From Acidimicrobiaceae bacterium (GTDB lineage Bacteria; Actinomycetota; Acidimicrobiia; Acidimicrobiales; RAAP-2), in assembly GCA_003167415.1 (NCBI GenBank), contig PMTF01000006.1, positions 1 to 64,000 of the forward strand: DNA of 64,000 nucleotides. The letters run 5' to 3'. Position numbers and translations under genes: made by a program. Within the stretch, counting starts at the first letter, position 1. Each line of letters opens with the position of its first letter. The notes under the pieces were generated by a model that saw nothing but the letters and a program-made list of their open reading frames with translations, had not been told where the DNA came from and searched no databases. Positions 1-64,000 of the stretch are shown here, piece after piece.

Positions 1-14
1 GGAACCAGCCCACT

Positions 15-64
15 TGGAGCGGGCGACGAGAATCGAACTCGCGTTCTCAGCTTGGGAAGCTGAG
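15..64 (-). other. tRNA-Gly(CCC) 3' half, attachment-site-like remnant
   Basis: Read on the minus strand, this holds an anticodon arm (stem TCAGC/GCTGA, loop TTCCCAA, anticodon CCC), a T arm (GCGAG-TTCGATT-CTCGT), a 3' acceptor strand CGCCCGC, discriminator T and an encoded CCA. The 5' half is missing: no GCGGGCG acceptor partner or D arm follows. Tyrosine integrases often use the stretch from anticodon loop to 3' end as a crossover core, so this may mark an island boundary whose other side lies left of the window. The structure is seen; the att role is inferred. Confidence 0.6.
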
Positions 65-295
65 AATCAAGTGATACTTCTTTGCGTAGTGTTCCTGGCA
101 ATTCGGGGACGACCCCGGTCAACAAAGAATGCTTGAGCGAACTGCTCGTCTGTCGAAATCACGATCTGTCCATTGGTATTTCGAACGTCGTCCGTGTATA
201 TTCCTCGCGGGCACACGTTTACCCTCGCGTTGGTACGGGCCATTGAACCCGATTCAGTAGATGGCATAACCGAAACCCATTCGGAAGGGTTTTCG

Positions 296-3200
296 ATGCA
301 AGTTTCTCACAAGATCCGACGCAAACGGAGCTCGCTTCTTTCGACGACGAATCGAATTCTGTCGAGCGCAGCACTACTCCTCGTTGGCATTCTCGGAGCT
401 TCGACAGTTGGCGTCGACTCTGCGGGTTCGGCTGTCAGTGCGCGCAGTCAGTTACTTCCCGGCTCACTCGCGCCAATTCCTTTGGGAGACAAGCTGATGG
501 GACCTGCAATTTCGTCGACGTCGTTGGCCCTGCAGGTGACTCTCGACCCACGAGACCCCGCCGGACTTGCGTCCATGGCCCAAGCAGTCTCCACTCCCGG
601 TTCTCCCGAGTACCACCAATACCTCTCGGCCGGTGAATTCGCCCAGCTTTACGGTCCAACTCCCGCAACAATCGCCGCGGTGACCACCGCGCTCGAAGCC
701 CAAGGGCTCGGTGTTGGTCACGCGTCGGGCACCGACCTCTCGCTGCCGGTCACGGCTACCGTCGCTCAAGTCGAGTCGGCTTTTTTGACTCCCATCGTGA
801 CGTATCGGCTTCCCTCTGGCGATGTCGGCTACGACAACACGAAGTCGCCCAGCGTTCCCGTGTCCGTCGCCTCCCAGATCCAAGGAGTGCTCGGCCTCGA
901 CACTCTCAACCAACCCGAGCCCCTGACGACTCCTTTGGCGCCGGACCGAGGGATTGGTGCAACGACACCCTCCGAGACGTCACCACTGACGAGTCAGCCT
1001 GCGCCTAATGGCAGCTTGTGCGGCAACAGCATCTTCGGCGTCCAAAGTAGTTACGGCGCGTGGACCGCCGACAATCTCGCATGGGCGTACGACTTCACCG
1101 GGTTGTACGCCAACAACGATTTCGGTTCGGGATCAACAGTGGCCCTCGTCGAACTCGCGGGCGCGGGCTATAGCGCGAGCGACATTGCGACGTTCGCGGC
1201 CTGCTACGGCATCACCCTGGGGACCAACCAAATTACGGAGGAAAATACAGACGGAGGGTCGAACACCCTTGGCGGGGGCACTGACGAAGCCGAACTCGAC
1301 ATCGAGACGGTCCTTTCCCTGGCGCCCGCCGCAAACATCGAGGTCTACGAGGGAAATCAGAGTCTCTACAACGTCGAGAGCCAAATCGTCAGTGACGATA
1401 CCGCGAAGATTGTCAGCATCAGTTGGGGTGCGTGCGAGGCGGACTTCGATCCCTCGTACCTGCAGTCCGAGAACACGCTGCTCGAGGCAGCGTCCCTGGA
1501 CGGCCAGACGGTGTTCGCGGCCTCCGGTGACGATGGCTCGGAGGGCTGCAACATGAACGGCGAGTCCGGATCGCCCACAGGAGACTCCCCGTATGCGCAA
1601 GCCGTCAACCCTTCGAACGGCACGCTATACGTCGCAGGCAGCAGTATGGTCAGCGTCATCAGTGAAGCGAACGAATCGCCGGTGGCCAGTATCAGCACAG
1701 GCTACGGTCCTGACGCCGTGATTTATGACTCTGCCACTTCGGAACTGTACGTCGCGAACCGCGGTTCTGACACATTGACCGAGGTCAGCACGACGAACTG
1801 CAATGCGACGATCACTTCAGGCTGCGCGTCGACCACGACCATCGCTGGGTCGTCGGCCCTCGATGGCCCGGACGCCATGGCCCTCGACGGGACCACCCTC
1901 TATGTGACGAACGAGTTCAACCAGACGGTGGCGGTCTTCAATACCACGAGCGGGCAATTTGTGGGATCGGTTTCGTTGCCGACGACGGGGAACCCCGATT
2001 CGGAAACAATCGCGGTGGACTCCGATCATGTCGTGTACGTCGCCGACCACAACTTCGGCGAAGTCGACTATTTCAACGGCGCTACCTGTAATGCCACCAC
2101 CCAAAGCGGATGCTCGACGGCCCCCGTCACGGTCGCGGTGGTTGCAGTTCCCGACGCCATGGTCCTCGATGCGCCCGCGAACAAACTCTTCATTTCGGGG
2201 TATCAGGGTGGCATCAGCGTCTTGAGCACCTCATCCCACACGGTCGTCGCGACGATCAGCACGTCCAGCGTTCCTGGAATCTTTGGCGCAGACGGTGGAG
2301 TCGGGTCGATCGCGATGTCGCCGAATGGTCAGGATCTACTCGCCACCGTTAACACTGACTATTCAAGTGGTATCTATGACGAGGTTCTGGCGACGATAAA
2401 CCCGTTGAGCGACGCCGTCATTGGGGCGGTGAGCTGGAATTGGGGCGACGCCTTGATGGGTCAACTCGTGAGCGATCCCACTCTCAACCTGGTATGGGAC
2501 ACCGTACAAGATTATGGCAGCGATGCGGTACTGGATTTCAACCTGGGCGTGAGCGATCCCGCGGCTCAGCCCGAGGTCACGGGCGTCGGCGGTACGACCC
2601 TCAGCGCGCTCGGTCCCGCGCCCACCGAAAAGGTCTGGAACGACAATGGTGAGTACGCCTCTGGCGCGGGCGGGGGAGGAATCTCTCAGGCGTTCGCGAT
2701 GCCCAACTTCCAAGAGACGTATGGAGAAATATCCGGAAGTAGTGGCACGCCGTGCGCCAATGTGTCGGGAGACTGTCGAGAAGTCCCTGATGTCTCAGCG
2801 GACGCTGACCCGTACACGGGGTACATAGTGTACGACTCACAAGAAGGAGACCCTGGCTGGATTGCCGTGGGTGGCACGAGCGCGGCGTCGCCTCTGTGGG
2901 CCGGTGCGCTGGCCGATATCGCCTCGGCCGACGCAGCTGGCGCAACCGGGTTCGGATCGCTCAATCCGGCCCTCTATACGTTGGCCGCGTCGAGCCCCGG
3001 GACGTACTTCAACGACATCACGTCGGGAAACAACGACTACAACAACGCGAACGGCACTCAGTTTTCGGCACGTAATGGCTACGACATGGCCACCGGCCTT
3101 GGAACCCCGAATGTCTCGGCTCTCGCCGCCGGTCTCGAAGGTGACTTACTCACCGTCCCCGGTGTCCCGACCATTGGAACTCCCACGAGGGGAAATGCTT

Positions 3201-5066
3201 CGGCGACGGTCAACTGGACGGCGCCGACGAACACGGGCGGAAGCGCGATTACTGGCTACACGGTCACGGCGACGACTGGCGCGACACCGACGACGGACGC
3301 ATGCCCCTCTTCGAAGTCGAGCACCGCAACGACCTGTATCGTGACAGGCCTCACCAATGGTGACGCGTACACGTTCACGGTGGCGGCCATCAACGTCGTG
3401 GGGACGGGTTCATTCTCGAACTCTTCGGTGAGCGTAACTCCCGCCGCAGTTCCGGGTGCTCCTACGATTGGTGCGGTGACAAGTGGTAATACGTTGGTGA
3501 GCGTCAACTGGACTGCGCCGTCAAACATTGGTGGCAGTGCGATCGCCGGGTACACGGTTACGTCAGAAAACGTGACGACCTCAACGCCCACGACGGACGC
3601 GTGCCCCTCTTCGACGTCGAGCACCTCAACAAGTTGCACCGTGACGGGTCTCACTAATGGTGACGTGTACACGTTCACGGTTGCGGCCATTAACAACATT
3701 GGCACCAGCCTTTTCTCCGGCTCTTCGGCTAGCGCAACTCCCGCAACTACCCCCGGCGTCCCGGCTATTGACACTCCCACGAGGGGGAATGCTTCTGCGA
3801 AGGTCAATTGGACGGCGCCGACGAGCACGGGCGGAAGCGCGATCACCGGGTACACGGTTACGTCAGAAAACGTGACGACCTCAACGCCCACAACGAACGC
3901 GTGCCCCTCTTCGACGTCGAGCACCTCAACAAGTTGCACCGTGACGGGTCTCACCAATGGTGCCGCGTACACGTTTACGGTCGCGGCCATCAACGTCGTC
4001 GGTACGGGTTCGTTCTCGAACTCTTCGGCGAGCGTAACTCCCGCCTCTACCCCCGGCGTCCCGACCATTGGCCTCCCCACGAGGGGGAATGCTTCGGCAA
4101 TGGTCAATTGGACGGCGCTCGACGAACACGGGTGGCAGTCCCATCACCGGCTACACCGTCACCGCGGAGAACACGACCACCGCAACGGCGACGACGGACG
4201 CGTGCCCCTCTTCGACGTCGAACAACGCAACGACCTGTACCGTGACAGGCCTCACTAATGGTGACGCCTACACCTTTGCCATTGCCGCCATCAATGCGGT
4301 TGGCACTGGGTCGTTCTCGACTTCCTCATCGTTGGTGACGCCGAACAACCTCCTGCCGGGCGCGCCGGCGAACGCCACTGCCGTGGGCGGCACCACGTCA
4401 GCGACGGTGACCTGGATCGCTCCAACCATCAATGCTGGATCCATCACTGGCTTCACAGTCACTGCGGATGACACCACGGCATCGATTACGACGTTCGACG
4501 CCTGCCCTTCGTCTACGACGAGCACAACGACAAGTTGCACCGTAACGGGACTCACGAGCGGTGATGGCTATGTCTTCACCGTCGCAGCCACGAACGCCAC
4601 TGGTACCGGTTCTTACTCCACAGCTTCCAACCAAGTGACGCCGACCGCGCCCTCTGGCGGCGGTGGTGGTAGTGGCGGCGGTGGTGGTGGCGGTGGCGGT
4701 GGTACGGGAACACCTCCTACCCCACCTACGCCGTCTCCTCCTACACCTCCGCCGTCTCCACCTCCCTCCCATCCGACGTCGCCCCCCGCACCGAAGAAAC
4801 CTGCGACCGTCGCCGTTGGCTTTGCGGCCAATGAATCGACGCTCAGCACGCCAATGAAAGCGAACCTGGCGATTCTCGCGAAGAAGCTGGCGAGGGGTTA
4901 CTCGATCACTGTCACTGGCTACGCCAAAAGGAACGCTGTGTTGGCGAAGCGTCGCGCGGAGGTCGTCGCGGCGTTTCTCGCCACACTCGTCAAGACGCAC
5001 GTCACATTAAAAGTGGTAACGAAAACGACGTCGAGTAAGGCCACGGTAGTCACGACACGGACGTAG
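296..5066 (+). CDS. secreted S53 (sedolisin-type) peptidase with beta-propeller insert, Fn3 repeats and OmpA-like end; frameshifted
   Basis: This is a secreted serine-carboxyl peptidase. The ATG at 296 is preceded by GGAAGG and starts a signal peptide (basic RRKR, hydrophobic core at residues 22-38). A pro-kumamolisin-like prodomain spans about 55-205. The catalytic dyad lies in DEAELD (Glu331, Asp335), the oxyanion Asp412 in ASGDDG, and the nucleophile Ser862 in GGTSAASP. Residues about 438-755, between the oxyanion Asp and GVGGTTL, form a YVTN/NHL-like beta-propeller not normal for S53. Five Fn3 repeats follow, then a Gly/Pro-rich linker and an OmpA-like end (VTGYAKRNAVLAKRRAE). One extra base near 4117 (GCGCTCGACG against GCGCCGACG in sister repeats) moves the reading from the first frame, which would stop at 4258, to the frame ending at 5066. 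It may be an assembly error or a real break. Confidence 0.85.
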
Positions 5067-5442
5067 CTGAATAAATCAACCGCACTGGTTCAGCGAGTGT
5101 TGCAATGTGCAATGTCAAGGAACATCCACGCCCGTGTCGTCGTTCGGCCGTACCGCCAACGTAACCGTGCGAGCCAAGGCGGTCTCCTTGGGCGACGCAA
5201 ACCTCGTTTCCGTCGGGGTCAGTGTCGAGTGGCATGAAGCAAGCCGTCCGGCCGGCCCCTCTAGTTCCTCGCGCGAGAGGGAGCCAATGCGGAGTGATGA
5301 AGGTCGCATACATTGGAGAGTTCGGCATCGCTCGCGCTAGTGAGCGATGCCAACGCGATGATTTGGGGCGGGAGATGAGGAAGTTTCCGTGACGAAGTTT
5401 CGAGTTGAGCTAACGAGCGCTCGCTCCTGGACTGAGGTGTAG
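5067..5442. other. 376-bp gap, possible VOC-protein remnant
   Basis: No intact gene is convincing here. On the minus strand around 5165-5235 a frame reads TDPDGNEVCVAQGD, which resembles the C-terminal strand of glyoxalase/VOC proteins (DPDGNEFCV). Neither the N-terminal half nor a consistent frame is present, so at most it is a decayed VOC gene. The segment just before 5443 contains GAGGTG, the likely ribosome site of the next gene. Confidence 0.25.
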
Positions 5443-6129
5443 ATGGAGGCCCTGTTTGCTGAGGGTTTTCCAGATTTCATAAGTGGAGACAAAGAGGTCG
5501 GCAAGTACATCGCACGTGTGCGCGAGTCGTTCCGAGAATATGACCTCATCCTCACGGATGAAGACGACCAACTTGATGCAACTGGCTGGGGCGTGCCCAT
5601 CATTTGGTCAGGCGAAGTGTCGGAACTACCGTCGTCCTTCGCTGACGTGCTTCGTCAATCAATTGAGGTTGATGATGGAACGCGTGTGGCGGATACTTTC
5701 GTCATCTGTGGCGCAGTGGTTCATCCGTCACTCAAGGGCAGCGACGCTGCAGCGTCATTACTCCGTGCACTGTTCGTCACAGCGGCGGCGCACCATCTTG
5801 CGAACGTGGTAGCGCCCGTCCGCCCGACGCGCAAGCACCTCTACCCATTATTAGATATCGACGCTTACGCGGCGTGGATGCGCAATGACGGTATGCCTTG
5901 GGACCCCTGGTTGCGCCTGCACGTCCGTATTGGTGGCAGAGTCATAGGTCTCGTGCGAGAAGCGCAGATAATGACCGATACTGTCTCGCGCTGGGAAGAG
6001 TGGACCGGGCTGGAGATTCCCGTGTCAGGCGACTACATCATCCCGAAGGGTATGGCACCCCTTCGCATTGACAAGACCGCGGACCTCGGTACCTACGTCG
6101 AGCCGAACATTTGGGTGCGCCACCGCTAA
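5443..6129 (+). CDS. GNAT-family N-acetyltransferase-like protein
   Basis: This is a 228-residue cytoplasmic protein of a GNAT-like family found in actinobacteria. Recognisable family features are a central TGWGVPI, then VAPVRPTRKHLYPL, the stretch YAAWMRNDGMPWDPWLR, and a C-terminal WEEWTGLEIPVSGDY followed by VEPNIWVRH. Acetyl-CoA binding and the acceptor are not shown by the sequence. The start is supported by GAGGTG about five bases upstream. It lies alone, 52 bp before the GrpB gene, with which it may be co-transcribed. Confidence 0.7.
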   Translation: MEALFAEGFPDFISGDKEVGKYIARVRESFREYDLILTDEDDQLDATGWGVPIIWSGEVSELPSSFADVLRQSIEVDDGTRVADTFVICGAVVHPSLKGSDAAASLLRALFVTAAAHHLANVVAPVRPTRKHLYPLLDIDAYAAWMRNDGMPWDPWLRLHVRIGGRVIGLVREAQIMTDTVSRWEEWTGLEIPVSGDYIIPKGMAPLRIDKTADLGTYVEPNIWVRHR

Positions 6130-6181
6130 TGGTTCGTCCCTACTTGGGACGCCTTCGATCCAACTTCATTAATGTTGTCTC

Positions 6182-6799
6182 GTGCCTTTCTCAGATGAAG
6201 TTGCACCGGTTGTACTCGTCTCAAGTCGTGATGATTGGAACAACGAGTTTGTGTCGTTAGCACTCGCGCTGCGCCGCATGAACATAGCGGACTACGGTGC
6301 CATCGAGCACGTCGGCTCGACGTCCGTTCCGGGACTTTTCGCTAAGGACGTGATCGACGTCCAGATTCGCGTTCCCCACTTTGAGGAGGAGCGCGTGATT
6401 GCCAAGTTCTCTGAAGTTGGTTTCCGCCGTCGCCCTGAACCATGGAACAATCTTGAGTCGACGAGAGCCGGTCTAGTCGCAAAGCTCGTATTCGCCCCAC
6501 CAGTCGGAGCCAGGCGATCGAATATTCACGTTCGAATCGATGGAACGAAGGGTGCGAGTGACACGCTGCTCTTTCGCGACTTTCTCAATGACGACCACGG
6601 GGAGCGCGACGCCTGGAGCCGATTCAAACTTTCCCTCGTCGAGGGTGAATCTGAAATCGACCTATCGATTTACGGCCAAGAGAAGCAGCCAGTTTGGACT
6701 CGCTTGATGGAGTCCGCCGACGTCTGTGCGAAAGCGAGGAACTGGTTGCCTTCACCGCTGACCTCGTGGTCAATGCTTGACTTCACGTTCGACTCGTAA
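6182..6799 (+). CDS. GrpB family protein (UPF0157)
   Basis: This 205-residue protein belongs to the GrpB/UPF0157 family, a nucleotidyltransferase-like fold sometimes fused to dephospho-CoA kinase. The hallmark IEHVGSTSVPGLFAKDVIDVQI is present, split here only by the usual hydrophobic residues, and the end FRDFLNDDHGERDAWSRFK matches the family. It starts with GTG. TAATGT sits six bases before the GTG, so the message may be leaderless. The biochemical role is not established for stand-alone members. Confidence 0.8.
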   Translation: MPFSDEVAPVVLVSSRDDWNNEFVSLALALRRMNIADYGAIEHVGSTSVPGLFAKDVIDVQIRVPHFEEERVIAKFSEVGFRRRPEPWNNLESTRAGLVAKLVFAPPVGARRSNIHVRIDGTKGASDTLLFRDFLNDDHGERDAWSRFKLSLVEGESEIDLSIYGQEKQPVWTRLMESADVCAKARNWLPSPLTSWSMLDFTFDS

Positions 6800-6888
6800 T
6801 TCGCTAAGCAATCGATCGGCGATGCTCCCGTGCGCTGGTGAAAACCGGTTGGATCGGGCCTACAGGCTTCGGATGGGCTATGAGGTTA

Positions 6889-7698
6889 TTAGTCCGGCGA
6901 GTGGGCAAGCACAGTGAACGACAGTGGAATCCGGGGACGCCCCTCGGGTACGACAAGCAGGCCCGACGTGGTCTCCACTAGCCATGGGAACCGCTGGAAG
7001 AGAGTCCAGTCGTGTTCGGTCAGTGAATCAAGCACGAGACCGCGCCCGATCAACGCCGCAACAATCTCACCAATGGAGTGGTTCCACTCGTACGTTATGG
7101 TGACGCTGAGTTCTTCGCCGTCAGTGTAAGTCGAGGCGCTATCGGAGACAGAGGGATTGTCAGGCTCTTCGAAGTAGCTGTAGATGACCTGCTCTCCGTC
7201 ATCGTCGAAGCACGAAGTAAACGGGTGACCGTCGTGAAGATACAGTCTTCCCCCTGGAGCGAGAAGGTCCGCCACGACCGCACCCCATTTAGACACATCC
7301 GGCAGCCAGCAAAGCGCACCAAGGCTTATGTACACAACGTCGAACCGCTCACCTGAAAGCGCTCGAGGTGCGTCATAAACATTGGCGCAGACGAAGGACG
7401 CACGCTCGGATTGCCCGGCACGTTCCGCGAGCGCTTTGGCTTCATCAATGGCCGCGAGTGAAAAGTCGAGACCGGTGACGGTGGCTCCGGCTCTGGCCCA
7501 TTGCAAAGTGTCCATTCCGAAATGACACTGCAGATGTACGAGCGTTTTCCCTTCGAGGTCTCCGAGTGCCTCGATCTCCCAAGTCGGGGGTCCCGGGGCT
7601 TTAAGAAGCCAACCTTCAACGTTGTAGAACCGAGACTCAGCGTGAATCCTGACGCGATCGTTCCAATTTTCGAGGTTGGCTTCGAGTCGCGCGTCCAT
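6889..7698 (-). CDS. class I SAM-dependent methyltransferase
   Basis: This is a 269-residue Rossmann-fold methyltransferase. Motif I is atypical but clear (LVHLQCHFGMDTLQWA), followed by VTGLDFS with the acidic residue that would bind SAM ribose. A later LLAPGGRLYLHDGHP corresponds to the strand after motif III. The N terminus (NWNDRVRIHAESRFY) matches a common actinobacterial subfamily. The substrate is unknown. It is convergent with the GrpB gene. Confidence 0.8.
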   Translation of the reverse strand: MDARLEANLENWNDRVRIHAESRFYNVEGWLLKAPGPPTWEIEALGDLEGKTLVHLQCHFGMDTLQWARAGATVTGLDFSLAAIDEAKALAERAGQSERASFVCANVYDAPRALSGERFDVVYISLGALCWLPDVSKWGAVVADLLAPGGRLYLHDGHPFTSCFDDDGEQVIYSYFEEPDNPSVSDSASTYTDGEELSVTITYEWNHSIGEIVAALIGRGLVLDSLTEHDWTLFQRFPWLVETTSGLLVVPEGRPRIPLSFTVLAHSPD

Positions 7699-7812
7699 CC
7701 GCTCAGAGTACTTTCACCGATGGAGACCCGCAGTGCCTCAGAGGGCCGTCACCAGACTTTCTAAGAGCTTGTCAAGCCAGTGAAGGGTGTCTGTTACGTC
7801 GGGCTCGTGAAT

Positions 7813-8790
7813 CTATGGTCCCGTATTCAGCGCCATCAATGGCTGACCATGCGAGGCTCTGGTGAACGTGACGAAGCGGTCGTTCTTTCCTACATTCCAC
7901 GCGCCATGCCAACCATCAAAATGGAGATCGAGGCTCATCAGCAGGGTGAAGTCGTTCTGTGATTTCCAGGAGTAGGGGTGGTAACTCAACACCTTGCCGC
8001 TCGCAAGCTTCACGGTACCGTCTCGCTGGCTCGATACCAGAAACAGCTTCGACGCGGTCGAAGGGCCAACCAGGTGCCAGTAGTTGAGGTAGTCCTGCAA
8101 TTCATTCGCTGCGTGCTCATACGCAACTTGGCGTGCCTGCGCGGGGGTCAAAAGCTTCTGGATGACGCCGGCCGCGACGTTGAAGTAGTCCTTGGTGCAG
8201 ATCGGCACTTGCTCGGGCAGTGCGAAGTAGTGCGATGGCCACGAATCACTGCGCACCGCTGGGTTCGATTCCACTTCAATCCCGTCGGCGTACTTCGGAT
8301 CGCACGAACTGCCATGCTCACGCACCAACTTCTTGAATGCCTCTGTGGAGATCGAACCGATGGACACACTGGCGTAGGCGCGGTCGCCGTTCGCGAGAAC
8401 GATTGGCGTGTATTGGACGGCCCCGCTCACCGAGCCAACACCGACTGGTGTGTTCGAGGGACCACTCACACCTTGTATGGGAACGTTGTCGACGATCAAC
8501 GTGCACGTCGCCCCGGTGTTCTGGAACCAAAGCGTCGCCTTGAAGCCAGCTGACGCCGAGTACGTTCCCTGCCGTGGACTCATCCAAGGTCGCAGTTGGG
8601 CCGGCCGACACGTCGGTGGCAATGTGGCGTTCTTGACGGTCGCGCTGGCCAGGGGTGCGGTGAACAGAGAGGTCGCGAGCAGTGCACCGGTGACGGCTGC
8701 GACTACGAACTTGTTGGGCGGTAGGTGGCCCTTGGAAACGCCGTGTTGCAAATGAGTGTGTACCGCGACACCCTTGAGTTGTGTCTTCAC
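7813..8790 (-). CDS. secreted DUF4232 protein (third of the set)
   Basis: This exported protein has an N-terminal hydrophobic segment (VVAAVTGALLATSLF) and a DUF4232-type immunoglobulin-like domain (CRPAQLRPW, LWFQNTGATCTL). The C-terminal half is unique. I choose the GTG at 8790 because it lies two bases after the stop of the upstream gene and AGGA precedes it by about nine bases; an ATG at 8826 would overlap that gene. It is the last gene of the run that begins with the signal peptidase. DUF4232 proteins are usually cell-surface or lipoprotein-like; no lipobox is seen. Confidence 0.75.
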   Translation of the reverse strand: MKTQLKGVAVHTHLQHGVSKGHLPPNKFVVAAVTGALLATSLFTAPLASATVKNATLPPTCRPAQLRPWMSPRQGTYSASAGFKATLWFQNTGATCTLIVDNVPIQGVSGPSNTPVGVGSVSGAVQYTPIVLANGDRAYASVSIGSISTEAFKKLVREHGSSCDPKYADGIEVESNPAVRSDSWPSHYFALPEQVPICTKDYFNVAAGVIQKLLTPAQARQVAYEHAANELQDYLNYWHLVGPSTASKLFLVSSQRDGTVKLASGKVLSYHPYSWKSQNDFTLLMSLDLHFDGWHGAWNVGKNDRFVTFTRASHGQPLMALNTGP

Positions 8791-8792
8791 CT

Positions 8793-9371
8793 TTAAATAT
8801 CCTGAAACGAAAAATGGTTTCTCCATCCGAGTTGACTGACGGCCAAGCCACAGGTCGTGTCGAACGTCACATCGGGTACTTGAACAGTTCCTTCATTTTT
8901 CGGGAGTACGACAATCATTCCTGAGTAGATCTGACTTGGGGGGAGCACTCCGTATGTCGGGCCGCACAAATCACCGGTACTGACAATCAACGCCCCGCTC
9001 ATTCGCGGAGCGAGATCAGTCGGGCGAAGATTGCCACCGTAAGTACCGTGGCCCGTGACGCGTAATCGGTATTGTCTCGCTCCCCTGAGACCAATGATGG
9101 TTGGGTAGTCGCCAAGTACGCAGGTCTTGGGTCCGACATTCGTAAAAGCAATTGTGGTCACTTCGTGCCCAGCCCCCACTTGATTCCTGACGAACGCTCC
9201 CACCAAGTTCGAACCTCTACACGAAGGATTTGCGACGCTGGCTGCACTGGCGGCGATTGGACCGCCGGCGACGTTGAGAAGAGTGGACCCGATGATTACT
9301 GACGTCATCATCAGTCCTTGAACGAAGTGGACAGCCAATCGCAAATTGAACTTGGACCCGCGAAACTTCAC
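8793..9371 (-). CDS. secreted DUF4232 protein (second of the set)
   Basis: After a long hydrophobic signal region (FVQGLMMTSVIIGSTLLN) comes a DUF4232 domain: a first Cys (PSCRGSN), TIAFTNVGPKTCVLGDYP, and a final Cys pair around GPTYG and FDTTCGLAV. The GTG at 9371 overlaps the TGA of the upstream gene as GTGA, which suggests translational coupling, and GGACGAAG lies upstream. An ATG at 9395 is the alternative. No enzyme motif is visible. Confidence 0.7.
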   Translation of the reverse strand: MKFRGSKFNLRLAVHFVQGLMMTSVIIGSTLLNVAGGPIAASAASVANPSCRGSNLVGAFVRNQVGAGHEVTTIAFTNVGPKTCVLGDYPTIIGLRGARQYRLRVTGHGTYGGNLRPTDLAPRMSGALIVSTGDLCGPTYGVLPPSQIYSGMIVVLPKNEGTVQVPDVTFDTTCGLAVSQLGWRNHFSFQDI

Positions 9372-10537
9372 AGAAACAGCTTCGTCCGGCGCCATTGATG
9401 ATTACCAACATTTAGCACGTAGAGGGCGTAACTCTGTTTCGGCAACGTCGCCCAACTCGCGGGACCGACGCGAAGCCCGATGCCGCCCCCCGGGACAACG
9501 TAAGGCGTGATGGCCCAGTTGGCGGCGGCGTTCAGGTACTGATACCACTGACGTCCGCCGTCCGTCGAAACATCAATTATGGAGAAGCTCTCCATCACCA
9601 CGGCGTCCGAACGTTCTGGAAACACCCTGGTGACGTAGTACAGCGATCCGCCCGCCCAGTCAGCGGCCAGTTGCGGCCCCGCGGCATTCCAATGGGCTCC
9701 GCCGTCGGTGCTGCGCACCGGGAACTGTCCGGCCCCGGTAGGCGCCCCCCATACTCCCCAGCTATAGGTTGCTCCCGACGCCTTGAACGTCACGGCAAGC
9801 GACTGCGCCGCGGTCAACCGGGTTCCCCAGGGAAAATTGTGGCCCGTAGCCGATTCAGTGAGTCCGGGCTGTGACCGCAGGATCGCCGGATACGGCGGTG
9901 TGTCGTAGCCCGCGACGGTCATTACTGGCGATACGGCGATCTCTCCACACTGGTGCTCCTGTACCGTTCCTTCACCGAAGGGTTCGAATCGGACTGAAAG
10001 TGTGAGCGCGCTCGAACTTCCCGGAGGAGTGATCCGGATTTCACTCGCCATTGGGCAGCGATCATTTTCGAAGCCAGTTGAGTCGGTATATCCAAGGTCG
10101 AAATTCGCAATTTCATACGGCTCCAGATCGACGCGAATATCCGGTTGCGAGAGATAGGGAAAATATGATGCTTCACGATTTTCGTGAGTGGGAATGTCGC
10201 TTCCTTCCTTGCTCATCATTTGAACTTTCGGCACCCCATCAAGCCAACAAGTGCGTTTCGAAATGTTCGTTATCGTAATTGTCAGACTGGCGTGACCCAT
10301 AGCGACGCCGCCTTTGGACAGATTCACCTCGAGTTGGCCTACGGAACACTGAGTGATGGTGCTGCTCTTTTGCGCGGCGTAAGCGGAGTGATTCGCCAGA
10401 AAGAACGTCGAAGCGAGCGCTATGCAAACCAGGAAACGTGCTTTCGATCGTGACTTACGAACAGTCTCGATGATTGGGCCCCTTTTCTGGCTTTTCCAAT
10501 GTTGGGTTAAAACCACTTGATGGATTTCAATGGCCAA
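9368..10537 (-). CDS. secreted DUF4232 protein with C-terminal BNR (sialidase-type) repeats
   Basis: The 389-residue product has a signal-like segment (FLVCIALASTFFLANHSAYA), a DUF4232 domain (ITITNISKRTCWLDGVPKV), and a C-terminal region with two BNR/Asp-box-like motifs, STDGGAHWN and STDGGRQWY. Asp boxes mark a beta-propeller fold and do not by themselves mean sialidase activity. The ATG at 10537 overlaps lepB by 31 bp; a GTG at 10516 is also in frame. It belongs to the same transcription unit as lepB. Confidence 0.7.
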   Translation of the reverse strand: MAIEIHQVVLTQHWKSQKRGPIIETVRKSRSKARFLVCIALASTFFLANHSAYAAQKSSTITQCSVGQLEVNLSKGGVAMGHASLTITITNISKRTCWLDGVPKVQMMSKEGSDIPTHENREASYFPYLSQPDIRVDLEPYEIANFDLGYTDSTGFENDRCPMASEIRITPPGSSSALTLSVRFEPFGEGTVQEHQCGEIAVSPVMTVAGYDTPPYPAILRSQPGLTESATGHNFPWGTRLTAAQSLAVTFKASGATYSWGVWGAPTGAGQFPVRSTDGGAHWNAAGPQLAADWAGGSLYYVTRVFPERSDAVVMESFSIIDVSTDGGRQWYQYLNAAANWAITPYVVPGGGIGLRVGPASWATLPKQSYALYVLNVGNHQWRRTKLFL

Positions 10538-11106
10538 ATCCGAACGAAGACTTTGCCAATCAAGTCAGACCTTGGCACGGTACCCCACGATCGACTATCG
10601 CAAGAATCTGAATGGTAGTCCCCCATCATGAAATAGTGACCAGCAGGCACCGTCGTCGGGCCGATGGGAGTGCCAATGGTCGGCAAGACTGTCCACTTCT
10701 GATCGAGTGGCTTCCCATTCACATAGATCGTATTGCCCTTGGAGTACAGACGATCGCCCGGCAATCCGATAACTCTTTTCACCAGATCAGTTACAGCGTC
10801 ATGGCAGTCCTTCGCGACATCAGGAGGAGCCTTGAAGACCACAATGTCCCCAATGTTGATGGTGCCGAATTCGACGCTTAGCTTGTTGACAACAATTCGA
10901 TCACCTTTCCACAGGGTTGGGTTCATCGAACTTGACGGGATGTAGAACGTTTGAAATACAAAAGTGCGAACTAAGAATGACGCCAGCACCGCAACAACGA
11001 TGATCAGCGTCCACTCAATGGCGACACGACGTTTCCTTTTGGATCGGTTTGCATTGGGTTCGCTGCCCGACGCGTCGGTATCGGTAGTGAGTACGTCAAC
11101 GGGCAC
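10507..11106 (-). CDS. lepB: signal peptidase I
   Basis: This membrane protease removes signal peptides from exported proteins. A transmembrane helix (IEWTLIIVVAVLASFLV) is followed by the catalytic Ser60 in YIPSSSMNPTL and general base Lys110 in LVKRVIGLPGD. Box E reads MGDYHSDSCDSR, with Tyr where MGDN is usual. At 199 residues it is a typical single-helix form. The GTG start overlaps the preceding stop as TAGTG. Its place at the head of three exported-protein genes suggests that it may serve them, in addition to or instead of a general housekeeping peptidase elsewhere. Confidence 0.93.
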   Translation of the reverse strand: MPVDVLTTDTDASGSEPNANRSKRKRRVAIEWTLIIVVAVLASFLVRTFVFQTFYIPSSSMNPTLWKGDRIVVNKLSVEFGTINIGDIVVFKAPPDVAKDCHDAVTDLVKRVIGLPGDRLYSKGNTIYVNGKPLDQKWTVLPTIGTPIGPTTVPAGHYFMMGDYHSDSCDSRSWGTVPRSDLIGKVFVRIWPLKSIKWF

Positions 11107-11258
11107 TACGCATCACCGTTCACATAGGGGCGAATTGCGAAAGCAGCAAGAAGGTTGACAACAAGGACGACGATTGACTCGATTAGATGACGCTGCGTGC
11201 GTTGGGGGCGCTTGTTGGGTGGTCCAACATCTCGTATCTCAATGTCATTCGGAATCAT
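11106..11258 (-). CDS. small single-helix membrane protein upstream of lepB
   Basis: This frame of 50 residues begins at an ATG preceded by AGGAAGAAG and ends in TAG that overlaps the lepB GTG (TAGTG), a sign of coupled translation. A charged N-terminal part is followed by one hydrophobic helix (ESIVVLVVNLLAAFAIRPYV). The arrangement resembles a truncated or partner version of the LepB membrane anchor. No family is recognised. Confidence 0.5.
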   Translation of the reverse strand: MIPNDIEIRDVGPPNKRPQRTQRHLIESIVVLVVNLLAAFAIRPYVNGDA

Positions 11259-11324
11259 CACGCGCTTCTTCCTGCTCGTTCGTGTCCTGTTGAGAGTTGC
11301 GTGACGAGGCAGGTTCACGTGCGG

Positions 11325-11951
11325 TCATGGAATACGCGGCTCTATTGCGAGGTAAGGGTGGTGAACATACTTCGAAGTCGTCGTCGCTCCGACCGTTACT
11401 CGTACGATTCCCGAATAGTGCAGTGGCAGCACGAGCCCAACAACGCAGCCAGACCCGCCGCCGTTGCATTGACCATGGACCTCCCTGATCGCGCCCCTGT
11501 TGTCACTTGAAGCACCCACGGTGTTGACCGAAAGGATCGACCCGACGAGGTCCGTTGAAACTGGTCTTTCGGCGACTGCGATCTTGAAATGGTGGGTAGC
11601 GAAGGCGGATTCAAGTTGTCGAGCCGCGTCACCGGGCTTCGAAATGACGATGGTGATGGTGGTGCTCGACGCGCTCGCCGGAGTTAGCGACGCGAACAGT
11701 GCCAGAGGAACCCAAGCGATGCCAATGGTGATTGCGGCCAATGCCGAACCGACCCGCAAACTCGGCTTTCGAAATGCTCGTTCCTTTGCAACTCCACCGA
11801 GAAAGCTCCCAGCGATCGACCACCACGGGGTTCCATCGTCCAAAAGAGCTGAAGCGAGCACAGTCGCTTCGTCGCCATGTCGAGACCGCCATCGCGCGGG
11901 GTAGCAACGAAGCACGGTGGCAATGATTCGGCTCTCTTGGGACCGTCGCAC
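11325..11951 (-). CDS. PadR-linked membrane protein
   Basis: The N terminus (VLRCYPARWRSRHGDE) is typical of actinobacterial proteins encoded next to PadR regulators. One or two hydrophobic segments follow (VGSALAAITIGIAWVPLALFA), with an external C-terminal domain. The start overlaps the padR stop as TAGTG, so the two are translated together. The probable role is a signal or stress partner controlled by PadR; this is inferred from context. Confidence 0.6.
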   Translation of the reverse strand: MRRSQESRIIATVLRCYPARWRSRHGDEATVLASALLDDGTPWWSIAGSFLGGVAKERAFRKPSLRVGSALAAITIGIAWVPLALFASLTPASASSTTITIVISKPGDAARQLESAFATHHFKIAVAERPVSTDLVGSILSVNTVGASSDNRGAIREVHGQCNGGGSGCVVGLVLPLHYSGIVRVTVGATTTSKYVHHPYLAIEPRIP

Positions 11952-12289
11952 TAGACGGTCCCAAGTCCAAGACGAAGCCGACCGGTCATGCTCACGCGCT
12001 CCAGGGCATCGAGGTGTGAGCGCAGCGCGGTGACACCAGCCGCGGTTACGCGGTAGGGGTGGCGTCGATCCTCGGAGGGCAATTCCGCGATCAAGCCGAG
12101 CCGATCGAGACGGTCAAGCGCCCCGTAGAGCGTCCCGGGTCCGAGCTGCACTCCGGAGAAGCCCTTAATGTCCTGGATCAGCGCGTAGCCATGTTTCGGA
12201 CCGTCAGCGAGGCTCGTCAGGATAAGGACAGACGCGTCACCGGCCCGCCGCAGCACATCTTGTGAGTCCCCAACGTCTCTCGAAGCCAC
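11951..12289 (-). CDS. PadR family transcriptional regulator (copy 1)
   Basis: This is a compact PadR protein of 112 residues with a winged helix: LTSLADGPKHGYALIQDI, then GPGTLYGALDRLDRLGLI, and the wing RRHPYRVTAAG. A C-terminal helix for dimer formation follows. It is clearly paralogous to the protein at 15189-15518, sharing SLADGPKHGYAL and GTLYGA. PadR proteins usually repress their own operon; the inverted repeat at 12299-12334 just upstream is a candidate operator. Confidence 0.88.
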   Translation of the reverse strand: MASRDVGDSQDVLRRAGDASVLILTSLADGPKHGYALIQDIKGFSGVQLGPGTLYGALDRLDRLGLIAELPSEDRRHPYRVTAAGVTALRSHLDALERVSMTGRLRLGLGTV

Positions 12290-12298
12290 GATTATCTC

Positions 12299-12334
12299 CT
12301 ATTACGACGACCAATAGATCAGTGAACGTAATAG
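12299..12334. promoter_or_regulatory. inverted repeat upstream of padR copy 1
   Basis: Two perfect 8-bp arms, CTATTACG (12299-12306) and CGTAATAG (12327-12334), are separated by 20 bases directly upstream of the PadR gene. The position suits an autoregulatory operator. Binding is inferred. Confidence 0.4.
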
Positions 12335-12705
12335 TAGGGGATGTCGGGCTTGTCTGCAATGGCACCAGTTTCATTGGTCAGCTCGCTAGCTGCGCCGCTA
12401 TTTGGTGCCAACAGACCGAATCGGCGTTTACTCGAGTGTTCGTACGCCTTGTCGGACCATGCACGGCCTCGCGTGAAGTCCAGGAGACCTTCGTCACGAA
12501 GAATGTGCAGTGCACGATTCACACGGACGCTCATCGACCACGCTTTACTACCAGATACAACGGAACATGGTTTGCACAAAGCCAACGGCGTAATACTCGG
12601 CACACGGTTCCCCTGATAATGGTCCGACGCACTCGGTCGCACCTCAATCGATGAATTGGTATTCAAGAACTGGTGCAACTCCGCGTACCGATGAAAGTGT
12701 CTCAA
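12319..12705 (-). pseudogene. winged-helix (GntR/MarR-like) fragment, probably decayed
   Basis: The reading frame of 128 codons contains SVRVNRALHILRDEGLLDF followed by TRGR, which matches the second and recognition helices plus wing of GntR-like winged-helix proteins. The rest before and after has no recognisable fold, and its 3' part overlaps the putative padR operator. I read this as a fragment of a regulator gene, not a complete one, though a divergent intact protein is possible. Confidence 0.35.
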
Positions 12706-12733
12706 CCATGGATTATTTGGAGAATTCGAGACT

Positions 12734-13741
12734 TCAAGCCTTGATACGACGAATGCCTAAGAATGAGAGTCCTGCCAACAGAGCGGCGAGGCCGAGGTAG
12801 AAGCCTCCCTCAAGCAGTTGAAGGGACCAAAATCGACTGTCTGCTACGTAGACCTCGATGAAGCGTAAATGTAAATGATGGGCGCAGTACGACTCTTGCA
12901 ATCTCTTGTTCTCACAGCTGTACATCGCGTCGGTTGGCTTTTGGAGTAGAGCTTGGATCGGCACTCCTTTTGTTGTCACCGGTTCGTAGCCTTGGTAAAA
13001 GAACCAGGAGTTTGATGGTGCGCCACTGGGAGAGTAGAAACCACTGCTTGACCCCACCTCAATCCCCGAGCCTTGCTGAGACGTCACTGAGGGCGTTACT
13101 AGATGCGGGCGAACCTGATCTGCGAACGAGAAAAACAGCGCACCGAAGAGAATGATGCAGACAGCGAGTGACCAACCAGCTCGTCGAATCACTAACCCGA
13201 CGGCGACTGCCAAAACGAAGCAGAACGCCCCATAGCTGATTTCCACTAAGCCCGATACCGGAAACACCTTCGGAGTGATTCGAGCACCGTCGTGTGATGC
13301 ACGGACCCACCAGGAGAGCACCAGGCACAGAGGCGCAGAGATGACGGCGATCGTCGCGACGCTCGTGAGGTACTTGCTCGCGAGCCACTTCGATCGTGAC
13401 CCCGACTGGGTCCACGCCAGTCGATTGGTCTTCTGCTCGATTTCGCGCGCGACAGCGTTGACACCGAGTATCAGCCCGAGCAAAGGGGCAAAAATCGTCC
13501 CGATGATCGTAGCGACGTCGTCCATGTGCGAACTGGCGTATATCGCGCTCTGCAGTCCTTGGCAGAAATGGCTTTCACTGCTTGTAACTCCGAAACCGCC
13601 TTTGCACGGCGCAGCAAGGAATTGGCTCCACAACGACTGCTCGTGTTGGCCCGTGATTGTCAACCACAGCGCAAAGACGACTGCCGCGGCGAGGAATGCG
13701 ACGACAATGGAACGCTGTTGGCGCCACACGACCCACATCAT
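12734..13741 (-). CDS. ABC-2 type exporter permease
   Basis: This 335-residue membrane protein has about six hydrophobic segments, including one at the N terminus (IVVAFLAAAVVFALWLTI), one near residues 85-100 (IIGTIFAPLLGLILGVNAV) and a C-terminal one (GGFYLGLAALLAGLSFLGI). A sequence REIEQKTNRLAWTQS after the second helix is characteristic of ABC-2 permeases linked to GntR/YtrA systems. A long extracytoplasmic loop lies between residues about 205 and 300. Its start overlaps the ATPase stop by four bases (ATGA). The exported substrate is unknown. Confidence 0.8.
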   Translation of the reverse strand: MMWVVWRQQRSIVVAFLAAAVVFALWLTITGQHEQSLWSQFLAAPCKGGFGVTSSESHFCQGLQSAIYASSHMDDVATIIGTIFAPLLGLILGVNAVAREIEQKTNRLAWTQSGSRSKWLASKYLTSVATIAVISAPLCLVLSWWVRASHDGARITPKVFPVSGLVEISYGAFCFVLAVAVGLVIRRAGWSLAVCIILFGALFFSFADQVRPHLVTPSVTSQQGSGIEVGSSSGFYSPSGAPSNSWFFYQGYEPVTTKGVPIQALLQKPTDAMYSCENKRLQESYCAHHLHLRFIEVYVADSRFWSLQLLEGGFYLGLAALLAGLSFLGIRRIKA

Positions 13742-14652
13742 TCGCTGCTCCGGTCATCGTCGTGACTGCGGCGGTCTCTCGCGCCGGGCGAGCCTACTCG
13801 CAGATACGCCAGGACGATCTCCTCGAGGGTGGGTCGCTCGACACGCCACTTTGACTCGTCAATAGGCAGTTCAATCCGTACGAGGAGCGACTCACCCCGA
13901 GCGCTGGATTGACTGTTGATGACGGTGACGCCAGACGGTGGCATCAGCTCGCCGTCGTGGACAGCGGAAAGTATGCGGTGACTCTCCAATACGTATTCCG
14001 TGTCATTCGATAAGACCACGCGGGAGTGCGCGAGCACAATGACGTAGTCACAAATGGCTGCCACGTCGCCGAGTGCGTGCGTGGAGAGTAGAACGCTCGA
14101 GTCACTATCGGCGACCTGTCGCATGAGGATTCGAAGCAGATCCTCCCGCGCCACCGGATCAAGCGCAGCGGCCGGTTCATCGAGCAGCAGCAGTTCGGGC
14201 TCTTTCGCGAGACAAAGCGTGAGAGCCACTTGCGCTTGCTGGCCTCCTGAGAGATTGCTGATGCGCGATCGCAACGGTATGTCAAGCTGCGCCAAGTGCT
14301 CCTTGGCTACCACCATGTTCCAGTTCGGATTGTTCTTCTCACCAAAACGCAGCATCTCGGCCACGCGAAAGCTCTTGTAGAGTGGCCGCTCCTGGTCGAG
14401 ATATCCGACCCTTTCTTTCAAGTTGCCATTACCCGAAGTGGGTGATTTTCCGAGTACTCGTAACGTTCCGACACTTGGCTGGTCCAGTCCAGCAGCCATA
14501 CGCAGCAGGGTGGATTTTCCCGCGCCGTTCGGACCGACTAAGGCCGCCACCCTTCCTCTGGGGATGGTGAGCGTGCAGTCCTGCAAGCCCCAGGTTCGTC
14601 GGTAGCGTTTGCCAAGTTCTACCGTCTCCAGAACCGCTGTTCCGTCGATCAC
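13738..14652 (-). CDS. ABC transporter ATP-binding protein
   Basis: The nucleotide-binding subunit of the exporter carries Walker A GPNGAGKST, a Q-loop near GYLDQERPLY, the signature LSGGQQAQ and Walker B ELLLLDEPAAALDP, followed by the H-loop STHALGD. The C-terminal part of about 80 residues is an extra domain seen in drug or lantibiotic exporters. It overlaps both neighbours by four bases, so the GntR regulator, ATPase and permease form one operon. Confidence 0.92.
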   Translation of the reverse strand: MIDGTAVLETVELGKRYRRTWGLQDCTLTIPRGRVAALVGPNGAGKSTLLRMAAGLDQPSVGTLRVLGKSPTSGNGNLKERVGYLDQERPLYKSFRVAEMLRFGEKNNPNWNMVVAKEHLAQLDIPLRSRISNLSGGQQAQVALTLCLAKEPELLLLDEPAAALDPVAREDLLRILMRQVADSDSSVLLSTHALGDVAAICDYVIVLAHSRVVLSNDTEYVLESHRILSAVHDGELMPPSGVTVINSQSSARGESLLVRIELPIDESKWRVERPTLEEIVLAYLRVGSPGARDRRSHDDDRSSE

Positions 14653-15059
14653 GTTCGTACGCCACGGTCGTGACGAAACGTGAACGTGACGAGTTCAACG
14701 ATCCGCTCTTCGCTCACGCCCATGTCACGGGCTTCGATGATCTTGTCACGAAGCTCCCGCTCCACGGATTCAAGTTTCGTGGCATTCAGAGCAGAACTCG
14801 AGTGCGACGTGATGAAGGTCCCGAGTCCCGCACGACCTTCAGCGACTCCTAGATGCTCGAGTTCTCGATACGCACGGTGCACTGTGTTGGGATTGATCGT
14901 TATTTGAGTCACGACGTCACGCACCGACGGAAGTTGATCACCCTCTCGCAAGAGGCCCGAACGTAGGGCGTGACGGACTTGGTCGACGAGTTGTCGATAC
15001 GGAGCCACGCCGCTTCGCGGATCCAACCGATACGTGATCGATGGCTGCCTCTGGGTCAT
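14649..15059 (-). CDS. GntR family regulator (YtrA-like)
   Basis: This 136-residue protein has a GntR winged helix (LREGDQLPSVRDVVTQI, NPNTVHRAYRELEHLG) and only a short helical C terminus, the pattern of the YtrA subfamily. YtrA-type regulators repress ABC exporter operons to which they belong and respond to cell-wall stress or antibiotics. It heads an operon with the ATPase and permease. A palindrome touches its start codon, suggesting self-control. Confidence 0.88.
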   Translation of the reverse strand: MTQRQPSITYRLDPRSGVAPYRQLVDQVRHALRSGLLREGDQLPSVRDVVTQITINPNTVHRAYRELEHLGVAEGRAGLGTFITSHSSSALNATKLESVERELRDKIIEARDMGVSEERIVELVTFTFRHDRGVRT

Positions 15060-15060
15060 G

Positions 15061-15076
15061 TATTAGTACACTAATA
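15061..15076. promoter_or_regulatory. probable GntR operator
   Basis: TATTAGTACACTAATA is a perfect 16-bp palindrome one base upstream of the gntR start codon. Its place over the likely promoter of a near-leaderless message and its size fit YtrA-type operators. Binding itself is inferred. Confidence 0.55.
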
Positions 15077-15153
15077 CAGCAGCTGTCGAATTCCCGATCA
15101 GTTCCAGGAGAGGAGACTGCATTTCCGGGGCGATTCGTGATTTCATACACTTG

Positions 15154-15177
15154 CCGTTATAACGGTTTACGTAGTAA
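15154..15177. promoter_or_regulatory. palindromes upstream of padR copy 2
   Basis: CCGTTATAACGG (15154-15165) is a perfect 12-bp palindrome and TTACGTAGTAA (15167-15177) an 11-base one, both 12-35 bp before the PadR start. They share the TTACG/CGTAA element with the repeat upstream of the first PadR gene. They are candidate PadR sites. Confidence 0.4.
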
Positions 15178-15188
15178 CGTCGCTTGGC

Positions 15189-15518
15189 ATGGAAGCATCT
15201 CTCGGCGAACTCGGACATTACGCCGGTCCAGCAACGCTGATTCTGTCGAGCCTCGCGGACGGACCCAAGCACGGTTACGCGCTTATGCAGGATATCGAAG
15301 CGTTTTCGGGTGTGCAGCTTCAACCGGGAACGCTATACGGGGCGATCCAAAGACTTGAACAACAAGGCCTCATCGAACCTTTGGCCCAAGTAGGTCGTCG
15401 GAGGCCCTATCGCATGACCGCTCACGGAGCTGTGGTCCTTCAGGATCACCTCAAAGCTCAACAGCAAGTCTCGGAAGTCGGCCTACACCGACTGTCAATT
15501 GGTTGGACGGTCGCGTGA
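15189..15518 (+). CDS. PadR family transcriptional regulator (copy 2)
   Basis: The 109-residue protein carries the PadR winged helix: LSSLADGPKHGYALMQDI, QPGTLYGAIQRLEQQGLI and the wing RRRPYRMTAHG. It is a close paralogue of the PadR at 11951-12289. Its stop overlaps the GTG of the following membrane-protein gene (GTGA), giving the same PadR plus membrane-protein layout as copy 1. It is divergent from the GntR-ABC operon. Confidence 0.88.
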   Translation: MEASLGELGHYAGPATLILSSLADGPKHGYALMQDIEAFSGVQLQPGTLYGAIQRLEQQGLIEPLAQVGRRRPYRMTAHGAVVLQDHLKAQQQVSEVGLHRLSIGWTVA

Positions 15519-16768
15519 GTTCCAATGATGAGGGTTCGAATATTGGAACACACTTCAGAACCGACGAAGACGGGACCGTTCTAAACCCGCGAATTATGGC
15601 TCGCGTGGCTCGGTTACTTCGCTGGTACCCACGTGATTGGCGCGAGCGTTACGGCGAGGAGTTCGAAGCGGTCTTGATGAGCTCACTAAGTGACGGCAAG
15701 GGCGGCCTTCGGCTTTCATTCGACGTAGCGCGTGAAGGCGTCGCGGCGAGACTCGAAAGCGCAGGCTTCGTCGGGCGAACTGCTCCGGCCCTGGAACGGG
15801 CGAGGGCATCGGTCATGACCGTCTTCGTAGCGATTCTCGGATTCTTAACGAGCGTCGCTGTCCTTCTGTTCTACTCGAAAGGGTGGCAGCGGACACCGGT
15901 TCTCGAGGCGGACCACAAGGCAGTGGGGGTCCTCTCACGTTCGAAGGCAGCGCACGCGTACTCACAGATGATGTCGTCCCCTCTCCACCGAAGGATCCAG
16001 TTGGCGGCCACTCGTTCCGGTAACGGCAACTCTCCAGCATGGAAAGCGTTGTATAGGTTTCAGACGAAGGCGATGACCGACTTAAACAACTCAGTAGCTG
16101 GTCGAGTCTTCCACCAGGTGATGAGCGGCGTGCACCCGGCATCCGGTGCACCGGTGGTGTTGAGTGACATCGCGTACTTCGTCACCGGCGTCGCGATCAT
16201 CTGCATTGCGTTCGCGCTCATCCACTTGGTCTCAACAGCAGTGCGTGTCCAATGGCGAATCGACAGAAAACCACTTCTGGTTCCTATTTGCTTCCTCTGC
16301 GCGTCCGCGGTTTTCTTCATCCTCGCGGCGATCGCGTACCGTGCCTTTCAGCAGATCCCGCCGGGGGAGCCCGCTGCATGGACGTCTTTCAGGTTGCTCT
16401 TGGAAGGGAACTTCCGCTTCTGGTCTCCAGTGGTCTTTCCGCTATGTGCTGCGGTGTCGATCGTTTTCGCTATCATCGGCGCCCCGAAACTACTTCGGCG
16501 CGTGGATTATGCTCCTCGGCTCTATCGCGTGGAGGGCTTCCTTGCAGTCTCGGCCGCTGCGTGCCTGTCTATTGTGCTCTTGTCTACAATCGCGTGGGTG
16601 GCCACCCTCACGGTCCAGGCTCCCGACTTTCTCACATCAAAAGATGGTGGACCCTTTGGTACGTCGTTCCTACCGATCTTTCTTGTCGCAATCGTGGTGA
16701 TGATCGGAACTTCTGCGATCGTTGTCTCTCGCTCAGCTCGTTGCATACGGATCATTCGTGCCGTTTGA
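15515..16768 (+). CDS. PadR-linked multi-pass membrane protein
   Basis: The protein begins with the PadR-partner signature MARVARLLRWYPRDWRERYG and goes on with about six hydrophobic helices in three groups (near residues 105-125, 225-250 and 270-420). I prefer the GTG at 15515, which gives a four-base overlap with padR; an ATG at 15503 is also in frame. It is larger than the partner of PadR copy 1. A channel, sensor or antibiotic-tolerance role is possible but not shown. Confidence 0.65.
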   Translation: MSSNDEGSNIGTHFRTDEDGTVLNPRIMARVARLLRWYPRDWRERYGEEFEAVLMSSLSDGKGGLRLSFDVAREGVAARLESAGFVGRTAPALERARASVMTVFVAILGFLTSVAVLLFYSKGWQRTPVLEADHKAVGVLSRSKAAHAYSQMMSSPLHRRIQLAATRSGNGNSPAWKALYRFQTKAMTDLNNSVAGRVFHQVMSGVHPASGAPVVLSDIAYFVTGVAIICIAFALIHLVSTAVRVQWRIDRKPLLVPICFLCASAVFFILAAIAYRAFQQIPPGEPAAWTSFRLLLEGNFRFWSPVVFPLCAAVSIVFAIIGAPKLLRRVDYAPRLYRVEGFLAVSAAACLSIVLLSTIAWVATLTVQAPDFLTSKDGGPFGTSFLPIFLVAIVVMIGTSAIVVSRSARCIRIIRAV

Positions 16769-16775
16769 AAACGGC
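16760..16775. terminator. hairpin at the end of the padR-2 operon
   Basis: GCCGTTTGAAAACGGC can form a 7-bp stem and overlaps the stop codon. No T-run follows on either strand, so intrinsic termination is doubtful; the site also lies between convergent genes. Confidence 0.3.
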
Positions 16776-16802
16776 AAGCGCTGATTCAATTCGTCGCTCC
16801 GC

Positions 16803-18320
16803 TCACAAAAGGGCCTGGGCACTCAGTCGATCGGGCGTGTCGTGGAGCGAGATCGCCTGAATTCGTTGGAGCGAGGCCAGCGCCGAGGCACTGAGGGGTC
16901 GGCGGCTCGGCACCAGGAGGGCCATCACGACCCCGATCGCCACGACCCCGGCTCCCACGTACATCGCGGGACGCAGGCCGTTGACGTAGTCCTGGGTCGA
17001 GGCGTAGCCACCGCTCGACGAGAAGACCGCTCCCAAGAGCGCGATGCCGAAGACGCCGCCCAGTTCACGGAACGCGGCGTTGGTGCCCGACGCGAGTCCT
17101 TCGAGATCCTTCGGCACCGAACCGAGCACGAGTGACGCCACCGGCACGAAGAAGAGGGTCATGCCGACTCCGGCGACGATGAACGCCGGGACCATGTCCG
17201 AGTACGGCGTGGTCGCGGTCAACAGCAACGCCAACCACGTCAGGCTGATGGCCTGGAGGATGAGGCCGGTGACGACCAGTGGCTTAGCGCCCACGCGCTG
17301 GGCGAGTAGTCCGACGACCGGCGCGAGCAGCATCGGCATGCCGGTCCACGGCAGCACCCGAAGTCCCGCGCCGAGGGGCGAATAGCCCTGCACGGTCTGG
17401 AGGAACTGCGAGAGGAAGAACACGGTGCCGAACATTCCGAAGCTGAACAAGAGTCCGGTCATGTTGATTGCCGCGAAGCCTCGATTCTTGAACATCCGCA
17501 GATTGAGCATCGGGGCTCGGGCTTGAAGCTCCCACCGGATGAACGCCGCCAGCAACACGACCCCGATCACGAAGGAGGCGAGCACGCTCGAACTCGTCCA
17601 GCCACTGGCGTTGCCGCGTACCAGACCGAGAACCACGCCGAGAAGTCCGCCGCTGACGAGTAGGGCACCGCGAATGTCCAATCGACTCTGGGTCCCGCGC
17701 GATTCGGCCAATTTCCACCACGCCAGGGGTACGAGGACTATGCCGATCGGCACGTTCAGCCAAAAGATGTAGTGCCACGACCAACCGGTCGTTACCGCGC
17801 CGCCGACGAGTGGGCCGAGGGCGATGGCGGCACCGCCGATCGCTCCCCAGATGCCCAGCGCGGCGTTGCGACGCTCCGGCTTCACGGCGGCACTCAACAA
17901 CGTCAGTGAGAGCGGCATGATCATGGCGCCACCGGCACCTTGAACGGCGCGCGCGGCGATGAGAAAGCCTACGTTCGGTGCAAGGGCCGCCAGGGCCGAC
18001 GCCGTCGTGAACACCGCGATGCCCACCATGAAGGTACGACGACGGCCGAAGCGCTCACCGAAGGCGGCGGCCGTAAGCAGTAAGACGGCGAAGGTCAGGG
18101 TGTACGCATTGACCGTCCACTCGAGGCCCGAGAGTCCGGCGTGCAGATGCACGCGGATGACGGGCAGCGCTGTGGTCACGACCAGGTTGTCGAGGGACGC
18201 CATGAAGAGTGCGAGGCCGGTAATGAGCACGGCCCAGGCGCCGCGATGACGATCGGCTCGTTGCGGAGTTGGGGGATCGACGGGCTCGATAGCAATCGGG
18301 CGGGTCAGTGCGGCGGTCAT
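16803..18320 (-). CDS. MFS multidrug exporter, DHA2 (EmrB/QacA) family
   Basis: This 505-residue transporter has about 14 hydrophobic helices. DHA2 hallmarks include SLDNLVVTTALPVI in helix 1 (with the membrane Asp), FGERFGRRRTFMVGI after helix 2, and RAVQGAGGAMIMPLSL with motif C-like GGAAIALGPLVGG. It should export drugs in exchange for protons. It lies 94 bp downstream of a TetR gene on the same strand, and both promoters contain the same operator-like sequence, so TetR probably represses both. Confidence 0.92.
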   Translation of the reverse strand: MTAALTRPIAIEPVDPPTPQRADRHRGAWAVLITGLALFMASLDNLVVTTALPVIRVHLHAGLSGLEWTVNAYTLTFAVLLLTAAAFGERFGRRRTFMVGIAVFTTASALAALAPNVGFLIAARAVQGAGGAMIMPLSLTLLSAAVKPERRNAALGIWGAIGGAAIALGPLVGGAVTTGWSWHYIFWLNVPIGIVLVPLAWWKLAESRGTQSRLDIRGALLVSGGLLGVVLGLVRGNASGWTSSSVLASFVIGVVLLAAFIRWELQARAPMLNLRMFKNRGFAAINMTGLLFSFGMFGTVFFLSQFLQTVQGYSPLGAGLRVLPWTGMPMLLAPVVGLLAQRVGAKPLVVTGLILQAISLTWLALLLTATTPYSDMVPAFIVAGVGMTLFFVPVASLVLGSVPKDLEGLASGTNAAFRELGGVFGIALLGAVFSSSGGYASTQDYVNGLRPAMYVGAGVVAIGVVMALLVPSRRPLSASALASLQRIQAISLHDTPDRLSAQALL

Positions 18321-18362
18321 CGGTGTGCTCCTGACATCGGGGAAGTCCTGATGACGGGTGAT

Positions 18363-18384
18363 GTTATTTGTGAGTAGTCACTAT
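18363..18384 (-). promoter_or_regulatory. TetR operator before the DHA2 exporter
   Basis: On the minus strand TAGTGACTACTCACAAATAAC matches, with two gaps or changes per arm, the sequence in the tetR promoter. The core TAGTGACTACTCA is nearly palindromic. It lies about 45-65 bp before the exporter start. Confidence 0.55.
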
Positions 18385-18414
18385 CTTGAGACGAGAAAAA
18401 AAATAATGGGGTCA

Positions 18415-19029
18415 TCACGAAGCCTGCTGTGTAGAGGATTCGCTGTTGCGCTGAAGCGCCTGATCCAGTGCGTTCATCGCTTCGAAATTTTCCAAGCCGG
18501 GACAAATCGATTGGGCCCACGCTTCTTTCACTGAGAGAAGGTCGATGGCCGACATCACCGAGATCAACATGCCGTTCGCGAAGAAATTCTGGATCATCTC
18601 CGGGTCCAGGCCCAACTTGTCCTTGACCATGCGCCAGAGCACTTCGAAGGTCATTCGACAAGCCGCGGCGATGTCCGGGTCGCCCGTCGCGGCGGCGAAG
18701 CCGTGCATCTGGACTTGCAACATCTCGGGGTCTTGCAGTAGTTGAAGGTAGGCCATTCCCATGGCGTGCACCGCCTCTTCGCCGCTCAAGCCTTCGATCG
18801 CTCCAGACAGCTCCTTGACGATTCGCGTGCCGACCTGGTCGTAGGTGGCAATGAACAGGTCCTTTTTGGTACCAAAGAGGCGAAAGAGGTAGGGCTGGGA
18901 AATGCCGGCGCGCACGGCGATGGCGTCGGTGGAAGTCCCGGCGTAACCGGACTTGGCGAATTCGGTGACCGCGGCACTGAGTACCGCGACCCTGCGTTCG
19001 GCGGCTGTCTGTCGGACCGAAACCATCAT
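18415..19029 (-). CDS. TetR family repressor of the exporter
   Basis: The 204-residue protein has the TetR N-terminal HTH: AVTEFAKSGYAGTSTDAIAVRAG followed by ISQPYLFRLFGTKKDL (helices at about residues 14-55). A helical ligand-binding domain follows. The start ATG lies six bases after the -10 box TACAAT, so the message is probably leaderless. The operator overlaps this promoter, suggesting autorepression with release by an exporter substrate. Confidence 0.9.
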   Translation of the reverse strand: MMVSVRQTAAERRVAVLSAAVTEFAKSGYAGTSTDAIAVRAGISQPYLFRLFGTKKDLFIATYDQVGTRIVKELSGAIEGLSGEEAVHAMGMAYLQLLQDPEMLQVQMHGFAAATGDPDIAAACRMTFEVLWRMVKDKLGLDPEMIQNFFANGMLISVMSAIDLLSVKEAWAQSICPGLENFEAMNALDQALQRNSESSTQQAS

Positions 19030-19032
19030 TTG

Positions 19033-19065
19033 GTTATTGTAAGTGCTTACTCACTACCTTGTCAA
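19033..19065 (-). promoter_or_regulatory. tetR promoter with embedded operator
   Basis: On the minus strand TTGACA (19060-19065) and TACAAT (19036-19041) are 18 bases apart. The spacer contains TAGTGAGTAAGCACTTA, related to the element at 18363-18384. Transcription would begin at or next to the ATG at 19029. Confidence 0.65.
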
Positions 19066-19151
19066 GAGATGAGCAAGAGAAATGTTGATTGCCGGTATCC
19101 GAGGCCTTTATCGGGATCCGAATGACAGCCGAAGAGGGTTGTTCGCATGGA

Positions 19152-19694
19152 TCATTCGGATTGGCGCCCGAAAGCCGAAATTTCTTTTCGCCACCGAATA
19201 AGTCCATCGACCTCGCCCACGGACTGAAATCCACTCTTCTGGAGCACCCGTTGACTCGCCACGTTCTCGCGGTCGGTCTCGGCGAGAACAACTTGAGCAC
19301 CTCGTCGCGCGAAGTCACACAGTGCGACCACCGCTTCGGTGGCGACGCCGCGGCCTTGAAACGAGTGACAAATGCCGTAGCCGATCTCCACTTCGCCGCG
19401 CTCATTGGGTGCGCTCTTGAAGCCGACGCCACCGACGCTGTGCCCGCTCGACGTTTCGTCTATCACGAACACTCCCCACGGCATGGTGTCGTTGGCGAAC
19501 GCCATGCCGCCGACCAGAGCGCCGGCGGCGATACGAACGTCACCCGTTGTCGGGAAGTCCGAGGCCCACGACTGTCCGGTCCGCACTCCCGCCACGATGG
19601 CCTCGGCCTCAACGGGCGCCAACGCCCGAATCGACAATCGCGTGGTGGTAATGATCACCTGGTCATTCTGGCATTGGCGCAACGAGTCGCCCAT
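19152..19694 (-). CDS. GNAT acetyltransferase (RimJ/RimL-like)
   Basis: This protein begins TTRLSIRALAPVEAEAI and contains GVGFKSAPNERGEVEIGYGI, then the acetyl-CoA loop SFQGRGVATEAVVALCDFA, and ETDRENVASQRVLQKSGF, the standard RimJ/RimL pattern. I choose the ATG at 19694; the longer frame to 19754 adds 20 residues with no homology. The substrate (protein N terminus or a small amine) cannot be told. Confidence 0.8.
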   Translation of the reverse strand: MGDSLRQCQNDQVIITTTRLSIRALAPVEAEAIVAGVRTGQSWASDFPTTGDVRIAAGALVGGMAFANDTMPWGVFVIDETSSGHSVGGVGFKSAPNERGEVEIGYGICHSFQGRGVATEAVVALCDFARRGAQVVLAETDRENVASQRVLQKSGFQSVGEVDGLIRWRKEISAFGRQSE

Positions 19695-19754
19695 CGGGAC
19701 TCGTTGCAATTCGTTGCCGTCGGACAGAAAAGTATCCCTGACGGTCGAGTTCAA

Positions 19755-20081
19755 TCACTTCCTTTTCTTGGGCAGTGGCAGTGCGTCGCTCGTCGTCTTC
19801 ACGAGCGAGACGATCCAGTCGCGGTCGTTGAGCTTGGCCGGCGAGATCCGGTAGGCCGGCTTGGCGCCGTCGTACGGCGAAGCTTGGCCCACCCGTCCGG
19901 CGATCGCGGCGCCCACCGCGGTGATCTTGACGAAGAGCGTGTTGTCACACACCAGCGCGAAGTTCTTACCGCGGTAGTAGAGGCCGTACTCGCCGAACAT
20001 TGGCTTGGCCGTGATCTCGAGCGGCTCCAGTTTCTCGAGCACCGCGTCGATGAACTTCTTATCGGTCGCCATGGTCGCCAT
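19755..20081 (-). CDS. TfoX N-terminal domain protein
   Basis: At 108 residues this is a stand-alone TfoX/Sxy N-terminal domain: VLEKLEPLEITAKPMFGEYGLYYRGK and FALVCDNTLFVKI are diagnostic. Such proteins are linked to competence regulation in gammaproteobacteria but have no proven role in actinobacteria. It overlaps the 3' end of the ogt gene by 23 bases, so it is part of the alkylation-repair operon. Confidence 0.85.
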   Translation of the reverse strand: MATMATDKKFIDAVLEKLEPLEITAKPMFGEYGLYYRGKNFALVCDNTLFVKITAVGAAIAGRVGQASPYDGAKPAYRISPAKLNDRDWIVSLVKTTSDALPLPKKRK

Positions 20082-20577
20082 GTAGCCGCGAACTACGAAC
20101 GTGCTTCAATTCGTGCCCGAGCAGCCACGTCTTTCGTTCGAGTCCGCCGCCGTAGCCGGTGAGAGATCCGTTGGCCCCGATCACCCGGTGACAGGGCACG
20201 ATGATGGCGACGGGGTTGCGGCCGTTGGCGAGGCCGACGGCGCGCGAGGCTTTGGGGTTCCCAATTCGCCGCGCTAATTCGCCGTAGGAGATCGTCTCGC
20301 CGTAGGGGATCTCGCACAGTCGTGACCACACGTTTCGTTGGAACGGCGTACCGACGAGATTCATCTCGACGTCGAATGACGACAGTTCTCCTGCGAAATA
20401 GGCGTCGAGTTGAGCGGCGACGTCTTTGAACCAAGGGTCATCGGTGATGGCGCCGTCCGGTGGTGGTGACCCGTGACGCTGTTCGTGCATCGACACGTCG
20501 GTCAAGACGCCGTCGCGAGCCACGAGTGTGAGTGGACCTATCGGGCTCTCGATGGTGGAGGTGAGGATTTCAGTCAT
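20059..20577 (-). CDS. ogt: O6-methylguanine-DNA methyltransferase
   Basis: This suicide enzyme moves the methyl group from O6-methylguanine to its own cysteine. The acceptor Cys129 is in IIVPCHRVIG, preceded by the recognition helix SYGELARRIGNPKASRAVG. The 172 residues match the Ogt type with an N-terminal ribonuclease-like domain. It overlaps the end of the Ada-AlkA gene by 8 bp and belongs to that operon. Confidence 0.94.
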   Translation of the reverse strand: MTEILTSTIESPIGPLTLVARDGVLTDVSMHEQRHGSPPPDGAITDDPWFKDVAAQLDAYFAGELSSFDVEMNLVGTPFQRNVWSRLCEIPYGETISYGELARRIGNPKASRAVGLANGRNPVAIIVPCHRVIGANGSLTGYGGGLERKTWLLGHELKHVRSSRLHGDHGDR

Positions 20578-22075
20578 CGGTTTCCTTTGTTCGTCGGGAT
20601 GGTCGTAACGGTTTCGGCGGCCAGTCGTTGATGCGGTGCTCGTCGACGGACCAGAGGTACTGCACCGCGTACGCGCGCCACGGCCGCCAGATTTGGGAGC
20701 GGTCGACCAGGGCCGCCGATGTACTCGGGAGTCCGAGCTGTTCGGCGGCGTGGCGAACTCCGAGGTCCGACTCGGGGAAGGCGTTGGGATCGCCGAGTGC
20801 TCGCATAGCGATCACCTGACGGGTCCAAGGTCCAACGCCCGGAATCGTAGTGAGCGCGGCCATCGTCTCGTCTCGATCGCTACCCGGACCGAGGTCGAGT
20901 TCGCCCCGTTGCAACGCCATCACGAGTGCGCTGAACGTGGCGCGTCTGTTCGTGGGCATCGCCAAGTCGGCGTGGGTCAACGCACTCGGCAACGGGAACA
21001 GATGAGTCAGACCACCGCCGCGGTCGCTGATTGGCTCACCGTGACGTTGCACCAGCCGACCGGCGTGGGTCTGAGCCGCCGTGGTCGAGACCTGTTGGCC
21101 CAAAACGGCCCGCAGCGCCATCTCTGCGCCGTCAACGCTTCGGGGAACGCGACGCCCCGGAGCTTTGGTCACGACGGGAGCGAGCGACGGATCGACACTC
21201 AGCTGGCGGTCGATCGCCACGGGATCGGCGTCGAGATCGAGCAGCCAGCGGCTCCTCGCGATCGTCGCCGTGAGGTCGCGCATATCGCTCAACACGGCGC
21301 GACAACTGACGTACTCGGGCGTTGGAGTGAGTTCGACGATTCCCGGACCGTGGGCCAAGCGAAGAGTCCGGCGATAGGTCTGTCCCCGCACCTCTTCGAC
21401 GCCGGGAACGGCCGTGGCCGCGAGATGTCCGAAGAGGTTGTCGGGACAGAGAGGTTGTCGAAAGGCGAGTCGCAGCTCGATGGCGGTTGACGCTTCGGCG
21501 ATCGTGCGAGGGCTCTTTGCTCGAGCTCGAAGCATTGTCGGCGACGACGCGTACACGGCATGGACCGTGTCGTTGAACTGTCGGACGCTGGAAAATCCGG
21601 CAGCGAACGCCACGTCGGTCATCGCCAAAGTGGTCGTCTCGATAAGGATTCGCGCGGTCTGGGCGCGCTGCGATCGAGCGATCGAAATCGGACCGGCGCC
21701 TATTTCGTTTTGGAGGACGCGTTCCAATTGGCGCACGCTGTAGCCCAGTCGTTGGGCGAGTCCATTGACTCCTTCTCGGTCGACGAGGCCGTCGCCAATG
21801 AGGCGCATCGCGCGAGCGGCCACGTCGGCGCGCGAGTTCCATTCCGGAGAACCGGGCGAGGCGTCGGGTCGACAACGCTTACAAGCGCGAAAGCCGGCCA
21901 GTTGGGCGGCCGCGGCGGACGGATAAAAGCGCACGTTCTGGCGCATGGGCGTCTGCGCCGGACAACTGGGACGACAGTAGATGTGCGTCGAGGTCACCGC
22001 GGTGTAAAACCATCCGTCAAAGCGCGGATCACGGGACTGCACCGCGAGATAACAGCGTTCAAAGTCTTCGACCAT
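20570..22075 (-). CDS. alkA: Ada-type regulator fused to AlkA DNA glycosylase
   Basis: Three modules occur in order. The Ada metal site (residues about 8-72) has Cys34, Cys38, Cys65 and Cys68, in YCRPSC and ACKRC; methylation of Cys38-type residues turns Ada into an activator. An AraC-type HTH spans about 85-170. The AlkA part (about 190-480) has an N-terminal domain and HhH-GPD (TTIPGVGPWTRQVIAMRALG) with the catalytic Asp in FPESDLGVR. It should sense alkyl damage and remove 3-methyladenine. It heads the operon with ogt and the TfoX-like gene. Confidence 0.92.
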   Translation of the reverse strand: MVEDFERCYLAVQSRDPRFDGWFYTAVTSTHIYCRPSCPAQTPMRQNVRFYPSAAAAQLAGFRACKRCRPDASPGSPEWNSRADVAARAMRLIGDGLVDREGVNGLAQRLGYSVRQLERVLQNEIGAGPISIARSQRAQTARILIETTTLAMTDVAFAAGFSSVRQFNDTVHAVYASSPTMLRARAKSPRTIAEASTAIELRLAFRQPLCPDNLFGHLAATAVPGVEEVRGQTYRRTLRLAHGPGIVELTPTPEYVSCRAVLSDMRDLTATIARSRWLLDLDADPVAIDRQLSVDPSLAPVVTKAPGRRVPRSVDGAEMALRAVLGQQVSTTAAQTHAGRLVQRHGEPISDRGGGLTHLFPLPSALTHADLAMPTNRRATFSALVMALQRGELDLGPGSDRDETMAALTTIPGVGPWTRQVIAMRALGDPNAFPESDLGVRHAAEQLGLPSTSAALVDRSQIWRPWRAYAVQYLWSVDEHRINDWPPKPLRPSRRTKETDD

Positions 22076-22170
22076 GCGAAGAACCTACCGGTACAGCGCA
22101 GCTCGAACTAGCGGAAAAACGACATCGCCGTCAGGCTCTTCGAACCGTCGATTGCGGCGTCGTATTTCCG

Positions 22171-22629
22171 CTACAGGGCGTCTTCCGCGGGCGCGTCGAA
22201 GGGCGTCTGGAACGTGAAGGCGTACTCACTGGGACCGACGCGCTCTAAACACTCCAGCCGAGCGACGGCGTCGGACGGCTCGGGGATCGTCCCGGCGCGA
22301 ATCCACCACATTGCCGACTGGGCGCCGTCGAACCGGTCCGCCCACTGTCGTCTTCGGCGCAGCACGTCCTTGTGACCGCTTCGAAAGACGTAGTCTGCGA
22401 GTGCCTTCATCGACTCCCAAACGCTCATATTGAGAAGGATCTGATCGTCGGCGAACGCCCGAATGCTCGTCGCGTCGCCATCGTCAGTCTTCAATCGCCA
22501 CACGAATCCCGGTGCCGCATCTGCCAACGCGTTAATGGGCTCCAGCGCCGCGACAAAGTCGGCCACGACCGGGGAATCGAGGGGCGCCTTGAGTTTCACG
22601 ATGTTGCACTGCGCGAGGTGAAAGCTCAT
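22171..22629 (-). CDS. DUF3291 domain protein
   Basis: The 152-residue protein matches DUF3291: it begins HLAQCNIVKLKAPLDSP, has FVWRLKTDDGDA and ends with WWIRAGTIPEPSDAVARLE. The family has a dimeric ferredoxin-like fold related to ABM monooxygenases. No enzymatic role has been settled. Confidence 0.8.
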   Translation of the reverse strand: MSFHLAQCNIVKLKAPLDSPVVADFVAALEPINALADAAPGFVWRLKTDDGDATSIRAFADDQILLNMSVWESMKALADYVFRSGHKDVLRRRRQWADRFDGAQSAMWWIRAGTIPEPSDAVARLECLERVGPSEYAFTFQTPFDAPAEDAL

Positions 22630-22747
22630 GGTCGGAGGTTATCGGCGACTCTGGTTGGTCCACGGTGCGCGCGTGACAACTGATAAGTAGATTCGATGAC
22701 TGATGACGCTTGGCGCAACGCTGAGCCCAACGAGGAGAGGTTGACGA

Positions 22748-23062
22748 ATGGCGAAGGCGTATGAAATATCAATCTGGGAGCCGAACCCAGGTAAGTCGGA
22801 CGAATTCTTAGAAACGATCAAGAGCCTTACGAAGGCCTTCGTCGAAGCGGGCGTCTCCAAGGTCGAACTGCTCACCGGTGTGGCTGGCAAGGACATGTTT
22901 CGAGTCGTCGTGATCCAGCACTTCAAAGGTCTTGCCGACAACGGCGCAATCAACGAATCAATCGGTGACAGCGCTCCGATTAAAGCCTTCCGAGAATCAC
23001 ACCCGGGTGACTTTCCAGCGAAACTCATATCGCACGACCTGTACTCAGAGATCGAAGGTTGA
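22748..23062 (+). CDS. dimeric alpha-beta barrel (ABM-like) small protein
   Basis: This 104-residue protein (YEISIWEPNPGKSDEFLETI, then FRVVVIQHFKGLADNGAI) has the beta-alpha-beta layout of dimeric alpha/beta-barrel proteins. GGAGAGG... type sequence (GAGGAGAGG) precedes the ATG by a normal distance. It lies 34 bp before the MmcQ gene. A specific function cannot be given. Confidence 0.6.
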   Translation: MAKAYEISIWEPNPGKSDEFLETIKSLTKAFVEAGVSKVELLTGVAGKDMFRVVVIQHFKGLADNGAINESIGDSAPIKAFRESHPGDFPAKLISHDLYSEIEG

Positions 23063-23096
23063 TCTCGAACCTTCGGTGTCGCGGTCGAATCACGAT

Positions 23097-23456
23097 ATGA
23101 GCCTGGAGGCGATCTCGGAGTTCGCGTCAGAGCTGGCGGGAGTCGTCGAAGAGCAGCCGTTTGGACCGGATGTCGACGTGCTGAAAGTAGGGGGAAAGAT
23201 TTTTGCCATTCTCTCGCCTGAGAGTTCGCCCGAGGCGATCTCCTTGAAGTGTGATCCCGACCTTGCGATTGAACTCCGGCTTCGCTACGCCGCGGTGATT
23301 CCCGGCTACCACCTCAACAAGCGACTCTGGAATACCGTTCACCTAGACGGGACGATTCCGGACGTCGAGATCCTGCGGATGGTCACTCACTCATACGATC
23401 AGGTGGTCGCGGGACTGCCCAAGTCGGTGCGACAGAGTCTCACTTCATCGGACTAA
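23097..23456 (+). CDS. MmcQ/YjbR family protein
   Basis: The 119 residues match the YjbR double-wing fold: EEQPFGPDVDVLKVGGKIFAIL, ISLKCDPDLAIELR, and GYHLNKRLWNTVHLDGTIP. Family members bind DNA-like ligands in structural tests, but their roles are unproven. I start at the ATG at 23097; an upstream extension would read through the previous gene in another frame. Confidence 0.85.
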   Translation: MSLEAISEFASELAGVVEEQPFGPDVDVLKVGGKIFAILSPESSPEAISLKCDPDLAIELRLRYAAVIPGYHLNKRLWNTVHLDGTIPDVEILRMVTHSYDQVVAGLPKSVRQSLTSSD

Positions 23457-23613
23457 CAAAGTTTCGTCGGATCGGCGACGGCCCTAGCGAATTCGAGACA
23501 CGATTTGAGCAGGCAGGGTGCCAACGCTGTGCAGAATCGAGCGCGACGCGTCAGTCGGATGAGTTCACACCCACGCCGAGCGACCCGTCAAGTGATTGAC
23601 TTCGAACGATCCG

Positions 23614-24165
23614 TCAGTCGAGGTTGACGAGCCAAATGCCCCGGATGGAGCTGTGGGCGCGCGGTGAGTACATGGCGACGTACTGACCGGGTTGGCCGAA
23701 ATAGTCGAAGCAGATATTGCCCTTCGCGACGCCACCGGGCGCGATGAAGCCATCGTCGAGGGCGTGTTTGGCGGTGAAGTTCAACACCGTCACGCTGCTC
23801 TTGGGAGGGCGCAACGTCATATTGAAATCATTGAAGAAGTACGTCGACTTGTTCTGGTTTCGAATCGTGACCGCAGCGCAAAGGTTGGTGAACCCGAACT
23901 TATCGGCGGCGAGCGACCATTTCGCACTGACGACCGTGTCGTCGACGAAGACGGTGCTGTTGCTCAGCGCCACGCAGTCCGTCGCCTTCGATCCGAGGTA
24001 GGCGGTGGTAGCGGTCGCGCAACCCATGGCGTGGCTGGCGTGACTTGACATCGCGGCATTGGCCATCGGGGAGGCCAGTGCCCCCGCGACTGAGGTGGCC
24101 GCCAAGAGAAATGACGCGAGGGCGGCGCGCTTCACCATCGCTCCGAGTGACGAACCCTTGAGCAT
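23614..24165 (-). CDS. secreted protein of unknown function
   Basis: A signal peptide (VKRAALASFLLAATSVAGALASPMANA) is followed by a beta-rich domain with YFFNDFNMTLRPP and GGVAKGNICFDYFGQPGQYVAMY. This is the layout of DUF4352/DUF4232-like immunoglobulin folds that measure solvent-exposed ligands, but I cannot assign the family firmly. Three cysteines remain in the mature form. Confidence 0.6.
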   Translation of the reverse strand: MLKGSSLGAMVKRAALASFLLAATSVAGALASPMANAAMSSHASHAMGCATATTAYLGSKATDCVALSNSTVFVDDTVVSAKWSLAADKFGFTNLCAAVTIRNQNKSTYFFNDFNMTLRPPKSSVTVLNFTAKHALDDGFIAPGGVAKGNICFDYFGQPGQYVAMYSPRAHSSIRGIWLVNLD

Positions 24166-24326
24166 GCAGGCAAGGTCGCTGTATCCGTCGGGGCATACTC
24201 AGCATCCAACGGCGACACCAGTACATCAGTCATTGGGGGCACTATACATTCGCGCCTCGCCGTTGAAAAGGCGCCCGGACACTTTTTTGATGATCGGGCT
24301 TGCGCCCCGGCGGCGGCTTCGATAGC

Positions 24327-24346
24327 GTACAACCATATGGTTGTAC
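24327..24346. promoter_or_regulatory. perfect 20-bp palindrome over the arsR start codon
   Basis: GTACAACCATATGGTTGTAC is a perfect inverted repeat and contains the ATG of the following ArsR gene at 24337. It is the likely ArsR operator, placed where it would block transcription of a leaderless message or translation. This placement is seen; repression is inferred. Confidence 0.65.
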
Positions 24347-24681
24347 ATCAACTCTCAGATCGTGAAGTGGACCTCGTGTTTCGGGCCCTCGCCGACACGA
24401 CGCGACGAGACATTTTCCAGCGCGTCATCGGCGACGGCCTTTCGGTCTCTTCCCTGGCCGACGACTACGAGATGAGCTTTGCCGCGGTGCAGAAGCACGT
24501 CAGCGTGCTCGAGCGCGCGGCGCTGGTTACGAAGGAACGTCACGGTCGAGAACAGATCGTTCACGGGAATCTCTCGACTCTCCGTCGAGCGGCGGCCCTG
24601 CTCGACGCCTTCGAAGAGATCTGGATCGGTAGGGCCACAAAGATTGCCGAGATTCTCGGCGAGAAGGGAAGTGCAACATGA
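24337..24681 (+). CDS. ArsR family regulator (SRPBCC-linked)
   Basis: This 114-residue winged-helix protein (LADTTRRDIFQRVIGDGLSV, then DYEMSFAAVQKHVSVLERAALV and RHGREQIVHGNL) belongs to the ArsR subgroup paired with SRPBCC/AHSA1 proteins. The metal Cys box ELCVCDL is absent, so it does not sense arsenic in the usual way. It overlaps the next gene as ATGA. Confidence 0.9.
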   Translation: MVVHQLSDREVDLVFRALADTTRRDIFQRVIGDGLSVSSLADDYEMSFAAVQKHVSVLERAALVTKERHGREQIVHGNLSTLRRAAALLDAFEEIWIGRATKIAEILGEKGSAT

Positions 24682-25172
24682 CAGTCATTTCAACAACGAC
24701 GGACCCGGTCGCGTTAAACCTCACGGTGGTCGCGGAATTCGCCGCGAGCCCGGAGCGTGTGTGGGCGGTCTGGGAGAATCCCCGTCAACTGGAACGCTGG
24801 TGGGGTCCGCCCACGTATCCGGCAACGTTCACGCGTCACGATTTCGAGGTCGGTGGCGAATCGCGGTACTACATGACCGGACCCGAAGGTGACACACCCC
24901 ATGGGTGGTGGCGCATGTACATGATCGACGAGCCGCGTCACCTCGAGTTTGCGAACGGTCTCGCCGGCGACGATGGCGAGCCCGTACCCGGCGTCGAACC
25001 GATGGCCGCGCACGTCACGTTCGAGCCGATCGATAGCGGAACGCGAATGACCACGGAGAGCACATTCGTTGACGAGGCGCAGATGGAGAAGATGTTGGCC
25101 ATGGGAATGTCCGAAGGAATGACCCAGGCGGTTTCCCAGATTGAAGGGCTGCTCACGTCCGAGGGCGCCTGA
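24678..25172 (+). CDS. SRPBCC/AHSA1 domain protein
   Basis: This is a START-like lipid- or aromatic-binding fold of 164 residues: EFAASPERVWAVWENPRQLERWWGPPTYP is the classic AHSA1 start, and MEKMLAMGMSEGMTQAVSQIEGLL the terminal helix. It is translationally coupled to the ArsR regulator, a widespread pairing thought to sense or bind hydrophobic molecules. Confidence 0.88.
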   Translation: MTVISTTTDPVALNLTVVAEFAASPERVWAVWENPRQLERWWGPPTYPATFTRHDFEVGGESRYYMTGPEGDTPHGWWRMYMIDEPRHLEFANGLAGDDGEPVPGVEPMAAHVTFEPIDSGTRMTTESTFVDEAQMEKMLAMGMSEGMTQAVSQIEGLLTSEGA

Positions 25173-25260
25173 AACCTCAGGCAACGGGTCACGATCTGGC
25201 GCCAACGTGGTGAAAGGCTACCGACCATCAATCGTGGTGTCCGCCAGATACGGTGTGATT

Positions 25261-25908
25261 ATGAAACGGTCCCTTGGCTCGTGGATAGCGGCTATTGGAT
25301 TGGTCACCTTTCTACCGTTGACGGTCACGGGAACATCGAGCGTCGCTTCGGCGTCGGCACGGACGTCGTGCCACGTTCCGCGAATGACGGGTTTGACGGT
25401 TAGGGCGGCTCGCAGTAGAGCGAGGGTGGCGGGATGCCAATTGCGACTCACGGGAGCTCGGGTCCAGATGCCCTCGATTCAGACGATCCATACGCAAAGC
25501 GAACGACCGGGTCAGGTTGCCCGAGTCGTAACGGTCTCGGTCAATCCTCTCTGTTCGGGCTCCTTGAATCCCGGGCCACCTCCCGGCGAACCGATCTTGA
25601 AGCCGGGGCCGACCGAAATAATCACCGGCCTTTTCATCGAAGGCGGAGCGTACATCGAGCGTTCGGCGCCGAACTGCAAAACCCTTGTGGGCGAGTCCGG
25701 CGCCGGGACCATCACGATCACCAACTCGGTCGAGACCGTCATCGCCAACACGGAGCTCACGGCGGGGCAGTTGTTAACCGTCACCGTGCCGGCCGGCACC
25801 TACACAATTTCTGGCGTATTCGCTGGCGGCAACAAGGTCGGTCCAACCACCGTTACCGTTCCATCCGGAGAGATCGTTCGACAGGACTTGGTTCTCGACG
25901 TTCCCTGA
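25261..25908 (+). CDS. secreted PASTA-like protein
   Basis: The ATG at 25261 starts a signal peptide (GSWIAAIGLVTFLPLTVTG). A PASTA-like segment (VPRMTGLTVRAARSRARVAGCQLR) follows, and a C-terminal carboxypeptidase-regulatory-type beta domain (LLTVTVPAGTYTISGVFAGG). PASTA domains bind peptidoglycan or mediate assembly in kinases and PBPs; here there is only one. Upstream in-frame codons to 25141 have no signal and overlap the previous gene. Confidence 0.6.
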   Translation: MKRSLGSWIAAIGLVTFLPLTVTGTSSVASASARTSCHVPRMTGLTVRAARSRARVAGCQLRLTGARVQMPSIQTIHTQSERPGQVARVVTVSVNPLCSGSLNPGPPPGEPILKPGPTEIITGLFIEGGAYIERSAPNCKTLVGESGAGTITITNSVETVIANTELTAGQLLTVTVPAGTYTISGVFAGGNKVGPTTVTVPSGEIVRQDLVLDVP

Positions 25909-26118
25909 TTATTTCGACCTGGGAATCGATGAAAGTAGACGAGTGACACGCACCCGCGTCAACGTCGAGCCTCCGGATATGCGAACGGCAATCGGGTAGG
26001 TCACAGTCGAAATGTGCGTCTCGGGGTAAACCCCTATGGCTCGATTCTCTGATGCGAATTATCGTGCCTTCCATGAACCGGATGCTCGTCACGGATCGTT
26101 CGTCGAAAGATTGTGACA

Positions 26119-26613
26119 ATGGCCGTTCGATCTAGTTCGGGATCGCGCAAAGACGCAATCTCGCGGAATCGCTGGATTGTCCACGTCACCTTGATCGTTG
26201 GATTTCTGGCCGCTGTGGTTTCCGCTATCGAGCTTTCTAAGAAATACCTGGGCCACTCTGGGGTCACTGATCACTCAATCATCGGCCTCGTCGTGTTTGC
26301 TCTCGTGGTCGTGCACCTCATCCAGCGGCGACACACGGTCAGGCGACTCATCGCGAGGTTCGCCGGTCATCGGGGCTCACCCGTGACGCGAAAGCGCTTG
26401 GCCGTGTCCGACATGATTTTGTGGCTTCTCGCAGTGAACGCCACGATTTCTGGCTTCGTTGACTTCGTTACTGGTCATACCATCTATCTGTCCATCCCCG
26501 GACCGGCCTTTTTCCAGAAGTGGCACGAAATGTCGGCGCTCGTGCTGATCGTGTACGTCATCACTCACGTGATTCGGCGCAGAACTCGGCTCCGGACTTC
26601 GCGGATCAGGTGA
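26119..26613 (+). CDS. four-helix membrane protein (DUF4405-like)
   Basis: About four helices are seen: VTLIVGFLAAVVSAIEL, SIIGLVVFALVVVHLI, AVSDMILWLLAVNATISGFVDF and EMSALVLIVYVITHVI. Histidines in helices 2 and 4 (VVHLIQRRH, YVITHVIRR) recall haem-binding cytochrome b561-like DUF4405 proteins. A GTG at 26113 is an alternative start. Electron transfer is possible but not shown. Confidence 0.6.
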   Translation: MAVRSSSGSRKDAISRNRWIVHVTLIVGFLAAVVSAIELSKKYLGHSGVTDHSIIGLVVFALVVVHLIQRRHTVRRLIARFAGHRGSPVTRKRLAVSDMILWLLAVNATISGFVDFVTGHTIYLSIPGPAFFQKWHEMSALVLIVYVITHVIRRRTRLRTSRIR

Positions 26614-26773
26614 GGTTCGAAAATGGCAATCCACTGGAAGCGGAGTGGTTTGGAACCATTGGGCAAATCGTTCATCAGGCACCAGCGCAACGGTGGAGAC
26701 TGAATAACTCCCCGGAGGTCGCTGCCACTCCTTTCTCGGTCTCTCTCAATCATTGATAAACGGAATGAGGCGA

Positions 26774-27667
26774 TTACTTCGCTTCCGCGCTCGCAAAGCG
26801 ATAGACGGCCGAGAGGTCGAGGTCGCCGGCACCGTTGTCGATGGCGCGCTGCCACGATGAAATCAGGCTCGCCGTCAATCCGAGTTCGAGGTCGACGCTC
26901 TTAGCGGCGTCGAGCGCCAGCACGGCATCTTTGACCGCGTGCTTCAAAGCGAAGCTCGTGGAGAAGTCTCCCTCCAGCATGCTTCGCGCCTTCGAAACCG
27001 CGTAGGGAGATCCGATCGGCGCGTCAGCGAGAATATCGACGATGACTCGTGGGTCGAGTCCGAGAGCCTCGGTTATCTTGAGCGTCTCGACCACCATCTC
27101 CACGAGGTCGACCAACCAGTTGTTGAGTATCAGTTTCGCCCGGCTGCCCGCACCCGCGGCGCCCAACCAGAACGTGTGTCGCCCCATTGCGTCAAAGGCC
27201 CTTGTGGCAGCGGGCTGGGCCGCCAACGGTCCGCTGGCCAGGATGAGCAACTCGCCGGTGGTGGCCGGCGCGACGCTTCCCGAAACCGGTGCATCGACGA
27301 ACAACACGCCCGCCTGAATGGACCGTACGTCTAGGCGCGCGGTCCACTCGATACCAACGGTGCCCATCTGAAGCCAAATGGCGCCGCTGGTCATCGTGGC
27401 GAACGCCCCGTTCTCGCCGTCGATCACCGTCTCAATCGTGGGACCATCGGGCAACATCGTGATCACGAGGTCGGCGCCACTCGCCGCCGCGGCCGGCGTC
27501 GAGGCTGCGATTCCTCCTAGTTGGACCAAACCTTCTACCCGCTCCATCGATCGATTCCATACTCGGACGTTGAATCCGGCCGCAATCAGACGCGAAGCCA
27601 TGGGTGTCCCCATCTGACCCGTTCCTAGAAACGCGATCGTCAAGTTGTCGGATCTCTCATTTTCCAT
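26774..27667 (-). CDS. NAD(P)-dependent beta-hydroxyacid dehydrogenase
   Basis: The protein has the Rossmann motif IAFLGTGQMGTPMASRL, then VRVWNRS, and the substrate loop VDAPVSGSVAPATTGELLILASG. The catalytic lysine region reads GAGSRAKLILNNWLVDLVEM, where Asn-Asn-x-x follows the usual KxxxN. It resembles 3-hydroxyisobutyrate/glyoxylate reductases. I start at the ATG at 27667 (MENERSDN); the upstream 14 codons are probably not translated. Confidence 0.85.
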   Translation of the reverse strand: MENERSDNLTIAFLGTGQMGTPMASRLIAAGFNVRVWNRSMERVEGLVQLGGIAASTPAAAASGADLVITMLPDGPTIETVIDGENGAFATMTSGAIWLQMGTVGIEWTARLDVRSIQAGVLFVDAPVSGSVAPATTGELLILASGPLAAQPAATRAFDAMGRHTFWLGAAGAGSRAKLILNNWLVDLVEMVVETLKITEALGLDPRVIVDILADAPIGSPYAVSKARSMLEGDFSTSFALKHAVKDAVLALDAAKSVDLELGLTASLISSWQRAIDNGAGDLDLSAVYRFASAEAK

Positions 27668-27989
27668 TGGTTCCGTCCTTGGCTTCGCTACTCGGACCGG
27701 CGTCGCCATCGAGTCGACGCCGGGAAATTCACTAGTTCATCATGGCACCGTCAGTGCAGAGCCTGGTGGGAGTTTTTGAGTGAACGCGAGTTGGTGGCGT
27801 CGTAGTTCGAGATGACGATGTGGTGACTCCCATGTCTGTGATTCCGCGCGCGAATGTGAGTCAACTGACTTTTTCAAGGGCGTATGGAAATACTTCATCG
27901 GGGATACTTTCTTCGGTTAGAGGTTGTTGACCCGGTCGTCCCACAAAGTGTGGTGAAGGTCATCCGATGAAAAGGTTGCAGCGTGACAG
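27668..27989. other. 322-bp gap
   Basis: No gene, repeat or clear promoter is seen here. The stretch separates two genes on the minus strand. Confidence 0.5.
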
Positions 27990-28631
27990 CTACATTCGTG
28001 ACCGAAACGCTGGCAGTCCGTCGCCCGAAAGGTCGTTGAGCACCGCCCGGCGACCGACCATCGCCAGAATGAGCGACGCCAAAGGGCCTTCGACAGTAGA
28101 ACCGCCTCCCGTCGACCAGTCGAAGTCCGTCGCCGTCATGCGTAGACCGGCTATGCGTTTTTTGGTCTTTATCGGAAAACCGACACCTTTCATTGTGTTG
28201 GCGACCGTTAGCAACGTGACTTCGGGTACGCTCCGGCGCAAACCCGTTGGACGCCGAATGTCCGCGCTATGACACACGAGGTCAACGAGCAAGATCTCGG
28301 GCTTCGCACCACTCATTATTTGACGCATCCCGATCGTCATTCTGAACTGTTCCAGGAGCGAATCGGGAGGCGACGCGCCGATCGCCAAGCCCTCGCGTGC
28401 GACGTAGCGATTGAAGCTCATGCCGCTCTTTATCAATCCCATAAATACAGGACCGGCTTTCATATCGGCGCCAAAGATCAGATGGCCGACGACGTGTCGG
28501 ACTTTCCACGCTTCGCACAGCGATTGGGTCTCCCACTGAGTGCCGTCGAGCGTCGCTAAATCATCGGCCAGGGCCGAACGCTCCTCGTCCAATGCCTGCC
28601 ACGTGTCCACGGGTTCCTCCCAATCAGTCAT
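27990..28631 (-). CDS. MDMPI/DinB-fold maleylpyruvate isomerase family protein
   Basis: The start MTDWEEPVDTWQALDEER and the motif SLCEAWKVRHVVGHLIFGAD match the mycothiol-dependent maleylpyruvate isomerase N-terminal domain (TIGR03083-type). The metal-binding His residues are in HVVGHL and in the later VDLVCHSADIRRP. Proteins of this family are near-confined to actinobacteria. The substrate is unknown. Upstream in-frame codons to 28784 overlap lon and are left out. Confidence 0.82.
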   Translation of the reverse strand: MTDWEEPVDTWQALDEERSALADDLATLDGTQWETQSLCEAWKVRHVVGHLIFGADMKAGPVFMGLIKSGMSFNRYVAREGLAIGASPPDSLLEQFRMTIGMRQIMSGAKPEILLVDLVCHSADIRRPTGLRRSVPEVTLLTVANTMKGVGFPIKTKKRIAGLRMTATDFDWSTGGGSTVEGPLASLILAMVGRRAVLNDLSGDGLPAFRSRM

Positions 28632-28707
28632 TGAGACTAATCCAATCACTGCCTGAAGCATCTGGCTGCTCAACCGCAGGCGGAGCGATTTGCAGTTCGC
28701 GATCCAC

Positions 28708-31062
28708 TTAGGCTGCGGCGATATTTTCGCCCTTCGCGCTGGCGCGAGGGTCGTTCCCAAGTGCCGGGCGCAGCACGTCGGCAATCGTGCCCGCGAGGTG
28801 GAACGTCATGGCGTTGCGAACCTCTTCGGGGACGTCTTCGAGATCGGGCCCGTTGCGCTCTGGCAGGATGACTTCAGTTAATCCGGCGCGGTGCGCCGCC
28901 AGGACTTTTTGCTTGACTCCGCCAATGGGGAGCACGCGGCCCTGGAGGGTAACCTCGCCCGTCATTCCGATTACCGGTCGGACCGGTTCGCCTCGCAACA
29001 GACTGACGAGGGCCGTCGTCATGGTGACACCGGCGGAGGGGCCGTCCTTGGGAACGGCGCCCGCGGGCACATGGACGTGGAATCGCTTTCCGGTGAAGAC
29101 TTTCGGATCGATCTGCAACTCCTCGGCGTGGCTACGAACGTACGACATGGCGATCTCCGCCGACTCCTTCATGACGTCACCCAACTGACCGGTGAGCGTC
29201 AGACCTTCGGGTCCTTCGGACACGCTGGCTTCGACGAAAAGTACGTCACCGCCGGCGCCGGTAACGGCCAGTCCGGTCGCCACTCCGGGCACGCTGGTGC
29301 GATCGGCCGATTCGAAGTAGAAGTGAGGCCGTCCGAGCCACTCGCGGACGTCGGTCGCCTTGACGTGGATCGGAGCACCCCGCTCGCCGGCAGCCAGTTT
29401 CGTCGCCGCCTTACGAAGTAGTCGTCCGATCTCTCGTTCCAGGTTGCGCACGCCCGCTTCGCGTGTGTAGTCGGCCACGATGGTTTGCAAGGCCTCGTCG
29501 TCGAACGTGACTTCGTCGTCGCGCAGTGCCGCGCGGGCCAATTGGCGACCGAGGAGGTGGTGACGGGCGATCGAAACCTTCTCGGACTCGGTGTAGCCGT
29601 CCAGTCGAATCACTTCCATGCGGTCGAGGAGCGCCCCGGGAATGGTGTCGATCACGTTCGCCGTCGCGACGAACATCACTCGTGAAAGGTCCAGGTCGAC
29701 CTCCAGGTAGTGGTCGCGGAACGTGTGGTTCTGCGCGGGGTCGAGGACTTCGAGCAACGCTGACGACGGGTCGCCACGAAAATCGGATCCCAGTTTGTCG
29801 ACTTCGTCGAGCACGATGACCGGATTCATGGTGCCGGCCTCTCGAAGCGCCCGTACGAGTCGACCGGGCTGGGCGCCCACGTAGGTGCGTCGGTGCCCTC
29901 GAATCTCCGCTTCGTCGCGAACGCCACCGAGCGCGACCCGGACGTACTTGCGTTCGAGCGCGTTCGCGATCGACTGACCAAGCGAGGTCTTGCCGACGCC
30001 CGGGGGGCCGACGAGAGCGAGAATGGCGCCCGAGCCTCGACCGTCGACCGGCGTCAAGCCCCGCTCCGCCTGCAGCTTCCGTACGGCGAGGTGCTCGAGG
30101 ATCCGATCCTTCACGTCCTCGAGCCCGTCGTGATCGGCGTTCAAGATGCATTGCGCTTCGCGGACGTCCAAGCGATCCTCGGACTCGACGCCCCACGGGA
30201 TCTCGAGGATGGTGTCGAGCCACGTGCGAATCCAACCGGTCTCGGGACTCTGGTCATTGGTCCGTTCCAGTTTGTCGATCTCTCGAAGGATGGCCGTGCG
30301 TACGTGCTCGGGTAGATCGCGATCGGCGATCTTGGCGCGGTAGTCATCAGGGTCGACCTCGTCCTCGCCGAGTTGACCCAACTCTTTTTTGATCGCGTCG
30401 AGTTGTCGACGCAGGAGAAACTCACGTTGCGTCTTTTCCATTCCTTCCTCGACGTCGTTCTTGATGCGGTCGCGCAGCGTCAGGTCGGCTAACGTGTCGC
30501 GGGCCCAGCCGAGCACCAGGCGTAGTCGGGCTTCGACGTCGATGGTCTCGAGGACTTCCACCTTTTGGGCCAGCGTGAGGTCAGGGGAGTAACCGGCGAC
30601 GTCGGCCAGGCGTCCCGGTTCGGTGATCTCGCGCAGTTGCGCCGCAATTTGACGAGCGCCGCGACTGAGCAGAATGTTTTCTAAGACGGCGCGGTATTCA
30701 CGGGCTAGCTCGACGACGTTCGGGGTCGTCTCGCCGTCGTCCAGGGGTTCGGCTTCCACCCACAGGGCGTCGCCCGTCCCGGGAACACCGGTGCCGATCA
30801 TGGCGCGCTGATCGCCGCGGATGACGATCGCCTCAAGGCCACCCGGCAACGAACCTTCTTCCATTACCTCGGCGATGACGCCGATGTTCGCGTAGCGACC
30901 CTCGATGTGCGGGACCAACAGAAGTCGACCACCGGCAGAACGGGCGGCCTCGACCGCAACGCGCGCCTCGTTGGATTCGAGCGCCATGGAGAAGACCATG
31001 CCGGGCAGGACGACGCCGGACTTCAGAGGAAGCAGCGGCAGGGTGACATTCGTATTCGTCAT
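28708..31062 (-). CDS. lon: ATP-dependent Lon protease
   Basis: The 784-residue protein has the Lon N-terminal substrate domain (residues about 7-200), an AAA+ module with Walker A GPPGVGKT (352-359) and Walker B VIVLDEVDKLG, and a protease domain with Ser676 in PKDGPSAGV and Lys719 in GGVKQKVLAAHRAG. It degrades misfolded and regulatory proteins. The ATG at 31062 follows AAAGGGA by seven bases; upstream in-frame codons to 31215 are rejected. A CIRCE element lies 147-173 bp upstream. Confidence 0.97.
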   Translation of the reverse strand: MTNTNVTLPLLPLKSGVVLPGMVFSMALESNEARVAVEAARSAGGRLLLVPHIEGRYANIGVIAEVMEEGSLPGGLEAIVIRGDQRAMIGTGVPGTGDALWVEAEPLDDGETTPNVVELAREYRAVLENILLSRGARQIAAQLREITEPGRLADVAGYSPDLTLAQKVEVLETIDVEARLRLVLGWARDTLADLTLRDRIKNDVEEGMEKTQREFLLRRQLDAIKKELGQLGEDEVDPDDYRAKIADRDLPEHVRTAILREIDKLERTNDQSPETGWIRTWLDTILEIPWGVESEDRLDVREAQCILNADHDGLEDVKDRILEHLAVRKLQAERGLTPVDGRGSGAILALVGPPGVGKTSLGQSIANALERKYVRVALGGVRDEAEIRGHRRTYVGAQPGRLVRALREAGTMNPVIVLDEVDKLGSDFRGDPSSALLEVLDPAQNHTFRDHYLEVDLDLSRVMFVATANVIDTIPGALLDRMEVIRLDGYTESEKVSIARHHLLGRQLARAALRDDEVTFDDEALQTIVADYTREAGVRNLEREIGRLLRKAATKLAAGERGAPIHVKATDVREWLGRPHFYFESADRTSVPGVATGLAVTGAGGDVLFVEASVSEGPEGLTLTGQLGDVMKESAEIAMSYVRSHAEELQIDPKVFTGKRFHVHVPAGAVPKDGPSAGVTMTTALVSLLRGEPVRPVIGMTGEVTLQGRVLPIGGVKQKVLAAHRAGLTEVILPERNGPDLEDVPEEVRNAMTFHLAGTIADVLRPALGNDPRASAKGENIAAA

Positions 31063-31208
31063 TGCAATTCCCTTTCCAGTGTTCGAATTCACCTGTTGGA
31101 CTGCGCTGGCCACCAGGCGGACTCCTTCCTTCCCGGACTCGGGGAGGATCCGGAAAGGAAGCCGAATCGAAGTTCGGGACGTCCAGCATATCGGACCGTT
31201 CGGGATTT

Positions 31209-31235
31209 CTGGCACTCTCGGTAGGTGAGTGCTAA
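31209..31235. promoter_or_regulatory. CIRCE element (HrcA operator) upstream of lon
   Basis: CTGGCACTC, a 9-base spacer and GAGTGCTAA follow the CIRCE consensus TTAGCACTC-N9-GAGTGCTAA, with two mismatches in the first arm. HrcA binds CIRCE to repress groE and dnaK in many bacteria. Here it should place lon, on the minus strand, under heat-shock control. It also lies 183 bp before the peroxiredoxin gene on the other strand. Confidence 0.75.
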
Positions 31236-31417
31236 TCGAGCCGGTAACCGCGGAAAACCCGTTCGTTTACGCCAAATAAGTGTGGCGAGTACCCGTTTCG
31301 CCGATGAATGAAGAGCCAGATGGCAAGTCAATTGACCGGTGCAGGCTATGAAGAGGAGTCTTATACTCGCCCTCAATTCAAAGTGCGTCGAAGAGATGTT
31401 TTCGGAGAGGAACTCAG

Positions 31418-31873
31418 ATGGCGTTGGAGACTGGAGTAGTGGCACCGGAGTTCGGGCTGCTTGCGACACCCGATCAAAAGGTGGCGCTCTCAGAGTTCGA
31501 CGGTCCGGTCGTCCTCATCTTTTACCCGGCCGACTGGAGTCCCGTGTGCAGTGACGAGCTCTCGGTGTTCAGTGCCGCGAGCCGATTGTTTCACGCCCGC
31601 GGCGCGCAGCTTCTCGGTATCTCGGTCGATGGTCCGTGGTGCCATGAAGTCTTCAAAGAACAGCGCAAGGTGGCCTTTCCGCTTCTGGCGGACTGCAACC
31701 CCAAGGGCGAGGTCGCCAAGGCGTACGGGGTGTATCGAGAAGACGACGGCACTTCGGAGCGCGCTCTTTTCGTTATTGACCGCGACGGCAAGGTCGCGTG
31801 GAGCGAGGTGTCGCCCGTCGGTGTCAATCCCGGCGCCGACGGCGCCCTTCGAGCGGTGGAGGCGTTGTCATGA
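31418..31873 (+). CDS. peroxiredoxin (AhpC/TSA-like)
   Basis: This 151-residue thioredoxin-fold protein has the start APEFGLLATPDQKVALSEFD and the peroxidatic Cys in PADWSPVCSDEL (PxxxS/TxxC). One other Cys (DGPWCHEV) may act as a resolving residue. It likely reduces peroxides in the cytoplasm. GGAGAGGAA precedes the ATG. It overlaps the next gene as ATGA and so shares its message. Confidence 0.85.
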   Translation: MALETGVVAPEFGLLATPDQKVALSEFDGPVVLIFYPADWSPVCSDELSVFSAASRLFHARGAQLLGISVDGPWCHEVFKEQRKVAFPLLADCNPKGEVAKAYGVYREDDGTSERALFVIDRDGKVAWSEVSPVGVNPGADGALRAVEALS

Positions 31874-32409
31874 GTGAGCGAGCTCTACTTTCGATTCCCG
31901 TAGGACCGGAGGATCATTCCCGCGGACCCTTGGACGCGAAACTGACCGTCGTTGAGTACGGCGATTATCAGTGTCCCTACTGCGGCCAGGCGTATCCGAT
32001 CGTCGAGAAGTTGATGACTACGTTTGCCGACTCAATGCGCCTCGTGTTTCGCAACTTGCCGCTCGCCGACGTGCACCCTCACGCCGAAGCCGCGGCGGAA
32101 GTGGCCGAGGCGGTCGGTCTGCAAGGCAAGTTCTGGGAGATCCACGACACCCTGTTCGAGAACCAGCGCGACCTCAGTGCCGCCGCTCTCTTACGCTACG
32201 TCGCTGACGTCGGCGCCGACGTCAAGGAAGCGACGAAGGAGATCGCCGACGGAGGTCCGCGGCAACGGGTCGAGGCGGATTTCGAAAGTGCTATTCGTAG
32301 TGGCGCGAACGGCACGCCGACTTTTTTCGTGAACGGCGTGCGGTACGACGGCTCGTGGCAGTATGAACCGTTTGCTGAGTACTTGACGCAAGTACTCGAT
32401 GGTTCGTAA
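31870..32409 (+). CDS. DsbA-like thioredoxin-fold oxidoreductase
   Basis: The 179-residue protein has a thioredoxin fold with the active site CPYC in VVEYGDYQCPYCGQA, a helical insert (YVADVGADVKEATKEI) and the cis-proline loop GTPTFFVNGVRYDG. It resembles the domain found at the C terminus of some NhaA antiporters. No signal peptide is seen, so it probably works in the cytoplasm. It is coupled to the peroxiredoxin and may be its reducing partner. Confidence 0.85.
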   Translation: MSERALLSIPVGPEDHSRGPLDAKLTVVEYGDYQCPYCGQAYPIVEKLMTTFADSMRLVFRNLPLADVHPHAEAAAEVAEAVGLQGKFWEIHDTLFENQRDLSAAALLRYVADVGADVKEATKEIADGGPRQRVEADFESAIRSGANGTPTFFVNGVRYDGSWQYEPFAEYLTQVLDGS

Positions 32410-32682
32410 TTGACGCACTGAAGTTGGGCAGTACCAACTCAGGGCGTCTCCTTCGCAGCACACACCAACCGGAAGCAGTCTGTCAAAGCACATTTCCATC
32501 CATGGTTTTCGTACCAACGGTCCACTTGGTGGCAGCAAGCAGGATCTTCGTTGCCGATTGGCCGGGCGGACAATTGAAGATAGAATTAACTATTCGCGAA
32601 CTTGGCGACGCGCTACGAAGACGGACCTGCAACTCGATGTCCATCATTGGTGAAGCCTGAAAACAGTCGGAGGTGTCGCCGA

Positions 32683-32805
32683 ATGAAGTTCCGCCGTCAA
32701 AGGTTATTCCGCCGTCGGATGAGGCTCAACCTTCGCACTCTGATCGGATTAGCCGTCCTATGCCTGATCGTGGTGCTTATCCTTAAGGAACTCAACGTCA
32801 TTTAG
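32683..32805 (+). CDS. 40-residue membrane protein
   Basis: A short gene begins at the ATG at 32683, with GGAGG at 32669-32673 as a near-ideal ribosome site. The product has eight Arg/Lys residues in the first 14 (KFRRQRLFRRRMR) and then one helix (TLIGLAVLCLIVVLIL). Such basic single-helix peptides sit in the membrane with the N terminus inside. No family is known to me. Confidence 0.5.
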   Translation: MKFRRQRLFRRRMRLNLRTLIGLAVLCLIVVLILKELNVI

Positions 32806-32906
32806 CGGTCGGGCGTCAACCTGACACGTAAACCGACGTCAGCCCTCTACTCATTCTCACTAATTATTCCGCGCCACTTGAAACTTCTAAGGCGTTCCTT
32901 AGCTGC

Positions 32907-34616
32907 TTACCGTCGCGCTCGCAACCAAGCTCCATTGTTGACGTCGACCACGCGCTCGTCCGTCAACGGAGAGCTCGACGCCAGCACTTCTTCGTCATCG
33001 CCGATGCAGAAGGGTTCGCCTGAGAAATTCACGACGCAACGAAAGTCCGGACCACGTCGTAAAACGAGGACGCCCATGGGGCTGGGTTCCCAAGTGATGG
33101 CCCACTCGTCATCGTTGAAAATGGTTGAGCGCAACGCCAGAACTGACCGAAAGAAGTGCAATGTTGACGATGCGTCGTTGAGCTGGGTAGCCACACTCAC
33201 GTCAGCCCAACTTTGCGGCTGTGGCAACCAGGTTTCATGTCGCGCACTGAAGCCGAGGGTGGGACCTTCCTTCTCCCACGGCAGTGGTACGCGACAACCG
33301 TCTCGTCCAAGTTCTTGCTTGCCGGTGCGGAAGTAAATAGGATCTTGCAGCCTGTCCTCGTGGATGTCCATGACTTCCCAAAGACCTAGTTCTTCGCCTT
33401 GATAAATACAAGCTGAACCCGGTAGTGCCAACGCCAGCAAGTACGCGGCCCGAGCACGCCCGTGTCCGGTCGGCGTGACGTCGCCCAGGACGCCCTCGGC
33501 GGGACCATCTTGTGAGTAGCGCGACACCGTGCGCTTCTCGTCGTGACTCGACAGCGTCCACGTCATCCACGAATGACGCTCGAAGCACGCGCCGTGCAAC
33601 GTATTGATCATTTGACGAAACGCGTCGGCGTTCCAGACAATCTTGGACAGGTCGAAGGACAATGTTGACTGCAGTTCGTCGCGGCGCAGATAACGGGCCA
33701 GTCGATCAACGTCACGCACCACAACTTCGCCAACCAGGAACTTCTCGGTGGGGTACTCCCGGGCCACGCGGCGCCACCGTCGAAGGACGTCGTGCACGCC
33801 CTCGGCGTCATAGAACGGAACGGGACCCCAAATGTCGGGTCGGTACGAGTGGTCGGGCGCAAAGCCCATGTCGCGGTAATCATCGTCCTTGCCTATTGCC
33901 GACACGGCGTCGAGTCGGCAACCGTCAACGCCTCGATCAAACCAGAACCGCAGAATTTCGTCGAATTGGACCAGCACTTCTTCGTTCTTCCAGTTCAGAT
34001 CAGGCTGGCTGGAGTCGAAGAGATGGAAATACCACTGACCGGGCGTACCGTCAAGATTCTGGGTCCGGGTCCACGCGGGCCCGCCGAAGATGCTCTTCCA
34101 GTCGTTAGGCGGTTCGTCTCCACCCTCACCTTGACCATCCTTGAAGTAAAACCAGTCACGTTCCCTTGAACCCTCGGGAGAGCTCAGGGCCGATTGGAAC
34201 CAGGGGTGTTGGCTTGAACAGTGATTCGCGACGAAATCGAGAACGACCCGCAGTCCCAATTGGTGACTCGCGTCAATCAGGTCTTGGACGTCCTCGAGCG
34301 AACCAAAGAGGGGATCGGTGTCGACATAATCTCTGACGTCGTAGCCCCCGTCGAGCATCGGAGATGCGTACCAAGGGGAAATCCACACGGCATCCACGCC
34401 GAGTTCTTTGATGTAAGGCAATCGACTGATCAGCCCCGCGATGTCGCCCACGCCGTCATCATTGGCGTCGGCGAAACTTCTCAAATAGACCTGGTAAAGA
34501 ACTGCTCTGTGCCACCACTTCAGCGACGACTCGCTGTCGATGTCAGGCCACGCGACGTGGCCCGGCAAGTGAATCGAGTCGAGAATTCGCTTTTGCGCTT
34601 CTTCTTCGACAATCAT
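32907..34616 (-). CDS. GH13 alpha-glucosidase (oligo-1,6-glucosidase/trehalose-type)
   Basis: This cytoplasmic 569-residue hydrolase should cleave alpha-glucosides. The four GH13 regions are DFVANHC (127-133), GCRLDAVSA with nucleophile Asp236, FLVGEVVV with acid/base Glu297, and LSSHDEKR with Asp359. Region IV has Ser where SNHD is usual. AAGGAAG precedes the ATG. It is divergent from the LacI gene and an ABC sugar importer, which implies that it breaks down the imported sugar. Confidence 0.92.
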   Translation of the reverse strand: MIVEEEAQKRILDSIHLPGHVAWPDIDSESSLKWWHRAVLYQVYLRSFADANDDGVGDIAGLISRLPYIKELGVDAVWISPWYASPMLDGGYDVRDYVDTDPLFGSLEDVQDLIDASHQLGLRVVLDFVANHCSSQHPWFQSALSSPEGSRERDWFYFKDGQGEGGDEPPNDWKSIFGGPAWTRTQNLDGTPGQWYFHLFDSSQPDLNWKNEEVLVQFDEILRFWFDRGVDGCRLDAVSAIGKDDDYRDMGFAPDHSYRPDIWGPVPFYDAEGVHDVLRRWRRVAREYPTEKFLVGEVVVRDVDRLARYLRRDELQSTLSFDLSKIVWNADAFRQMINTLHGACFERHSWMTWTLSSHDEKRTVSRYSQDGPAEGVLGDVTPTGHGRARAAYLLALALPGSACIYQGEELGLWEVMDIHEDRLQDPIYFRTGKQELGRDGCRVPLPWEKEGPTLGFSARHETWLPQPQSWADVSVATQLNDASSTLHFFRSVLALRSTIFNDDEWAITWEPSPMGVLVLRRGPDFRCVVNFSGEPFCIGDDEEVLASSSPLTDERVVDVNNGAWLRARR

Positions 34617-34639
34617 GAATCTTCCTTTTGATCTGAATT

Positions 34640-34655
34640 ATTGCAACGCGTTGAC
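34640..34655. promoter_or_regulatory. LacI-type operator before the GH13 gene
   Basis: TTGCAACGCGTTGACT contains the perfect 10-bp palindrome CAACGCGTTG with central CG, typical of LacI-family operators. A related half site TTGCAACCGTGTTAA lies at about 34780-34797 near lacI. Binding by the adjacent regulator is inferred. Confidence 0.5.
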
Positions 34656-34815
34656 TGCCACAAAATTGTGCGAAATACTCCCAACGAAGCGTCGATGCCT
34701 CGCTCTATTCTTAAAACTTCGAACTCGTTGAACCATGCAATGAACGGGCCCTGTCTTTCGTGACCAAAGTCGCCCGAACATTGCAACCGTGTTAAAAAGT
34801 TCCGTTGACCTGCAC

Positions 34816-34844
34816 TTGACACTGATGATAGTGCTCAGTATCAT
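34816..34844 (+). promoter_or_regulatory. promoter of the lacI-ABC operon
   Basis: TTGACA (34816-34821) and TATCAT (34839-34844) are 17 bases apart. The spacer and -10 box contain the inverted repeat TGATA-N8-TATCA, so a repressor could block the promoter directly. The gene starts about 60 bases downstream with a GTG. Confidence 0.65.
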
Positions 34845-34903
34845 GCCATGGAACCGGTTCCGAATCGGGAGCGTCGTACCGGATTTCTTGGGGGGAAATT
34901 GCT

Positions 34904-36004
34904 GTGAGGAAGCGTACGATCAGTATCGCCACCGTGGCCGCAGAGGCCGGGGTGGGCGTCGGTACTGTTTCGCGCGTACTCAATGGGAGCGATCAGGTCA
35001 GCGAGGCGACCCTCAAACGCGTCCTCGGCACGATAGAACGTTTGGATTATCGACCCTTGCGCAGCGCCTCGTCGCTCTCGAAAGGACGCACCGATGCCGT
35101 CGGCATTCTCGTGTCGGTGATCACCCGACCATCGGTCATGGCGCGCCTGGTCGGCGTGATTGATGTCCTGAGCGACGCGGGCCTCGACGCAGTGGTGTTC
35201 AATGTCGATAATCGGGCGCAACTCGATCGCCACCTTTCCTCGATCATCGATCAGCGTCGCGTTGACGGCATTATTTCGATCTCACTTCGCATTCCCAAAG
35301 AGCGCATCGCGCGCATCCGCAAACTTGCTATACCCCTGGTGCTCGTCGACAACAGTCTTCCCAATCTTCCCTGCGTCTACATTGACGACGTTGCGGGCGG
35401 CAAATTGGCGACGGAGCACCTCCTTTCACTCGGTCATCGGCGAATTGGATTTATTGGCGACAACGCGAGATCTGACTTGGGTATGTCGGCGTCAGAAAAC
35501 CGCTACGCCGGCTATCTGATGGCCTTGGAAGCGGCGGGAATTGGACCTGACTTTGACCTCGTGGCGCGCGGTCCCCACTCTTCGGAAGCTGCTGCGGTTC
35601 TCGCCAGTGCACTGTTCGAACTGGGTAAGCGTCGCCCAACGGCGATCTTTGCGAGTTCCGACACCTTGGCGGTGGGCGTGATCAAAGCGGCACAGCAACA
35701 CCGACTCAAGATTCCTGATGACTTGGCCGTCATTGGTTTTGACAATCTTGAAGTTTCTTCCATTCTCGACATCTCTACCGTGAACCAGCCGCTGCTGGAG
35801 TCGGGAACTAAGGGAGCGTCAAAGATGGTCTCGCTGCTCAATGGCGAGATCGCAAAGCCTCATCGAGAGGAACTTGTTCTCGATGTTGTCCCCCGAGGAA
35901 GTTCCTTGGGGATCCAGAGGAACAGTCCCACCAAGCTCTACGGCGTCGTGGAGGGTCCGAAAGGCCTCCAGATTCTTCAGGGGGGAGAGGAGCTGGTGTC
36001 TTGA
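34904..36004 (+). CDS. LacI family transcriptional regulator
   Basis: The N-terminal HTH is SIATVAAEAGVGVGTVSRVLNG, and the hinge reads YRPLRSASSLSKG. The periplasmic-binding-like effector domain follows, with VDGIISISL, LVDNSLPNLPCVYID and AIFASSDTLAVGVIKA. It should repress the sugar operon in the absence of an alpha-glucoside. It ends four bases inside the next frame's TTG, though I start the next gene further down. Confidence 0.93.
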   Translation: MRKRTISIATVAAEAGVGVGTVSRVLNGSDQVSEATLKRVLGTIERLDYRPLRSASSLSKGRTDAVGILVSVITRPSVMARLVGVIDVLSDAGLDAVVFNVDNRAQLDRHLSSIIDQRRVDGIISISLRIPKERIARIRKLAIPLVLVDNSLPNLPCVYIDDVAGGKLATEHLLSLGHRRIGFIGDNARSDLGMSASENRYAGYLMALEAAGIGPDFDLVARGPHSSEAAAVLASALFELGKRRPTAIFASSDTLAVGVIKAAQQHRLKIPDDLAVIGFDNLEVSSILDISTVNQPLLESGTKGASKMVSLLNGEIAKPHREELVLDVVPRGSSLGIQRNSPTKLYGVVEGPKGLQILQGGEELVS

Positions 36005-36033
36005 AAGAGATCATTACAACGAAAAGGGGAGTT

Positions 36034-37407
36034 ATGAGTAGGAATTTATTCGGGAGGGCGAAGGCGTCTCGCAAGGCTCTGATAGCCGCCGTAGCTTTGA
36101 CGACCGTAGCCAGTATGTCCATCATTTTGTCGAATGGACCCGCGTTGGCGGCATCGTCGAAGAAGATCGGCGGTTCAGTGTCGATATGGGCCGAGTGGAC
36201 CAGCACCGAGCAGCAGGATTTCAAGGCGGTATTGCAGCCCTTCGAGGACTCGACCGGCATCACGGTTCATTACACCGGTAAGGGCAGCAATATGGATACG
36301 GCGCTCGACGCGGCAGTCGCCGGCGGTTCTCCGCCCGCGGTCGCCCTGGTCCCGGATCCCGGCACCCTGGACACGCTCGCGGCCAAGCACGCCATAAAGC
36401 CGCTGGCTTCAATTCTTGGTACGGAGACGAAGAACTACGGGACCGCCTGGAGCAACTTGGCCACCTACAAGAAGAAGTTGTACGGAGTCTGGTTTAAGGC
36501 TGCCAACAAGAACACCGTCTATTACAACCCGGCCGTGTTCAAGGCTGCGGGCATCTCGTCGACACCGACCTCGTGGTCGCAGTTGCTGACGGACGAGACG
36601 ACGATTGCCAACGGCGGTACCTACGCTCCGGTCTCCTTATGCACGGACATCGGATGGCCCGTCGCCGACCTCTTCCAGAATCTGTTCGTGAAGTTGAACG
36701 GCGCAACCGCCTACGACAACCTGGCGGCTCACAAGACGAAGTGGTCAAGTTCCGCCGTGACCAATACGTTCGCGGAAATGGCTCAGTTGACCGGTGTCAG
36801 CGGGGCAAACCTGCTCGGTGGCATGAAGGGCGCTCTGGCCGACGGCTCGTGGCCGAACTGCACCACCAGCGTGTTCCCGGCATCGGGCTCGCCGACAGCC
36901 GCGATGGTGTTCGAGGCTGACTTCCTCACGAGTAACGTTCCGTCGAACTACACGCCAGGTAACGGCAGTTCGTGCACGTTGAGCGCGACGGCCTCACCGT
37001 GCTACGACACGTTCAACTTCCCGGCGCCTACTGGTAGTGCCTTCGGGGCCGACATCCAGGGCTCGGGCGACGTGGCGATGTTGCTGACGTCGACTCGTCA
37101 ATCCAAAGCGCTGATCAAGTACTTAGCGTCGCCGAGCGCGGCTGCCATATGGGCCAACCTGGGTGGGTTCGTCTCGCCCAACAAGAAGGTGTCCCTTAAT
37201 TCATACCCGGACAGCGTATCCAAGGCCGACGCGAAGGCCCTGACCTCCGCCAAGGCCTTCGTGTTCAGCCTCGATGACTTGCAGGTTGGTTGGGAGCCGG
37301 CATTGTGGGCTGACATGCTCAACGTCTTGCAAAACCCGTCGACGTCCAACGTCACCACCGTGGAGGCACTCATGGACACGCAGGCGAAGGCAGCACTCGG
37401 CCACTAG
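36034..37407 (+). CDS. sugar ABC transporter substrate-binding protein
   Basis: The ATG at 36034 follows AAGGGGAG. A signal peptide (ALIAAVALTTVASMSIILSNGPALA) leads to a MalE/UgpB-type binding protein: VSIWAEWTSTEQQDFKAVL, GSPPAVALVPDPGTLD, and the ligand-site segment YYNPAVFKAAGI. No lipobox Cys is present, which is unusual for a Gram-positive binding protein; it may stay attached otherwise. A TTG at 36001 is an alternative start. Confidence 0.9.
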   Translation: MSRNLFGRAKASRKALIAAVALTTVASMSIILSNGPALAASSKKIGGSVSIWAEWTSTEQQDFKAVLQPFEDSTGITVHYTGKGSNMDTALDAAVAGGSPPAVALVPDPGTLDTLAAKHAIKPLASILGTETKNYGTAWSNLATYKKKLYGVWFKAANKNTVYYNPAVFKAAGISSTPTSWSQLLTDETTIANGGTYAPVSLCTDIGWPVADLFQNLFVKLNGATAYDNLAAHKTKWSSSAVTNTFAEMAQLTGVSGANLLGGMKGALADGSWPNCTTSVFPASGSPTAAMVFEADFLTSNVPSNYTPGNGSSCTLSATASPCYDTFNFPAPTGSAFGADIQGSGDVAMLLTSTRQSKALIKYLASPSAAAIWANLGGFVSPNKKVSLNSYPDSVSKADAKALTSAKAFVFSLDDLQVGWEPALWADMLNVLQNPSTSNVTTVEALMDTQAKAALGH

Positions 37408-37527
37408 CCCAAGAGTTGCCGCGCGAAGGGTCATCGTGAACTTAAGAGAATCGCACGTCGCGGAGAGCCGCTCCACCCCTGTCTTCCTGCAGGGGTGGCG
37501 CGGCTCTGCGCGCGAGGGGCTGACGTC

Positions 37528-38952
37528 GTGACGTCGCTAACCGCCGAGGGCCTGAAAGTCACCGCACCGAGAGCCCGCCAGCACGGTTGGTGGCGCCGGA
37601 ACTGGGTCTCCCTGGCGTTTATCGCGCCGGGAATCATTTGGCTCTTGGCGATCGTGGTTTACCCGACCATCGCGACGATCAGATTCAGTCTCTACAACGA
37701 GTCGGCGACGAAGTTCGTCGGGCTTCACAACTTCGCATCAGTCTTTTCAACTGACACGATTCTGACCGCGTTCAAGAACAACGTCGTCTGGGTGCTGATC
37801 TTCCCATTCTTCGTGACCTTCATTGGCCTGATGGTCGCGGTGCTCACTGAGCGAATTCGCTGGGCCACGGCCTTCAAGGCCGTCATCGTGATGCCGATCG
37901 TCTTCAGCACTACGGCCTCGGCGCTGGTCTGGCGCACCATTTTCGACCTTGATCCTCATGTTGGCGTCGTCAACGCTATCGAGCAGACGGTGAGCGACTG
38001 GTTCTCAACGCCGGGGGCGTATCCACTCAATTCCGCAATCGGCCAAACGGCTGTGTCCCTCGCCTCATTCAACGCCACGGGCGCCCCGGGGGGCCTTCTG
38101 GTCAGCAAGTCCGCCGTTCAACCGGGCGGCACAGTGATGATGGGCCTGACCAGAATAAGTTCCGCCACGCTACAAACACTGGGAGCCAAGACGCCGGTGG
38201 CGCCGCAGACGATCGCGGGTGGGATCGCCGGACTGGTGTGGAACGACTTCTCGCCGTCGCAGACGTCCAATACGACGACGATCGTGTCGGACGAGCATGG
38301 GCTGCCCAATCTACGACTTTCCCTCGTCAATTCGACTGGATCCAGCGTCGCCTCAACGGTGACCAACTCCAGCGGCGACTTCAGTTTCTCGCACGTCGCG
38401 CCGGGTAGTTATCACGTGGAGGTACTGGCCTCAAACTTCCAGACCTCGTTCGTGGGCACCTTCTGGCTCGGATCGCAGTCGATTACGCCGACCAGCGGCC
38501 TCAATCAGACCGCCCAATCCTTGCTGAGCGTTCCTTTGATCGACCTGGCGATGATCATCTCCTACATCTGGATCTGGGCCGGCTTCGCCATGGTGTTAAT
38601 CGGCGCCGGACTCGCCGCGCTCAACCGTGAAGTCCTGGAGGCCGCGGAGATCGACGGCGCCACCGAGTGGCAGACACTGCGACGAGTGACCATTCCGATG
38701 CTCGCGCCAGTGTTGACGGTGGTATTCGTCACCATGGTCATCAACGTATTGAAAGTCTTCGACATCATCTTGAACATGGCTCCGGGGTCCTCCCAGGGTC
38801 CGGCCACCACGCTGGCCCTTTCGATCTACAACGATGGCTTCACCGGGGGCATCCACTCGGGTGTAGCCAGTGCCATCGCCGTGATCCTGTTCCTCCTGGT
38901 CGTCCCGGTCATGTTTTGGAATCTGAGGAAAATCAAGGGGGGAAGCCCGTGA
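37528..38952 (+). CDS. MalF-like permease with inserted extracytoplasmic domain
   Basis: This 474-residue subunit has about six helices and the EAA loop EAAEIDGATEWQTLRRVTIP that docks on the ATPase. Between the third and fourth helices, residues about 150-330 form a large insert which contains a carboxypeptidase-regulatory-like beta domain (GLPNLRLSLVNSTGSSVAST, FSFSHVAPGSYHVEV). Gram-negative MalF has an unrelated P2 loop at a similar site. I choose the GTG at 37528 after GAGGGG; an ATG at 37495 is possible. It overlaps malG as GTGA. Confidence 0.88.
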   Translation: MTSLTAEGLKVTAPRARQHGWWRRNWVSLAFIAPGIIWLLAIVVYPTIATIRFSLYNESATKFVGLHNFASVFSTDTILTAFKNNVVWVLIFPFFVTFIGLMVAVLTERIRWATAFKAVIVMPIVFSTTASALVWRTIFDLDPHVGVVNAIEQTVSDWFSTPGAYPLNSAIGQTAVSLASFNATGAPGGLLVSKSAVQPGGTVMMGLTRISSATLQTLGAKTPVAPQTIAGGIAGLVWNDFSPSQTSNTTTIVSDEHGLPNLRLSLVNSTGSSVASTVTNSSGDFSFSHVAPGSYHVEVLASNFQTSFVGTFWLGSQSITPTSGLNQTAQSLLSVPLIDLAMIISYIWIWAGFAMVLIGAGLAALNREVLEAAEIDGATEWQTLRRVTIPMLAPVLTVVFVTMVINVLKVFDIILNMAPGSSQGPATTLALSIYNDGFTGGIHSGVASAIAVILFLLVVPVMFWNLRKIKGGSP

Positions 38953-39863
38953 CAATCGACGCCCCAGTGAAGGAGAGCAGGGTTGGAGGCGGCCTGGCGA
39001 AGCGACTCCATCTCTCGAAGGCCGTGGTGAATGTCATCCTCGCACTGGTCGCCATCTTCTGGTTGGTTCCCACGATCTCGCTCCTCGTTATCTCGCTGCG
39101 TCCGGAGTCGCTCTTCGGTGTCTCGGGCTGGTGGAAGGTCTTCACCGATCCCTCGCAACTCACCTTTGGCAACTACTCCACGATCTTTTCCCAGGGGTTC
39201 GCCACGGGTGGCGTACTGGACTCCCTCGTCACCTCTCTCGAGATCACGATTCCCGCGACGCTGCTGGTCACTGGGATTTCGAGCCTGGCGGCCTACAGCC
39301 TCGTGTTCGGCTCGTGGCGTGGTCGAGACATGATCTTCTTCGGAATCGTGGGACTGATGGTTGTGCCGCTCCAAGTGGCGCTGATTCCCGTCGTCCAGTT
39401 ATACCGGGAGATGGGCAACCTCTTCGGGCTCAATCCCTATGGAACGATCCCCGGCGTCATCATCTTCCACGTCGCCTTCGGTCTGCCCTTCGGCATCTTT
39501 CTCATGCGTAATTTCCTTACTGGCATCCCCAAGGACCTCCTCGAAGCGGGGCGCATTGAGGGCGCGGGCGAGTGGAAGATCTTCTATCGCATCGTCTTGC
39601 CCCTGGCCCTCCCCGCGATCGCGTCGCTGGCGATATTCCAATTCATCTGGGTGTGGAATGACCTGCTGGTCGCACTGGTGTTCCTCGGCGGCAATGTGCA
39701 CTCGCCGCTCACGATCTTTCTCTACGATCAGACCCGGTCGTTGGCGGCGAACTACTGGATCGTGTCCACCGGTGCCGTTGTGTCCATCTTCGTGCCGCTG
39801 ATCGTCTTCTTCTCCTTCCAGCGTTACTTCGTCCGTGGCGTCCTAGCGGGTGCCGTCAAATGA
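38949..39863 (+). CDS. MalG-like sugar ABC permease
   Basis: This 304-residue subunit has six helices and the EAA motif EAGRIEGAGEWKIFYRIVLP. The start is a GTG that overlaps the previous TGA, which gives translational coupling. It pairs with the MalF-like subunit to form the membrane channel. Confidence 0.92.
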   Translation: MTIDAPVKESRVGGGLAKRLHLSKAVVNVILALVAIFWLVPTISLLVISLRPESLFGVSGWWKVFTDPSQLTFGNYSTIFSQGFATGGVLDSLVTSLEITIPATLLVTGISSLAAYSLVFGSWRGRDMIFFGIVGLMVVPLQVALIPVVQLYREMGNLFGLNPYGTIPGVIIFHVAFGLPFGIFLMRNFLTGIPKDLLEAGRIEGAGEWKIFYRIVLPLALPAIASLAIFQFIWVWNDLLVALVFLGGNVHSPLTIFLYDQTRSLAANYWIVSTGAVVSIFVPLIVFFSFQRYFVRGVLAGAVK

Positions 39864-39873
39864 GTGAGGTCCA

Positions 39874-40977
<1,104 letters not shown>

Positions 40978-41139
40978 TCGTCGTGGCGATTCGCGAAAGG
41001 GAAGAAAAGGCAGATTTGGAAAGCCGACGCCCTCCGGATCCGGGCAGTACTGGCAAAGGAGACTCACATTGTCTTGCTGCTCAAAGCAGCCGACCACCGA
41101 CCAAGTTCAGGTTGTGGCAGCGCCACCAACCGTACAATC

Positions 41140-41177
41140 CCTCCAGCGCCGGTAACCTCAACTGCCGTCGCTGGAGG
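41140..41177. terminator. long inverted repeat after the sugar operon
   Basis: CCTCCAGCG (41140-41148) and CGCTGGAGG (41169-41177) are perfect 9-bp arms with a 20-base loop, 163 bp after the ATPase gene. ATTTC follows but not a T-run. It could terminate or process the operon message. The rest of the 323-bp gap has no gene; GGAGGATTTCAAACCTCC at 41173-41190 forms a second overlapping inverted repeat. Confidence 0.4.
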
Positions 41178-41300
41178 ATTTCAAACCTCCCAAATGGAGT
41201 CACCGAATAGGTGGCCTCTCAGATGGTCTTGTTCGTGGCGTCGCTGACTCGAGATTGCCGCTGCTTAAATTTCGTGGTGATGTTGCAGGCCGCAGGTTGA

Positions 41301-42092
41301 CTACCTCTCGATAGGTAGTGAGACATCCCACCATATGGTGCTCAACTCTCTGACCGTGGATTGTGGTTGCCCAGTCAAGAACTCTCGGACCTCGCTCTCG
41401 CGCGAAGACGGCAAGCAGAGTCGGACACGCATGAAATGTGCGGCCCATTCCTCGCTCTGCTCCACACGAATTGGACCGCGCCACTCCTCTCGATGCGCGT
41501 TGATCCCGGCCTCTTCGAGCACGTCTAGAAGATTTAGCGGGGTCGGTCCCGTTGGTCGTTCGAGATGCCAGAAGTGTCGCCAGGCCTCAGACATTGGCGC
41601 GAGAGGATGATGATCGGGCATCTCCAACACCACACGGCTTCGAGCGTGATCGTTCAGGGCGCGAAGGAATGGAACGACATCGGCGATGTTGTAGATGACG
41701 TGGTGGGCAGTGACAACGTCAGCATCCGGCGTCGCGTAAGCCACGGCTGGCCAGAGTCCCTCAATTGTCAGAACCGAAACCCCGTGCTGTTCGGCGTTCG
41801 CCTGGAACATAACCAACATCTCGGCTTGTTGGTCCACTCCAATCACGTGTGTGGCCGGAGGCGTCAGCGCGAATGCCGCCACCCCACCACCGCAGCCGAC
41901 GTCGAGCACGGTGCCGCCCTCGGGAACCGCATCACGCGCCCGATCGTGCGACGGCGAAGTTTCGATGACGTCCGGAACTTGGAAAAGAACCGGCGGATGA
42001 ATCCACGGGCTTTCTTCCGCCGCCGCCAGAACGTAGTCGGGCAGGGCCCAGGCGTCGAGCGACTGGCGCCAGCACTCAGCCGCGGAGGTCAC
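41301..42092 (-). CDS. class I SAM-dependent methyltransferase
   Basis: The protein starts SAAECWRQSLDAWALPDYVLAAAEESPWIHP, and the SAM site is VLDVGCGGGVAAF with VIGVDQQ. I start at the GTG at 42092, which lies four bases after the upstream stop; the longer frame to 42131 would overlap that gene. It is the last gene of a run that includes the CstR-like and CoA-disulfide reductase genes. The acceptor is unknown. Confidence 0.8.
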   Translation of the reverse strand: MTSAAECWRQSLDAWALPDYVLAAAEESPWIHPPVLFQVPDVIETSPSHDRARDAVPEGGTVLDVGCGGGVAAFALTPPATHVIGVDQQAEMLVMFQANAEQHGVSVLTIEGLWPAVAYATPDADVVTAHHVIYNIADVVPFLRALNDHARSRVVLEMPDHHPLAPMSEAWRHFWHLERPTGPTPLNLLDVLEEAGINAHREEWRGPIRVEQSEEWAAHFMRVRLCLPSSRESEVREFLTGQPQSTVRELSTIWWDVSLPIER

Positions 42093-42096
42093 CGCT

Positions 42097-42276
42097 TCAG
42101 CGCCCCAAGAGGCGCGCGAAGAAACCCTCACTCATATTCGACTTCACCGCCGCCGAGCTCTCTCGGCAGGTGCAGCGTTGGCTCTTAGGAACGTCAGCCA
42201 GCGCCTGCTCGATGTGGTTCCCACATCCACGCCACGTCGGCTTTGCGCACTTCTTACACGTTGTTTGATGACACAT
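42097..42276 (-). CDS. 59-residue Cys-rich small protein
   Basis: This gene was found by reading the gap. The start MCHQTTCKKCAKPTWRGCG is followed by HIEQALADVPKSQRCTC. The Cys pattern CxxC plus CG and CxC matches a widespread but unnamed small protein of proteobacteria and actinobacteria (KPTWxGCGxHxxxxLxxVPxxxRC), probably metal-binding. GGAGAAAGG lies about nine bases upstream. It is between the CoA-disulfide reductase and methyltransferase genes on the same strand. Confidence 0.75.
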   Translation of the reverse strand: MCHQTTCKKCAKPTWRGCGNHIEQALADVPKSQRCTCRESSAAVKSNMSEGFFARLLGR

Positions 42277-42318
42277 CGTTGGATGCCTTTCTCCTATTTC
42301 GAATCTTCCCTCAACGTC

Positions 42319-43962
42319 TCAGCCGACGAGTTCGAACGTCGCAGCCGCCGGTGAATCGTGCCACGTTCTATAGCCACCATCGAGGTTGAGCGCCCGATGG
42401 CCGAGTTCGTTCAAGAACATCGCCGCGATATGGCCGCGCTGGCCGACCTCGCAATTGACGACGATGTCGACGTCGTCGAGTTCCCGGACTCGCTCGCGAA
42501 GTTGATCGATGGGGATGTTGATCGTCCCTGGCAACGAGCCACGAGCGAACTCCTCGGCCGTTCGAACGTCAACGAACTGAGCACCTTGCACCCGAAGACT
42601 GTCGACCTCACTCCACTGCACCGACTCAACGAGCCCCGAAAGAAGGTTCTCGGCAATGTAGCCCAGCATGTTCACGGGATCTTTCGCTGAGCCGAAGGGA
42701 GGAGCGTAGGCGAGCTCCAAGTCCGCGAGCTCCGGCGCGGTCAGTCCAGCCCGAATCGCGGTCGCGAGCACGTCGATGCGTTTGTCAACACCCTCGGTGC
42801 CGATACCTTGGGCACCGAGAATCGCTCCCGAACGGGGATCGATCAGGATCTTCAGCGACATTGGTTCGGCGTGTGGGTAATAGCCGGCGTGAGATTTTGG
42901 ATGTGTGTGGATGGCCAGTAACTCGCGTCCCCGACTAACGAGCCGCTTTTCGTTCCATCCGGTGGTGGCAACGACGAGATCGAATACCTTGACGATGGCT
43001 GTCCCCAGCGCCGCAACCGTCCGAACTCGCCGACCGTTGATATGGTCGGCCACGACGCGGCCCTGGCGATTGGCAATGTTGGCGAGTGGCACGAGGGTCG
43101 AACTGGCGTCGAGCGCGTCGTGCTTCTCCGCGGCGTCGCCGATCGCGTAGATCGACTGATCGCTCGTGCGGTTGAACCGGTCAACGCGGATGCCGCCGCT
43201 TTGGCCGATCGCGAGACCCGCAGCCTTCGCGAGTGACGTCTCTGGCCGTACGCCAATCGCGAGCACGACCATTTCCGCAGCGAGTTGTTCGCCACTGGCC
43301 AGCGAGACGGCGTCACTCGTTATCGCGGTAACGGTTTCGCCAAGGTGAAGCACCACCCCGTGCTTTCGCATCTCGAGGGCGACTATCGACGCCATCTCAG
43401 GATCGAGCGGTGCCAGGAGTTGCGGGGTGGCCTCGACGATGGCCGTTCTTATGCCCCGTCGCACCAGGTTTTCGGCGACTTCCACGCCAATGAATCCCCC
43501 GCCGATGATGACGGCGCTCGTCGGAAACCGGTCTACTTCTCTGACGATGCGTTCGACGTCTTCGACGGTACGCAGTGTCAACGCGCGCTCGATACCCGGT
43601 AGCGGGGGTATCACGGCCGAGGCGCCGGGACTCAGAATCAGCTTGTCGTAGGAGAGCTCGTAGTGCGAACCGCTTGTCCAGTCCTTCACGTTCACACATC
43701 TCTCATCGCGATTGATTGTCAGCGCCTCGCTTCGCACACGAACATCGAGTCGAAACCGGTCGTGCAACGTTGCTGGCGTTTCCAAGAGGAGCGCGTCTTC
43801 CTCTTCGATCACCCCGCCGACGAAATACGGCAGTCCGCAGTTGGCGTACGACACGTGGGCGCTTCTCTCGAGAACGATGATCTCGGCGGACTCGTCTAAG
43901 CGACGCAGTCGAGTGGCGGCAGACATCCCTCCCGCCACGCCTCCCACGATGACTATCTTCAT
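42319..43962 (-). CDS. CoA-disulfide reductase fused to rhodanese
   Basis: The flavoprotein has the FAD site IVGGVAGGMSAATRLRRL, the redox Cys42 in SYANCGLPYFVGG, an NADH site (IIGGGFIGVEVAENL) and the dimer domain. The C-terminal rhodanese domain (about residues 455-540) has the persulfide-forming Cys504 in VVNCEVGQRGH. Fusions of this kind reduce CoA persulfide or polysulfide. It is nine bases after the CstR-like gene, suggesting use in sulfide or reactive-sulfur balance. Confidence 0.92.
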   Translation of the reverse strand: MKIVIVGGVAGGMSAATRLRRLDESAEIIVLERSAHVSYANCGLPYFVGGVIEEEDALLLETPATLHDRFRLDVRVRSEALTINRDERCVNVKDWTSGSHYELSYDKLILSPGASAVIPPLPGIERALTLRTVEDVERIVREVDRFPTSAVIIGGGFIGVEVAENLVRRGIRTAIVEATPQLLAPLDPEMASIVALEMRKHGVVLHLGETVTAITSDAVSLASGEQLAAEMVVLAIGVRPETSLAKAAGLAIGQSGGIRVDRFNRTSDQSIYAIGDAAEKHDALDASSTLVPLANIANRQGRVVADHINGRRVRTVAALGTAIVKVFDLVVATTGWNEKRLVSRGRELLAIHTHPKSHAGYYPHAEPMSLKILIDPRSGAILGAQGIGTEGVDKRIDVLATAIRAGLTAPELADLELAYAPPFGSAKDPVNMLGYIAENLLSGLVESVQWSEVDSLRVQGAQFVDVRTAEEFARGSLPGTINIPIDQLRERVRELDDVDIVVNCEVGQRGHIAAMFLNELGHRALNLDGGYRTWHDSPAAATFELVG

Positions 43963-43970
43963 CGTTCTCC

Positions 43971-44258
43971 CTACGCCAGGCTCAAGAAGAGCTTCTGCAG
44001 CTTCTCAGTTAGAACGTCGCGGTCGATGGTGGCTTCTTCGATGCATTCCTTGAGACTGGCTGAGATCAGTTTGAAGGCAGCCGTATTGATGGCTTTGCCG
44101 ACCGCCGCCATTTGGGTGACGATGTCCTCGCAGGATCGACCCTCTTCGAGCATTCGAATCACCGCGCCCATTTGCCCGTGTGCTCGCTTCATCCGCTTGG
44201 CGATCGCCGCCACCTGATCTTGATCCATCAACGTGTGCGTCGTTCGTGTGATTGGCAT
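43971..44258 (-). CDS. cstR: CstR/CsoR family repressor
   Basis: This four-helix repressor has Cys43 (GRSCEDI) and Cys72 (KECIEEA), 29 residues apart as in the family. The copper-binding His of CsoR, four residues before the second Cys, is Ser here. This favours the CstR subgroup, which senses persulfides. The start at 44258 follows GGGAG; ATG codons at 44270 and 44288 are alternatives. It heads the sulfur operon, and its operator is at 44293-44312. Confidence 0.8.
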   Translation of the reverse strand: MPITRTTHTLMDQDQVAAIAKRMKRAHGQMGAVIRMLEEGRSCEDIVTQMAAVGKAINTAAFKLISASLKECIEEATIDRDVLTEKLQKLFLSLA

Positions 44259-44292
44259 TCCGACTCCCATTCCCTCGGTCACGATCATCTTA

Positions 44293-44312
44293 GTATACCC
44301 CCAGGGGTATAA
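44293..44312. promoter_or_regulatory. CstR/CsoR-type operator
   Basis: GTATACCCCCAGGGGTATAA contains TATACCCC and GGGGTATA, the G-tract inverted repeat bound by CsoR/CstR proteins. It lies 35-54 bp before the preferred repressor start. It likely overlaps the operon promoter, giving autorepression. Confidence 0.75.
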
Positions 44313-44395
44313 GAAAGAGCGACCGCAGATCGAGCGACACCCGAATCAGGTGAAAATTATCTCCCCGCCACTCTTTGCGAGTGACCAATAATGAC

Positions 44396-44452
44396 CCCTT
44401 GGAAATAAGGGGCTTTCTTGCGGATTTCCTGCGCACCCCACAGCGGTTGTAG
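44396..44452. repeat. imperfect direct repeat, left copy (flanks deoR-MFS)
   Basis: This 57-base stretch matches 46609-46665 at about 42 of 57 positions without gaps. It begins with an inverted repeat CCCCTT-GGAAAT-AAGGGG (44395-44412), the form of a tyrosine recombinase core site. The two copies bracket the DeoR/MFS pair. An att role is inferred. Confidence 0.55.
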
Positions 44453-44616
44453 CTCAAACTCCTGTAATGGAGTGGTTGCGTTGGCTCGATGCTGGCAGAA
44501 ATCATCAAAGGGTGCGATTAGCACTGAAAGACACGCGGCTCCATACTTGTCGGCACTGGAACGGGCAGGTGGTTCCAAATGTGAGAACTACCAAAAATTA
44601 TGATAGAACGCACACT

Positions 44617-45375
44617 ATGGATGTTCACCTTCGTCACCACTTAATACTGCAGTCGCTCCAAGAGCACGGGGAGGTGCAGGTCAGTTCACTGGCGTCTGAG
44701 TTGGACTGTTCCGAAATGACGATTCGACGAGACCTCGAGTCCCTTGAAGGGCTCGGAGGTTTGCGGCGAGTCCACGGTGGTGCCGTCAGTCTGTATCTCG
44801 GCGCGGAGGAGGCCCCTTTTGATATTCGCGCTCTAGAGAACATTGAAGCCAAGACCGCGATCGCCGTGGCCGCGGTTGATCTCCTCGTCGAGGGTGAGAC
44901 GGTCATTTTGGATGGAGGCTCGACGACCATGGAAGTCGCTCGGTCCATGCGCCAGCGCCGCCTCACCGTCATGCCGCTCGCCCTTCGGCCCGTCTTGGAA
45001 CTCGACGGCTGCCTGGGCATCAAGCTGCTTCTTCCCGGGGGAGAGGTTCGCACCAAAGAGCTATCGCTGGTGGGTGGCCTGAGCGGGCACGCATTTTCAC
45101 AGTTGCGATTCGACACGTTCGTTATGGGCATCTGTGGTATTGACGTCGTGGAAGGCGTCACCACGCAGATGCTGGCGGAGGCCGATGTGAAGCGGGCCGC
45201 CGCTAAGGCAGCGCGTCGAGTAATCGCGGTGGCTGACGCATCGAAGCTTGGCCGCGTCGCCTTCGGTCACGTCTGCGACATCGCGGACATCGACATCTTG
45301 GTCACCGATGCGTCGGCCGATGATCTGATCATCAATGAACTGATCGCGGCGGGTGTCGACGTTCGTCGAGCATGA
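44617..45375 (+). CDS. DeoR family transcriptional regulator
   Basis: The ATG at 44617 starts a DeoR HTH (HHLILQSLQEHGEVQVSSLA, then CSEMTIRRDLESLEGLGGLRRVHGGA). The sugar-phosphate isomerase-like domain has VILDGGSTTMEVA and ADASKLGRVAFGHV. It probably senses a phosphorylated sugar. It overlaps the following MFS gene as ATGA, so it likely controls this transporter. Confidence 0.9.
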   Translation: MDVHLRHHLILQSLQEHGEVQVSSLASELDCSEMTIRRDLESLEGLGGLRRVHGGAVSLYLGAEEAPFDIRALENIEAKTAIAVAAVDLLVEGETVILDGGSTTMEVARSMRQRRLTVMPLALRPVLELDGCLGIKLLLPGGEVRTKELSLVGGLSGHAFSQLRFDTFVMGICGIDVVEGVTTQMLAEADVKRAAAKAARRVIAVADASKLGRVAFGHVCDIADIDILVTDASADDLIINELIAAGVDVRRA

Positions 45376-46583
45376 CTCGCGAAAGAAGTAAACCGACGAA
45401 GATATCCGACGCGGGACGTTGGATGCGCAACGCTGTCGTCGCGGCTTTTTTCGTTCAAGGTTTTCTCTTTGCGTCCTGGACAGCGCACATCCCCCACGTC
45501 AAAGACCACCTGCACCTGGGTGACGGTTCGCTGGGGATCGCCTTGCTCGGAGCGCCGATGGGCTCGATGCTCGCGATGCTGGCGGTCTCACGACTTCTCC
45601 CCAAATTTGGGAGTCGCCGAGTGGTGCGCGTGGCACTGGTGGGGTACTGTCTCGCCGGTCCCCTCGTGGGTCTCAGCACCTCGCTCGTCACGTTCTTCAT
45701 CGCTTTCTTGCTGTGGGGCATCTTTCAAGGCGCTCTCGACGTTTCGATGAACGCTCAAGCCATTGCGGTCGAAGGGCGGGCGGGCCGCCGTCTCATGCCC
45801 GGGTTTCACGGGTCGTGGAGCATGGGATCGTTGGCCGGCGCCGGAGTGGGGGTGCTGGGGGTCGGTCTTGGCTGGTCGCTGAGCGAGCAGCTCCTGATTT
45901 TCGCGGTGCCCTGTCTCTTCGTGGTGGGGTGGCTGTCGACTCAGATGATCCCCGACGATCAAGTTCGGGTCGAGAGTTCCTCAGGGCTGACAGAGAAAGC
46001 TCGCTGGAGTCTCTTGCAGAAAGCGATTGTCGTTTTGGCCGCCATCGCCTTCGCGGACATGTTCTGTGAGGGCGCGGTGGCGGACTGGACGGCGGTGTAC
46101 CTGCACGGAACTCTCCACACGTCGGCCGTCGTAGCCGGACTCGGGTACGCCGGGTATCTCCTCATCATGATGACCGTGCGACTTCTCGGTAACACGGTGA
46201 TGAATCGCTTTCCCGTCTACTTGGCGCTGCCGCTGCTGGCGATCGTCGGCACGGTCGGTCTCGGAGTCGGACTGATCATCAATCGCCCGGCGAGTGTTCT
46301 GGCGGGCTTCATGTGTCTCGGAGCAGGTTTGGCATTGGTCGTGCCCATGGTCTTCAGCGCCTGTGGGCACATTCCCAATGTTCACCCGGGTACTGCCGTC
46401 GCCACGGTGTCGGCGTGTGGGTGGACGGGGTTTGTCCTTGGTCCTCCTCTTATTGGAGCGATTGCGTCGCTGACCTCGCTGCGGACTGCTCTGTTCTTGC
46501 TGCCTCTCCTCACCGCAGTGGTCGTGGTGGCGACCGGGTTCGCGCGAGTTCTTCGCAGTGAGCGCAAGGCAACGACTGCATAG
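45372..46583 (+). CDS. MFS transporter (YbjJ-like)
   Basis: This 403-residue permease has about 12 helices. It opens with WMRNAVVAAFFVQGFLFASWTAHIP, has MSMGSLAG-like HGSWSMGSLAGAGVGVLG, and FADMFCEGAVADWTAVYL in helix 7, which match YbjJ/FucP-like proteins. The cargo is unknown; pairing with DeoR hints at a sugar or sugar alcohol. Confidence 0.85.
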   Translation: MTRERSKPTKISDAGRWMRNAVVAAFFVQGFLFASWTAHIPHVKDHLHLGDGSLGIALLGAPMGSMLAMLAVSRLLPKFGSRRVVRVALVGYCLAGPLVGLSTSLVTFFIAFLLWGIFQGALDVSMNAQAIAVEGRAGRRLMPGFHGSWSMGSLAGAGVGVLGVGLGWSLSEQLLIFAVPCLFVVGWLSTQMIPDDQVRVESSSGLTEKARWSLLQKAIVVLAAIAFADMFCEGAVADWTAVYLHGTLHTSAVVAGLGYAGYLLIMMTVRLLGNTVMNRFPVYLALPLLAIVGTVGLGVGLIINRPASVLAGFMCLGAGLALVVPMVFSACGHIPNVHPGTAVATVSACGWTGFVLGPPLIGAIASLTSLRTALFLLPLLTAVVVVATGFARVLRSERKATTA

Positions 46584-46608
46584 TTCGTTACTCGCGGCCA
46601 CACCAAAA

Positions 46609-46665
46609 CCCTTGCAAATTAAAGGCTTTCGGTCGTATTTCCTTCGCGCCCCAAAACAGTTTGAG
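46609..46665. repeat. imperfect direct repeat, right copy (flanks deoR-MFS)
   Basis: This matches 44396-44452 in direct orientation. Its core CCCTTGCAAATTAAAGG is a weakened version of the inverted repeat in the left copy. It lies 26 bp after the MFS stop. Nothing else is seen in the 229-bp gap. Confidence 0.55.
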
Positions 46666-46812
46666 TTGGAACCAAGTTCTTAATTGGGTCTTGGGATTGG
46701 ATCAACACAGAGGCTGGCTTGAGAGGCCCAATTGAGGTGGCTCCTGTCAAGAACCTTTTCCCGGACGGAAGACTTAGTAGGTTGCTCCTAAAGTCGAGAG
46801 GTGAGGTGGGAA

Positions 46813-47460
46813 ATGATTTCAACGTCATCAATGGGAGCGATTGTGGGCACCTACGTCTCAGTGCTCGTGCTGTTGGGCGTGCTGGCGAGTGTTGGCAGCA
46901 TCGTTACGTACATCATCATCGTGGTGGCAAATCGGGCCGAGCCCGATCCAACGGGTAATCGCACCAGCGCCATCTACCACGTGGGAACCGCGTTCATTGC
47001 TCTGTGGCTGGAGATCGCCGGGGTCATCACGATCTTCGTTACGTTGTTCGCCCTCATCGGAGCAGGAAACAAAACCTACTTTTCGACCGAAGTTCACCCA
47101 CTCGGGGATTCGACAATCAGGGGAATCACGATCGGACTTCTCCTATCGATTGTGGGTGGCTACACGGCGCTCACGCATCGTGCGAAGGCCATCGACCTTG
47201 CCAGCAGTGATGTGCTAGAGACGAGTCCATCTAAGCGCGTTGTTCGCAGCTACGCAGCGGTTGTCAGCTTCATCTGCGTGATCGTCGTCGTCATAACTTT
47301 GCTCGCGTTGGTGTGGTCCGTGTTAGGCCTCATTGCTCCAGGCGTCTATCGGACCGGAGCTCGTACCGACGATCTCCGTATGCTGTTGGACGAGTCGACT
47401 GTGTTGGCGGTTTTCGGGTGGGTCTTCTCGACTCACCGGCACCTGGTGGGAGTCCACTAG
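46813..47460 (+). CDS. four-helix membrane protein of unknown function
   Basis: The product has 215 residues with helices at about 13-40, 60-88, 100-118 and 145-172 (FICVIVVVITLLALVWSVLG). GAGGTGGGAA precedes the ATG at 46813; a GTG at 46801 is in frame. No family is recognised. It sits alone between two putative attachment remnants. Confidence 0.55.
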   Translation: MISTSSMGAIVGTYVSVLVLLGVLASVGSIVTYIIIVVANRAEPDPTGNRTSAIYHVGTAFIALWLEIAGVITIFVTLFALIGAGNKTYFSTEVHPLGDSTIRGITIGLLLSIVGGYTALTHRAKAIDLASSDVLETSPSKRVVRSYAAVVSFICVIVVVITLLALVWSVLGLIAPGVYRTGARTDDLRMLLDESTVLAVFGWVFSTHRHLVGVH

Positions 47461-47502
47461 GCCCTAGACAGACGTCAGCGTGTGAGCACGAACCAGAAAT
47501 TT

Positions 47503-47546
47503 GCACCCTTGTGTCTAAGACTTCGAACTCCGGGCTTGACTTCCTA
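47503..47546. repeat. tRNA-3'-end-like repeat (left copy)
   Basis: GCACCCTTGTGTCTAAGACT and the following TTCGAACTCCGGGC resemble, on the minus strand, an acceptor and T arm. The stretch matches 49818-49861 at about 34 of 44 positions. The two copies bracket the SGNH and NTF2-like genes. It could be a decayed tRNA-derived attachment site. Confidence 0.35.
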
Positions 47547-47758
47547 CGCAAGGTTCACAGGATAAGTCAATCGCAGCGAACCGGAGACCTGATTACTTAG
47601 AGCTTTTTTGGTCGAGTGACGAGAGACTCGATTAGCGACCTGCCAGAGCCCCGAAAACCAAAGAGACGAGAAAGTGGGTTAATTGGAATCCAGACTGACT
47701 GGCGAATAGGTCGCTCGCATTAGAGAACTTTTGATAGTGATGAACGAACGTAGGACCG

Positions 47759-48766
47759 TCATCGGTGCGACAGCCCCTTCAAGTCAGGGGCGAGGATCTC
47801 ACCGACAGCGCTTGATACATGAACCGCCCAGTCGTAGCTGACGTGATCGCCATCAATATAAACCAAGATTCCATTGACAATCATCGGACACTTCGCATCG
47901 CAAAGAAGCTGGCTCAGTTTTAGCAATCGGCTCTTGCCAGGAAGTTGGTTGTTATTGATTACGGAGTTCATGAAGTAATTCAAGAGAAGATTCTGAGACA
48001 CTCCGTTGCAGGTGCCTACTTGTTGCGGGTGCGTCGAGAGACATGTGGGTGAGGTGAGCGTCGAGTGGGTGGTGTAGTCGTAGGCATAGAACGAAGTCGA
48101 AGGGTCAACAATCAAGACTCGCGCATCAGACGCGGCGATTGAAGAGACAAACGAGGCCACATCCCTTTTCACGCGGGGAACCGAGGTGTTCGGGATTACG
48201 GGCACTGATCCTGCGGCGACGACCACGCTCGGACGCGTTTTGTTGATGTACATTCGGACCTCGGATTGAAAAACGCGACACGCCGGGAAAGCTGATCCGT
48301 TCACGTACTCTTGTTGGGAGTCCGCCCAGGGCTGGCACGCAGATTTAGTGAGAACGATCACCTTCCAGCCGCTCGCTTGGCCCCACCTGCCAAAGGCGGG
48401 TTCCCACATCCAGGCCAGCGAATCGCCGGTCAGGACCAGCGTTCGCTTCGCCGACCGATCTCCGTATACGCAGGTGGGAAGCGCGGACGAAGCTTGCACC
48501 GCGTCCCAACAGGCACTTTCACCACCACCCGTCGCGACCGCACCAAAGTCATTTACCCATAGGGTTGCCCACTCCGTAATGGGTGGACTGGTCTCCGTCG
48601 GCAATGATTTCAGCCGGACAGCCGCGCTGAGCTCCGCTCGGATTTGTTTCAGCGAGTTCGGAGTTCCGGCGTTCGCCGTATTCTGGATGGCGACGACGTA
48701 TCCAAAGGCGAGCGCAAGGCTGAGGAGCGAACGACCAAGAGGTCGACAGTTATGGGTCTTATTCAT
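47759..48766 (-). CDS. secreted SGNH-domain protein
   Basis: After a signal-like segment (LLSLALAFGYVVAIQNTANA) comes an SGNH hydrolase domain as found at the C terminus of OafA-type acyltransferases: block I LVLTGDSLAWMW (Ser nucleophile in GDS), VVAAGSVPVI for block III, and the terminal DGDHVSYDWAVHV with Asp and His. It may remove or transfer acyl groups on cell-surface glycans. The start at 48766 gives the signal peptide; an upstream GTG at 48862 is less likely. Confidence 0.75.
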   Translation of the reverse strand: MNKTHNCRPLGRSLLSLALAFGYVVAIQNTANAGTPNSLKQIRAELSAAVRLKSLPTETSPPITEWATLWVNDFGAVATGGGESACWDAVQASSALPTCVYGDRSAKRTLVLTGDSLAWMWEPAFGRWGQASGWKVIVLTKSACQPWADSQQEYVNGSAFPACRVFQSEVRMYINKTRPSVVVAAGSVPVIPNTSVPRVKRDVASFVSSIAASDARVLIVDPSTSFYAYDYTTHSTLTSPTCLSTHPQQVGTCNGVSQNLLLNYFMNSVINNNQLPGKSRLLKLSQLLCDAKCPMIVNGILVYIDGDHVSYDWAVHVSSAVGEILAPDLKGLSHR

Positions 48767-48866
48767 CACGGGCGATGACCTTTCACGAGCGCTGGCCTGA
48801 AACGTGCCCAGATGGTCGAGGAATAGGTTTCTTCCACATTGACGGTTTGTCCTTCCCGTCACGGGG

Positions 48867-48872
48867 ATTATA
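48867..48872 (-). promoter_or_regulatory. -10 box for the SGNH gene
   Basis: TATAAT occurs on the minus strand 101 bp before the preferred start. No strong -35 box is seen (TTTCCG 17 bases upstream). Nothing else is supported in the 368-bp gap to 49134. Confidence 0.4.
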
Positions 48873-49134
48873 TCGACTGACTGGGGCTGCGGAAATTAGG
48901 ATTAAATCACCAAAAGAGGATGCTCAAGTGAACGGCGGTATTTGAAAAGCCTGGCGCGCGACTACGTGATGGGACGTATTAGCCATGACGGACTAGAAAC
49001 GGGAGCGAGAGATGTGTGACGTCTAGGAACTGCGTCTGTGCGAGTTGCACTGGAACACTTGCCGCTAGACCAGCCATCCGAGTAGACCTGTAGGCGGCCC
49101 AGTCACTCTGGCGGGCGCGAAGAGAGGAAGTCAG

Positions 49135-49527
49135 ATGGGTGCTCAAGACAACGCAGACCTAATCCGCAGCGGATACGAGGCCTTTTCCAAGGGAGACTTG
49201 GAGACGGTTGCCAAGCTGTTTGGACCTGAGATCCGTTGGAACATCAGCGGCCGTAGCCAGATTTCCGGGACCTACACCGGACAGGAAGAAGTGTTCGGAT
49301 TTTTTGGCAAACTCGTGGAGTTGACCGACGGTACCTTCACAGTCGAACTCCACGATTTGCTGGCGTCGGACGACCATGTGGTCGCGCTTGCCAAAGAGTC
49401 CGCGACCCGAAACGGCAAGAAATTGGAGACCGACGAGACCCATGTTTGGCACCTCGACAATGGCAAGGCGACTGAATTTTGGGGGGTAGCAAAGGATCAG
49501 TATCAGGTCGACGAGTTCTGGGTGTGA
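49135..49527 (+). CDS. SnoaL/NTF2-like protein
   Basis: The 130-residue protein has the NTF2-like start LIRSGYEAFSKGDLETVAKLFGPEIRWNI and the central TYTGQEEVFGFFGKLVEL. The cone-shaped fold binds or isomerises small hydrophobic molecules. GAGGAAG precedes the ATG. The substrate is unknown. Confidence 0.85.
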   Translation: MGAQDNADLIRSGYEAFSKGDLETVAKLFGPEIRWNISGRSQISGTYTGQEEVFGFFGKLVELTDGTFTVELHDLLASDDHVVALAKESATRNGKKLETDETHVWHLDNGKATEFWGVAKDQYQVDEFWV

Positions 49528-49817
49528 CTTGAGCCGCCAGGCGCTCGCATGCTCCGAGGTCTACTGATCGAGCGATTCAAACTTGGCAGGCTGGATTGCA
49601 AGGCGCTCGACTCAGGTGGGGGATACGCATAGTGACAGGCGCAGTTGCGCGAGGACTGAGTGGGAAGTTTGCGGAGCGACGCCGAGTTCGGCGTCGACAG
49701 CAAGGGCGCCATCGGGCACCTCGCGGGCACTTCCGGGCGAGCTAAGCGGGTAGTTCGCGGTCGCTAGTGGAGAGTCGACAGCCCCTGTCATAACTAGGTT
49801 GCGGAATATTCTCCGCA

Positions 49818-49861
49818 GCACCCCTTTTGGGTTTGACTTCGAACTCTGTGCTTGAGGTCCT
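49818..49861. repeat. tRNA-3'-end-like repeat (right copy)
   Basis: This holds GCACCCCTTTTGGGTTTGAC and then TTCGAACTCTGTGC and matches 47503-47546. It also recalls the start of the tRNA-Glu remnant at 50236 (CACCCCCAACGGG, TTCGAACCCGTGC). It occurs in the otherwise empty gap 49528-49896. Confidence 0.35.
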
Positions 49862-49896
49862 GGTGTCGGTCCAGCGCGTTCAATGGTGGGTGCTGC

Positions 49897-50142
49897 CTAG
49901 AGAACGCCGGAAACCTCGCGCACATCCCCGCAAGAGATGCCGACGGCGGCGTGGTGGCTGCGGACGGCATCGGCGTCGGGCGCCTCGAGCAGGCAGTACA
50001 CGTGACCGGTGGCGTTGTGGAACAACTCGATCTGACGGACGCCGAACTGATCAACTTTGCCGTCTTTTGTTTCTTTCGTGATTTGCTGAACTGCCTCTTC
50101 GGACAATTTGAGGTCATCGTGAAAGTCCATGAACTGTGGCAC
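49897..50142 (-). CDS. DUF4242 (SCO4226-like) protein
   Basis: I start at the GTG at 50142 after AAGGGG, which gives an 81-residue protein: PQFMDFHDDLKLSEEA, FGVRQIELFHNATGHVYCLLEAPDADAV and HHAAVGISCGDV. The family has a ferredoxin-like fold and one Streptomyces member binds nickel. The His/Cys residues in HHAAVGISCGDV would fit a metal site. Confidence 0.8.
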   Translation of the reverse strand: MPQFMDFHDDLKLSEEAVQQITKETKDGKVDQFGVRQIELFHNATGHVYCLLEAPDADAVRSHHAAVGISCGDVREVSGVL

Positions 50143-50235
50143 TGGCAATCCCCTTGCGTAGTGAGCACGCTGGGGGGAGCGAAGCCCTGACAAATCCCTT
50201 GTCTCGGGCAACCTACACCCAAAGCGCGTGGCTCG

Positions 50236-50281
50236 CACCCCCAACGGGATTCGAACCCGTGCCGCCGCCTTGAAAGGGTGG
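50236..50281 (-). other. tRNA-Glu(TTC) 3' half, copy A
   Basis: On the minus strand the fragment has an anticodon loop CTTTCAA (anticodon TTC), T arm ACGGG-TTCGAAT-CCCGT and acceptor strand TGGGGGT. The D arm and 5' acceptor strand are absent and CCA is changed to CGA. Here the anticodon stem has one mismatch (CCACC/GGCGG). It differs from 53119-53164 at a single base. The pair looks like att sites on both sides of a 2.9-kb element. Confidence 0.75.
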
Positions 50282-50361
50282 ACAATGTCGAAATGTGCGA
50301 CGCGTGAAAGCGCTGACCAAAAGCTATTTCTGACCAGGTGCGCGGTTACGAATTCAGATTT

Positions 50362-50379
50362 GGGCGTCCTACGGGCATT
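50362..50379. repeat. arm-type direct repeats beside tRNA-Glu copy A
   Basis: GGGCGTCCTACGGGCATTA has two GGGCrT units 11 bases apart, 81 bp from the tRNA remnant. The same layout occurs at copy B (53246-53263), and the intervening sequences are alignable (CTGACCAAAAGCTATTTCTG against CTGATCAACAGCAATATCCTG minus one base). Integrase arm binding is inferred. The rest of the gap to 50643 has no gene. Confidence 0.5.
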
Positions 50380-50643
50380 AGCGCCTTCCCCATCTTGTCG
50401 CCACTCCGGGGAATGAGCACCGCGCTCTGGAAGCTTTGTCGGACGCGAGTCGGATTAACTCCTCGTCACGAAGACGAGACCCGCCGAAGACCAAAAGACG
50501 GCACAACGTCCTTGCCGAGCCGGTCGGCGACGGCACCCGCGAGCTACACCCGTCGTTTGCTCGGTCGACCCAGACGTCGGATAGTGCCGGAGCCCGGTCG
50601 AGCGAAATAACGTGTCAGATCGCGAGCACGCCGCCACCTAGTC

Positions 50644-51819
50644 TCATTTACCGTGGTTGAGGAGTGGTGCGAGCGATTGAACCTGGAGCGTATCGCTCGC
50701 ATTGCCCAGGAACGGGAGACGCCAGTTCTGCTCGATCGTTTGCAATAGGGAGTAGTGGTTGGTCGGCGTCGACTCCGTTAACCCTCTGGCGCCATGCCGG
50801 GTGACCACAATCATTGGCACGTGACCACCGCCGTACAAGGTGCCGCCGACGAGATCGCCGCCGCCGCCCGACGTCGGGTCTGGTGCGGTGGCTGGTAGCA
50901 CCGGCGAGTCGCAGCACCCGCTGTTGTCTTCGGGTCCATAGGGAGAGGCGTCCTCGTAGCCGCCCTCGTCCCACATGATGAAAATTGCCGAGTTACCCTT
51001 CCAGGTCGAGGACTTCATGATCGCGGAAACCCAAGTGTTCAAGAAGTTGTCACCATCTTGATAAAGGGTCGCCTGGTTGGGGTCCGTCGGCGAATTCGGG
51101 TATGGGCATGACGGGGCACCCCCGTGCATGTCGTCGCAGATGTTCGGGGTGATCCACGAGAACTGCGGCACGTTGCCGTCTGCTAGGTCCGTGCTCAGCT
51201 GGGTGAGCGGGACAACTTTGGCAGCGAGCTGCGGGTTGTTGAAAATGTCCGGATACTGCATGAAGGGGTTGTGCTTGCGAACGTACAGAGCCGAGCCGGT
51301 GTCGTGTCCCGTGCAGTTCGGGTCAAGGCTCGGGTTGGAGCAATCGCCGTAGTTGCCCGTGTAACTGGCCGACGGCATCGACTCCATGTATCCCTTCCAG
51401 CTGACACGCGCTTGGCTGAGCTGATCGAAAAGGCTCAGGTGGTTGAAATACCCAAGGTCAGCTTGGGCTTCGTCGTCGGAGTTTGAACCCCAGGTGCTCC
51501 CGCTCGTCACGGCGACATAGTTCGGCAGGCTTGTGTGCGTCACGCCGTAGTAGTTGGTGGCGAGGCCGTAGTTGTTCGCCAGACTTCGGATAAAGGTCGT
51601 GTTCGGATTCGACGCGCTGAGTAAGTCTGAATACGACGTGTTTTCCATCATGATTACGAAGACGTGGTCCAAGTGTGGGAACGGAGCCGCGTTGGAATCG
51701 AAGGCAGGCCTCGCCGCGGAACTGGAGGCCACGGCGGGCACGCCGAGCCCAATTCCAAGCCCGACTAGCGCGGACGCGCTGGCAATTAGCGCGGCCCTTC
51801 TTAGGTGAAAATTGCGCAT
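50644..51819 (-). CDS. secreted phosphoesterase (phospholipase C/acid phosphatase-like)
   Basis: This alkaline-phosphatase-fold hydrolase has a signal peptide (ALIASASALVGLGIGLGVPAVA) and the metal-nucleophile site HVFVIMMENTSYSDLL (with Glu-Asn-Thr), then TSLPNYVAVTSGS, FSWITPNICDDMHGG and IFIMWDEGGYED with Asp/Glu ligands, and HVPMIVVTRHG. It likely cleaves phosphate esters outside the cell. It is one of two intact genes between the tRNA-Glu copies. Confidence 0.88.
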   Translation of the reverse strand: MRNFHLRRAALIASASALVGLGIGLGVPAVASSSAARPAFDSNAAPFPHLDHVFVIMMENTSYSDLLSASNPNTTFIRSLANNYGLATNYYGVTHTSLPNYVAVTSGSTWGSNSDDEAQADLGYFNHLSLFDQLSQARVSWKGYMESMPSASYTGNYGDCSNPSLDPNCTGHDTGSALYVRKHNPFMQYPDIFNNPQLAAKVVPLTQLSTDLADGNVPQFSWITPNICDDMHGGAPSCPYPNSPTDPNQATLYQDGDNFLNTWVSAIMKSSTWKGNSAIFIMWDEGGYEDASPYGPEDNSGCCDSPVLPATAPDPTSGGGGDLVGGTLYGGGHVPMIVVTRHGARGLTESTPTNHYSLLQTIEQNWRLPFLGNASDTLQVQSLAPLLNHGK

Positions 51820-52065
51820 GAATTATCCTCTCGTCTGGTAAAGAGACGGTGTGGCTCAATTCGTCATCCGCCGCTAAGTGTTATTTAGCACGTGACGGGA
51901 ATCCAAGCAACCGAAAGCGAGCGTCTCAGTCGGTCCTGCATTAGCAAGAAAGTGCCGAAGAGAACCCACTCCCGACGAAATGTGACGCTCTCCGTTCAAA
52001 TGCTGGCACGCGTTTTGGTACACGCATCGCATTTCTTTCGGTCGATTTGACAGATGGAGCCTTTT

Positions 52066-52155
52066 CTACCGGCGGATTCCCGACGCAGCATTCTTGCCGA
52101 TGATGAGTTCGCCTTCCCATTGGCCCGGGATCGCCCGGTCCTTGCTGGAGCGGAT
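52066..52155 (-). pseudogene. IS30-family transposase fragment
   Basis: Reading the minus strand gives RSSKDRAIPGQWEGELIIGK followed by NAASGIRR and a stop. This matches the conserved DRAVPGHWEGDLIIGK block of IS30 transposases, where the first Asp of the DDE triad occurs. Frames break on both sides. A hairpin GTGTCCA-AAAAG-TGGACAC at 52246-52264 may be an element end. The 640-bp gap holds no intact gene. Confidence 0.6.
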
Positions 52156-52202
52156 GCTTCCTCACTTCCCCGGTAAAGGGCTGGTCGACCCGCGACCCTC
52201 TA

Positions 52203-52231
52203 TCAGCTTCCCAAGTTGAGAACGTGAGTTT
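52203..52231 (+). other. degenerate tRNA-Gly(CCC) remnant
   Basis: TCAGCTTCCCAAGTTGAGAA and the next nine bases repeat the anticodon arm and variable region of the tRNA-Gly remnant at 15-64, with three changes in 29. The T arm beyond is lost. It lies in opposite orientation to the copy at the left end and inside the tRNA-Glu-bounded segment. Confidence 0.45.
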
Positions 52232-52458
52232 GGTCAAAGATCCTCGTGTCCAAAAAGTGGACACCTCCCGTGATCGGTGATGAGTTATGTGTGGCTCAAA
52301 CCATTGCCATGTAAGTGCTTCGTGACTACTTGCATTGATTTTGAGGTGTCCTTCACCACGTCAATCTGGGAGCCGGGAACATCAGAATTCGTGCGACCTC
52401 GAACTTAGGAGTCGTTGCTGATTCCTGAGCTTCCAGGTCTTGGCGAACTTGCCCCGTG

Positions 52459-52827
52459 TTAGTCGAGGAGCTGTGTTGCCAAGCAGAATGGGTGACCCGC
52501 CGGGTCGAGAAGGATTCGCCAATGCTCCGGATTAGTTTGCTCTGTCGCGACCCGAGCACCCAAACGCACCGCATCAGTTTGCGCTGCGTCAAGGTCGTCG
52601 ACTTTCAAGTGCAGATGCATCTGTTTCGGCACGGTCGGGTCCGGCCAAGTGGGCGGCTTATAGTCCTGAACCTTGACAGCGACCAGCCAGTCTTCGTCCA
52701 CCTTGACAGCGTGGAACTCGTCGTTGCGATGTGCGACTTCGCCGCCGAGGAGCGCCGCCCAGAAGTCAGCGAGGACGGAAGGGTCAGAGCAGTCCAGCGC
52801 CGTTAAACCCAGTCGCGCCGTCGCCAT
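52459..52827 (-). CDS. VOC family (glyoxalase-like) protein
   Basis: The 122-residue protein has LTALDCSDPSVLADFWAALLGGEV, MHLHLKVDDLDAAQTDAVRLGARV and LLDPAGHPFCLA, the two beta-alpha-beta-beta-beta units of VOC proteins of the glyoxalase_6 type. It may be a small-molecule isomerase, dioxygenase or resistance protein. I start at the ATG at 52827; longer frames run through the adjacent gap. Confidence 0.85.
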   Translation of the reverse strand: MATARLGLTALDCSDPSVLADFWAALLGGEVAHRNDEFHAVKVDEDWLVAVKVQDYKPPTWPDPTVPKQMHLHLKVDDLDAAQTDAVRLGARVATEQTNPEHWRILLDPAGHPFCLATQLLD

Positions 52828-53118
52828 TCCTGGGAGCCTATGCGACACCCATGAGACTGACATTGGCCGAGTCACAGTCTGACGCTGGTTCAGACGGCGA
52901 CGTGATTTGGCGCGGCATGTTGAACACCTCCTGAAAACGGTGGTCGAGATAAATTTGCTTAAACCGTTTCCCTGCAAGTGTTTCGCAGAATCTTTCATCG
53001 AATTTGAGGTGGTTTTGGGCATTGACTGGGCATTAGCGGCCCTATTTCTGCGGAAAAACGGCAACATCGACCTACACGCCCGGTGAACTGAAATCGATCG
53101 TCACCAGGAATTACGAAG

Positions 53119-53164
53119 CACCCCCAACGGGATTCGAACCCGTGCCGCCACCTTGAAAGGGTGG
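53119..53164 (-). other. tRNA-Glu(TTC) 3' half, copy B
   Basis: This is copy B of the tRNA-Glu fragment. Here the anticodon stem pairs fully (CCACC/GGTGG) around CTTTCAA. T arm and acceptor strand TGGGGGT are identical with copy A. The 5' half is again missing. Together the copies form 46-bp direct repeats 2.88 kb apart. Confidence 0.75.
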
Positions 53165-53245
53165 GTGAATTCAGATCTGCACGAGGGTGAAACCACTGAT
53201 CAACAGCAATATCCTGCGACGTAAATTTCTGCTCAGGGAGCCTTC

Positions 53246-53263
53246 GGGCATACTGCGGGCATA
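53246..53263. repeat. arm-type direct repeats beside tRNA-Glu copy B
   Basis: GGGCATACTGCGGGCATAA has two GGGCATA units at an 11-base period, 82 bp from the tRNA remnant. The same units occur three times at 63967-63995. The gap from 53165 to 53511 otherwise has no gene. Confidence 0.55.
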
Positions 53264-53511
53264 AGCGGTCACTGCCTCCTTCAACAGGTAAGTGTGATTC
53301 AATGCTGACGAGGACTTCGTTCTACGTACATTAGATCGGGGTCTCGTTAATTCGTATGCCCAACGAGGGCACCTTCCACTTTCAGAATTGCTATCGACAG
53401 TTTCCCAGTTCGGCAGCAACGTGAGACGGCGGTTGGAAAGTCGCCGGAGTCTCACCAAGGAAGTTGTTGCAGCGCTTCACGACCTTTGCGCGGAGTTATC
53501 AACCATGCATC

Positions 53512-54252
53512 TCACTCTGCTGCCGGGCTCCTCCTTGAATAAGTACGCCAGCGTGGTTCGAGAACATAGCCGAGTGCAACGTTTGCGCCGAGACTGGCAC
53601 TATTGGTCTCGGCGCCACCCGTCGAGAACCACCTGACGCCGGCACAGTACAGCGCGACGATTGAAGCTGCCTTGACGGCTGCGCCGATTCCGTTTCCACG
53701 AAAGGCGGGCAGAACTGAAGTGAACTCCGTATTCCACCTTTCGTCGTGTGGCGCCACGAGGGTCGCCGCTACCAGCTCACCAAACACCAAGGCGCCCCAA
53801 GCGCGTGCCCCGCCATCTAACTGCGCAGTCAAGCTCTCAACACTTGGTGCTCCGTGGCGAGCGGCCGGTGACGAAGGGTAATCGATTGCGTTCGCGGATT
53901 CAAGTACGACAACAGCCACGAGATCGTCTCCGAGGAGCTCACGAATTATGAGGCCTTCGATGGACATCGACTCGACTCTGTCCTGAATCGGCGACAGGTC
54001 ACTGTCATCGTCGAACCGGAGGTTCGCTCCCCAGGAGTACCCGGTGATCGCGTAACCACGACCTTCGAGGTCAGCGCAACGCGGGTCGTCCTCCCTAACG
54101 AAGACAACATCGTCAACGCGACTCTCGTCTCGGGGCTGCGTCACCTTCCTGAGTGTACCGAGGCAACTTCTGTTGGCCAGATAGCTGCATGAACCCTCCA
54201 AGTTGCTTCGTGGACGATCGACACGCGCGAGAGAGCCGTCGGACTCCTCCAT
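53512..54252 (-). CDS. GNAT N-acetyltransferase
   Basis: The protein contains the GNAT elements AWGALVFGELVAATLVAP, the acetyl-CoA loop SVLPAFRGNGIGAAVKAASIVALY and TGGAETNSASLGANVALGYVLEP. The N-terminal half (about 120 residues) is poorly conserved and may be a second degenerate GNAT unit. The ATG at 54252 follows GAGGG by eight bases. The substrate is unknown. Confidence 0.75.
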   Translation of the reverse strand: MEESDGSLARVDRPRSNLEGSCSYLANRSCLGTLRKVTQPRDESRVDDVVFVREDDPRCADLEGRGYAITGYSWGANLRFDDDSDLSPIQDRVESMSIEGLIIRELLGDDLVAVVVLESANAIDYPSSPAARHGAPSVESLTAQLDGGARAWGALVFGELVAATLVAPHDERWNTEFTSVLPAFRGNGIGAAVKAASIVALYCAGVRWFSTGGAETNSASLGANVALGYVLEPRWRTYSRRSPAAE

Positions 54253-54385
54253 TATGGCACCCTCAATTGAGGTCACACCTCTATGCAGCCTCGAGCGACT
54301 TACCAACCATTCATCTCACTTTGCTACCGAACTCAACAGTTTCCGATAGTCGTTGTACCGTTGAGCACAAAGCGGGAGATTGGTG

Positions 54386-54577
54386 ATGCGCGCTCGCCGA
54401 ATCACTTGTAGGGTCGCCGTCCTGACGGTCGCCGCAATATCGGCACTCAACCTCTTCGCGGTTGCTGCACTTTACGGGCCGAGGTTGACGTCGACGAATC
54501 GCTGTTTTGAACTTGAATTGACGAAGTCATGCAAAAGTCACACTGAGACGTGGCTCCATTGGCCACCTGTGTCATAG
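54386..54577 (+). CDS. small single-helix protein (doubtful)
   Basis: This frame of 63 residues begins at an ATG with GGGAGA eight bases upstream and has a helix (VAVLTVAAISALNLFAVAAL). It overlaps the 3' end of a convergent gene by 40 bp. The C-terminal part has two Cys and no known motif. It may be real, but the evidence is thin. Confidence 0.3.
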   Translation: MRARRITCRVAVLTVAAISALNLFAVAALYGPRLTSTNRCFELELTKSCKSHTETWLHWPPVS

Positions 54578-55758
54578 GTGGCGTATAAGGACGAGGCAGT
54601 CTGGCTCGATTGTTGCCGCACAATTGCGAAGCCGTTTGAACGACTCGTGAACACGACTTGGGAGACCGAGCGTTGTAGAACGACTCGCCAACTTCGTCCC
54701 CAGTCCGTACTTCGAATCACCTGAACGCCTGAATTCGTCGCCTGCTGAAGCAGGATTGTCCCTGGTACGGGCGTAGCTGGCAGTCCCGGCACAGCCGCGA
54801 TACCTCGGTGATATGAACTTGAAAGTTCTCGAAACGGTTTGAACGTTGTGCCAGCGTCGTAGGAGATGAAGAGCCACGACGCACCGTTGTTCCAATTAGG
54901 CGGGACCGAAGAAGTCGGTGGAATTACGATTTCAGCACTTTGGCACTCGGCGAGAAGAACCTTGTCGGTCACGGTAGTAATCGGACAAAAACTCTCACCG
55001 AAGTCCTGGATAGATGAACTGTTCCATGCATTCCAAGAGCCGTCGTTCGACAAACGTGCGCTCGCGATGAAACTGCGATCGTTCCCCGCCAACAACCATC
55101 CGTTGGTTCCCACGAAGTTGAAGTCAGCCTGCACCTGCGTACCACCGGCGGGCATCTCCATTTGAGCGTTTGACTTACTCGTCCATTGATCCAGGTTTGA
55201 TCGAGTAGCCAGAATTTGGGCTTTACCACTCTCGAACGACGCGCCGAAGAGGTATGTCCAAGCCTCGTGCGTCGCCATCTGGAGCACGCCGCCAGTTACT
55301 CGGAGCGGACCTAGGCGAACTTGTCGCCACGTCTCGCCGCGGTTATGGGTTGACCACAGACGATTGACCCAGTTCGGATTGGAAGTGTTCGAAGTGGCCG
55401 GCGCAGGGACGGTGCCGTAGATCCATCCGTCTGTCGCGTCAGCGAAGTGAACGTTGAGGGTTACGTATGAGGTGTTGTAGTTGTTCCACGAGATGAGCTT
55501 TAGATCTTTGTTCAATTGGATCGGAGTAGGAACAACATTCCAAGTCGAAGCTGCGTCATTAGTGCTTCGCAGTGCAGCGCAAGTTCTCGCAGCGCAGTCA
55601 TAGAACGAGAGCACGTAGCCAAGATGGGACGACGGGAAGGACAGAGAAATGGGGTCCAGTTGATGAGAAGTCGCTTCTGCCAATGTTGGACTGAGGTTAA
55701 GTGAAACGACGAGGACAATGCCGACTGACAGACGCCGTAATCTCGGTTTCTGAATCAT
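54538..55758 (-). CDS. secreted BNR/beta-propeller protein 1
   Basis: This 406-residue exported protein (signal VGIVLVVSLNLSPTLAEA) has repeated Asp-box-like units: STNDAASTWNVV, STHNRGETWRQV, ISYDAGTTFKPF, STDWGRSWRVV and TYDTGGQWSHV. They predict a propeller like those of YCF48/sialidase-type proteins. It is paralogous to the protein at 55948-57189, which is encoded divergently. A surface-binding role is likely. Confidence 0.75.
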   Translation of the reverse strand: MIQKPRLRRLSVGIVLVVSLNLSPTLAEATSHQLDPISLSFPSSHLGYVLSFYDCAARTCAALRSTNDAASTWNVVPTPIQLNKDLKLISWNNYNTSYVTLNVHFADATDGWIYGTVPAPATSNTSNPNWVNRLWSTHNRGETWRQVRLGPLRVTGGVLQMATHEAWTYLFGASFESGKAQILATRSNLDQWTSKSNAQMEMPAGGTQVQADFNFVGTNGWLLAGNDRSFIASARLSNDGSWNAWNSSSIQDFGESFCPITTVTDKVLLAECQSAEIVIPPTSSVPPNWNNGASWLFISYDAGTTFKPFRELSSSYHRGIAAVPGLPATPVPGTILLQQATNSGVQVIRSTDWGRSWRVVLQRSVSQVVFTSRSNGFAIVRQQSSQTASSLYATYDTGGQWSHVSV

Positions 55759-55871
55759 TCAAATTCCCTTGACTTGCTTGGTTTACCACGAAGCGGAATC
55801 AGATCACCAGCGAGCGCTTAAACGTTGCACTCACTACTGGTCTGACTAAATCACGGTTGAAAATTTGTGGT

Positions 55872-55890
55872 GTCGGAGGCCCGACGTGAC
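55872..55890. repeat. GTCGG dispersed repeat, short copy 1
   Basis: GTCGGAGGCCCGACGTGAC forms a 5-bp hairpin (GTCGG/CCGAC). Longer copies are at 57215, 58612 and 59694 and another short one at 60499. It lies in the 189-bp region between the two BNR genes. Confidence 0.45.
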
Positions 55891-55947
55891 TCTCAGCCAT
55901 CTGATCAGACCCCCATGCCTTGGTTTGAGGAGCGTTAGATTCGCCTT

Positions 55948-57189
55948 ATGCGTCTCCGTTTGATCACATTCTTCTTGGTAGTGATCGCGGTGATAGTGCT
56001 GCTGTATGCGTTCGGAGGCGTCAAAAAGAATCCCACGAATCAGGCCTCGTCGAATCTAAATGGAAGTCCGTCGGCCAGATTTACGCCGATTTCGACTTCG
56101 TTCCCAACGGCTACCCGGGGCTGGGTCCTCGGTACGGTGCGCTGCTCCGTCCGACCAGCCTGCGTGCAACTTCGTTTCACGCGCGACGGCGGCGCTGCTT
56201 GGACGCCGGAAACGCTACCCAGAGCGCTTCTGACGCCGGTCGACCAGAAGTACCACAACTCAATTGCCGCCCTCAACTCGTCGGGCCTCAATGTTCGTTT
56301 CGCGAACGCACGCGACGGATGGATCTATGGCACAGTTGCAAACTTTGACTACTTCGGAGGAATTACGACCTCGCAATGGCTGGTACTTCTTTGGTCGACG
56401 CACGATGGCGGGGTGACATGGACGAAATTGAACCCTCCGGGTCTCGCGTCACAGGGTCCAATCTATGACCTCGAGGTTTCCAATCATGAGGCCTATCTGC
56501 TGGGAGAAGGACCGAAGTTCACCGCAGTACTAGTGGAGTCACCCGTTCACAGTGATCACTGGAGCGTCGTCACGACACCGCCTTTGCAACCCCCCGCCGG
56601 CGGCAGTGAGACCAGTGGCAACATCGCAGTGAGCGGGCACGCGGGTTGGCTCGTTGAGGGAAACGATCGTGGTATCACGGGAAGTTTGCGTCTCAATCGA
56701 GAGAGTCAATGGACTGCGTGGTCGCCACCTTGCGCGTCCGTGGGTGACAGCTACGTCGTACCTGTGGTGAGTGACGCCCGTCATCTCGTCGCAGTCTGTG
56801 AAATAGGAGGCGTGTTCTCCCAACCGTCGCCGACCGCCCCACCAGGCGCAACGCCGGGCTCGTGGTGGCTCTACGTGTCGAACAACGCAGGCTCGAACTT
56901 TTACGCTGTGCGCAAATTGCACGGCGCAGGCGGTTACTTCTCTGCGCTTGCGTCGCCAACCCCCGATGTCTTCTTCTTTCAGTACGATCTTGGCTCTGGC
57001 CTGGAACTGGTGATCAGTCGGGATGCGGGGAGGCATGCGCACGTTGTCTTTCACGGTCCCGTGACCTACTTGCACTTCATAAATACGACTGACGGAATCG
57101 GCATCGCCGAGTCACCGTCCAATACTTCTGAGATGATCGTGACACACGATGGGGGAAGGTCCTGGTTCGTCCAACGATTCACCTCTTGA
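55948..57189 (+). CDS. secreted BNR/beta-propeller protein 2
   Basis: The 413-residue product starts with a signal/anchor helix (LITFFLVVIAVIVLLYAFGG) and has Asp-box units RFTRDGGAAWTPE, STHDGGVTWTKL, VSNNAGSNFYAV, ISRDAGRHAHV and VTHDGGRSWFV. It is a paralogue of the protein at 54538-55758 (shared WTAW, PTAPPGATPGSWWLYVS against PPNWNNGASWLFIS). TAGATT lies six bases before the ATG, so the message may be leaderless. Confidence 0.75.
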   Translation: MRLRLITFFLVVIAVIVLLYAFGGVKKNPTNQASSNLNGSPSARFTPISTSFPTATRGWVLGTVRCSVRPACVQLRFTRDGGAAWTPETLPRALLTPVDQKYHNSIAALNSSGLNVRFANARDGWIYGTVANFDYFGGITTSQWLVLLWSTHDGGVTWTKLNPPGLASQGPIYDLEVSNHEAYLLGEGPKFTAVLVESPVHSDHWSVVTTPPLQPPAGGSETSGNIAVSGHAGWLVEGNDRGITGSLRLNRESQWTAWSPPCASVGDSYVVPVVSDARHLVAVCEIGGVFSQPSPTAPPGATPGSWWLYVSNNAGSNFYAVRKLHGAGGYFSALASPTPDVFFFQYDLGSGLELVISRDAGRHAHVVFHGPVTYLHFINTTDGIGIAESPSNTSEMIVTHDGGRSWFVQRFTS

Positions 57190-57214
57190 TTGTCGTGGTG
57201 ACATTCGAGTCGCA

Positions 57215-57257
57215 GGGCCGACGTGACAGGTCTGCAACCCTTCATTGGCGGTTGACC
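57215..57257. repeat. GTCGG dispersed repeat, long copy 2
   Basis: GGGCCGACGTGACAGGTCTG and then CAACCCTTCATTGGCGGTTG form a 43-bp unit close to those at 58612-58660 and 59694-59738. It starts 26 bp after the stop of the BNR protein 2 gene. Confidence 0.55.
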
Positions 57258-57261
57258 AAAA

Positions 57262-57278
57262 GCCTTATGAAATAAGGC
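57262..57278. repeat. core-site-like inverted repeat
   Basis: GCCTTATGAAATAAGGC has 6-bp arms around five bases, and TTTGCGGA follows soon after. The form resembles the core in the repeat at 44395-44412 (AAATAAGG, TTGCGGA). It lies right beside the tRNA-Ser-like remnant and could be a crossover site. Confidence 0.4.
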
Positions 57279-57285
57279 ACAAATT

Positions 57286-57330
57286 TGCGGAGGTACGGGG
57301 ACTCGAACCCCGGGCCCCTTGCATGCCATC
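57286..57330 (-). other. tRNA 3'-end remnant, probably tRNA-Ser
   Basis: On the minus strand the T arm CGGGG-TTCGAGT-CCCCG, acceptor strand TACCTCC and discriminator G followed by CA are intact. G73 and the GC-rich stretch before the T arm (a possible long variable arm) suggest serine. No 5' acceptor GGAGGTA or anticodon arm follows. The gap 57190-57618 holds this, the inverted repeat and the arm-type repeats, but no gene. Confidence 0.5.
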
Positions 57331-57433
57331 GGCTCGAAGCCAGTTCGACGGCGTTCGCCATGGTTCATTCTGGTTGCAATTACTGGGCAGTTCATCCGGC
57401 TCCGTTCGCGTAAATCTGCCTGAATTCAACTCA

Positions 57434-57480
57434 ACTGCTGAAGTTACTGCTGAAGTAAGGTCTTCAGCAGTTGCTTCAGC
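57434..57480. repeat. CTGCTGAAGT arm-type repeat cluster
   Basis: ACTGCTGAAGT occurs twice 12 bases apart (57434-57444, 57446-57456), followed by inverted CTTCAGCAGT (57462-57471) and a shorter CTTCAGC (57474-57480). The cluster is about 110 bp from the tRNA remnant, where integrase arm sites would lie. The units differ from the GGGCATA type, suggesting a different integrase. Confidence 0.5.
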
Positions 57481-57618
57481 GTTAGACGTCCGAGTTCTTT
57501 GAAGCCGGCACGAATTTCCCAGGTTTGTTGACTTCAAGTTTCTCGCCCCACCTGCTGAACGGAGTTCAGAGGTTCGTTTAGCGATACTCTCAGGCTTTGA
57601 AACTTTCAAGAAGGTGAA

Positions 57619-58413
57619 ATGTCTGATCTGAATGGCGGGGATCAATCGGCCCCAAGAAATCCTGCCGACCTAACCCTAACGACGGTGGGGCAAGTTATTG
57701 GACTGTTTGTCGTTCTTGTTCCTCTATGTGGTTACTTAGGCTTTCTGATCTTCTTCTCAATCAATTCCCGACTGTGGTCGTATGACGTATTCAATATCGC
57801 AATCGATCGATCGATCCCGTCCCTTGCAACTATCGGTGGGATGATTCTCTTCTTTTCACTTTTCGCAATTTTCCTCGAACACTTTGGAGCGCCACGTCGG
57901 GACAGTTCCCCGGATATGCGCAAAAGACGCCTTCGAGTGGTTCTTATTGGCGGAGCCGTCGTTCTACTTATTCTTCTTCTATTCGTTAATGCCTACTTTG
58001 CAATCTCATTTTTGGTCTATATTCCGATTTTCGGATGGTCGTACAGCAAGTGGCGTGTAGGAAACACGATCTCGTTCAGAAGTTTGTGGCGTCCACTGTC
58101 AATTCTCGTATTCATGTCTTCGTTGCTGGTGGCAGTTTTTTTGATCACTATGGATACTGGTTATGTGCGATTCACGCAGTCCGCGGGAATTCGTGGCGGC
58201 TATTACACGATCGTCGGAAGCAGCGGAGATCAGGAGTTGCTGCTTCCCTGTGCGATGAACAAACCGCTTATTTCAGTTAGCGATCAAACGCTGGTTTCCA
58301 TCGTGTATGAGAAAACGAAGGAGAGCTTCGGGAGTCAGGGATTAATCAATATTTTGGAAAGTGGAACGTGGCCATCGCTGGAGTCCGGTTCGAACTCTTG
58401 TCCGAACAATTGA
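57619..58413 (+). CDS. four-helix membrane protein of unknown function
   Basis: The 264-residue product has helices near 22-48, 68-88, 106-132 and 157-180, and a C-terminal extracytoplasmic domain of about 80 residues with two Cys (LLLPCAMNKP and SNSCPNN) which may pair. AAGAAGGTGAA precedes the ATG. No family is recognised. Base composition seems lower in GC than that of the sugar locus. Confidence 0.6.
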   Translation: MSDLNGGDQSAPRNPADLTLTTVGQVIGLFVVLVPLCGYLGFLIFFSINSRLWSYDVFNIAIDRSIPSLATIGGMILFFSLFAIFLEHFGAPRRDSSPDMRKRRLRVVLIGGAVVLLILLLFVNAYFAISFLVYIPIFGWSYSKWRVGNTISFRSLWRPLSILVFMSSLLVAVFLITMDTGYVRFTQSAGIRGGYYTIVGSSGDQELLLPCAMNKPLISVSDQTLVSIVYEKTKESFGSQGLINILESGTWPSLESGSNSCPNN

Positions 58414-58611
58414 TTCAATCTCAACCACGTGGGCGGGCGGTTCTTGCGCGTTTTTGTGTCCGAGATCCTTAAGAACGGAGGTCGCTTGTCGAAGGCTTGG
58501 TCGATTCCTTGTTCATTTACCTCTATCACTAACCGTGCAGGTGGGCGGAGCACCTCCGTTTATCGTGGCGCTTGACGAGGTTGGACTAACGCAAGATTGC
58601 AAACCTGTCGT

Positions 58612-58660
58612 GTCGGAGGTCCGACGTGACAGTTCTGCAACCTTTCATTGGCGCTTAGAC
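58612..58660. repeat. GTCGG dispersed repeat, long copy 3
   Basis: GTCGGAGGTCCGACGTGACA is followed by GTTCTGCAACCTTTCATTGG. The first 14 bases form a perfect hairpin (GTCGGA-GG-TCCGAC). It ends at the stop of the next, convergent gene. Confidence 0.55.
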
Positions 58661-59278
58661 GGAATCCCGAGTTGATAAATGCGATGAAGGATCCCAAACA
58701 CTCGTAATCGACTCGCTCACACCAAGATTGGACTTGCGCTGCAGCGCCTGGGTGGCCAGTAATCCGCTGGGCCCCTGTATGGCGGCAATTCGTCGGTAGA
58801 TCTCGGACACCGCTTCGGCAGCCTTGGTTTCCTCAGGCGACTTCTTGGAGGTTTCTAATCCCAATCCATTGACTCGAAGATGTGACCCGTCGCTTCGCCA
58901 GAAGATGGGCGCCCAACTCCCGTTTGTAGACCCAAGCACTTTCTGATATCGGCCAAGACCGACGCCCGCTACCTCAACGAACGAAAGGTGCCTCCATTTC
59001 GGGTCAGGAAGCCTTAACTCTGAATCAGTCACCGTGATGACCCTCCACATTTTGGTGGGATTGCGAAGCAGGAACGGCATAAGAATCAAATAGGGCAACA
59101 CCATGACCGTTAAAAACAGTCCGTTGATCCACGCAAACCCGCCGCCGCTGTTTGGTCCGACGCTCAATAGCTTGTACGCGAAAAATGCAACGTAGATGAA
59201 CATTCCGATCGCATAAACAATTAGGGCGACTCCAATCCAGGGCCGCCCGTATCGAAACGTGGAACGTATCGCACTCAT
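58655..59278 (-). CDS. two-helix membrane protein of unknown function
   Basis: The protein starting at 59278 has 207 residues with helices VALIVYAIGMFIYVAFFAY and INGLFLTVMVLPYLILMPFLL, and a cytoplasmic domain (RVITVTDSELRLPDPKWRHLSFVEV) that recalls bacterial PH-like membrane proteins. TATTCT is seven bases before the ATG, so it may be leaderless. The function is unknown. Confidence 0.55.
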   Translation of the reverse strand: MSAIRSTFRYGRPWIGVALIVYAIGMFIYVAFFAYKLLSVGPNSGGGFAWINGLFLTVMVLPYLILMPFLLRNPTKMWRVITVTDSELRLPDPKWRHLSFVEVAGVGLGRYQKVLGSTNGSWAPIFWRSDGSHLRVNGLGLETSKKSPEETKAAEAVSEIYRRIAAIQGPSGLLATQALQRKSNLGVSESITSVWDPSSHLSTRDSV

Positions 59279-59427
59279 CTCAAAGAGAATAGGTCTTGCC
59301 AATTCGAGTTGGCGTTTCGCGAGGTTAGTGACTGATACGTGAGTGATCGCTCGCGTCGAAGGGCCGACGTCAAGGATCTCCGACTGGCGAATCAGCTCAT
59401 GGTGCCGATTTGAACTACCTTCTGGGC

Positions 59428-59664
59428 ATGAAGACGTGGTCGAAGAGAAGGAGGATATTTCTGGTTGATTTGATCGTCGTGGAAGTTGCCTCGGTGTCAG
59501 CAATCTTATTTCTTGTAGGTTCACACAGCGTTGGCCGTGCTCTAACTATCTGCATCGTGATGCTCTTCGTGTTAGGGATTCACTTGGTCTTGAGACTTAC
59601 CTACTTCAAGAACATTCGGTCTGAGATTCTTGAAGAGCGGAATAATCGTCTGCCAAAGTTGTGA
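59428..59664 (+). CDS. small two-helix membrane protein
   Basis: The 78-residue product (TWSKRRRIFLVDLIVVEVAS start) has two helices, FLVDLIVVEVASVSAILFLVG and ALTICIVMLFVLGIHLVL. No ribosome site is clear, and a TTG at 59410 is also in frame. It is divergent from the previous gene. Its role is unknown. Confidence 0.5.
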   Translation: MKTWSKRRRIFLVDLIVVEVASVSAILFLVGSHSVGRALTICIVMLFVLGIHLVLRLTYFKNIRSEILEERNNRLPKL

Positions 59665-59693
59665 ATTGAATTCGTTGGATCTGCAGTCATTTG

Positions 59694-59738
59694 GTGGCCC
59701 GACGCAACAGGTTTGCAACCTTGCACTGGCGTCTTGCC
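59694..59738. repeat. GTCGG dispersed repeat, long copy 4
   Basis: GTGGCCCGACGCAACAGGTT followed by TGCAACCTTGCACTGGCGTC matches copies 2 and 3. It lies between a gene end and the promoter of the next gene. Confidence 0.5.
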
Positions 59739-59749
59739 TCTCTGCCCCG

Positions 59750-59777
59750 TTGACGATAATTGGTTAGACGGCATAAT
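59750..59777 (+). promoter_or_regulatory. promoter of the HEAT-like gene
   Basis: TTGACG (59750-59755) and CATAAT (59772-59777) are 16 bases apart. The in-frame GTG at 59784 is six bases after the -10 box, at the expected transcription start. Confidence 0.6.
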
Positions 59778-59783
59778 GGCTTG

Positions 59784-60449
59784 GTGGGGGACGAGTCGGC
59801 ACGAATCATTGAGGCACTAAAGGATGCTGGCGTCGCTGGGGCCGATCAGTTTGGCACCTTCGTCAACGACACTCACTTCCTTGCTCCTTCGAAATTCGAT
59901 GAGCGGGCCGCGATGCCCACGCTTCTTAAGCTCCTACCAACAATTCATGATTCACGCGATTTGTGGGCTGCCGTCGGGCATCTCGGACGGCCTTGGGCTC
60001 GACCCGTGGCTTTCGAGCCACTCCTCCAAATCTTCCTAATTCGAGCCGAGCAAGACCATCAATTGGGCTGGTCGATTGGAGATGCCCTGGTGACGACCGC
60101 GACCGCTTCAAACGTCGAAACCCTCCTAGAGATTTCTACGGATCGCAAATATGGCAGCGCGCGTCAGATGATTGTGTATTCGCTGTGGAGATTCAAGAAG
60201 GACGAGCAAATCAAGAACGCTCTCATCGGTCTCCTCAATGACTCTGACGTGAGTTTGCACGCAATGAGTGCACTGCGGCGAACAGTCGGAAACGAAGAGG
60301 CTATTGAATATTTGAATGTCGTTAGGGACGCATCGGATAATCAAACAATTCGCAAGCAAGCGCAGAAGGCTATTACGAAGAGCGAAACCGCGATCGCAAA
60401 GTCCACTCGAGCTCACCCGCACCATGGCTTGGGCACGCGGAACGATTGA
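59784..60449 (+). CDS. HEAT-repeat-like protein, probably leaderless
   Basis: The 221-residue protein is helical, with units such as MPTLLKLLPTIHDSRDLWAAV, MIVYSLWRFKKDEQIKNALIGL and HAMSALRRTVGNEEAIEYL that resemble HEAT/PBS-lyase repeats. These bind proteins or act as inhibitors. The GTG at 59784 fits the promoter; a TTG at 59760 would lie inside it. The partner is unknown. Confidence 0.6.
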   Translation: MGDESARIIEALKDAGVAGADQFGTFVNDTHFLAPSKFDERAAMPTLLKLLPTIHDSRDLWAAVGHLGRPWARPVAFEPLLQIFLIRAEQDHQLGWSIGDALVTTATASNVETLLEISTDRKYGSARQMIVYSLWRFKKDEQIKNALIGLLNDSDVSLHAMSALRRTVGNEEAIEYLNVVRDASDNQTIRKQAQKAITKSETAIAKSTRAHPHHGLGTRND

Positions 60450-60498
60450 GCCTAGAATCTCTCGCCAATTCCTTGGCGACGAAGAGCAGTTGAGCCAG

Positions 60499-60516
60499 TG
60501 TCGGAGGGCCGACGTG
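60499..60516. repeat. GTCGG dispersed repeat, short copy 5
   Basis: TGTCGGAGGGCCGACGTG is the hairpin part of the family. It lies in the 350-bp gap 60450-60799. A minus-strand frame of 65 codons (60452-60649) crosses it and is not supported. Confidence 0.45.
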
Positions 60517-60799
60517 CATCACGGATCAATTCGAACGGAAATTTGATTCCAATGGAGGAGTCGCCAATTTGGAACCGTATCGAACTACCCCGTCTTTGCC
60601 ACATGTCGTATAACTCCTGAAGCTCCTTATCTTCCCATGGCTCCATCATGCGCGAACATTAGCCCGAGCCAGCTGGAATTGTCCGAAAGCGCATTGCGAC
60701 TGAGCGCAGTTAGGAATTCAAAAAGCATTCAGAACTACGATGCTTTCTCGGGGGCAGGAGCGACGTCTTGACAGCTTTGAAGCGACACTGGAAGTGCAT

Positions 60800-61501
60800 A
60801 TGAACACCGGACTGGAAGTACTAAGCGCGGCGCTCGGCGCGGCGGCGCTTTCCACTATCGGGGCATTTGGCCTCGATTGGAGACGATCTAGTCGCGCACG
60901 CAAGTCAGCGGAGCACAAGGAACTCAGAGACGCTTGCATTGTAATTCTCGCGGGTGCAAACAAGATCGCGCTCAAATCGGCCATGATGCGAGCAAACATG
61001 TTCGCTCGGTCCGGGATTACAGAATCGCTGGACATCTTGACTCATCAGCGGAAGCCACCGGATCTCCTTGAAATCAGTGACTACATGTTCTCGGATTTAG
61101 GACTCGTGTTTGACGCCCAAGCGACGATCTGGCTGATTGGTGACGAGGAATTGATAAGAGGAGGTGGTGACGTCGTCCTCGCGATATCGGATGTAGCGGA
61201 GAAATCGACTGCTATTCCAAAGGACCGAAAAGTCGACCCTAATTCAACTACGGCTGAAAGGACCATCGTCGCACTCAGAAACTTGAAGTCACTGGCACCC
61301 GATCAGGATGCAGAAAGGGCAAGACAGATTTCCGTAAAGAGAATGAGTCATCGTTGCGCCTTATTCGGTCAAATGTTGCGCAAGAGAATTGGGACAAATG
61401 ATGTTGATGCGATTCTTCGCTCATTTCCAGGCTTGGCCGAACTCGAAGAGTCGGAAGGCTCCGAGGACGAAGAGCCTTCGTCAGTCGTCACTGATATTTA
61501 G
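60800..61501 (+). CDS. membrane-anchored protein of unknown function
   Basis: The start at 60800 follows GGAAG. A single N-terminal helix (LEVLSAALGAAALSTIGAFGL) leads to a helical cytoplasmic domain of about 200 residues (LRDACIVILAGANKIALKSAMM, MFSDLGLVFDAQATIWLIGD) with an acidic end (EESEGSEDEEPSS). Single-helix proteins of this style occur in phage and island cargo. No family is recognised. Confidence 0.55.
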   Translation: MNTGLEVLSAALGAAALSTIGAFGLDWRRSSRARKSAEHKELRDACIVILAGANKIALKSAMMRANMFARSGITESLDILTHQRKPPDLLEISDYMFSDLGLVFDAQATIWLIGDEELIRGGGDVVLAISDVAEKSTAIPKDRKVDPNSTTAERTIVALRNLKSLAPDQDAERARQISVKRMSHRCALFGQMLRKRIGTNDVDAILRSFPGLAELEESEGSEDEEPSSVVTDI

Positions 61502-61825
61502 CGACTTGCGGATGGCGTCTCTTCCCTTGTTTGACGTATATGTGAGTTCATCACGCTTCTCTTCCCTGGCCTTCGGTCTTGTTCGGTCCAGAAGCCCGAG
61601 GACGGCGGGCGCGAAGCGCCAAGCAGTCCGTTCGGGCCACCTGGGTGATCCCCAAAATCCGTTAATCCTTCGCAAATTCTGAAGTATTTGAGTCTCATCT
61701 CAAAGTTTTTGTTCGAAAACTCGAAATCGGGTGTGGCTGTCTTATAGAGGGCGAAATTATCGCTCCGCAGTTCTTGTTGCTGACGACCGTTGTCATTGGC
61801 TAAGTAGACAAGGAAATCAAACTCG
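61502..61825. other. 324-bp gap before the integrase
   Basis: No gene is supported. AAGGA lies about ten bases before the integrase start. No arm-type repeat of the GGGCATA or CTGCTGAAGT type is seen here. Confidence 0.5.
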
Positions 61826-62911
61826 ATGACTCGGCGTCACTTCGGATCGGTCAGAAAGCGTCCGTCAGGTCGCTGGCAGGCACTCTTCTGGCAGGACGAA
61901 CGCGTTCAATCGGCGGGCACATTCGCAACCAAAGCTGACGCTCAGGCATTTCTTTCTGCGATGGAGACGGACCTTCGAAGGGGTAAGTGGGTTGACCCAA
62001 AAGGAGGTCAGATAACGCTGAGTGAATACGCCAACGACTGGTTACGTCAGCGAACCGATCTGGCTGAACGAACTGCGGAACTGTACCGGCACGTCCTCGA
62101 TCGGCATCTACTTTCAGTCCTCGGCGCCTCAACGCTGGCTGGGCTTAGTCCCACCGCTATCCGTTCCTGGCACACGAACATCTCAAAGGACCATCTTGCG
62201 ACGGCATCGAAGGCGTATCGGTTGCTGTCGTCAATCAGGAGAACCGCCGTTACCGACGGGTTCATCTCGACCTCTCCCTGCAAGGTTGAAGGCGCCGGCA
62301 CAGAGCACGCGGCTGAGCGGCCGATCGCCACCATCGACGAGGTTGGTCTCCTTGCCAGTGCGATGCCTGAACATCTTCGAATCGTTGTTCTACTCGCCAC
62401 TTGGTGCCAACTACGTCGAGGTGAGATTCTGGGACTTCGAAGCATGGACATTGACTGCAAGCAAGGTGTAATCCCCATACTCCAAAGCCGCACGTTTGGT
62501 ATGGACGGCAAGCAGATCGTGAAGCTGCCTAAGTCCAACGCAGGTCGACGCGCAATTTCAGTTCCTCGACCGGTGATGAAAGCATTGATCCAGCATCTTC
62601 AGACATTCACAGCACCCGAACCCGAAGCACTTGTCGTCATCGGGAGGGATGGATCAACCCTCTCCAGAGACGCCCTTCAAGGATCGTGGGAACGAGCTCG
62701 ACTTTCCATTGGTCGACCGGACCTACGACTTCACGACATGCGCCACACCGGTCTCACGCTGGCTGCAGCAACAGGTGCCACAACGGCTGAGTTGATGCAC
62801 AGGGCGGGTCATGCTTCCGCGCCGGCTGCCCTGCGATATCAGCACGCTTCCAGAGATCGTGATCGCCATCTTTCCGAGGCCCTGGAGGAAATGATTCCTG
62901 AGTCGCCCTAG
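61826..62911 (+). CDS. int: tyrosine recombinase/integrase
   Basis: The 361-residue phage-type integrase has an N-terminal arm-binding domain (GSVRKRPSGRWQALFW), a SAM-like core-binding domain (LSEYANDWLRQRTDLAERT) and the catalytic domain with Arg198 (QLRRGEILGLR), Lys236 (PKSNAGRR), His303 and Arg306 (HDMRHTG), His329 (GHAS) and nucleophile Tyr338 (RYQHA). All key residues are present, so it may be active. It is the only integrase in the window and could have acted at the tRNA-like sites. Confidence 0.94.
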   Translation: MTRRHFGSVRKRPSGRWQALFWQDERVQSAGTFATKADAQAFLSAMETDLRRGKWVDPKGGQITLSEYANDWLRQRTDLAERTAELYRHVLDRHLLSVLGASTLAGLSPTAIRSWHTNISKDHLATASKAYRLLSSIRRTAVTDGFISTSPCKVEGAGTEHAAERPIATIDEVGLLASAMPEHLRIVVLLATWCQLRRGEILGLRSMDIDCKQGVIPILQSRTFGMDGKQIVKLPKSNAGRRAISVPRPVMKALIQHLQTFTAPEPEALVVIGRDGSTLSRDALQGSWERARLSIGRPDLRLHDMRHTGLTLAAATGATTAELMHRAGHASAPAALRYQHASRDRDRHLSEALEEMIPESP

Positions 62912-62984
62912 AGCATGATCCATTAGCCAGAGGAATGGAACTCGAGTTCTAAGCGTCTTGACGTGGAAGTTGCTTGTAAAACTT

Positions 62985-63884
62985 TCATTGTTGACCCTGC
63001 TGAATCAATATCGGCAGTAGGGACGTTCTGAACATTCCTCTCCCCTCGATCTGGATAGGCACTTCAATCGCCCACGAGCCGGGTGGAATTGCGTAGCCCA
63101 GGCTTCTCACAGATGAGGCCGTTCCGACAAGTAGTGGAATAGACCCCGTGCTGTCGGGCGCAATCCGATACTTGACCAACGGGGCAGCCTGGGCACCAAC
63201 GAATCCGCCGACACCTTCACCGGTGTGAGGATCGACGACGCGTGCCGTCACCCCACCGTTCGTGTCGATGACTGCCTCCGCGCTCCCTCGGTTATGAATC
63301 CGGAGCACGCCACTTGTCGTTCCACCGGATTTGACGACGATCTCGCCTTCGAGACTCACCTTGAACTCTTCATGGGGCAGCAGCGGCAACGGAGGCGGTG
63401 CGACAGCTGGCGGACCCTTCTCCCGGTGATTAGCGTCAAGGACTGGCGGGTACGGAAACACACCAACGCGGAGTTCGACGGCATCCCCAAAACGCCTATG
63501 AAAGCTCGCCGCTAGTCCCTCCTGATCCGCAGCAAGTTGGACAGTCACTCGCCCGCGGCCTATTCCCCATTGCAAGAACGCTCCTGGACGGTTTTTCGCC
63601 GTCGTATTCAATTCTCGACGTATCTCTTCGAGTTGGGACTTTGGGAATGGCGTCCGTTGAACCTCGAGCTGCTTGGGATGCTGCACAAGTTCACGAAGGG
63701 CCGCCTCGTGCTCAGCAAGGCGGTCGCCCACCATCAAGACGACGAGGCGAATGTGGGGTTCGTTTTCGAAGAGTTCTTCGACAAATTCGTCGGCGTGAAT
63801 CTCTCCATAACGGCGTACCGCCTCCACGTCTGAGCGGAACTTCGAGTGTTCGCGCTCAAGATCGGGATCGGGAGGCTGGGCCAT
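62985..63884 (-). CDS. island protein of unknown function
   Basis: The protein of about 299 residues is mostly soluble. The N-terminal part is helical (LEREHSKFRSDVEAVRRYGE); the middle has a Pro-rich link (PPAVAPPPLPLLP), and the C-terminal part has beta structure (EIVVKSGGTTSGVLRIHNRG, PPGSWAIEVPIQIEG) like an immunoglobulin-type domain. In-frame GTG (63899) and TTG (63905) codons are alternatives. It is convergent with the integrase. Confidence 0.55.
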   Translation of the reverse strand: MAQPPDPDLEREHSKFRSDVEAVRRYGEIHADEFVEELFENEPHIRLVVLMVGDRLAEHEAALRELVQHPKQLEVQRTPFPKSQLEEIRRELNTTAKNRPGAFLQWGIGRGRVTVQLAADQEGLAASFHRRFGDAVELRVGVFPYPPVLDANHREKGPPAVAPPPLPLLPHEEFKVSLEGEIVVKSGGTTSGVLRIHNRGSAEAVIDTNGGVTARVVDPHTGEGVGGFVGAQAAPLVKYRIAPDSTGSIPLLVGTASSVRSLGYAIPPGSWAIEVPIQIEGRGMFRTSLLPILIQQGQQ

Positions 63885-63966
63885 GAGTCCATTGTGCACG
63901 CTCAAGAAGTTGCAATGGATGGGTTCTCAGGATCGGACATTGCTGCACCAAGGGCAGGATCATTCC

Positions 63967-63995
63967 GGGCATACTGCGGGCATACTGCGGGCATA
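63967..63995. repeat. GGGCATACTGC tandem repeat at the right end
   Basis: GGGCATA occurs three times at an exact 11-base period, the same unit as at 53246-53263. The period of about one helical turn suits repeated protein binding, such as integrase arm sites. A tRNA or att site may lie just right of the window. Confidence 0.6.
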
Positions 63996-64000
63996 TAACG

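Follow-up and report, generated by a model that had tools for sequence, protein, structure and literature searches.

In the prolyl oligopeptidase family S9, a propeller lies beside the serine-peptidase active site and is thought to gate access to it, and in S8 subtilases such as C5a peptidase a PA domain is inserted into the subtilisin-like catalytic domain. Kumamolisin, a sedolisin of family S53 (MEROPS), relies on its pro-domain alone for latency. Fungal endosedolisins carry cluster-specific inserts of about 9-28 residues, some of them near the binding pocket (PMC6278154). A review attributes the P1-Arg preference of kumamolisin-As to Asp179 in the pocket (PMC11294657), and a report on the specificity redesign of Kuma010 names D169 and D179 among the six changed positions (PMC5935664). 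In the literature searched by title and start of abstract, no description of a propeller inside an S53 domain was found.

Here we analyse a sedolisin gene that contains such a propeller. It lies in a 64,000-nucleotide stretch of DNA from an Acidimicrobiaceae bacterium (the window). Position 1 of the window is also the first base of its contig, which has 114,897 bases and belongs to a 2.66 Mb genome (96.6% complete). No tRNA was found in the window using ARAGORN. The features of the gene are as follows.

296..4108 (+): stretch of the multidomain sedolisin gene that can be read in frame (ORF reading; comparison of Fn3 repeats)
296..442 (+): probable Sec signal peptide with charged n-region, hydrophobic core and AVSA, read from the sequence without a predictor
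500..904 (+): activation domain of the pro-kumamolisin type at residues 69-203 (above the PF09286 cut-off, E 1.4e-27)
1043..1555 (+): N-terminal half of the S53 domain with triad residues E331 and D335, W377 and oxyanion D412 (kumamolisin chain 6-171)
1556..2545 (+): nested insert, residues 421-750, predicted as a YVTN beta-propeller (TIGR02276; AlphaFold2 models; 1l0q)
about 1586-2545 (+): propeller proper within the insert
2546..3139 (+): C-terminal half of the S53 domain with GVGGTT, S862 in GGTSAASP and the calcium-site region (kumamolisin chain 177-347)
3140..4650 (+): fibronectin type III (Fn3) repeats, tandem DNA units of ~300 bp (PF00041; TRF), the fourth broken near 4116
4651..5066 (+): Gly/Pro linker plus OmpA-like C-terminal domain, both in a frame other than that of the protease (PF00691 below cut-off)

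Architecture of the window protein

The open reading frame 296-4258 on the forward strand starts with ATG at 296 and encodes 1320 residues. An original prediction, made from the letters of this DNA, had treated 296-5066 as one protein, but ORF reading and comparison of the Fn3 repeats revealed that this region is not a single reading frame. Compared with its three sister repeats, Fn3 repeat 4 contains one extra base near 4116. From there on, the frame of ORF 296-4258 is out of register up to its stop, and what follows (the remainder of Fn3 repeat 4, Fn3 repeat 5, Gly/Pro linker and OmpA-like end) can be read in another frame only (4119-5066). The frame shift may be an assembly error in the 300-bp repeat (TRF period 300, 3.7 copies, 77% matches) or a real mutation, and because of it the window copy of the gene may be decaying or misassembled beyond Fn3 repeat 3. 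Both protease and propeller are located upstream of the shift. The Fn3 repeats had been anticipated correctly (PF00041). The proposed tethering of the enzyme to the cell wall by an OmpA-like end is unsupported because this tail is out of frame and stays below the Pfam cut-off (PF00691, 23.8 vs 27.2 bits). It also seems to lack the Asp of what we take to be the ligand-binding motif. Paralogous tails resembling the OmpA-like end are found in the same genome, and the OmpA-like domain of one paralogue passes PF00691 with 31.2 bits.

The window protein would be best explained as an acid serine protease of family S53 that is made as a zymogen and exported from the cell; secretion and activity of the enzyme are inferred. 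All testable features that define S53 were found, namely triad, oxyanion Asp, fold and pro-domain. The pro-kumamolisin domain (residues 69-203) scored 97.1 bits against a PF09286 cut-off of 23.5 (E 1.4e-27). The Ser-Glu-Asp triad is complete (E331, D335, S862) and D412 aligns with the oxyanion residue D164 of kumamolisin; the columns of all four residues are invariant in alignments A1 (25 rows) and A9 (21 rows), confirming the expectation that no catalytic residue had been lost. At the calcium site, where a single ligand position was compared, window D907 is aligned with kumamolisin D316. The S53 domain itself is split in two, with kumamolisin from the PDB matching residues 256-419 and 751-939 and the halves spanning about residues 250-420 and 751-948.

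The intervening insert comprises about 330 residues (421-750, nucleotides 1556-2545) and is located between oxyanion Asp412 and the GVGGTT motif; the YVTN repeats had been recognized beforehand, their extent being estimated at about 315 residues. The reading frame is open across both junctions between S53 domain and insert, and GC3 is even (70%, 73%, 71%). TIGR02276 scored 29.6 bits in the full protein and 34.1 bits in the insert (cut-off 27.85), with two stretches passing on their own. AlphaFold2 modeling of the insert alone (4 rows) gave a mean pLDDT of 64.8, with residues 1-235 mostly above 70 and the last ~100 residues poorly predicted. Among PDB entries, this model was closest to 1l0q, a YVTN propeller from an archaeal surface-layer protein (Foldseek E 4.9e-13; Z 27.1 over 249 residues).

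A second model covering S53 domain and insert was based on alignment A9, which was picked after trials; MAFFT had misaligned A3, A4, A6 and A8, so these four were kept out of folding. In A9 (21 rows), the insert is covered almost by the window alone, and the model reached a mean pLDDT of 64.8 and a pTM of 0.57, the insert being moderately confident and residues 408-500 falling below pLDDT 50. Its sedolisin part showed the subtilisin-like fold of the family (Z 46.5-49.0 against entries for kumamolisin and for the sedolisin of Pseudomonas; Foldseek E 2.7e-17), and kumamolisin aligned with 345 residues over model residues 2-699 (Z 49.0, rmsd 2.1). Propellers aligned with about residues 178-492 (Z about 20) and 1l0q with residues 178-485 (Z 20.2). 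Because the kumamolisin and propeller alignments of the model are separate, the chain is predicted to exit the sedolisin core, make the propeller and come back.

The models thus show a predicted propeller fold for the YVTN insert, with about five blades modelled well; seven closed blades and a position over the cleft are inferred. Using a hand-made pattern, 7 motifs spaced 40-52 residues apart were counted in the window insert, its last ~100 residues being the poorly modelled part. Autocorrelation of the window insert was weak at -0.31 (shuffled sequences: mean -0.44, sd 0.06). All other inserts but one gave stronger values, and the value for L112 was likewise below zero (-0.20). Taken together, TIGR02276 above its cut-off, the 1l0q match and the split kumamolisin alignment bear out the original prediction of a propeller nested between oxyanion Asp and catalytic Ser, and structure prediction, which had been proposed as a check, does yield a propeller for this segment (Z 20-27 to YVTN propellers). 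We consider the architecture to be well supported and treat the function of the insert below as a proposal.

Recurrence and descent of the loop insert

Related genomes were surveyed with a query lacking the insert, so that ordinary S53 genes yield one HSP and insert-bearing genes two separated HSPs or one half. An S53 match at E 1e-12 was obtained in 88 of 298 genomes of the order. Among the 146 S53 loci listed (150 rows), at least 22 showed the insert pattern (split or half-only) when counted by eye, while the majority of S53 loci listed in the searched genomes lack the insert; few candidates were scored per genome and all counts are thus lower bounds. Both halves together with extra residues at this one loop (285-369, or 981-988) were found in 18 genes from 14 genomes and 8 families. 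Another four insert-bearing genes were incomplete: contig ends cut two of them, a broken frame affects the third and an N run the fourth. Other S53 genes with both halves have 4-24 extra residues at the loop, or 30-50 where the match of the C-terminal half is partial.

No insert was seen by eye among the matches listed for 48 other genomes of the window's own genus, and a paralogue on contig C23 of the same genome lacks it as well. Of 396 genomes searched across the phylum, 45 gave a match, including some that belong to the order itself, and no split match outside the order was seen by eye among the matches listed. L107 and L012 retrieved nothing when used as queries in viral scans, and a scan of genome contigs returned a single stand-alone YVTN protein only. 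Four loci with matches to the C-terminal half only (L180, L181, L183 and L179, the latter of the same genus) proved to be plain S53 genes without insert once fetched. HSPs stopping near query position 285-305 had hinted at another insertion site close to the catalytic Ser, which was rejected after reading five (L118, L119, L121, L123 and L124) of the eight genes concerned (L118-L125). These five have extended C-terminal regions and loops with only short insertions, but no second domain site.

The window insert is not due to chance, as confirmed by locus L107 of genome G225, in which this YVTN insert occupies the identical site (40% identity over the junction query, E 1.7e-37; 36% over the insert) and shares the CNAxxxSGC motifs. 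The inserts of the window and L107 match each other with E 5e-34 and 3e-35, and neither matches any of the other 16 complete inserts at E 1e-3. In case of L107, Pfam Lactonase and NHL are above cut-off. The other 16 complete inserts, all from the same order, are interlinked and represent a second repeat family, whose two sub-groups (11 rows vs 3) are joined by hhalign at 97.1%; the profiles of the larger one and of the YVTN pair were not similar (hhalign 0.1%). A search of S53 members for inserts, likewise put forward at the outset, therefore found the same YVTN insert in one other genome and the second family in 16 more complete genes. The claim that no described protease with this domain order was known agrees with the literature searched by title and start of abstract, but the layout is not confined to the window protein, as it recurs in relatives.

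No Pfam family was above cut-off in the six second-family inserts scanned, and the Pfam tectonin model reached 12.4 bits on the L110 insert, below its cut-off of 30. The profile of the larger sub-group (11 rows) matches the solved structure of Tectonin 2 (5fsb) with E 8.8e-6. The second-family inserts are probably propellers too, since they are tectonin-like. Repeats were counted with a Cys motif, except in the YVTN pair, where a motif tuned by hand was used; all patterns were hand-made. Seven motifs per insert were counted in 14 of the 18 genes and 21 in the two long inserts. Off-count inserts are L099 with 8 (one pair 14 apart) and L116 with 6 (one gap of 81), and L098, counted as 7, contains one gap of 87. 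Five ORFs of relatives which consist of the second kind of repeat and are free of S53 (L186-L188, L194 and L195) have 7, 8, 14, 14 and 14 motifs. Multiples of seven would suggestively fit complete rings with adjoining ends, least securely for the YVTN pair.

A tree was calculated from 61 catalytic domains with inserts removed, including 17 of the 18 insert-bearing rows (L100 was dropped as incomplete). Insert-bearing rows occupy at least two places on this tree, and a single insert-bearing clade was rejected (lnL 66.7 lower, p-AU 0.0016), with the group set after the search and a non-random sample. Forcing the two YVTN rows together was not rejected (p 0.13), and the branch of the window row is long (0.88). 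Given the rejection of one clade and two insert families unrelated in sequence, this loop must have received an insert, or had it exchanged, on two or more occasions. A single early insertion with later losses and full exchange of inserts is possible, as is an origin of the second kind of insert from free-standing repeat proteins.

The substrate pocket and the role of the insert

In the kumamolisin alignment, window residues 419 and 751 correspond to chain residues 171 and 177, and oxyanion Asp164 is found eight residues ahead of the gap (kumamolisin numbering). The insert replaces residues 172-176 and therefore sits between pocket residues 169 and 179. Equivalents of D164 and S278 are retained in all 18 insert-bearing genes and those of E78 and D82 in 17, the 18th (L100) being cut by a contig end. 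Position 179 is Asp in 6/18 genes with insert vs 38/52 without, position 169 is Asp in 5/18 vs 43/52, W129 is changed to Tyr in 5/18 vs 1/52 and the calcium-site Asp (kumamolisin D316) is present in 6/18 vs 49/52, where gaps are contained in the totals, shared descent is uncorrected and the sample is non-random. The pocket differences of the insert-bearing enzymes could be a result of shared descent. With Asp at the D316 position in a minority of the insert-bearing rows, calcium binding may be lost in part of these enzymes, along with their stability or activity, which calls for caution. L118 and L123 seemingly lack the Ser in that alignment, which results from a short match of the C-terminal half; their GGTS motif is visible on reading.

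We propose, giving it an even chance, that the insert serves as a docking or gating exosite which would set the specificity of a secreted acid protease. The whole propeller is nested in the loop that connects the oxyanion Asp with the pocket residue corresponding to kumamolisin position 179. A closed propeller has its two ends next to each other, so this loop can carry the ring while the subtilisin-like core stays intact. The propeller would then border the cleft along its S1 rim and would most likely dock a protein or glycoprotein substrate or limit access to the cleft, thereby influencing specificity. Such substrate selection or access control, already suggested originally, is plausible because the insertion site adjoins pocket residues. 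Here, the enzymes are presumed to be active and the pocket to be remodelled. A wider reading, which we hold tentatively and somewhat short of even, regards the sedolisin loop as an evolutionary socket which, within this order, has taken up entire repeat domains from two families unrelated in sequence, so that a swap would retarget a constant protease. The two genes with 21 motifs would then carry three seven-bladed propellers each.

Alternatively, the loop may merely tolerate domains with adjacent ends, the propeller serving in adhesion or matrix binding while catalysis is unchanged. We regard this decoration as possible but rather doubtful. The second kind of repeat must have a separate use, since five ORFs of the same order contain it without S53; C-terminal additions vary too (Fn3, TIG, He_PIG), and most S53 genes listed manage without any insert. 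However, the same loop is filled in 18/18 genes with both halves despite the presence of other surface loops, to which the search was partly blind, and the adjoining pocket residues differ when an insert is present. It is improbable that the insert is a latency or maturation device, with propeller and pro-domain together covering the cleft and the propeller being cut or moved on activation to give a two-chain enzyme. The insert does adjoin the cleft and a pro-domain was found in 8/8 N-terminal regions of insert-bearing genes scanned (of 18) as well as in the window protein, but the pro-domain alone is sufficient in insert-free relatives, as known for kumamolisin. That a chimeric assembly or a decaying gene fused two unrelated proteins is very improbable, for despite the frame shift, the position at a contig end and the 48 congeners without such an insert among the matches listed, by eye, it is largely refuted by the same insert, site and CNAxxxSGC motifs in G225 and by the open frame and even GC3 at both junctions.

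One loop beside the specificity pocket appears to admit complete propeller-like domains of two unrelated families, mostly with repeat motifs in multiples of seven by count. These genes represent natural test material for adding a docking domain to a protease without breaking the protease. If true, a chosen binding domain could be placed into the same loop of engineered kumamolisins, which have already been redesigned against gluten peptides.

Comparison with known systems

Kumamolisin and kumamolisin-As are alike to the window protein in pro-domain, E-D-S triad, oxyanion Asp and core fold (Z 49), with 38% identity between kumamolisin and the window model over structurally aligned residues. They differ at the loop, where five residues (172-176) in kumamolisin stand against about 330 in the window protein. 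The inserts of fungal endosedolisins are also found in sedolisins but are not domain-sized. The surface-layer propeller 1l0q and E. coli YncE have repeat family and fold in common with the window insert, but their propellers do not sit inside the loop of an enzyme. A six-bladed lectin, Tectonin 2 (5fsb), is comparable to the second insert family only, by the profile match given above, and differs from these inserts, which mostly have 7 repeat motifs and are located inside a protease. S8 subtilases have an Asp-His-Ser triad and a PA domain instead of a propeller. The propeller and peptidase of the window protein perhaps work like the corresponding pair of S9, by analogy, although the catalytic domain of S9 is an alpha/beta-hydrolase whereas the window protein has the S53 fold and is not a member of S9.

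Repeat-domain inserts in the S53 loop

The YVTN propeller of the window protease contains two CNAxxxSGC motifs, at 1790-1830 and 2080-2120, which are also present in L107, the other gene with a YVTN insert. In both proteins, these motifs are probably disulfide-stapled loops. Much longer inserts of ca. 985 residues with 21 repeat motifs each were found at the same S53-loop site in two other genes (L102 in genome G135 and L103 in G091), and their repeat number reads as if three seven-bladed propellers had been nested one after another.

Fn3 array and OmpA-like tails

At window 3157-4273, the Fn3 units of the protease gene closely resemble one another in DNA (period 300, 3.7 copies) and this array is liable to expansion or assembly error. 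The fourth Fn3 repeat contains a frame shift (window 4100-4260), after which the rest of the Fn3 region, the Gly/Pro linker and the OmpA-like tail lie in a different frame. The same OmpA-like C-terminal segment was observed in three further large proteins of this genome, L085 (contig C16), L086 (C24) and L087 (C21), with that of L086 exceeding the Pfam cut-off. Additionally, L086 carries SISC repeats resembling those of the second, tectonin-like insert family.

Repeat proteins and other ORFs

ORFs with SVSCxSxxFCxAVD repeats (7, 8 or 14 motifs) and no S53 domain are found in genomes G157, G080 and G081 (L186-L188, L194 and L195). For this repeat, Pfam scans of six inserts of the second family gave no match above cut-off. 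On each of two viral contigs (L145 and L152), a single ORF combines a collagen-like stretch of Gly-X-X repeats with YVTN repeats downstream of it. Within the window, the following ORFs look like secreted proteins of similar make-up:

7813-10537, minus strand, three consecutive ORFs

Comparison with kumamolisin

At the calcium-site column, 12 of the 18 insert-bearing S53 genes carry another residue, most often Asn, in place of the Asp that corresponds to kumamolisin D316. Among 52 insert-free genes, a replacement occurs in one, and two more have a gap there.
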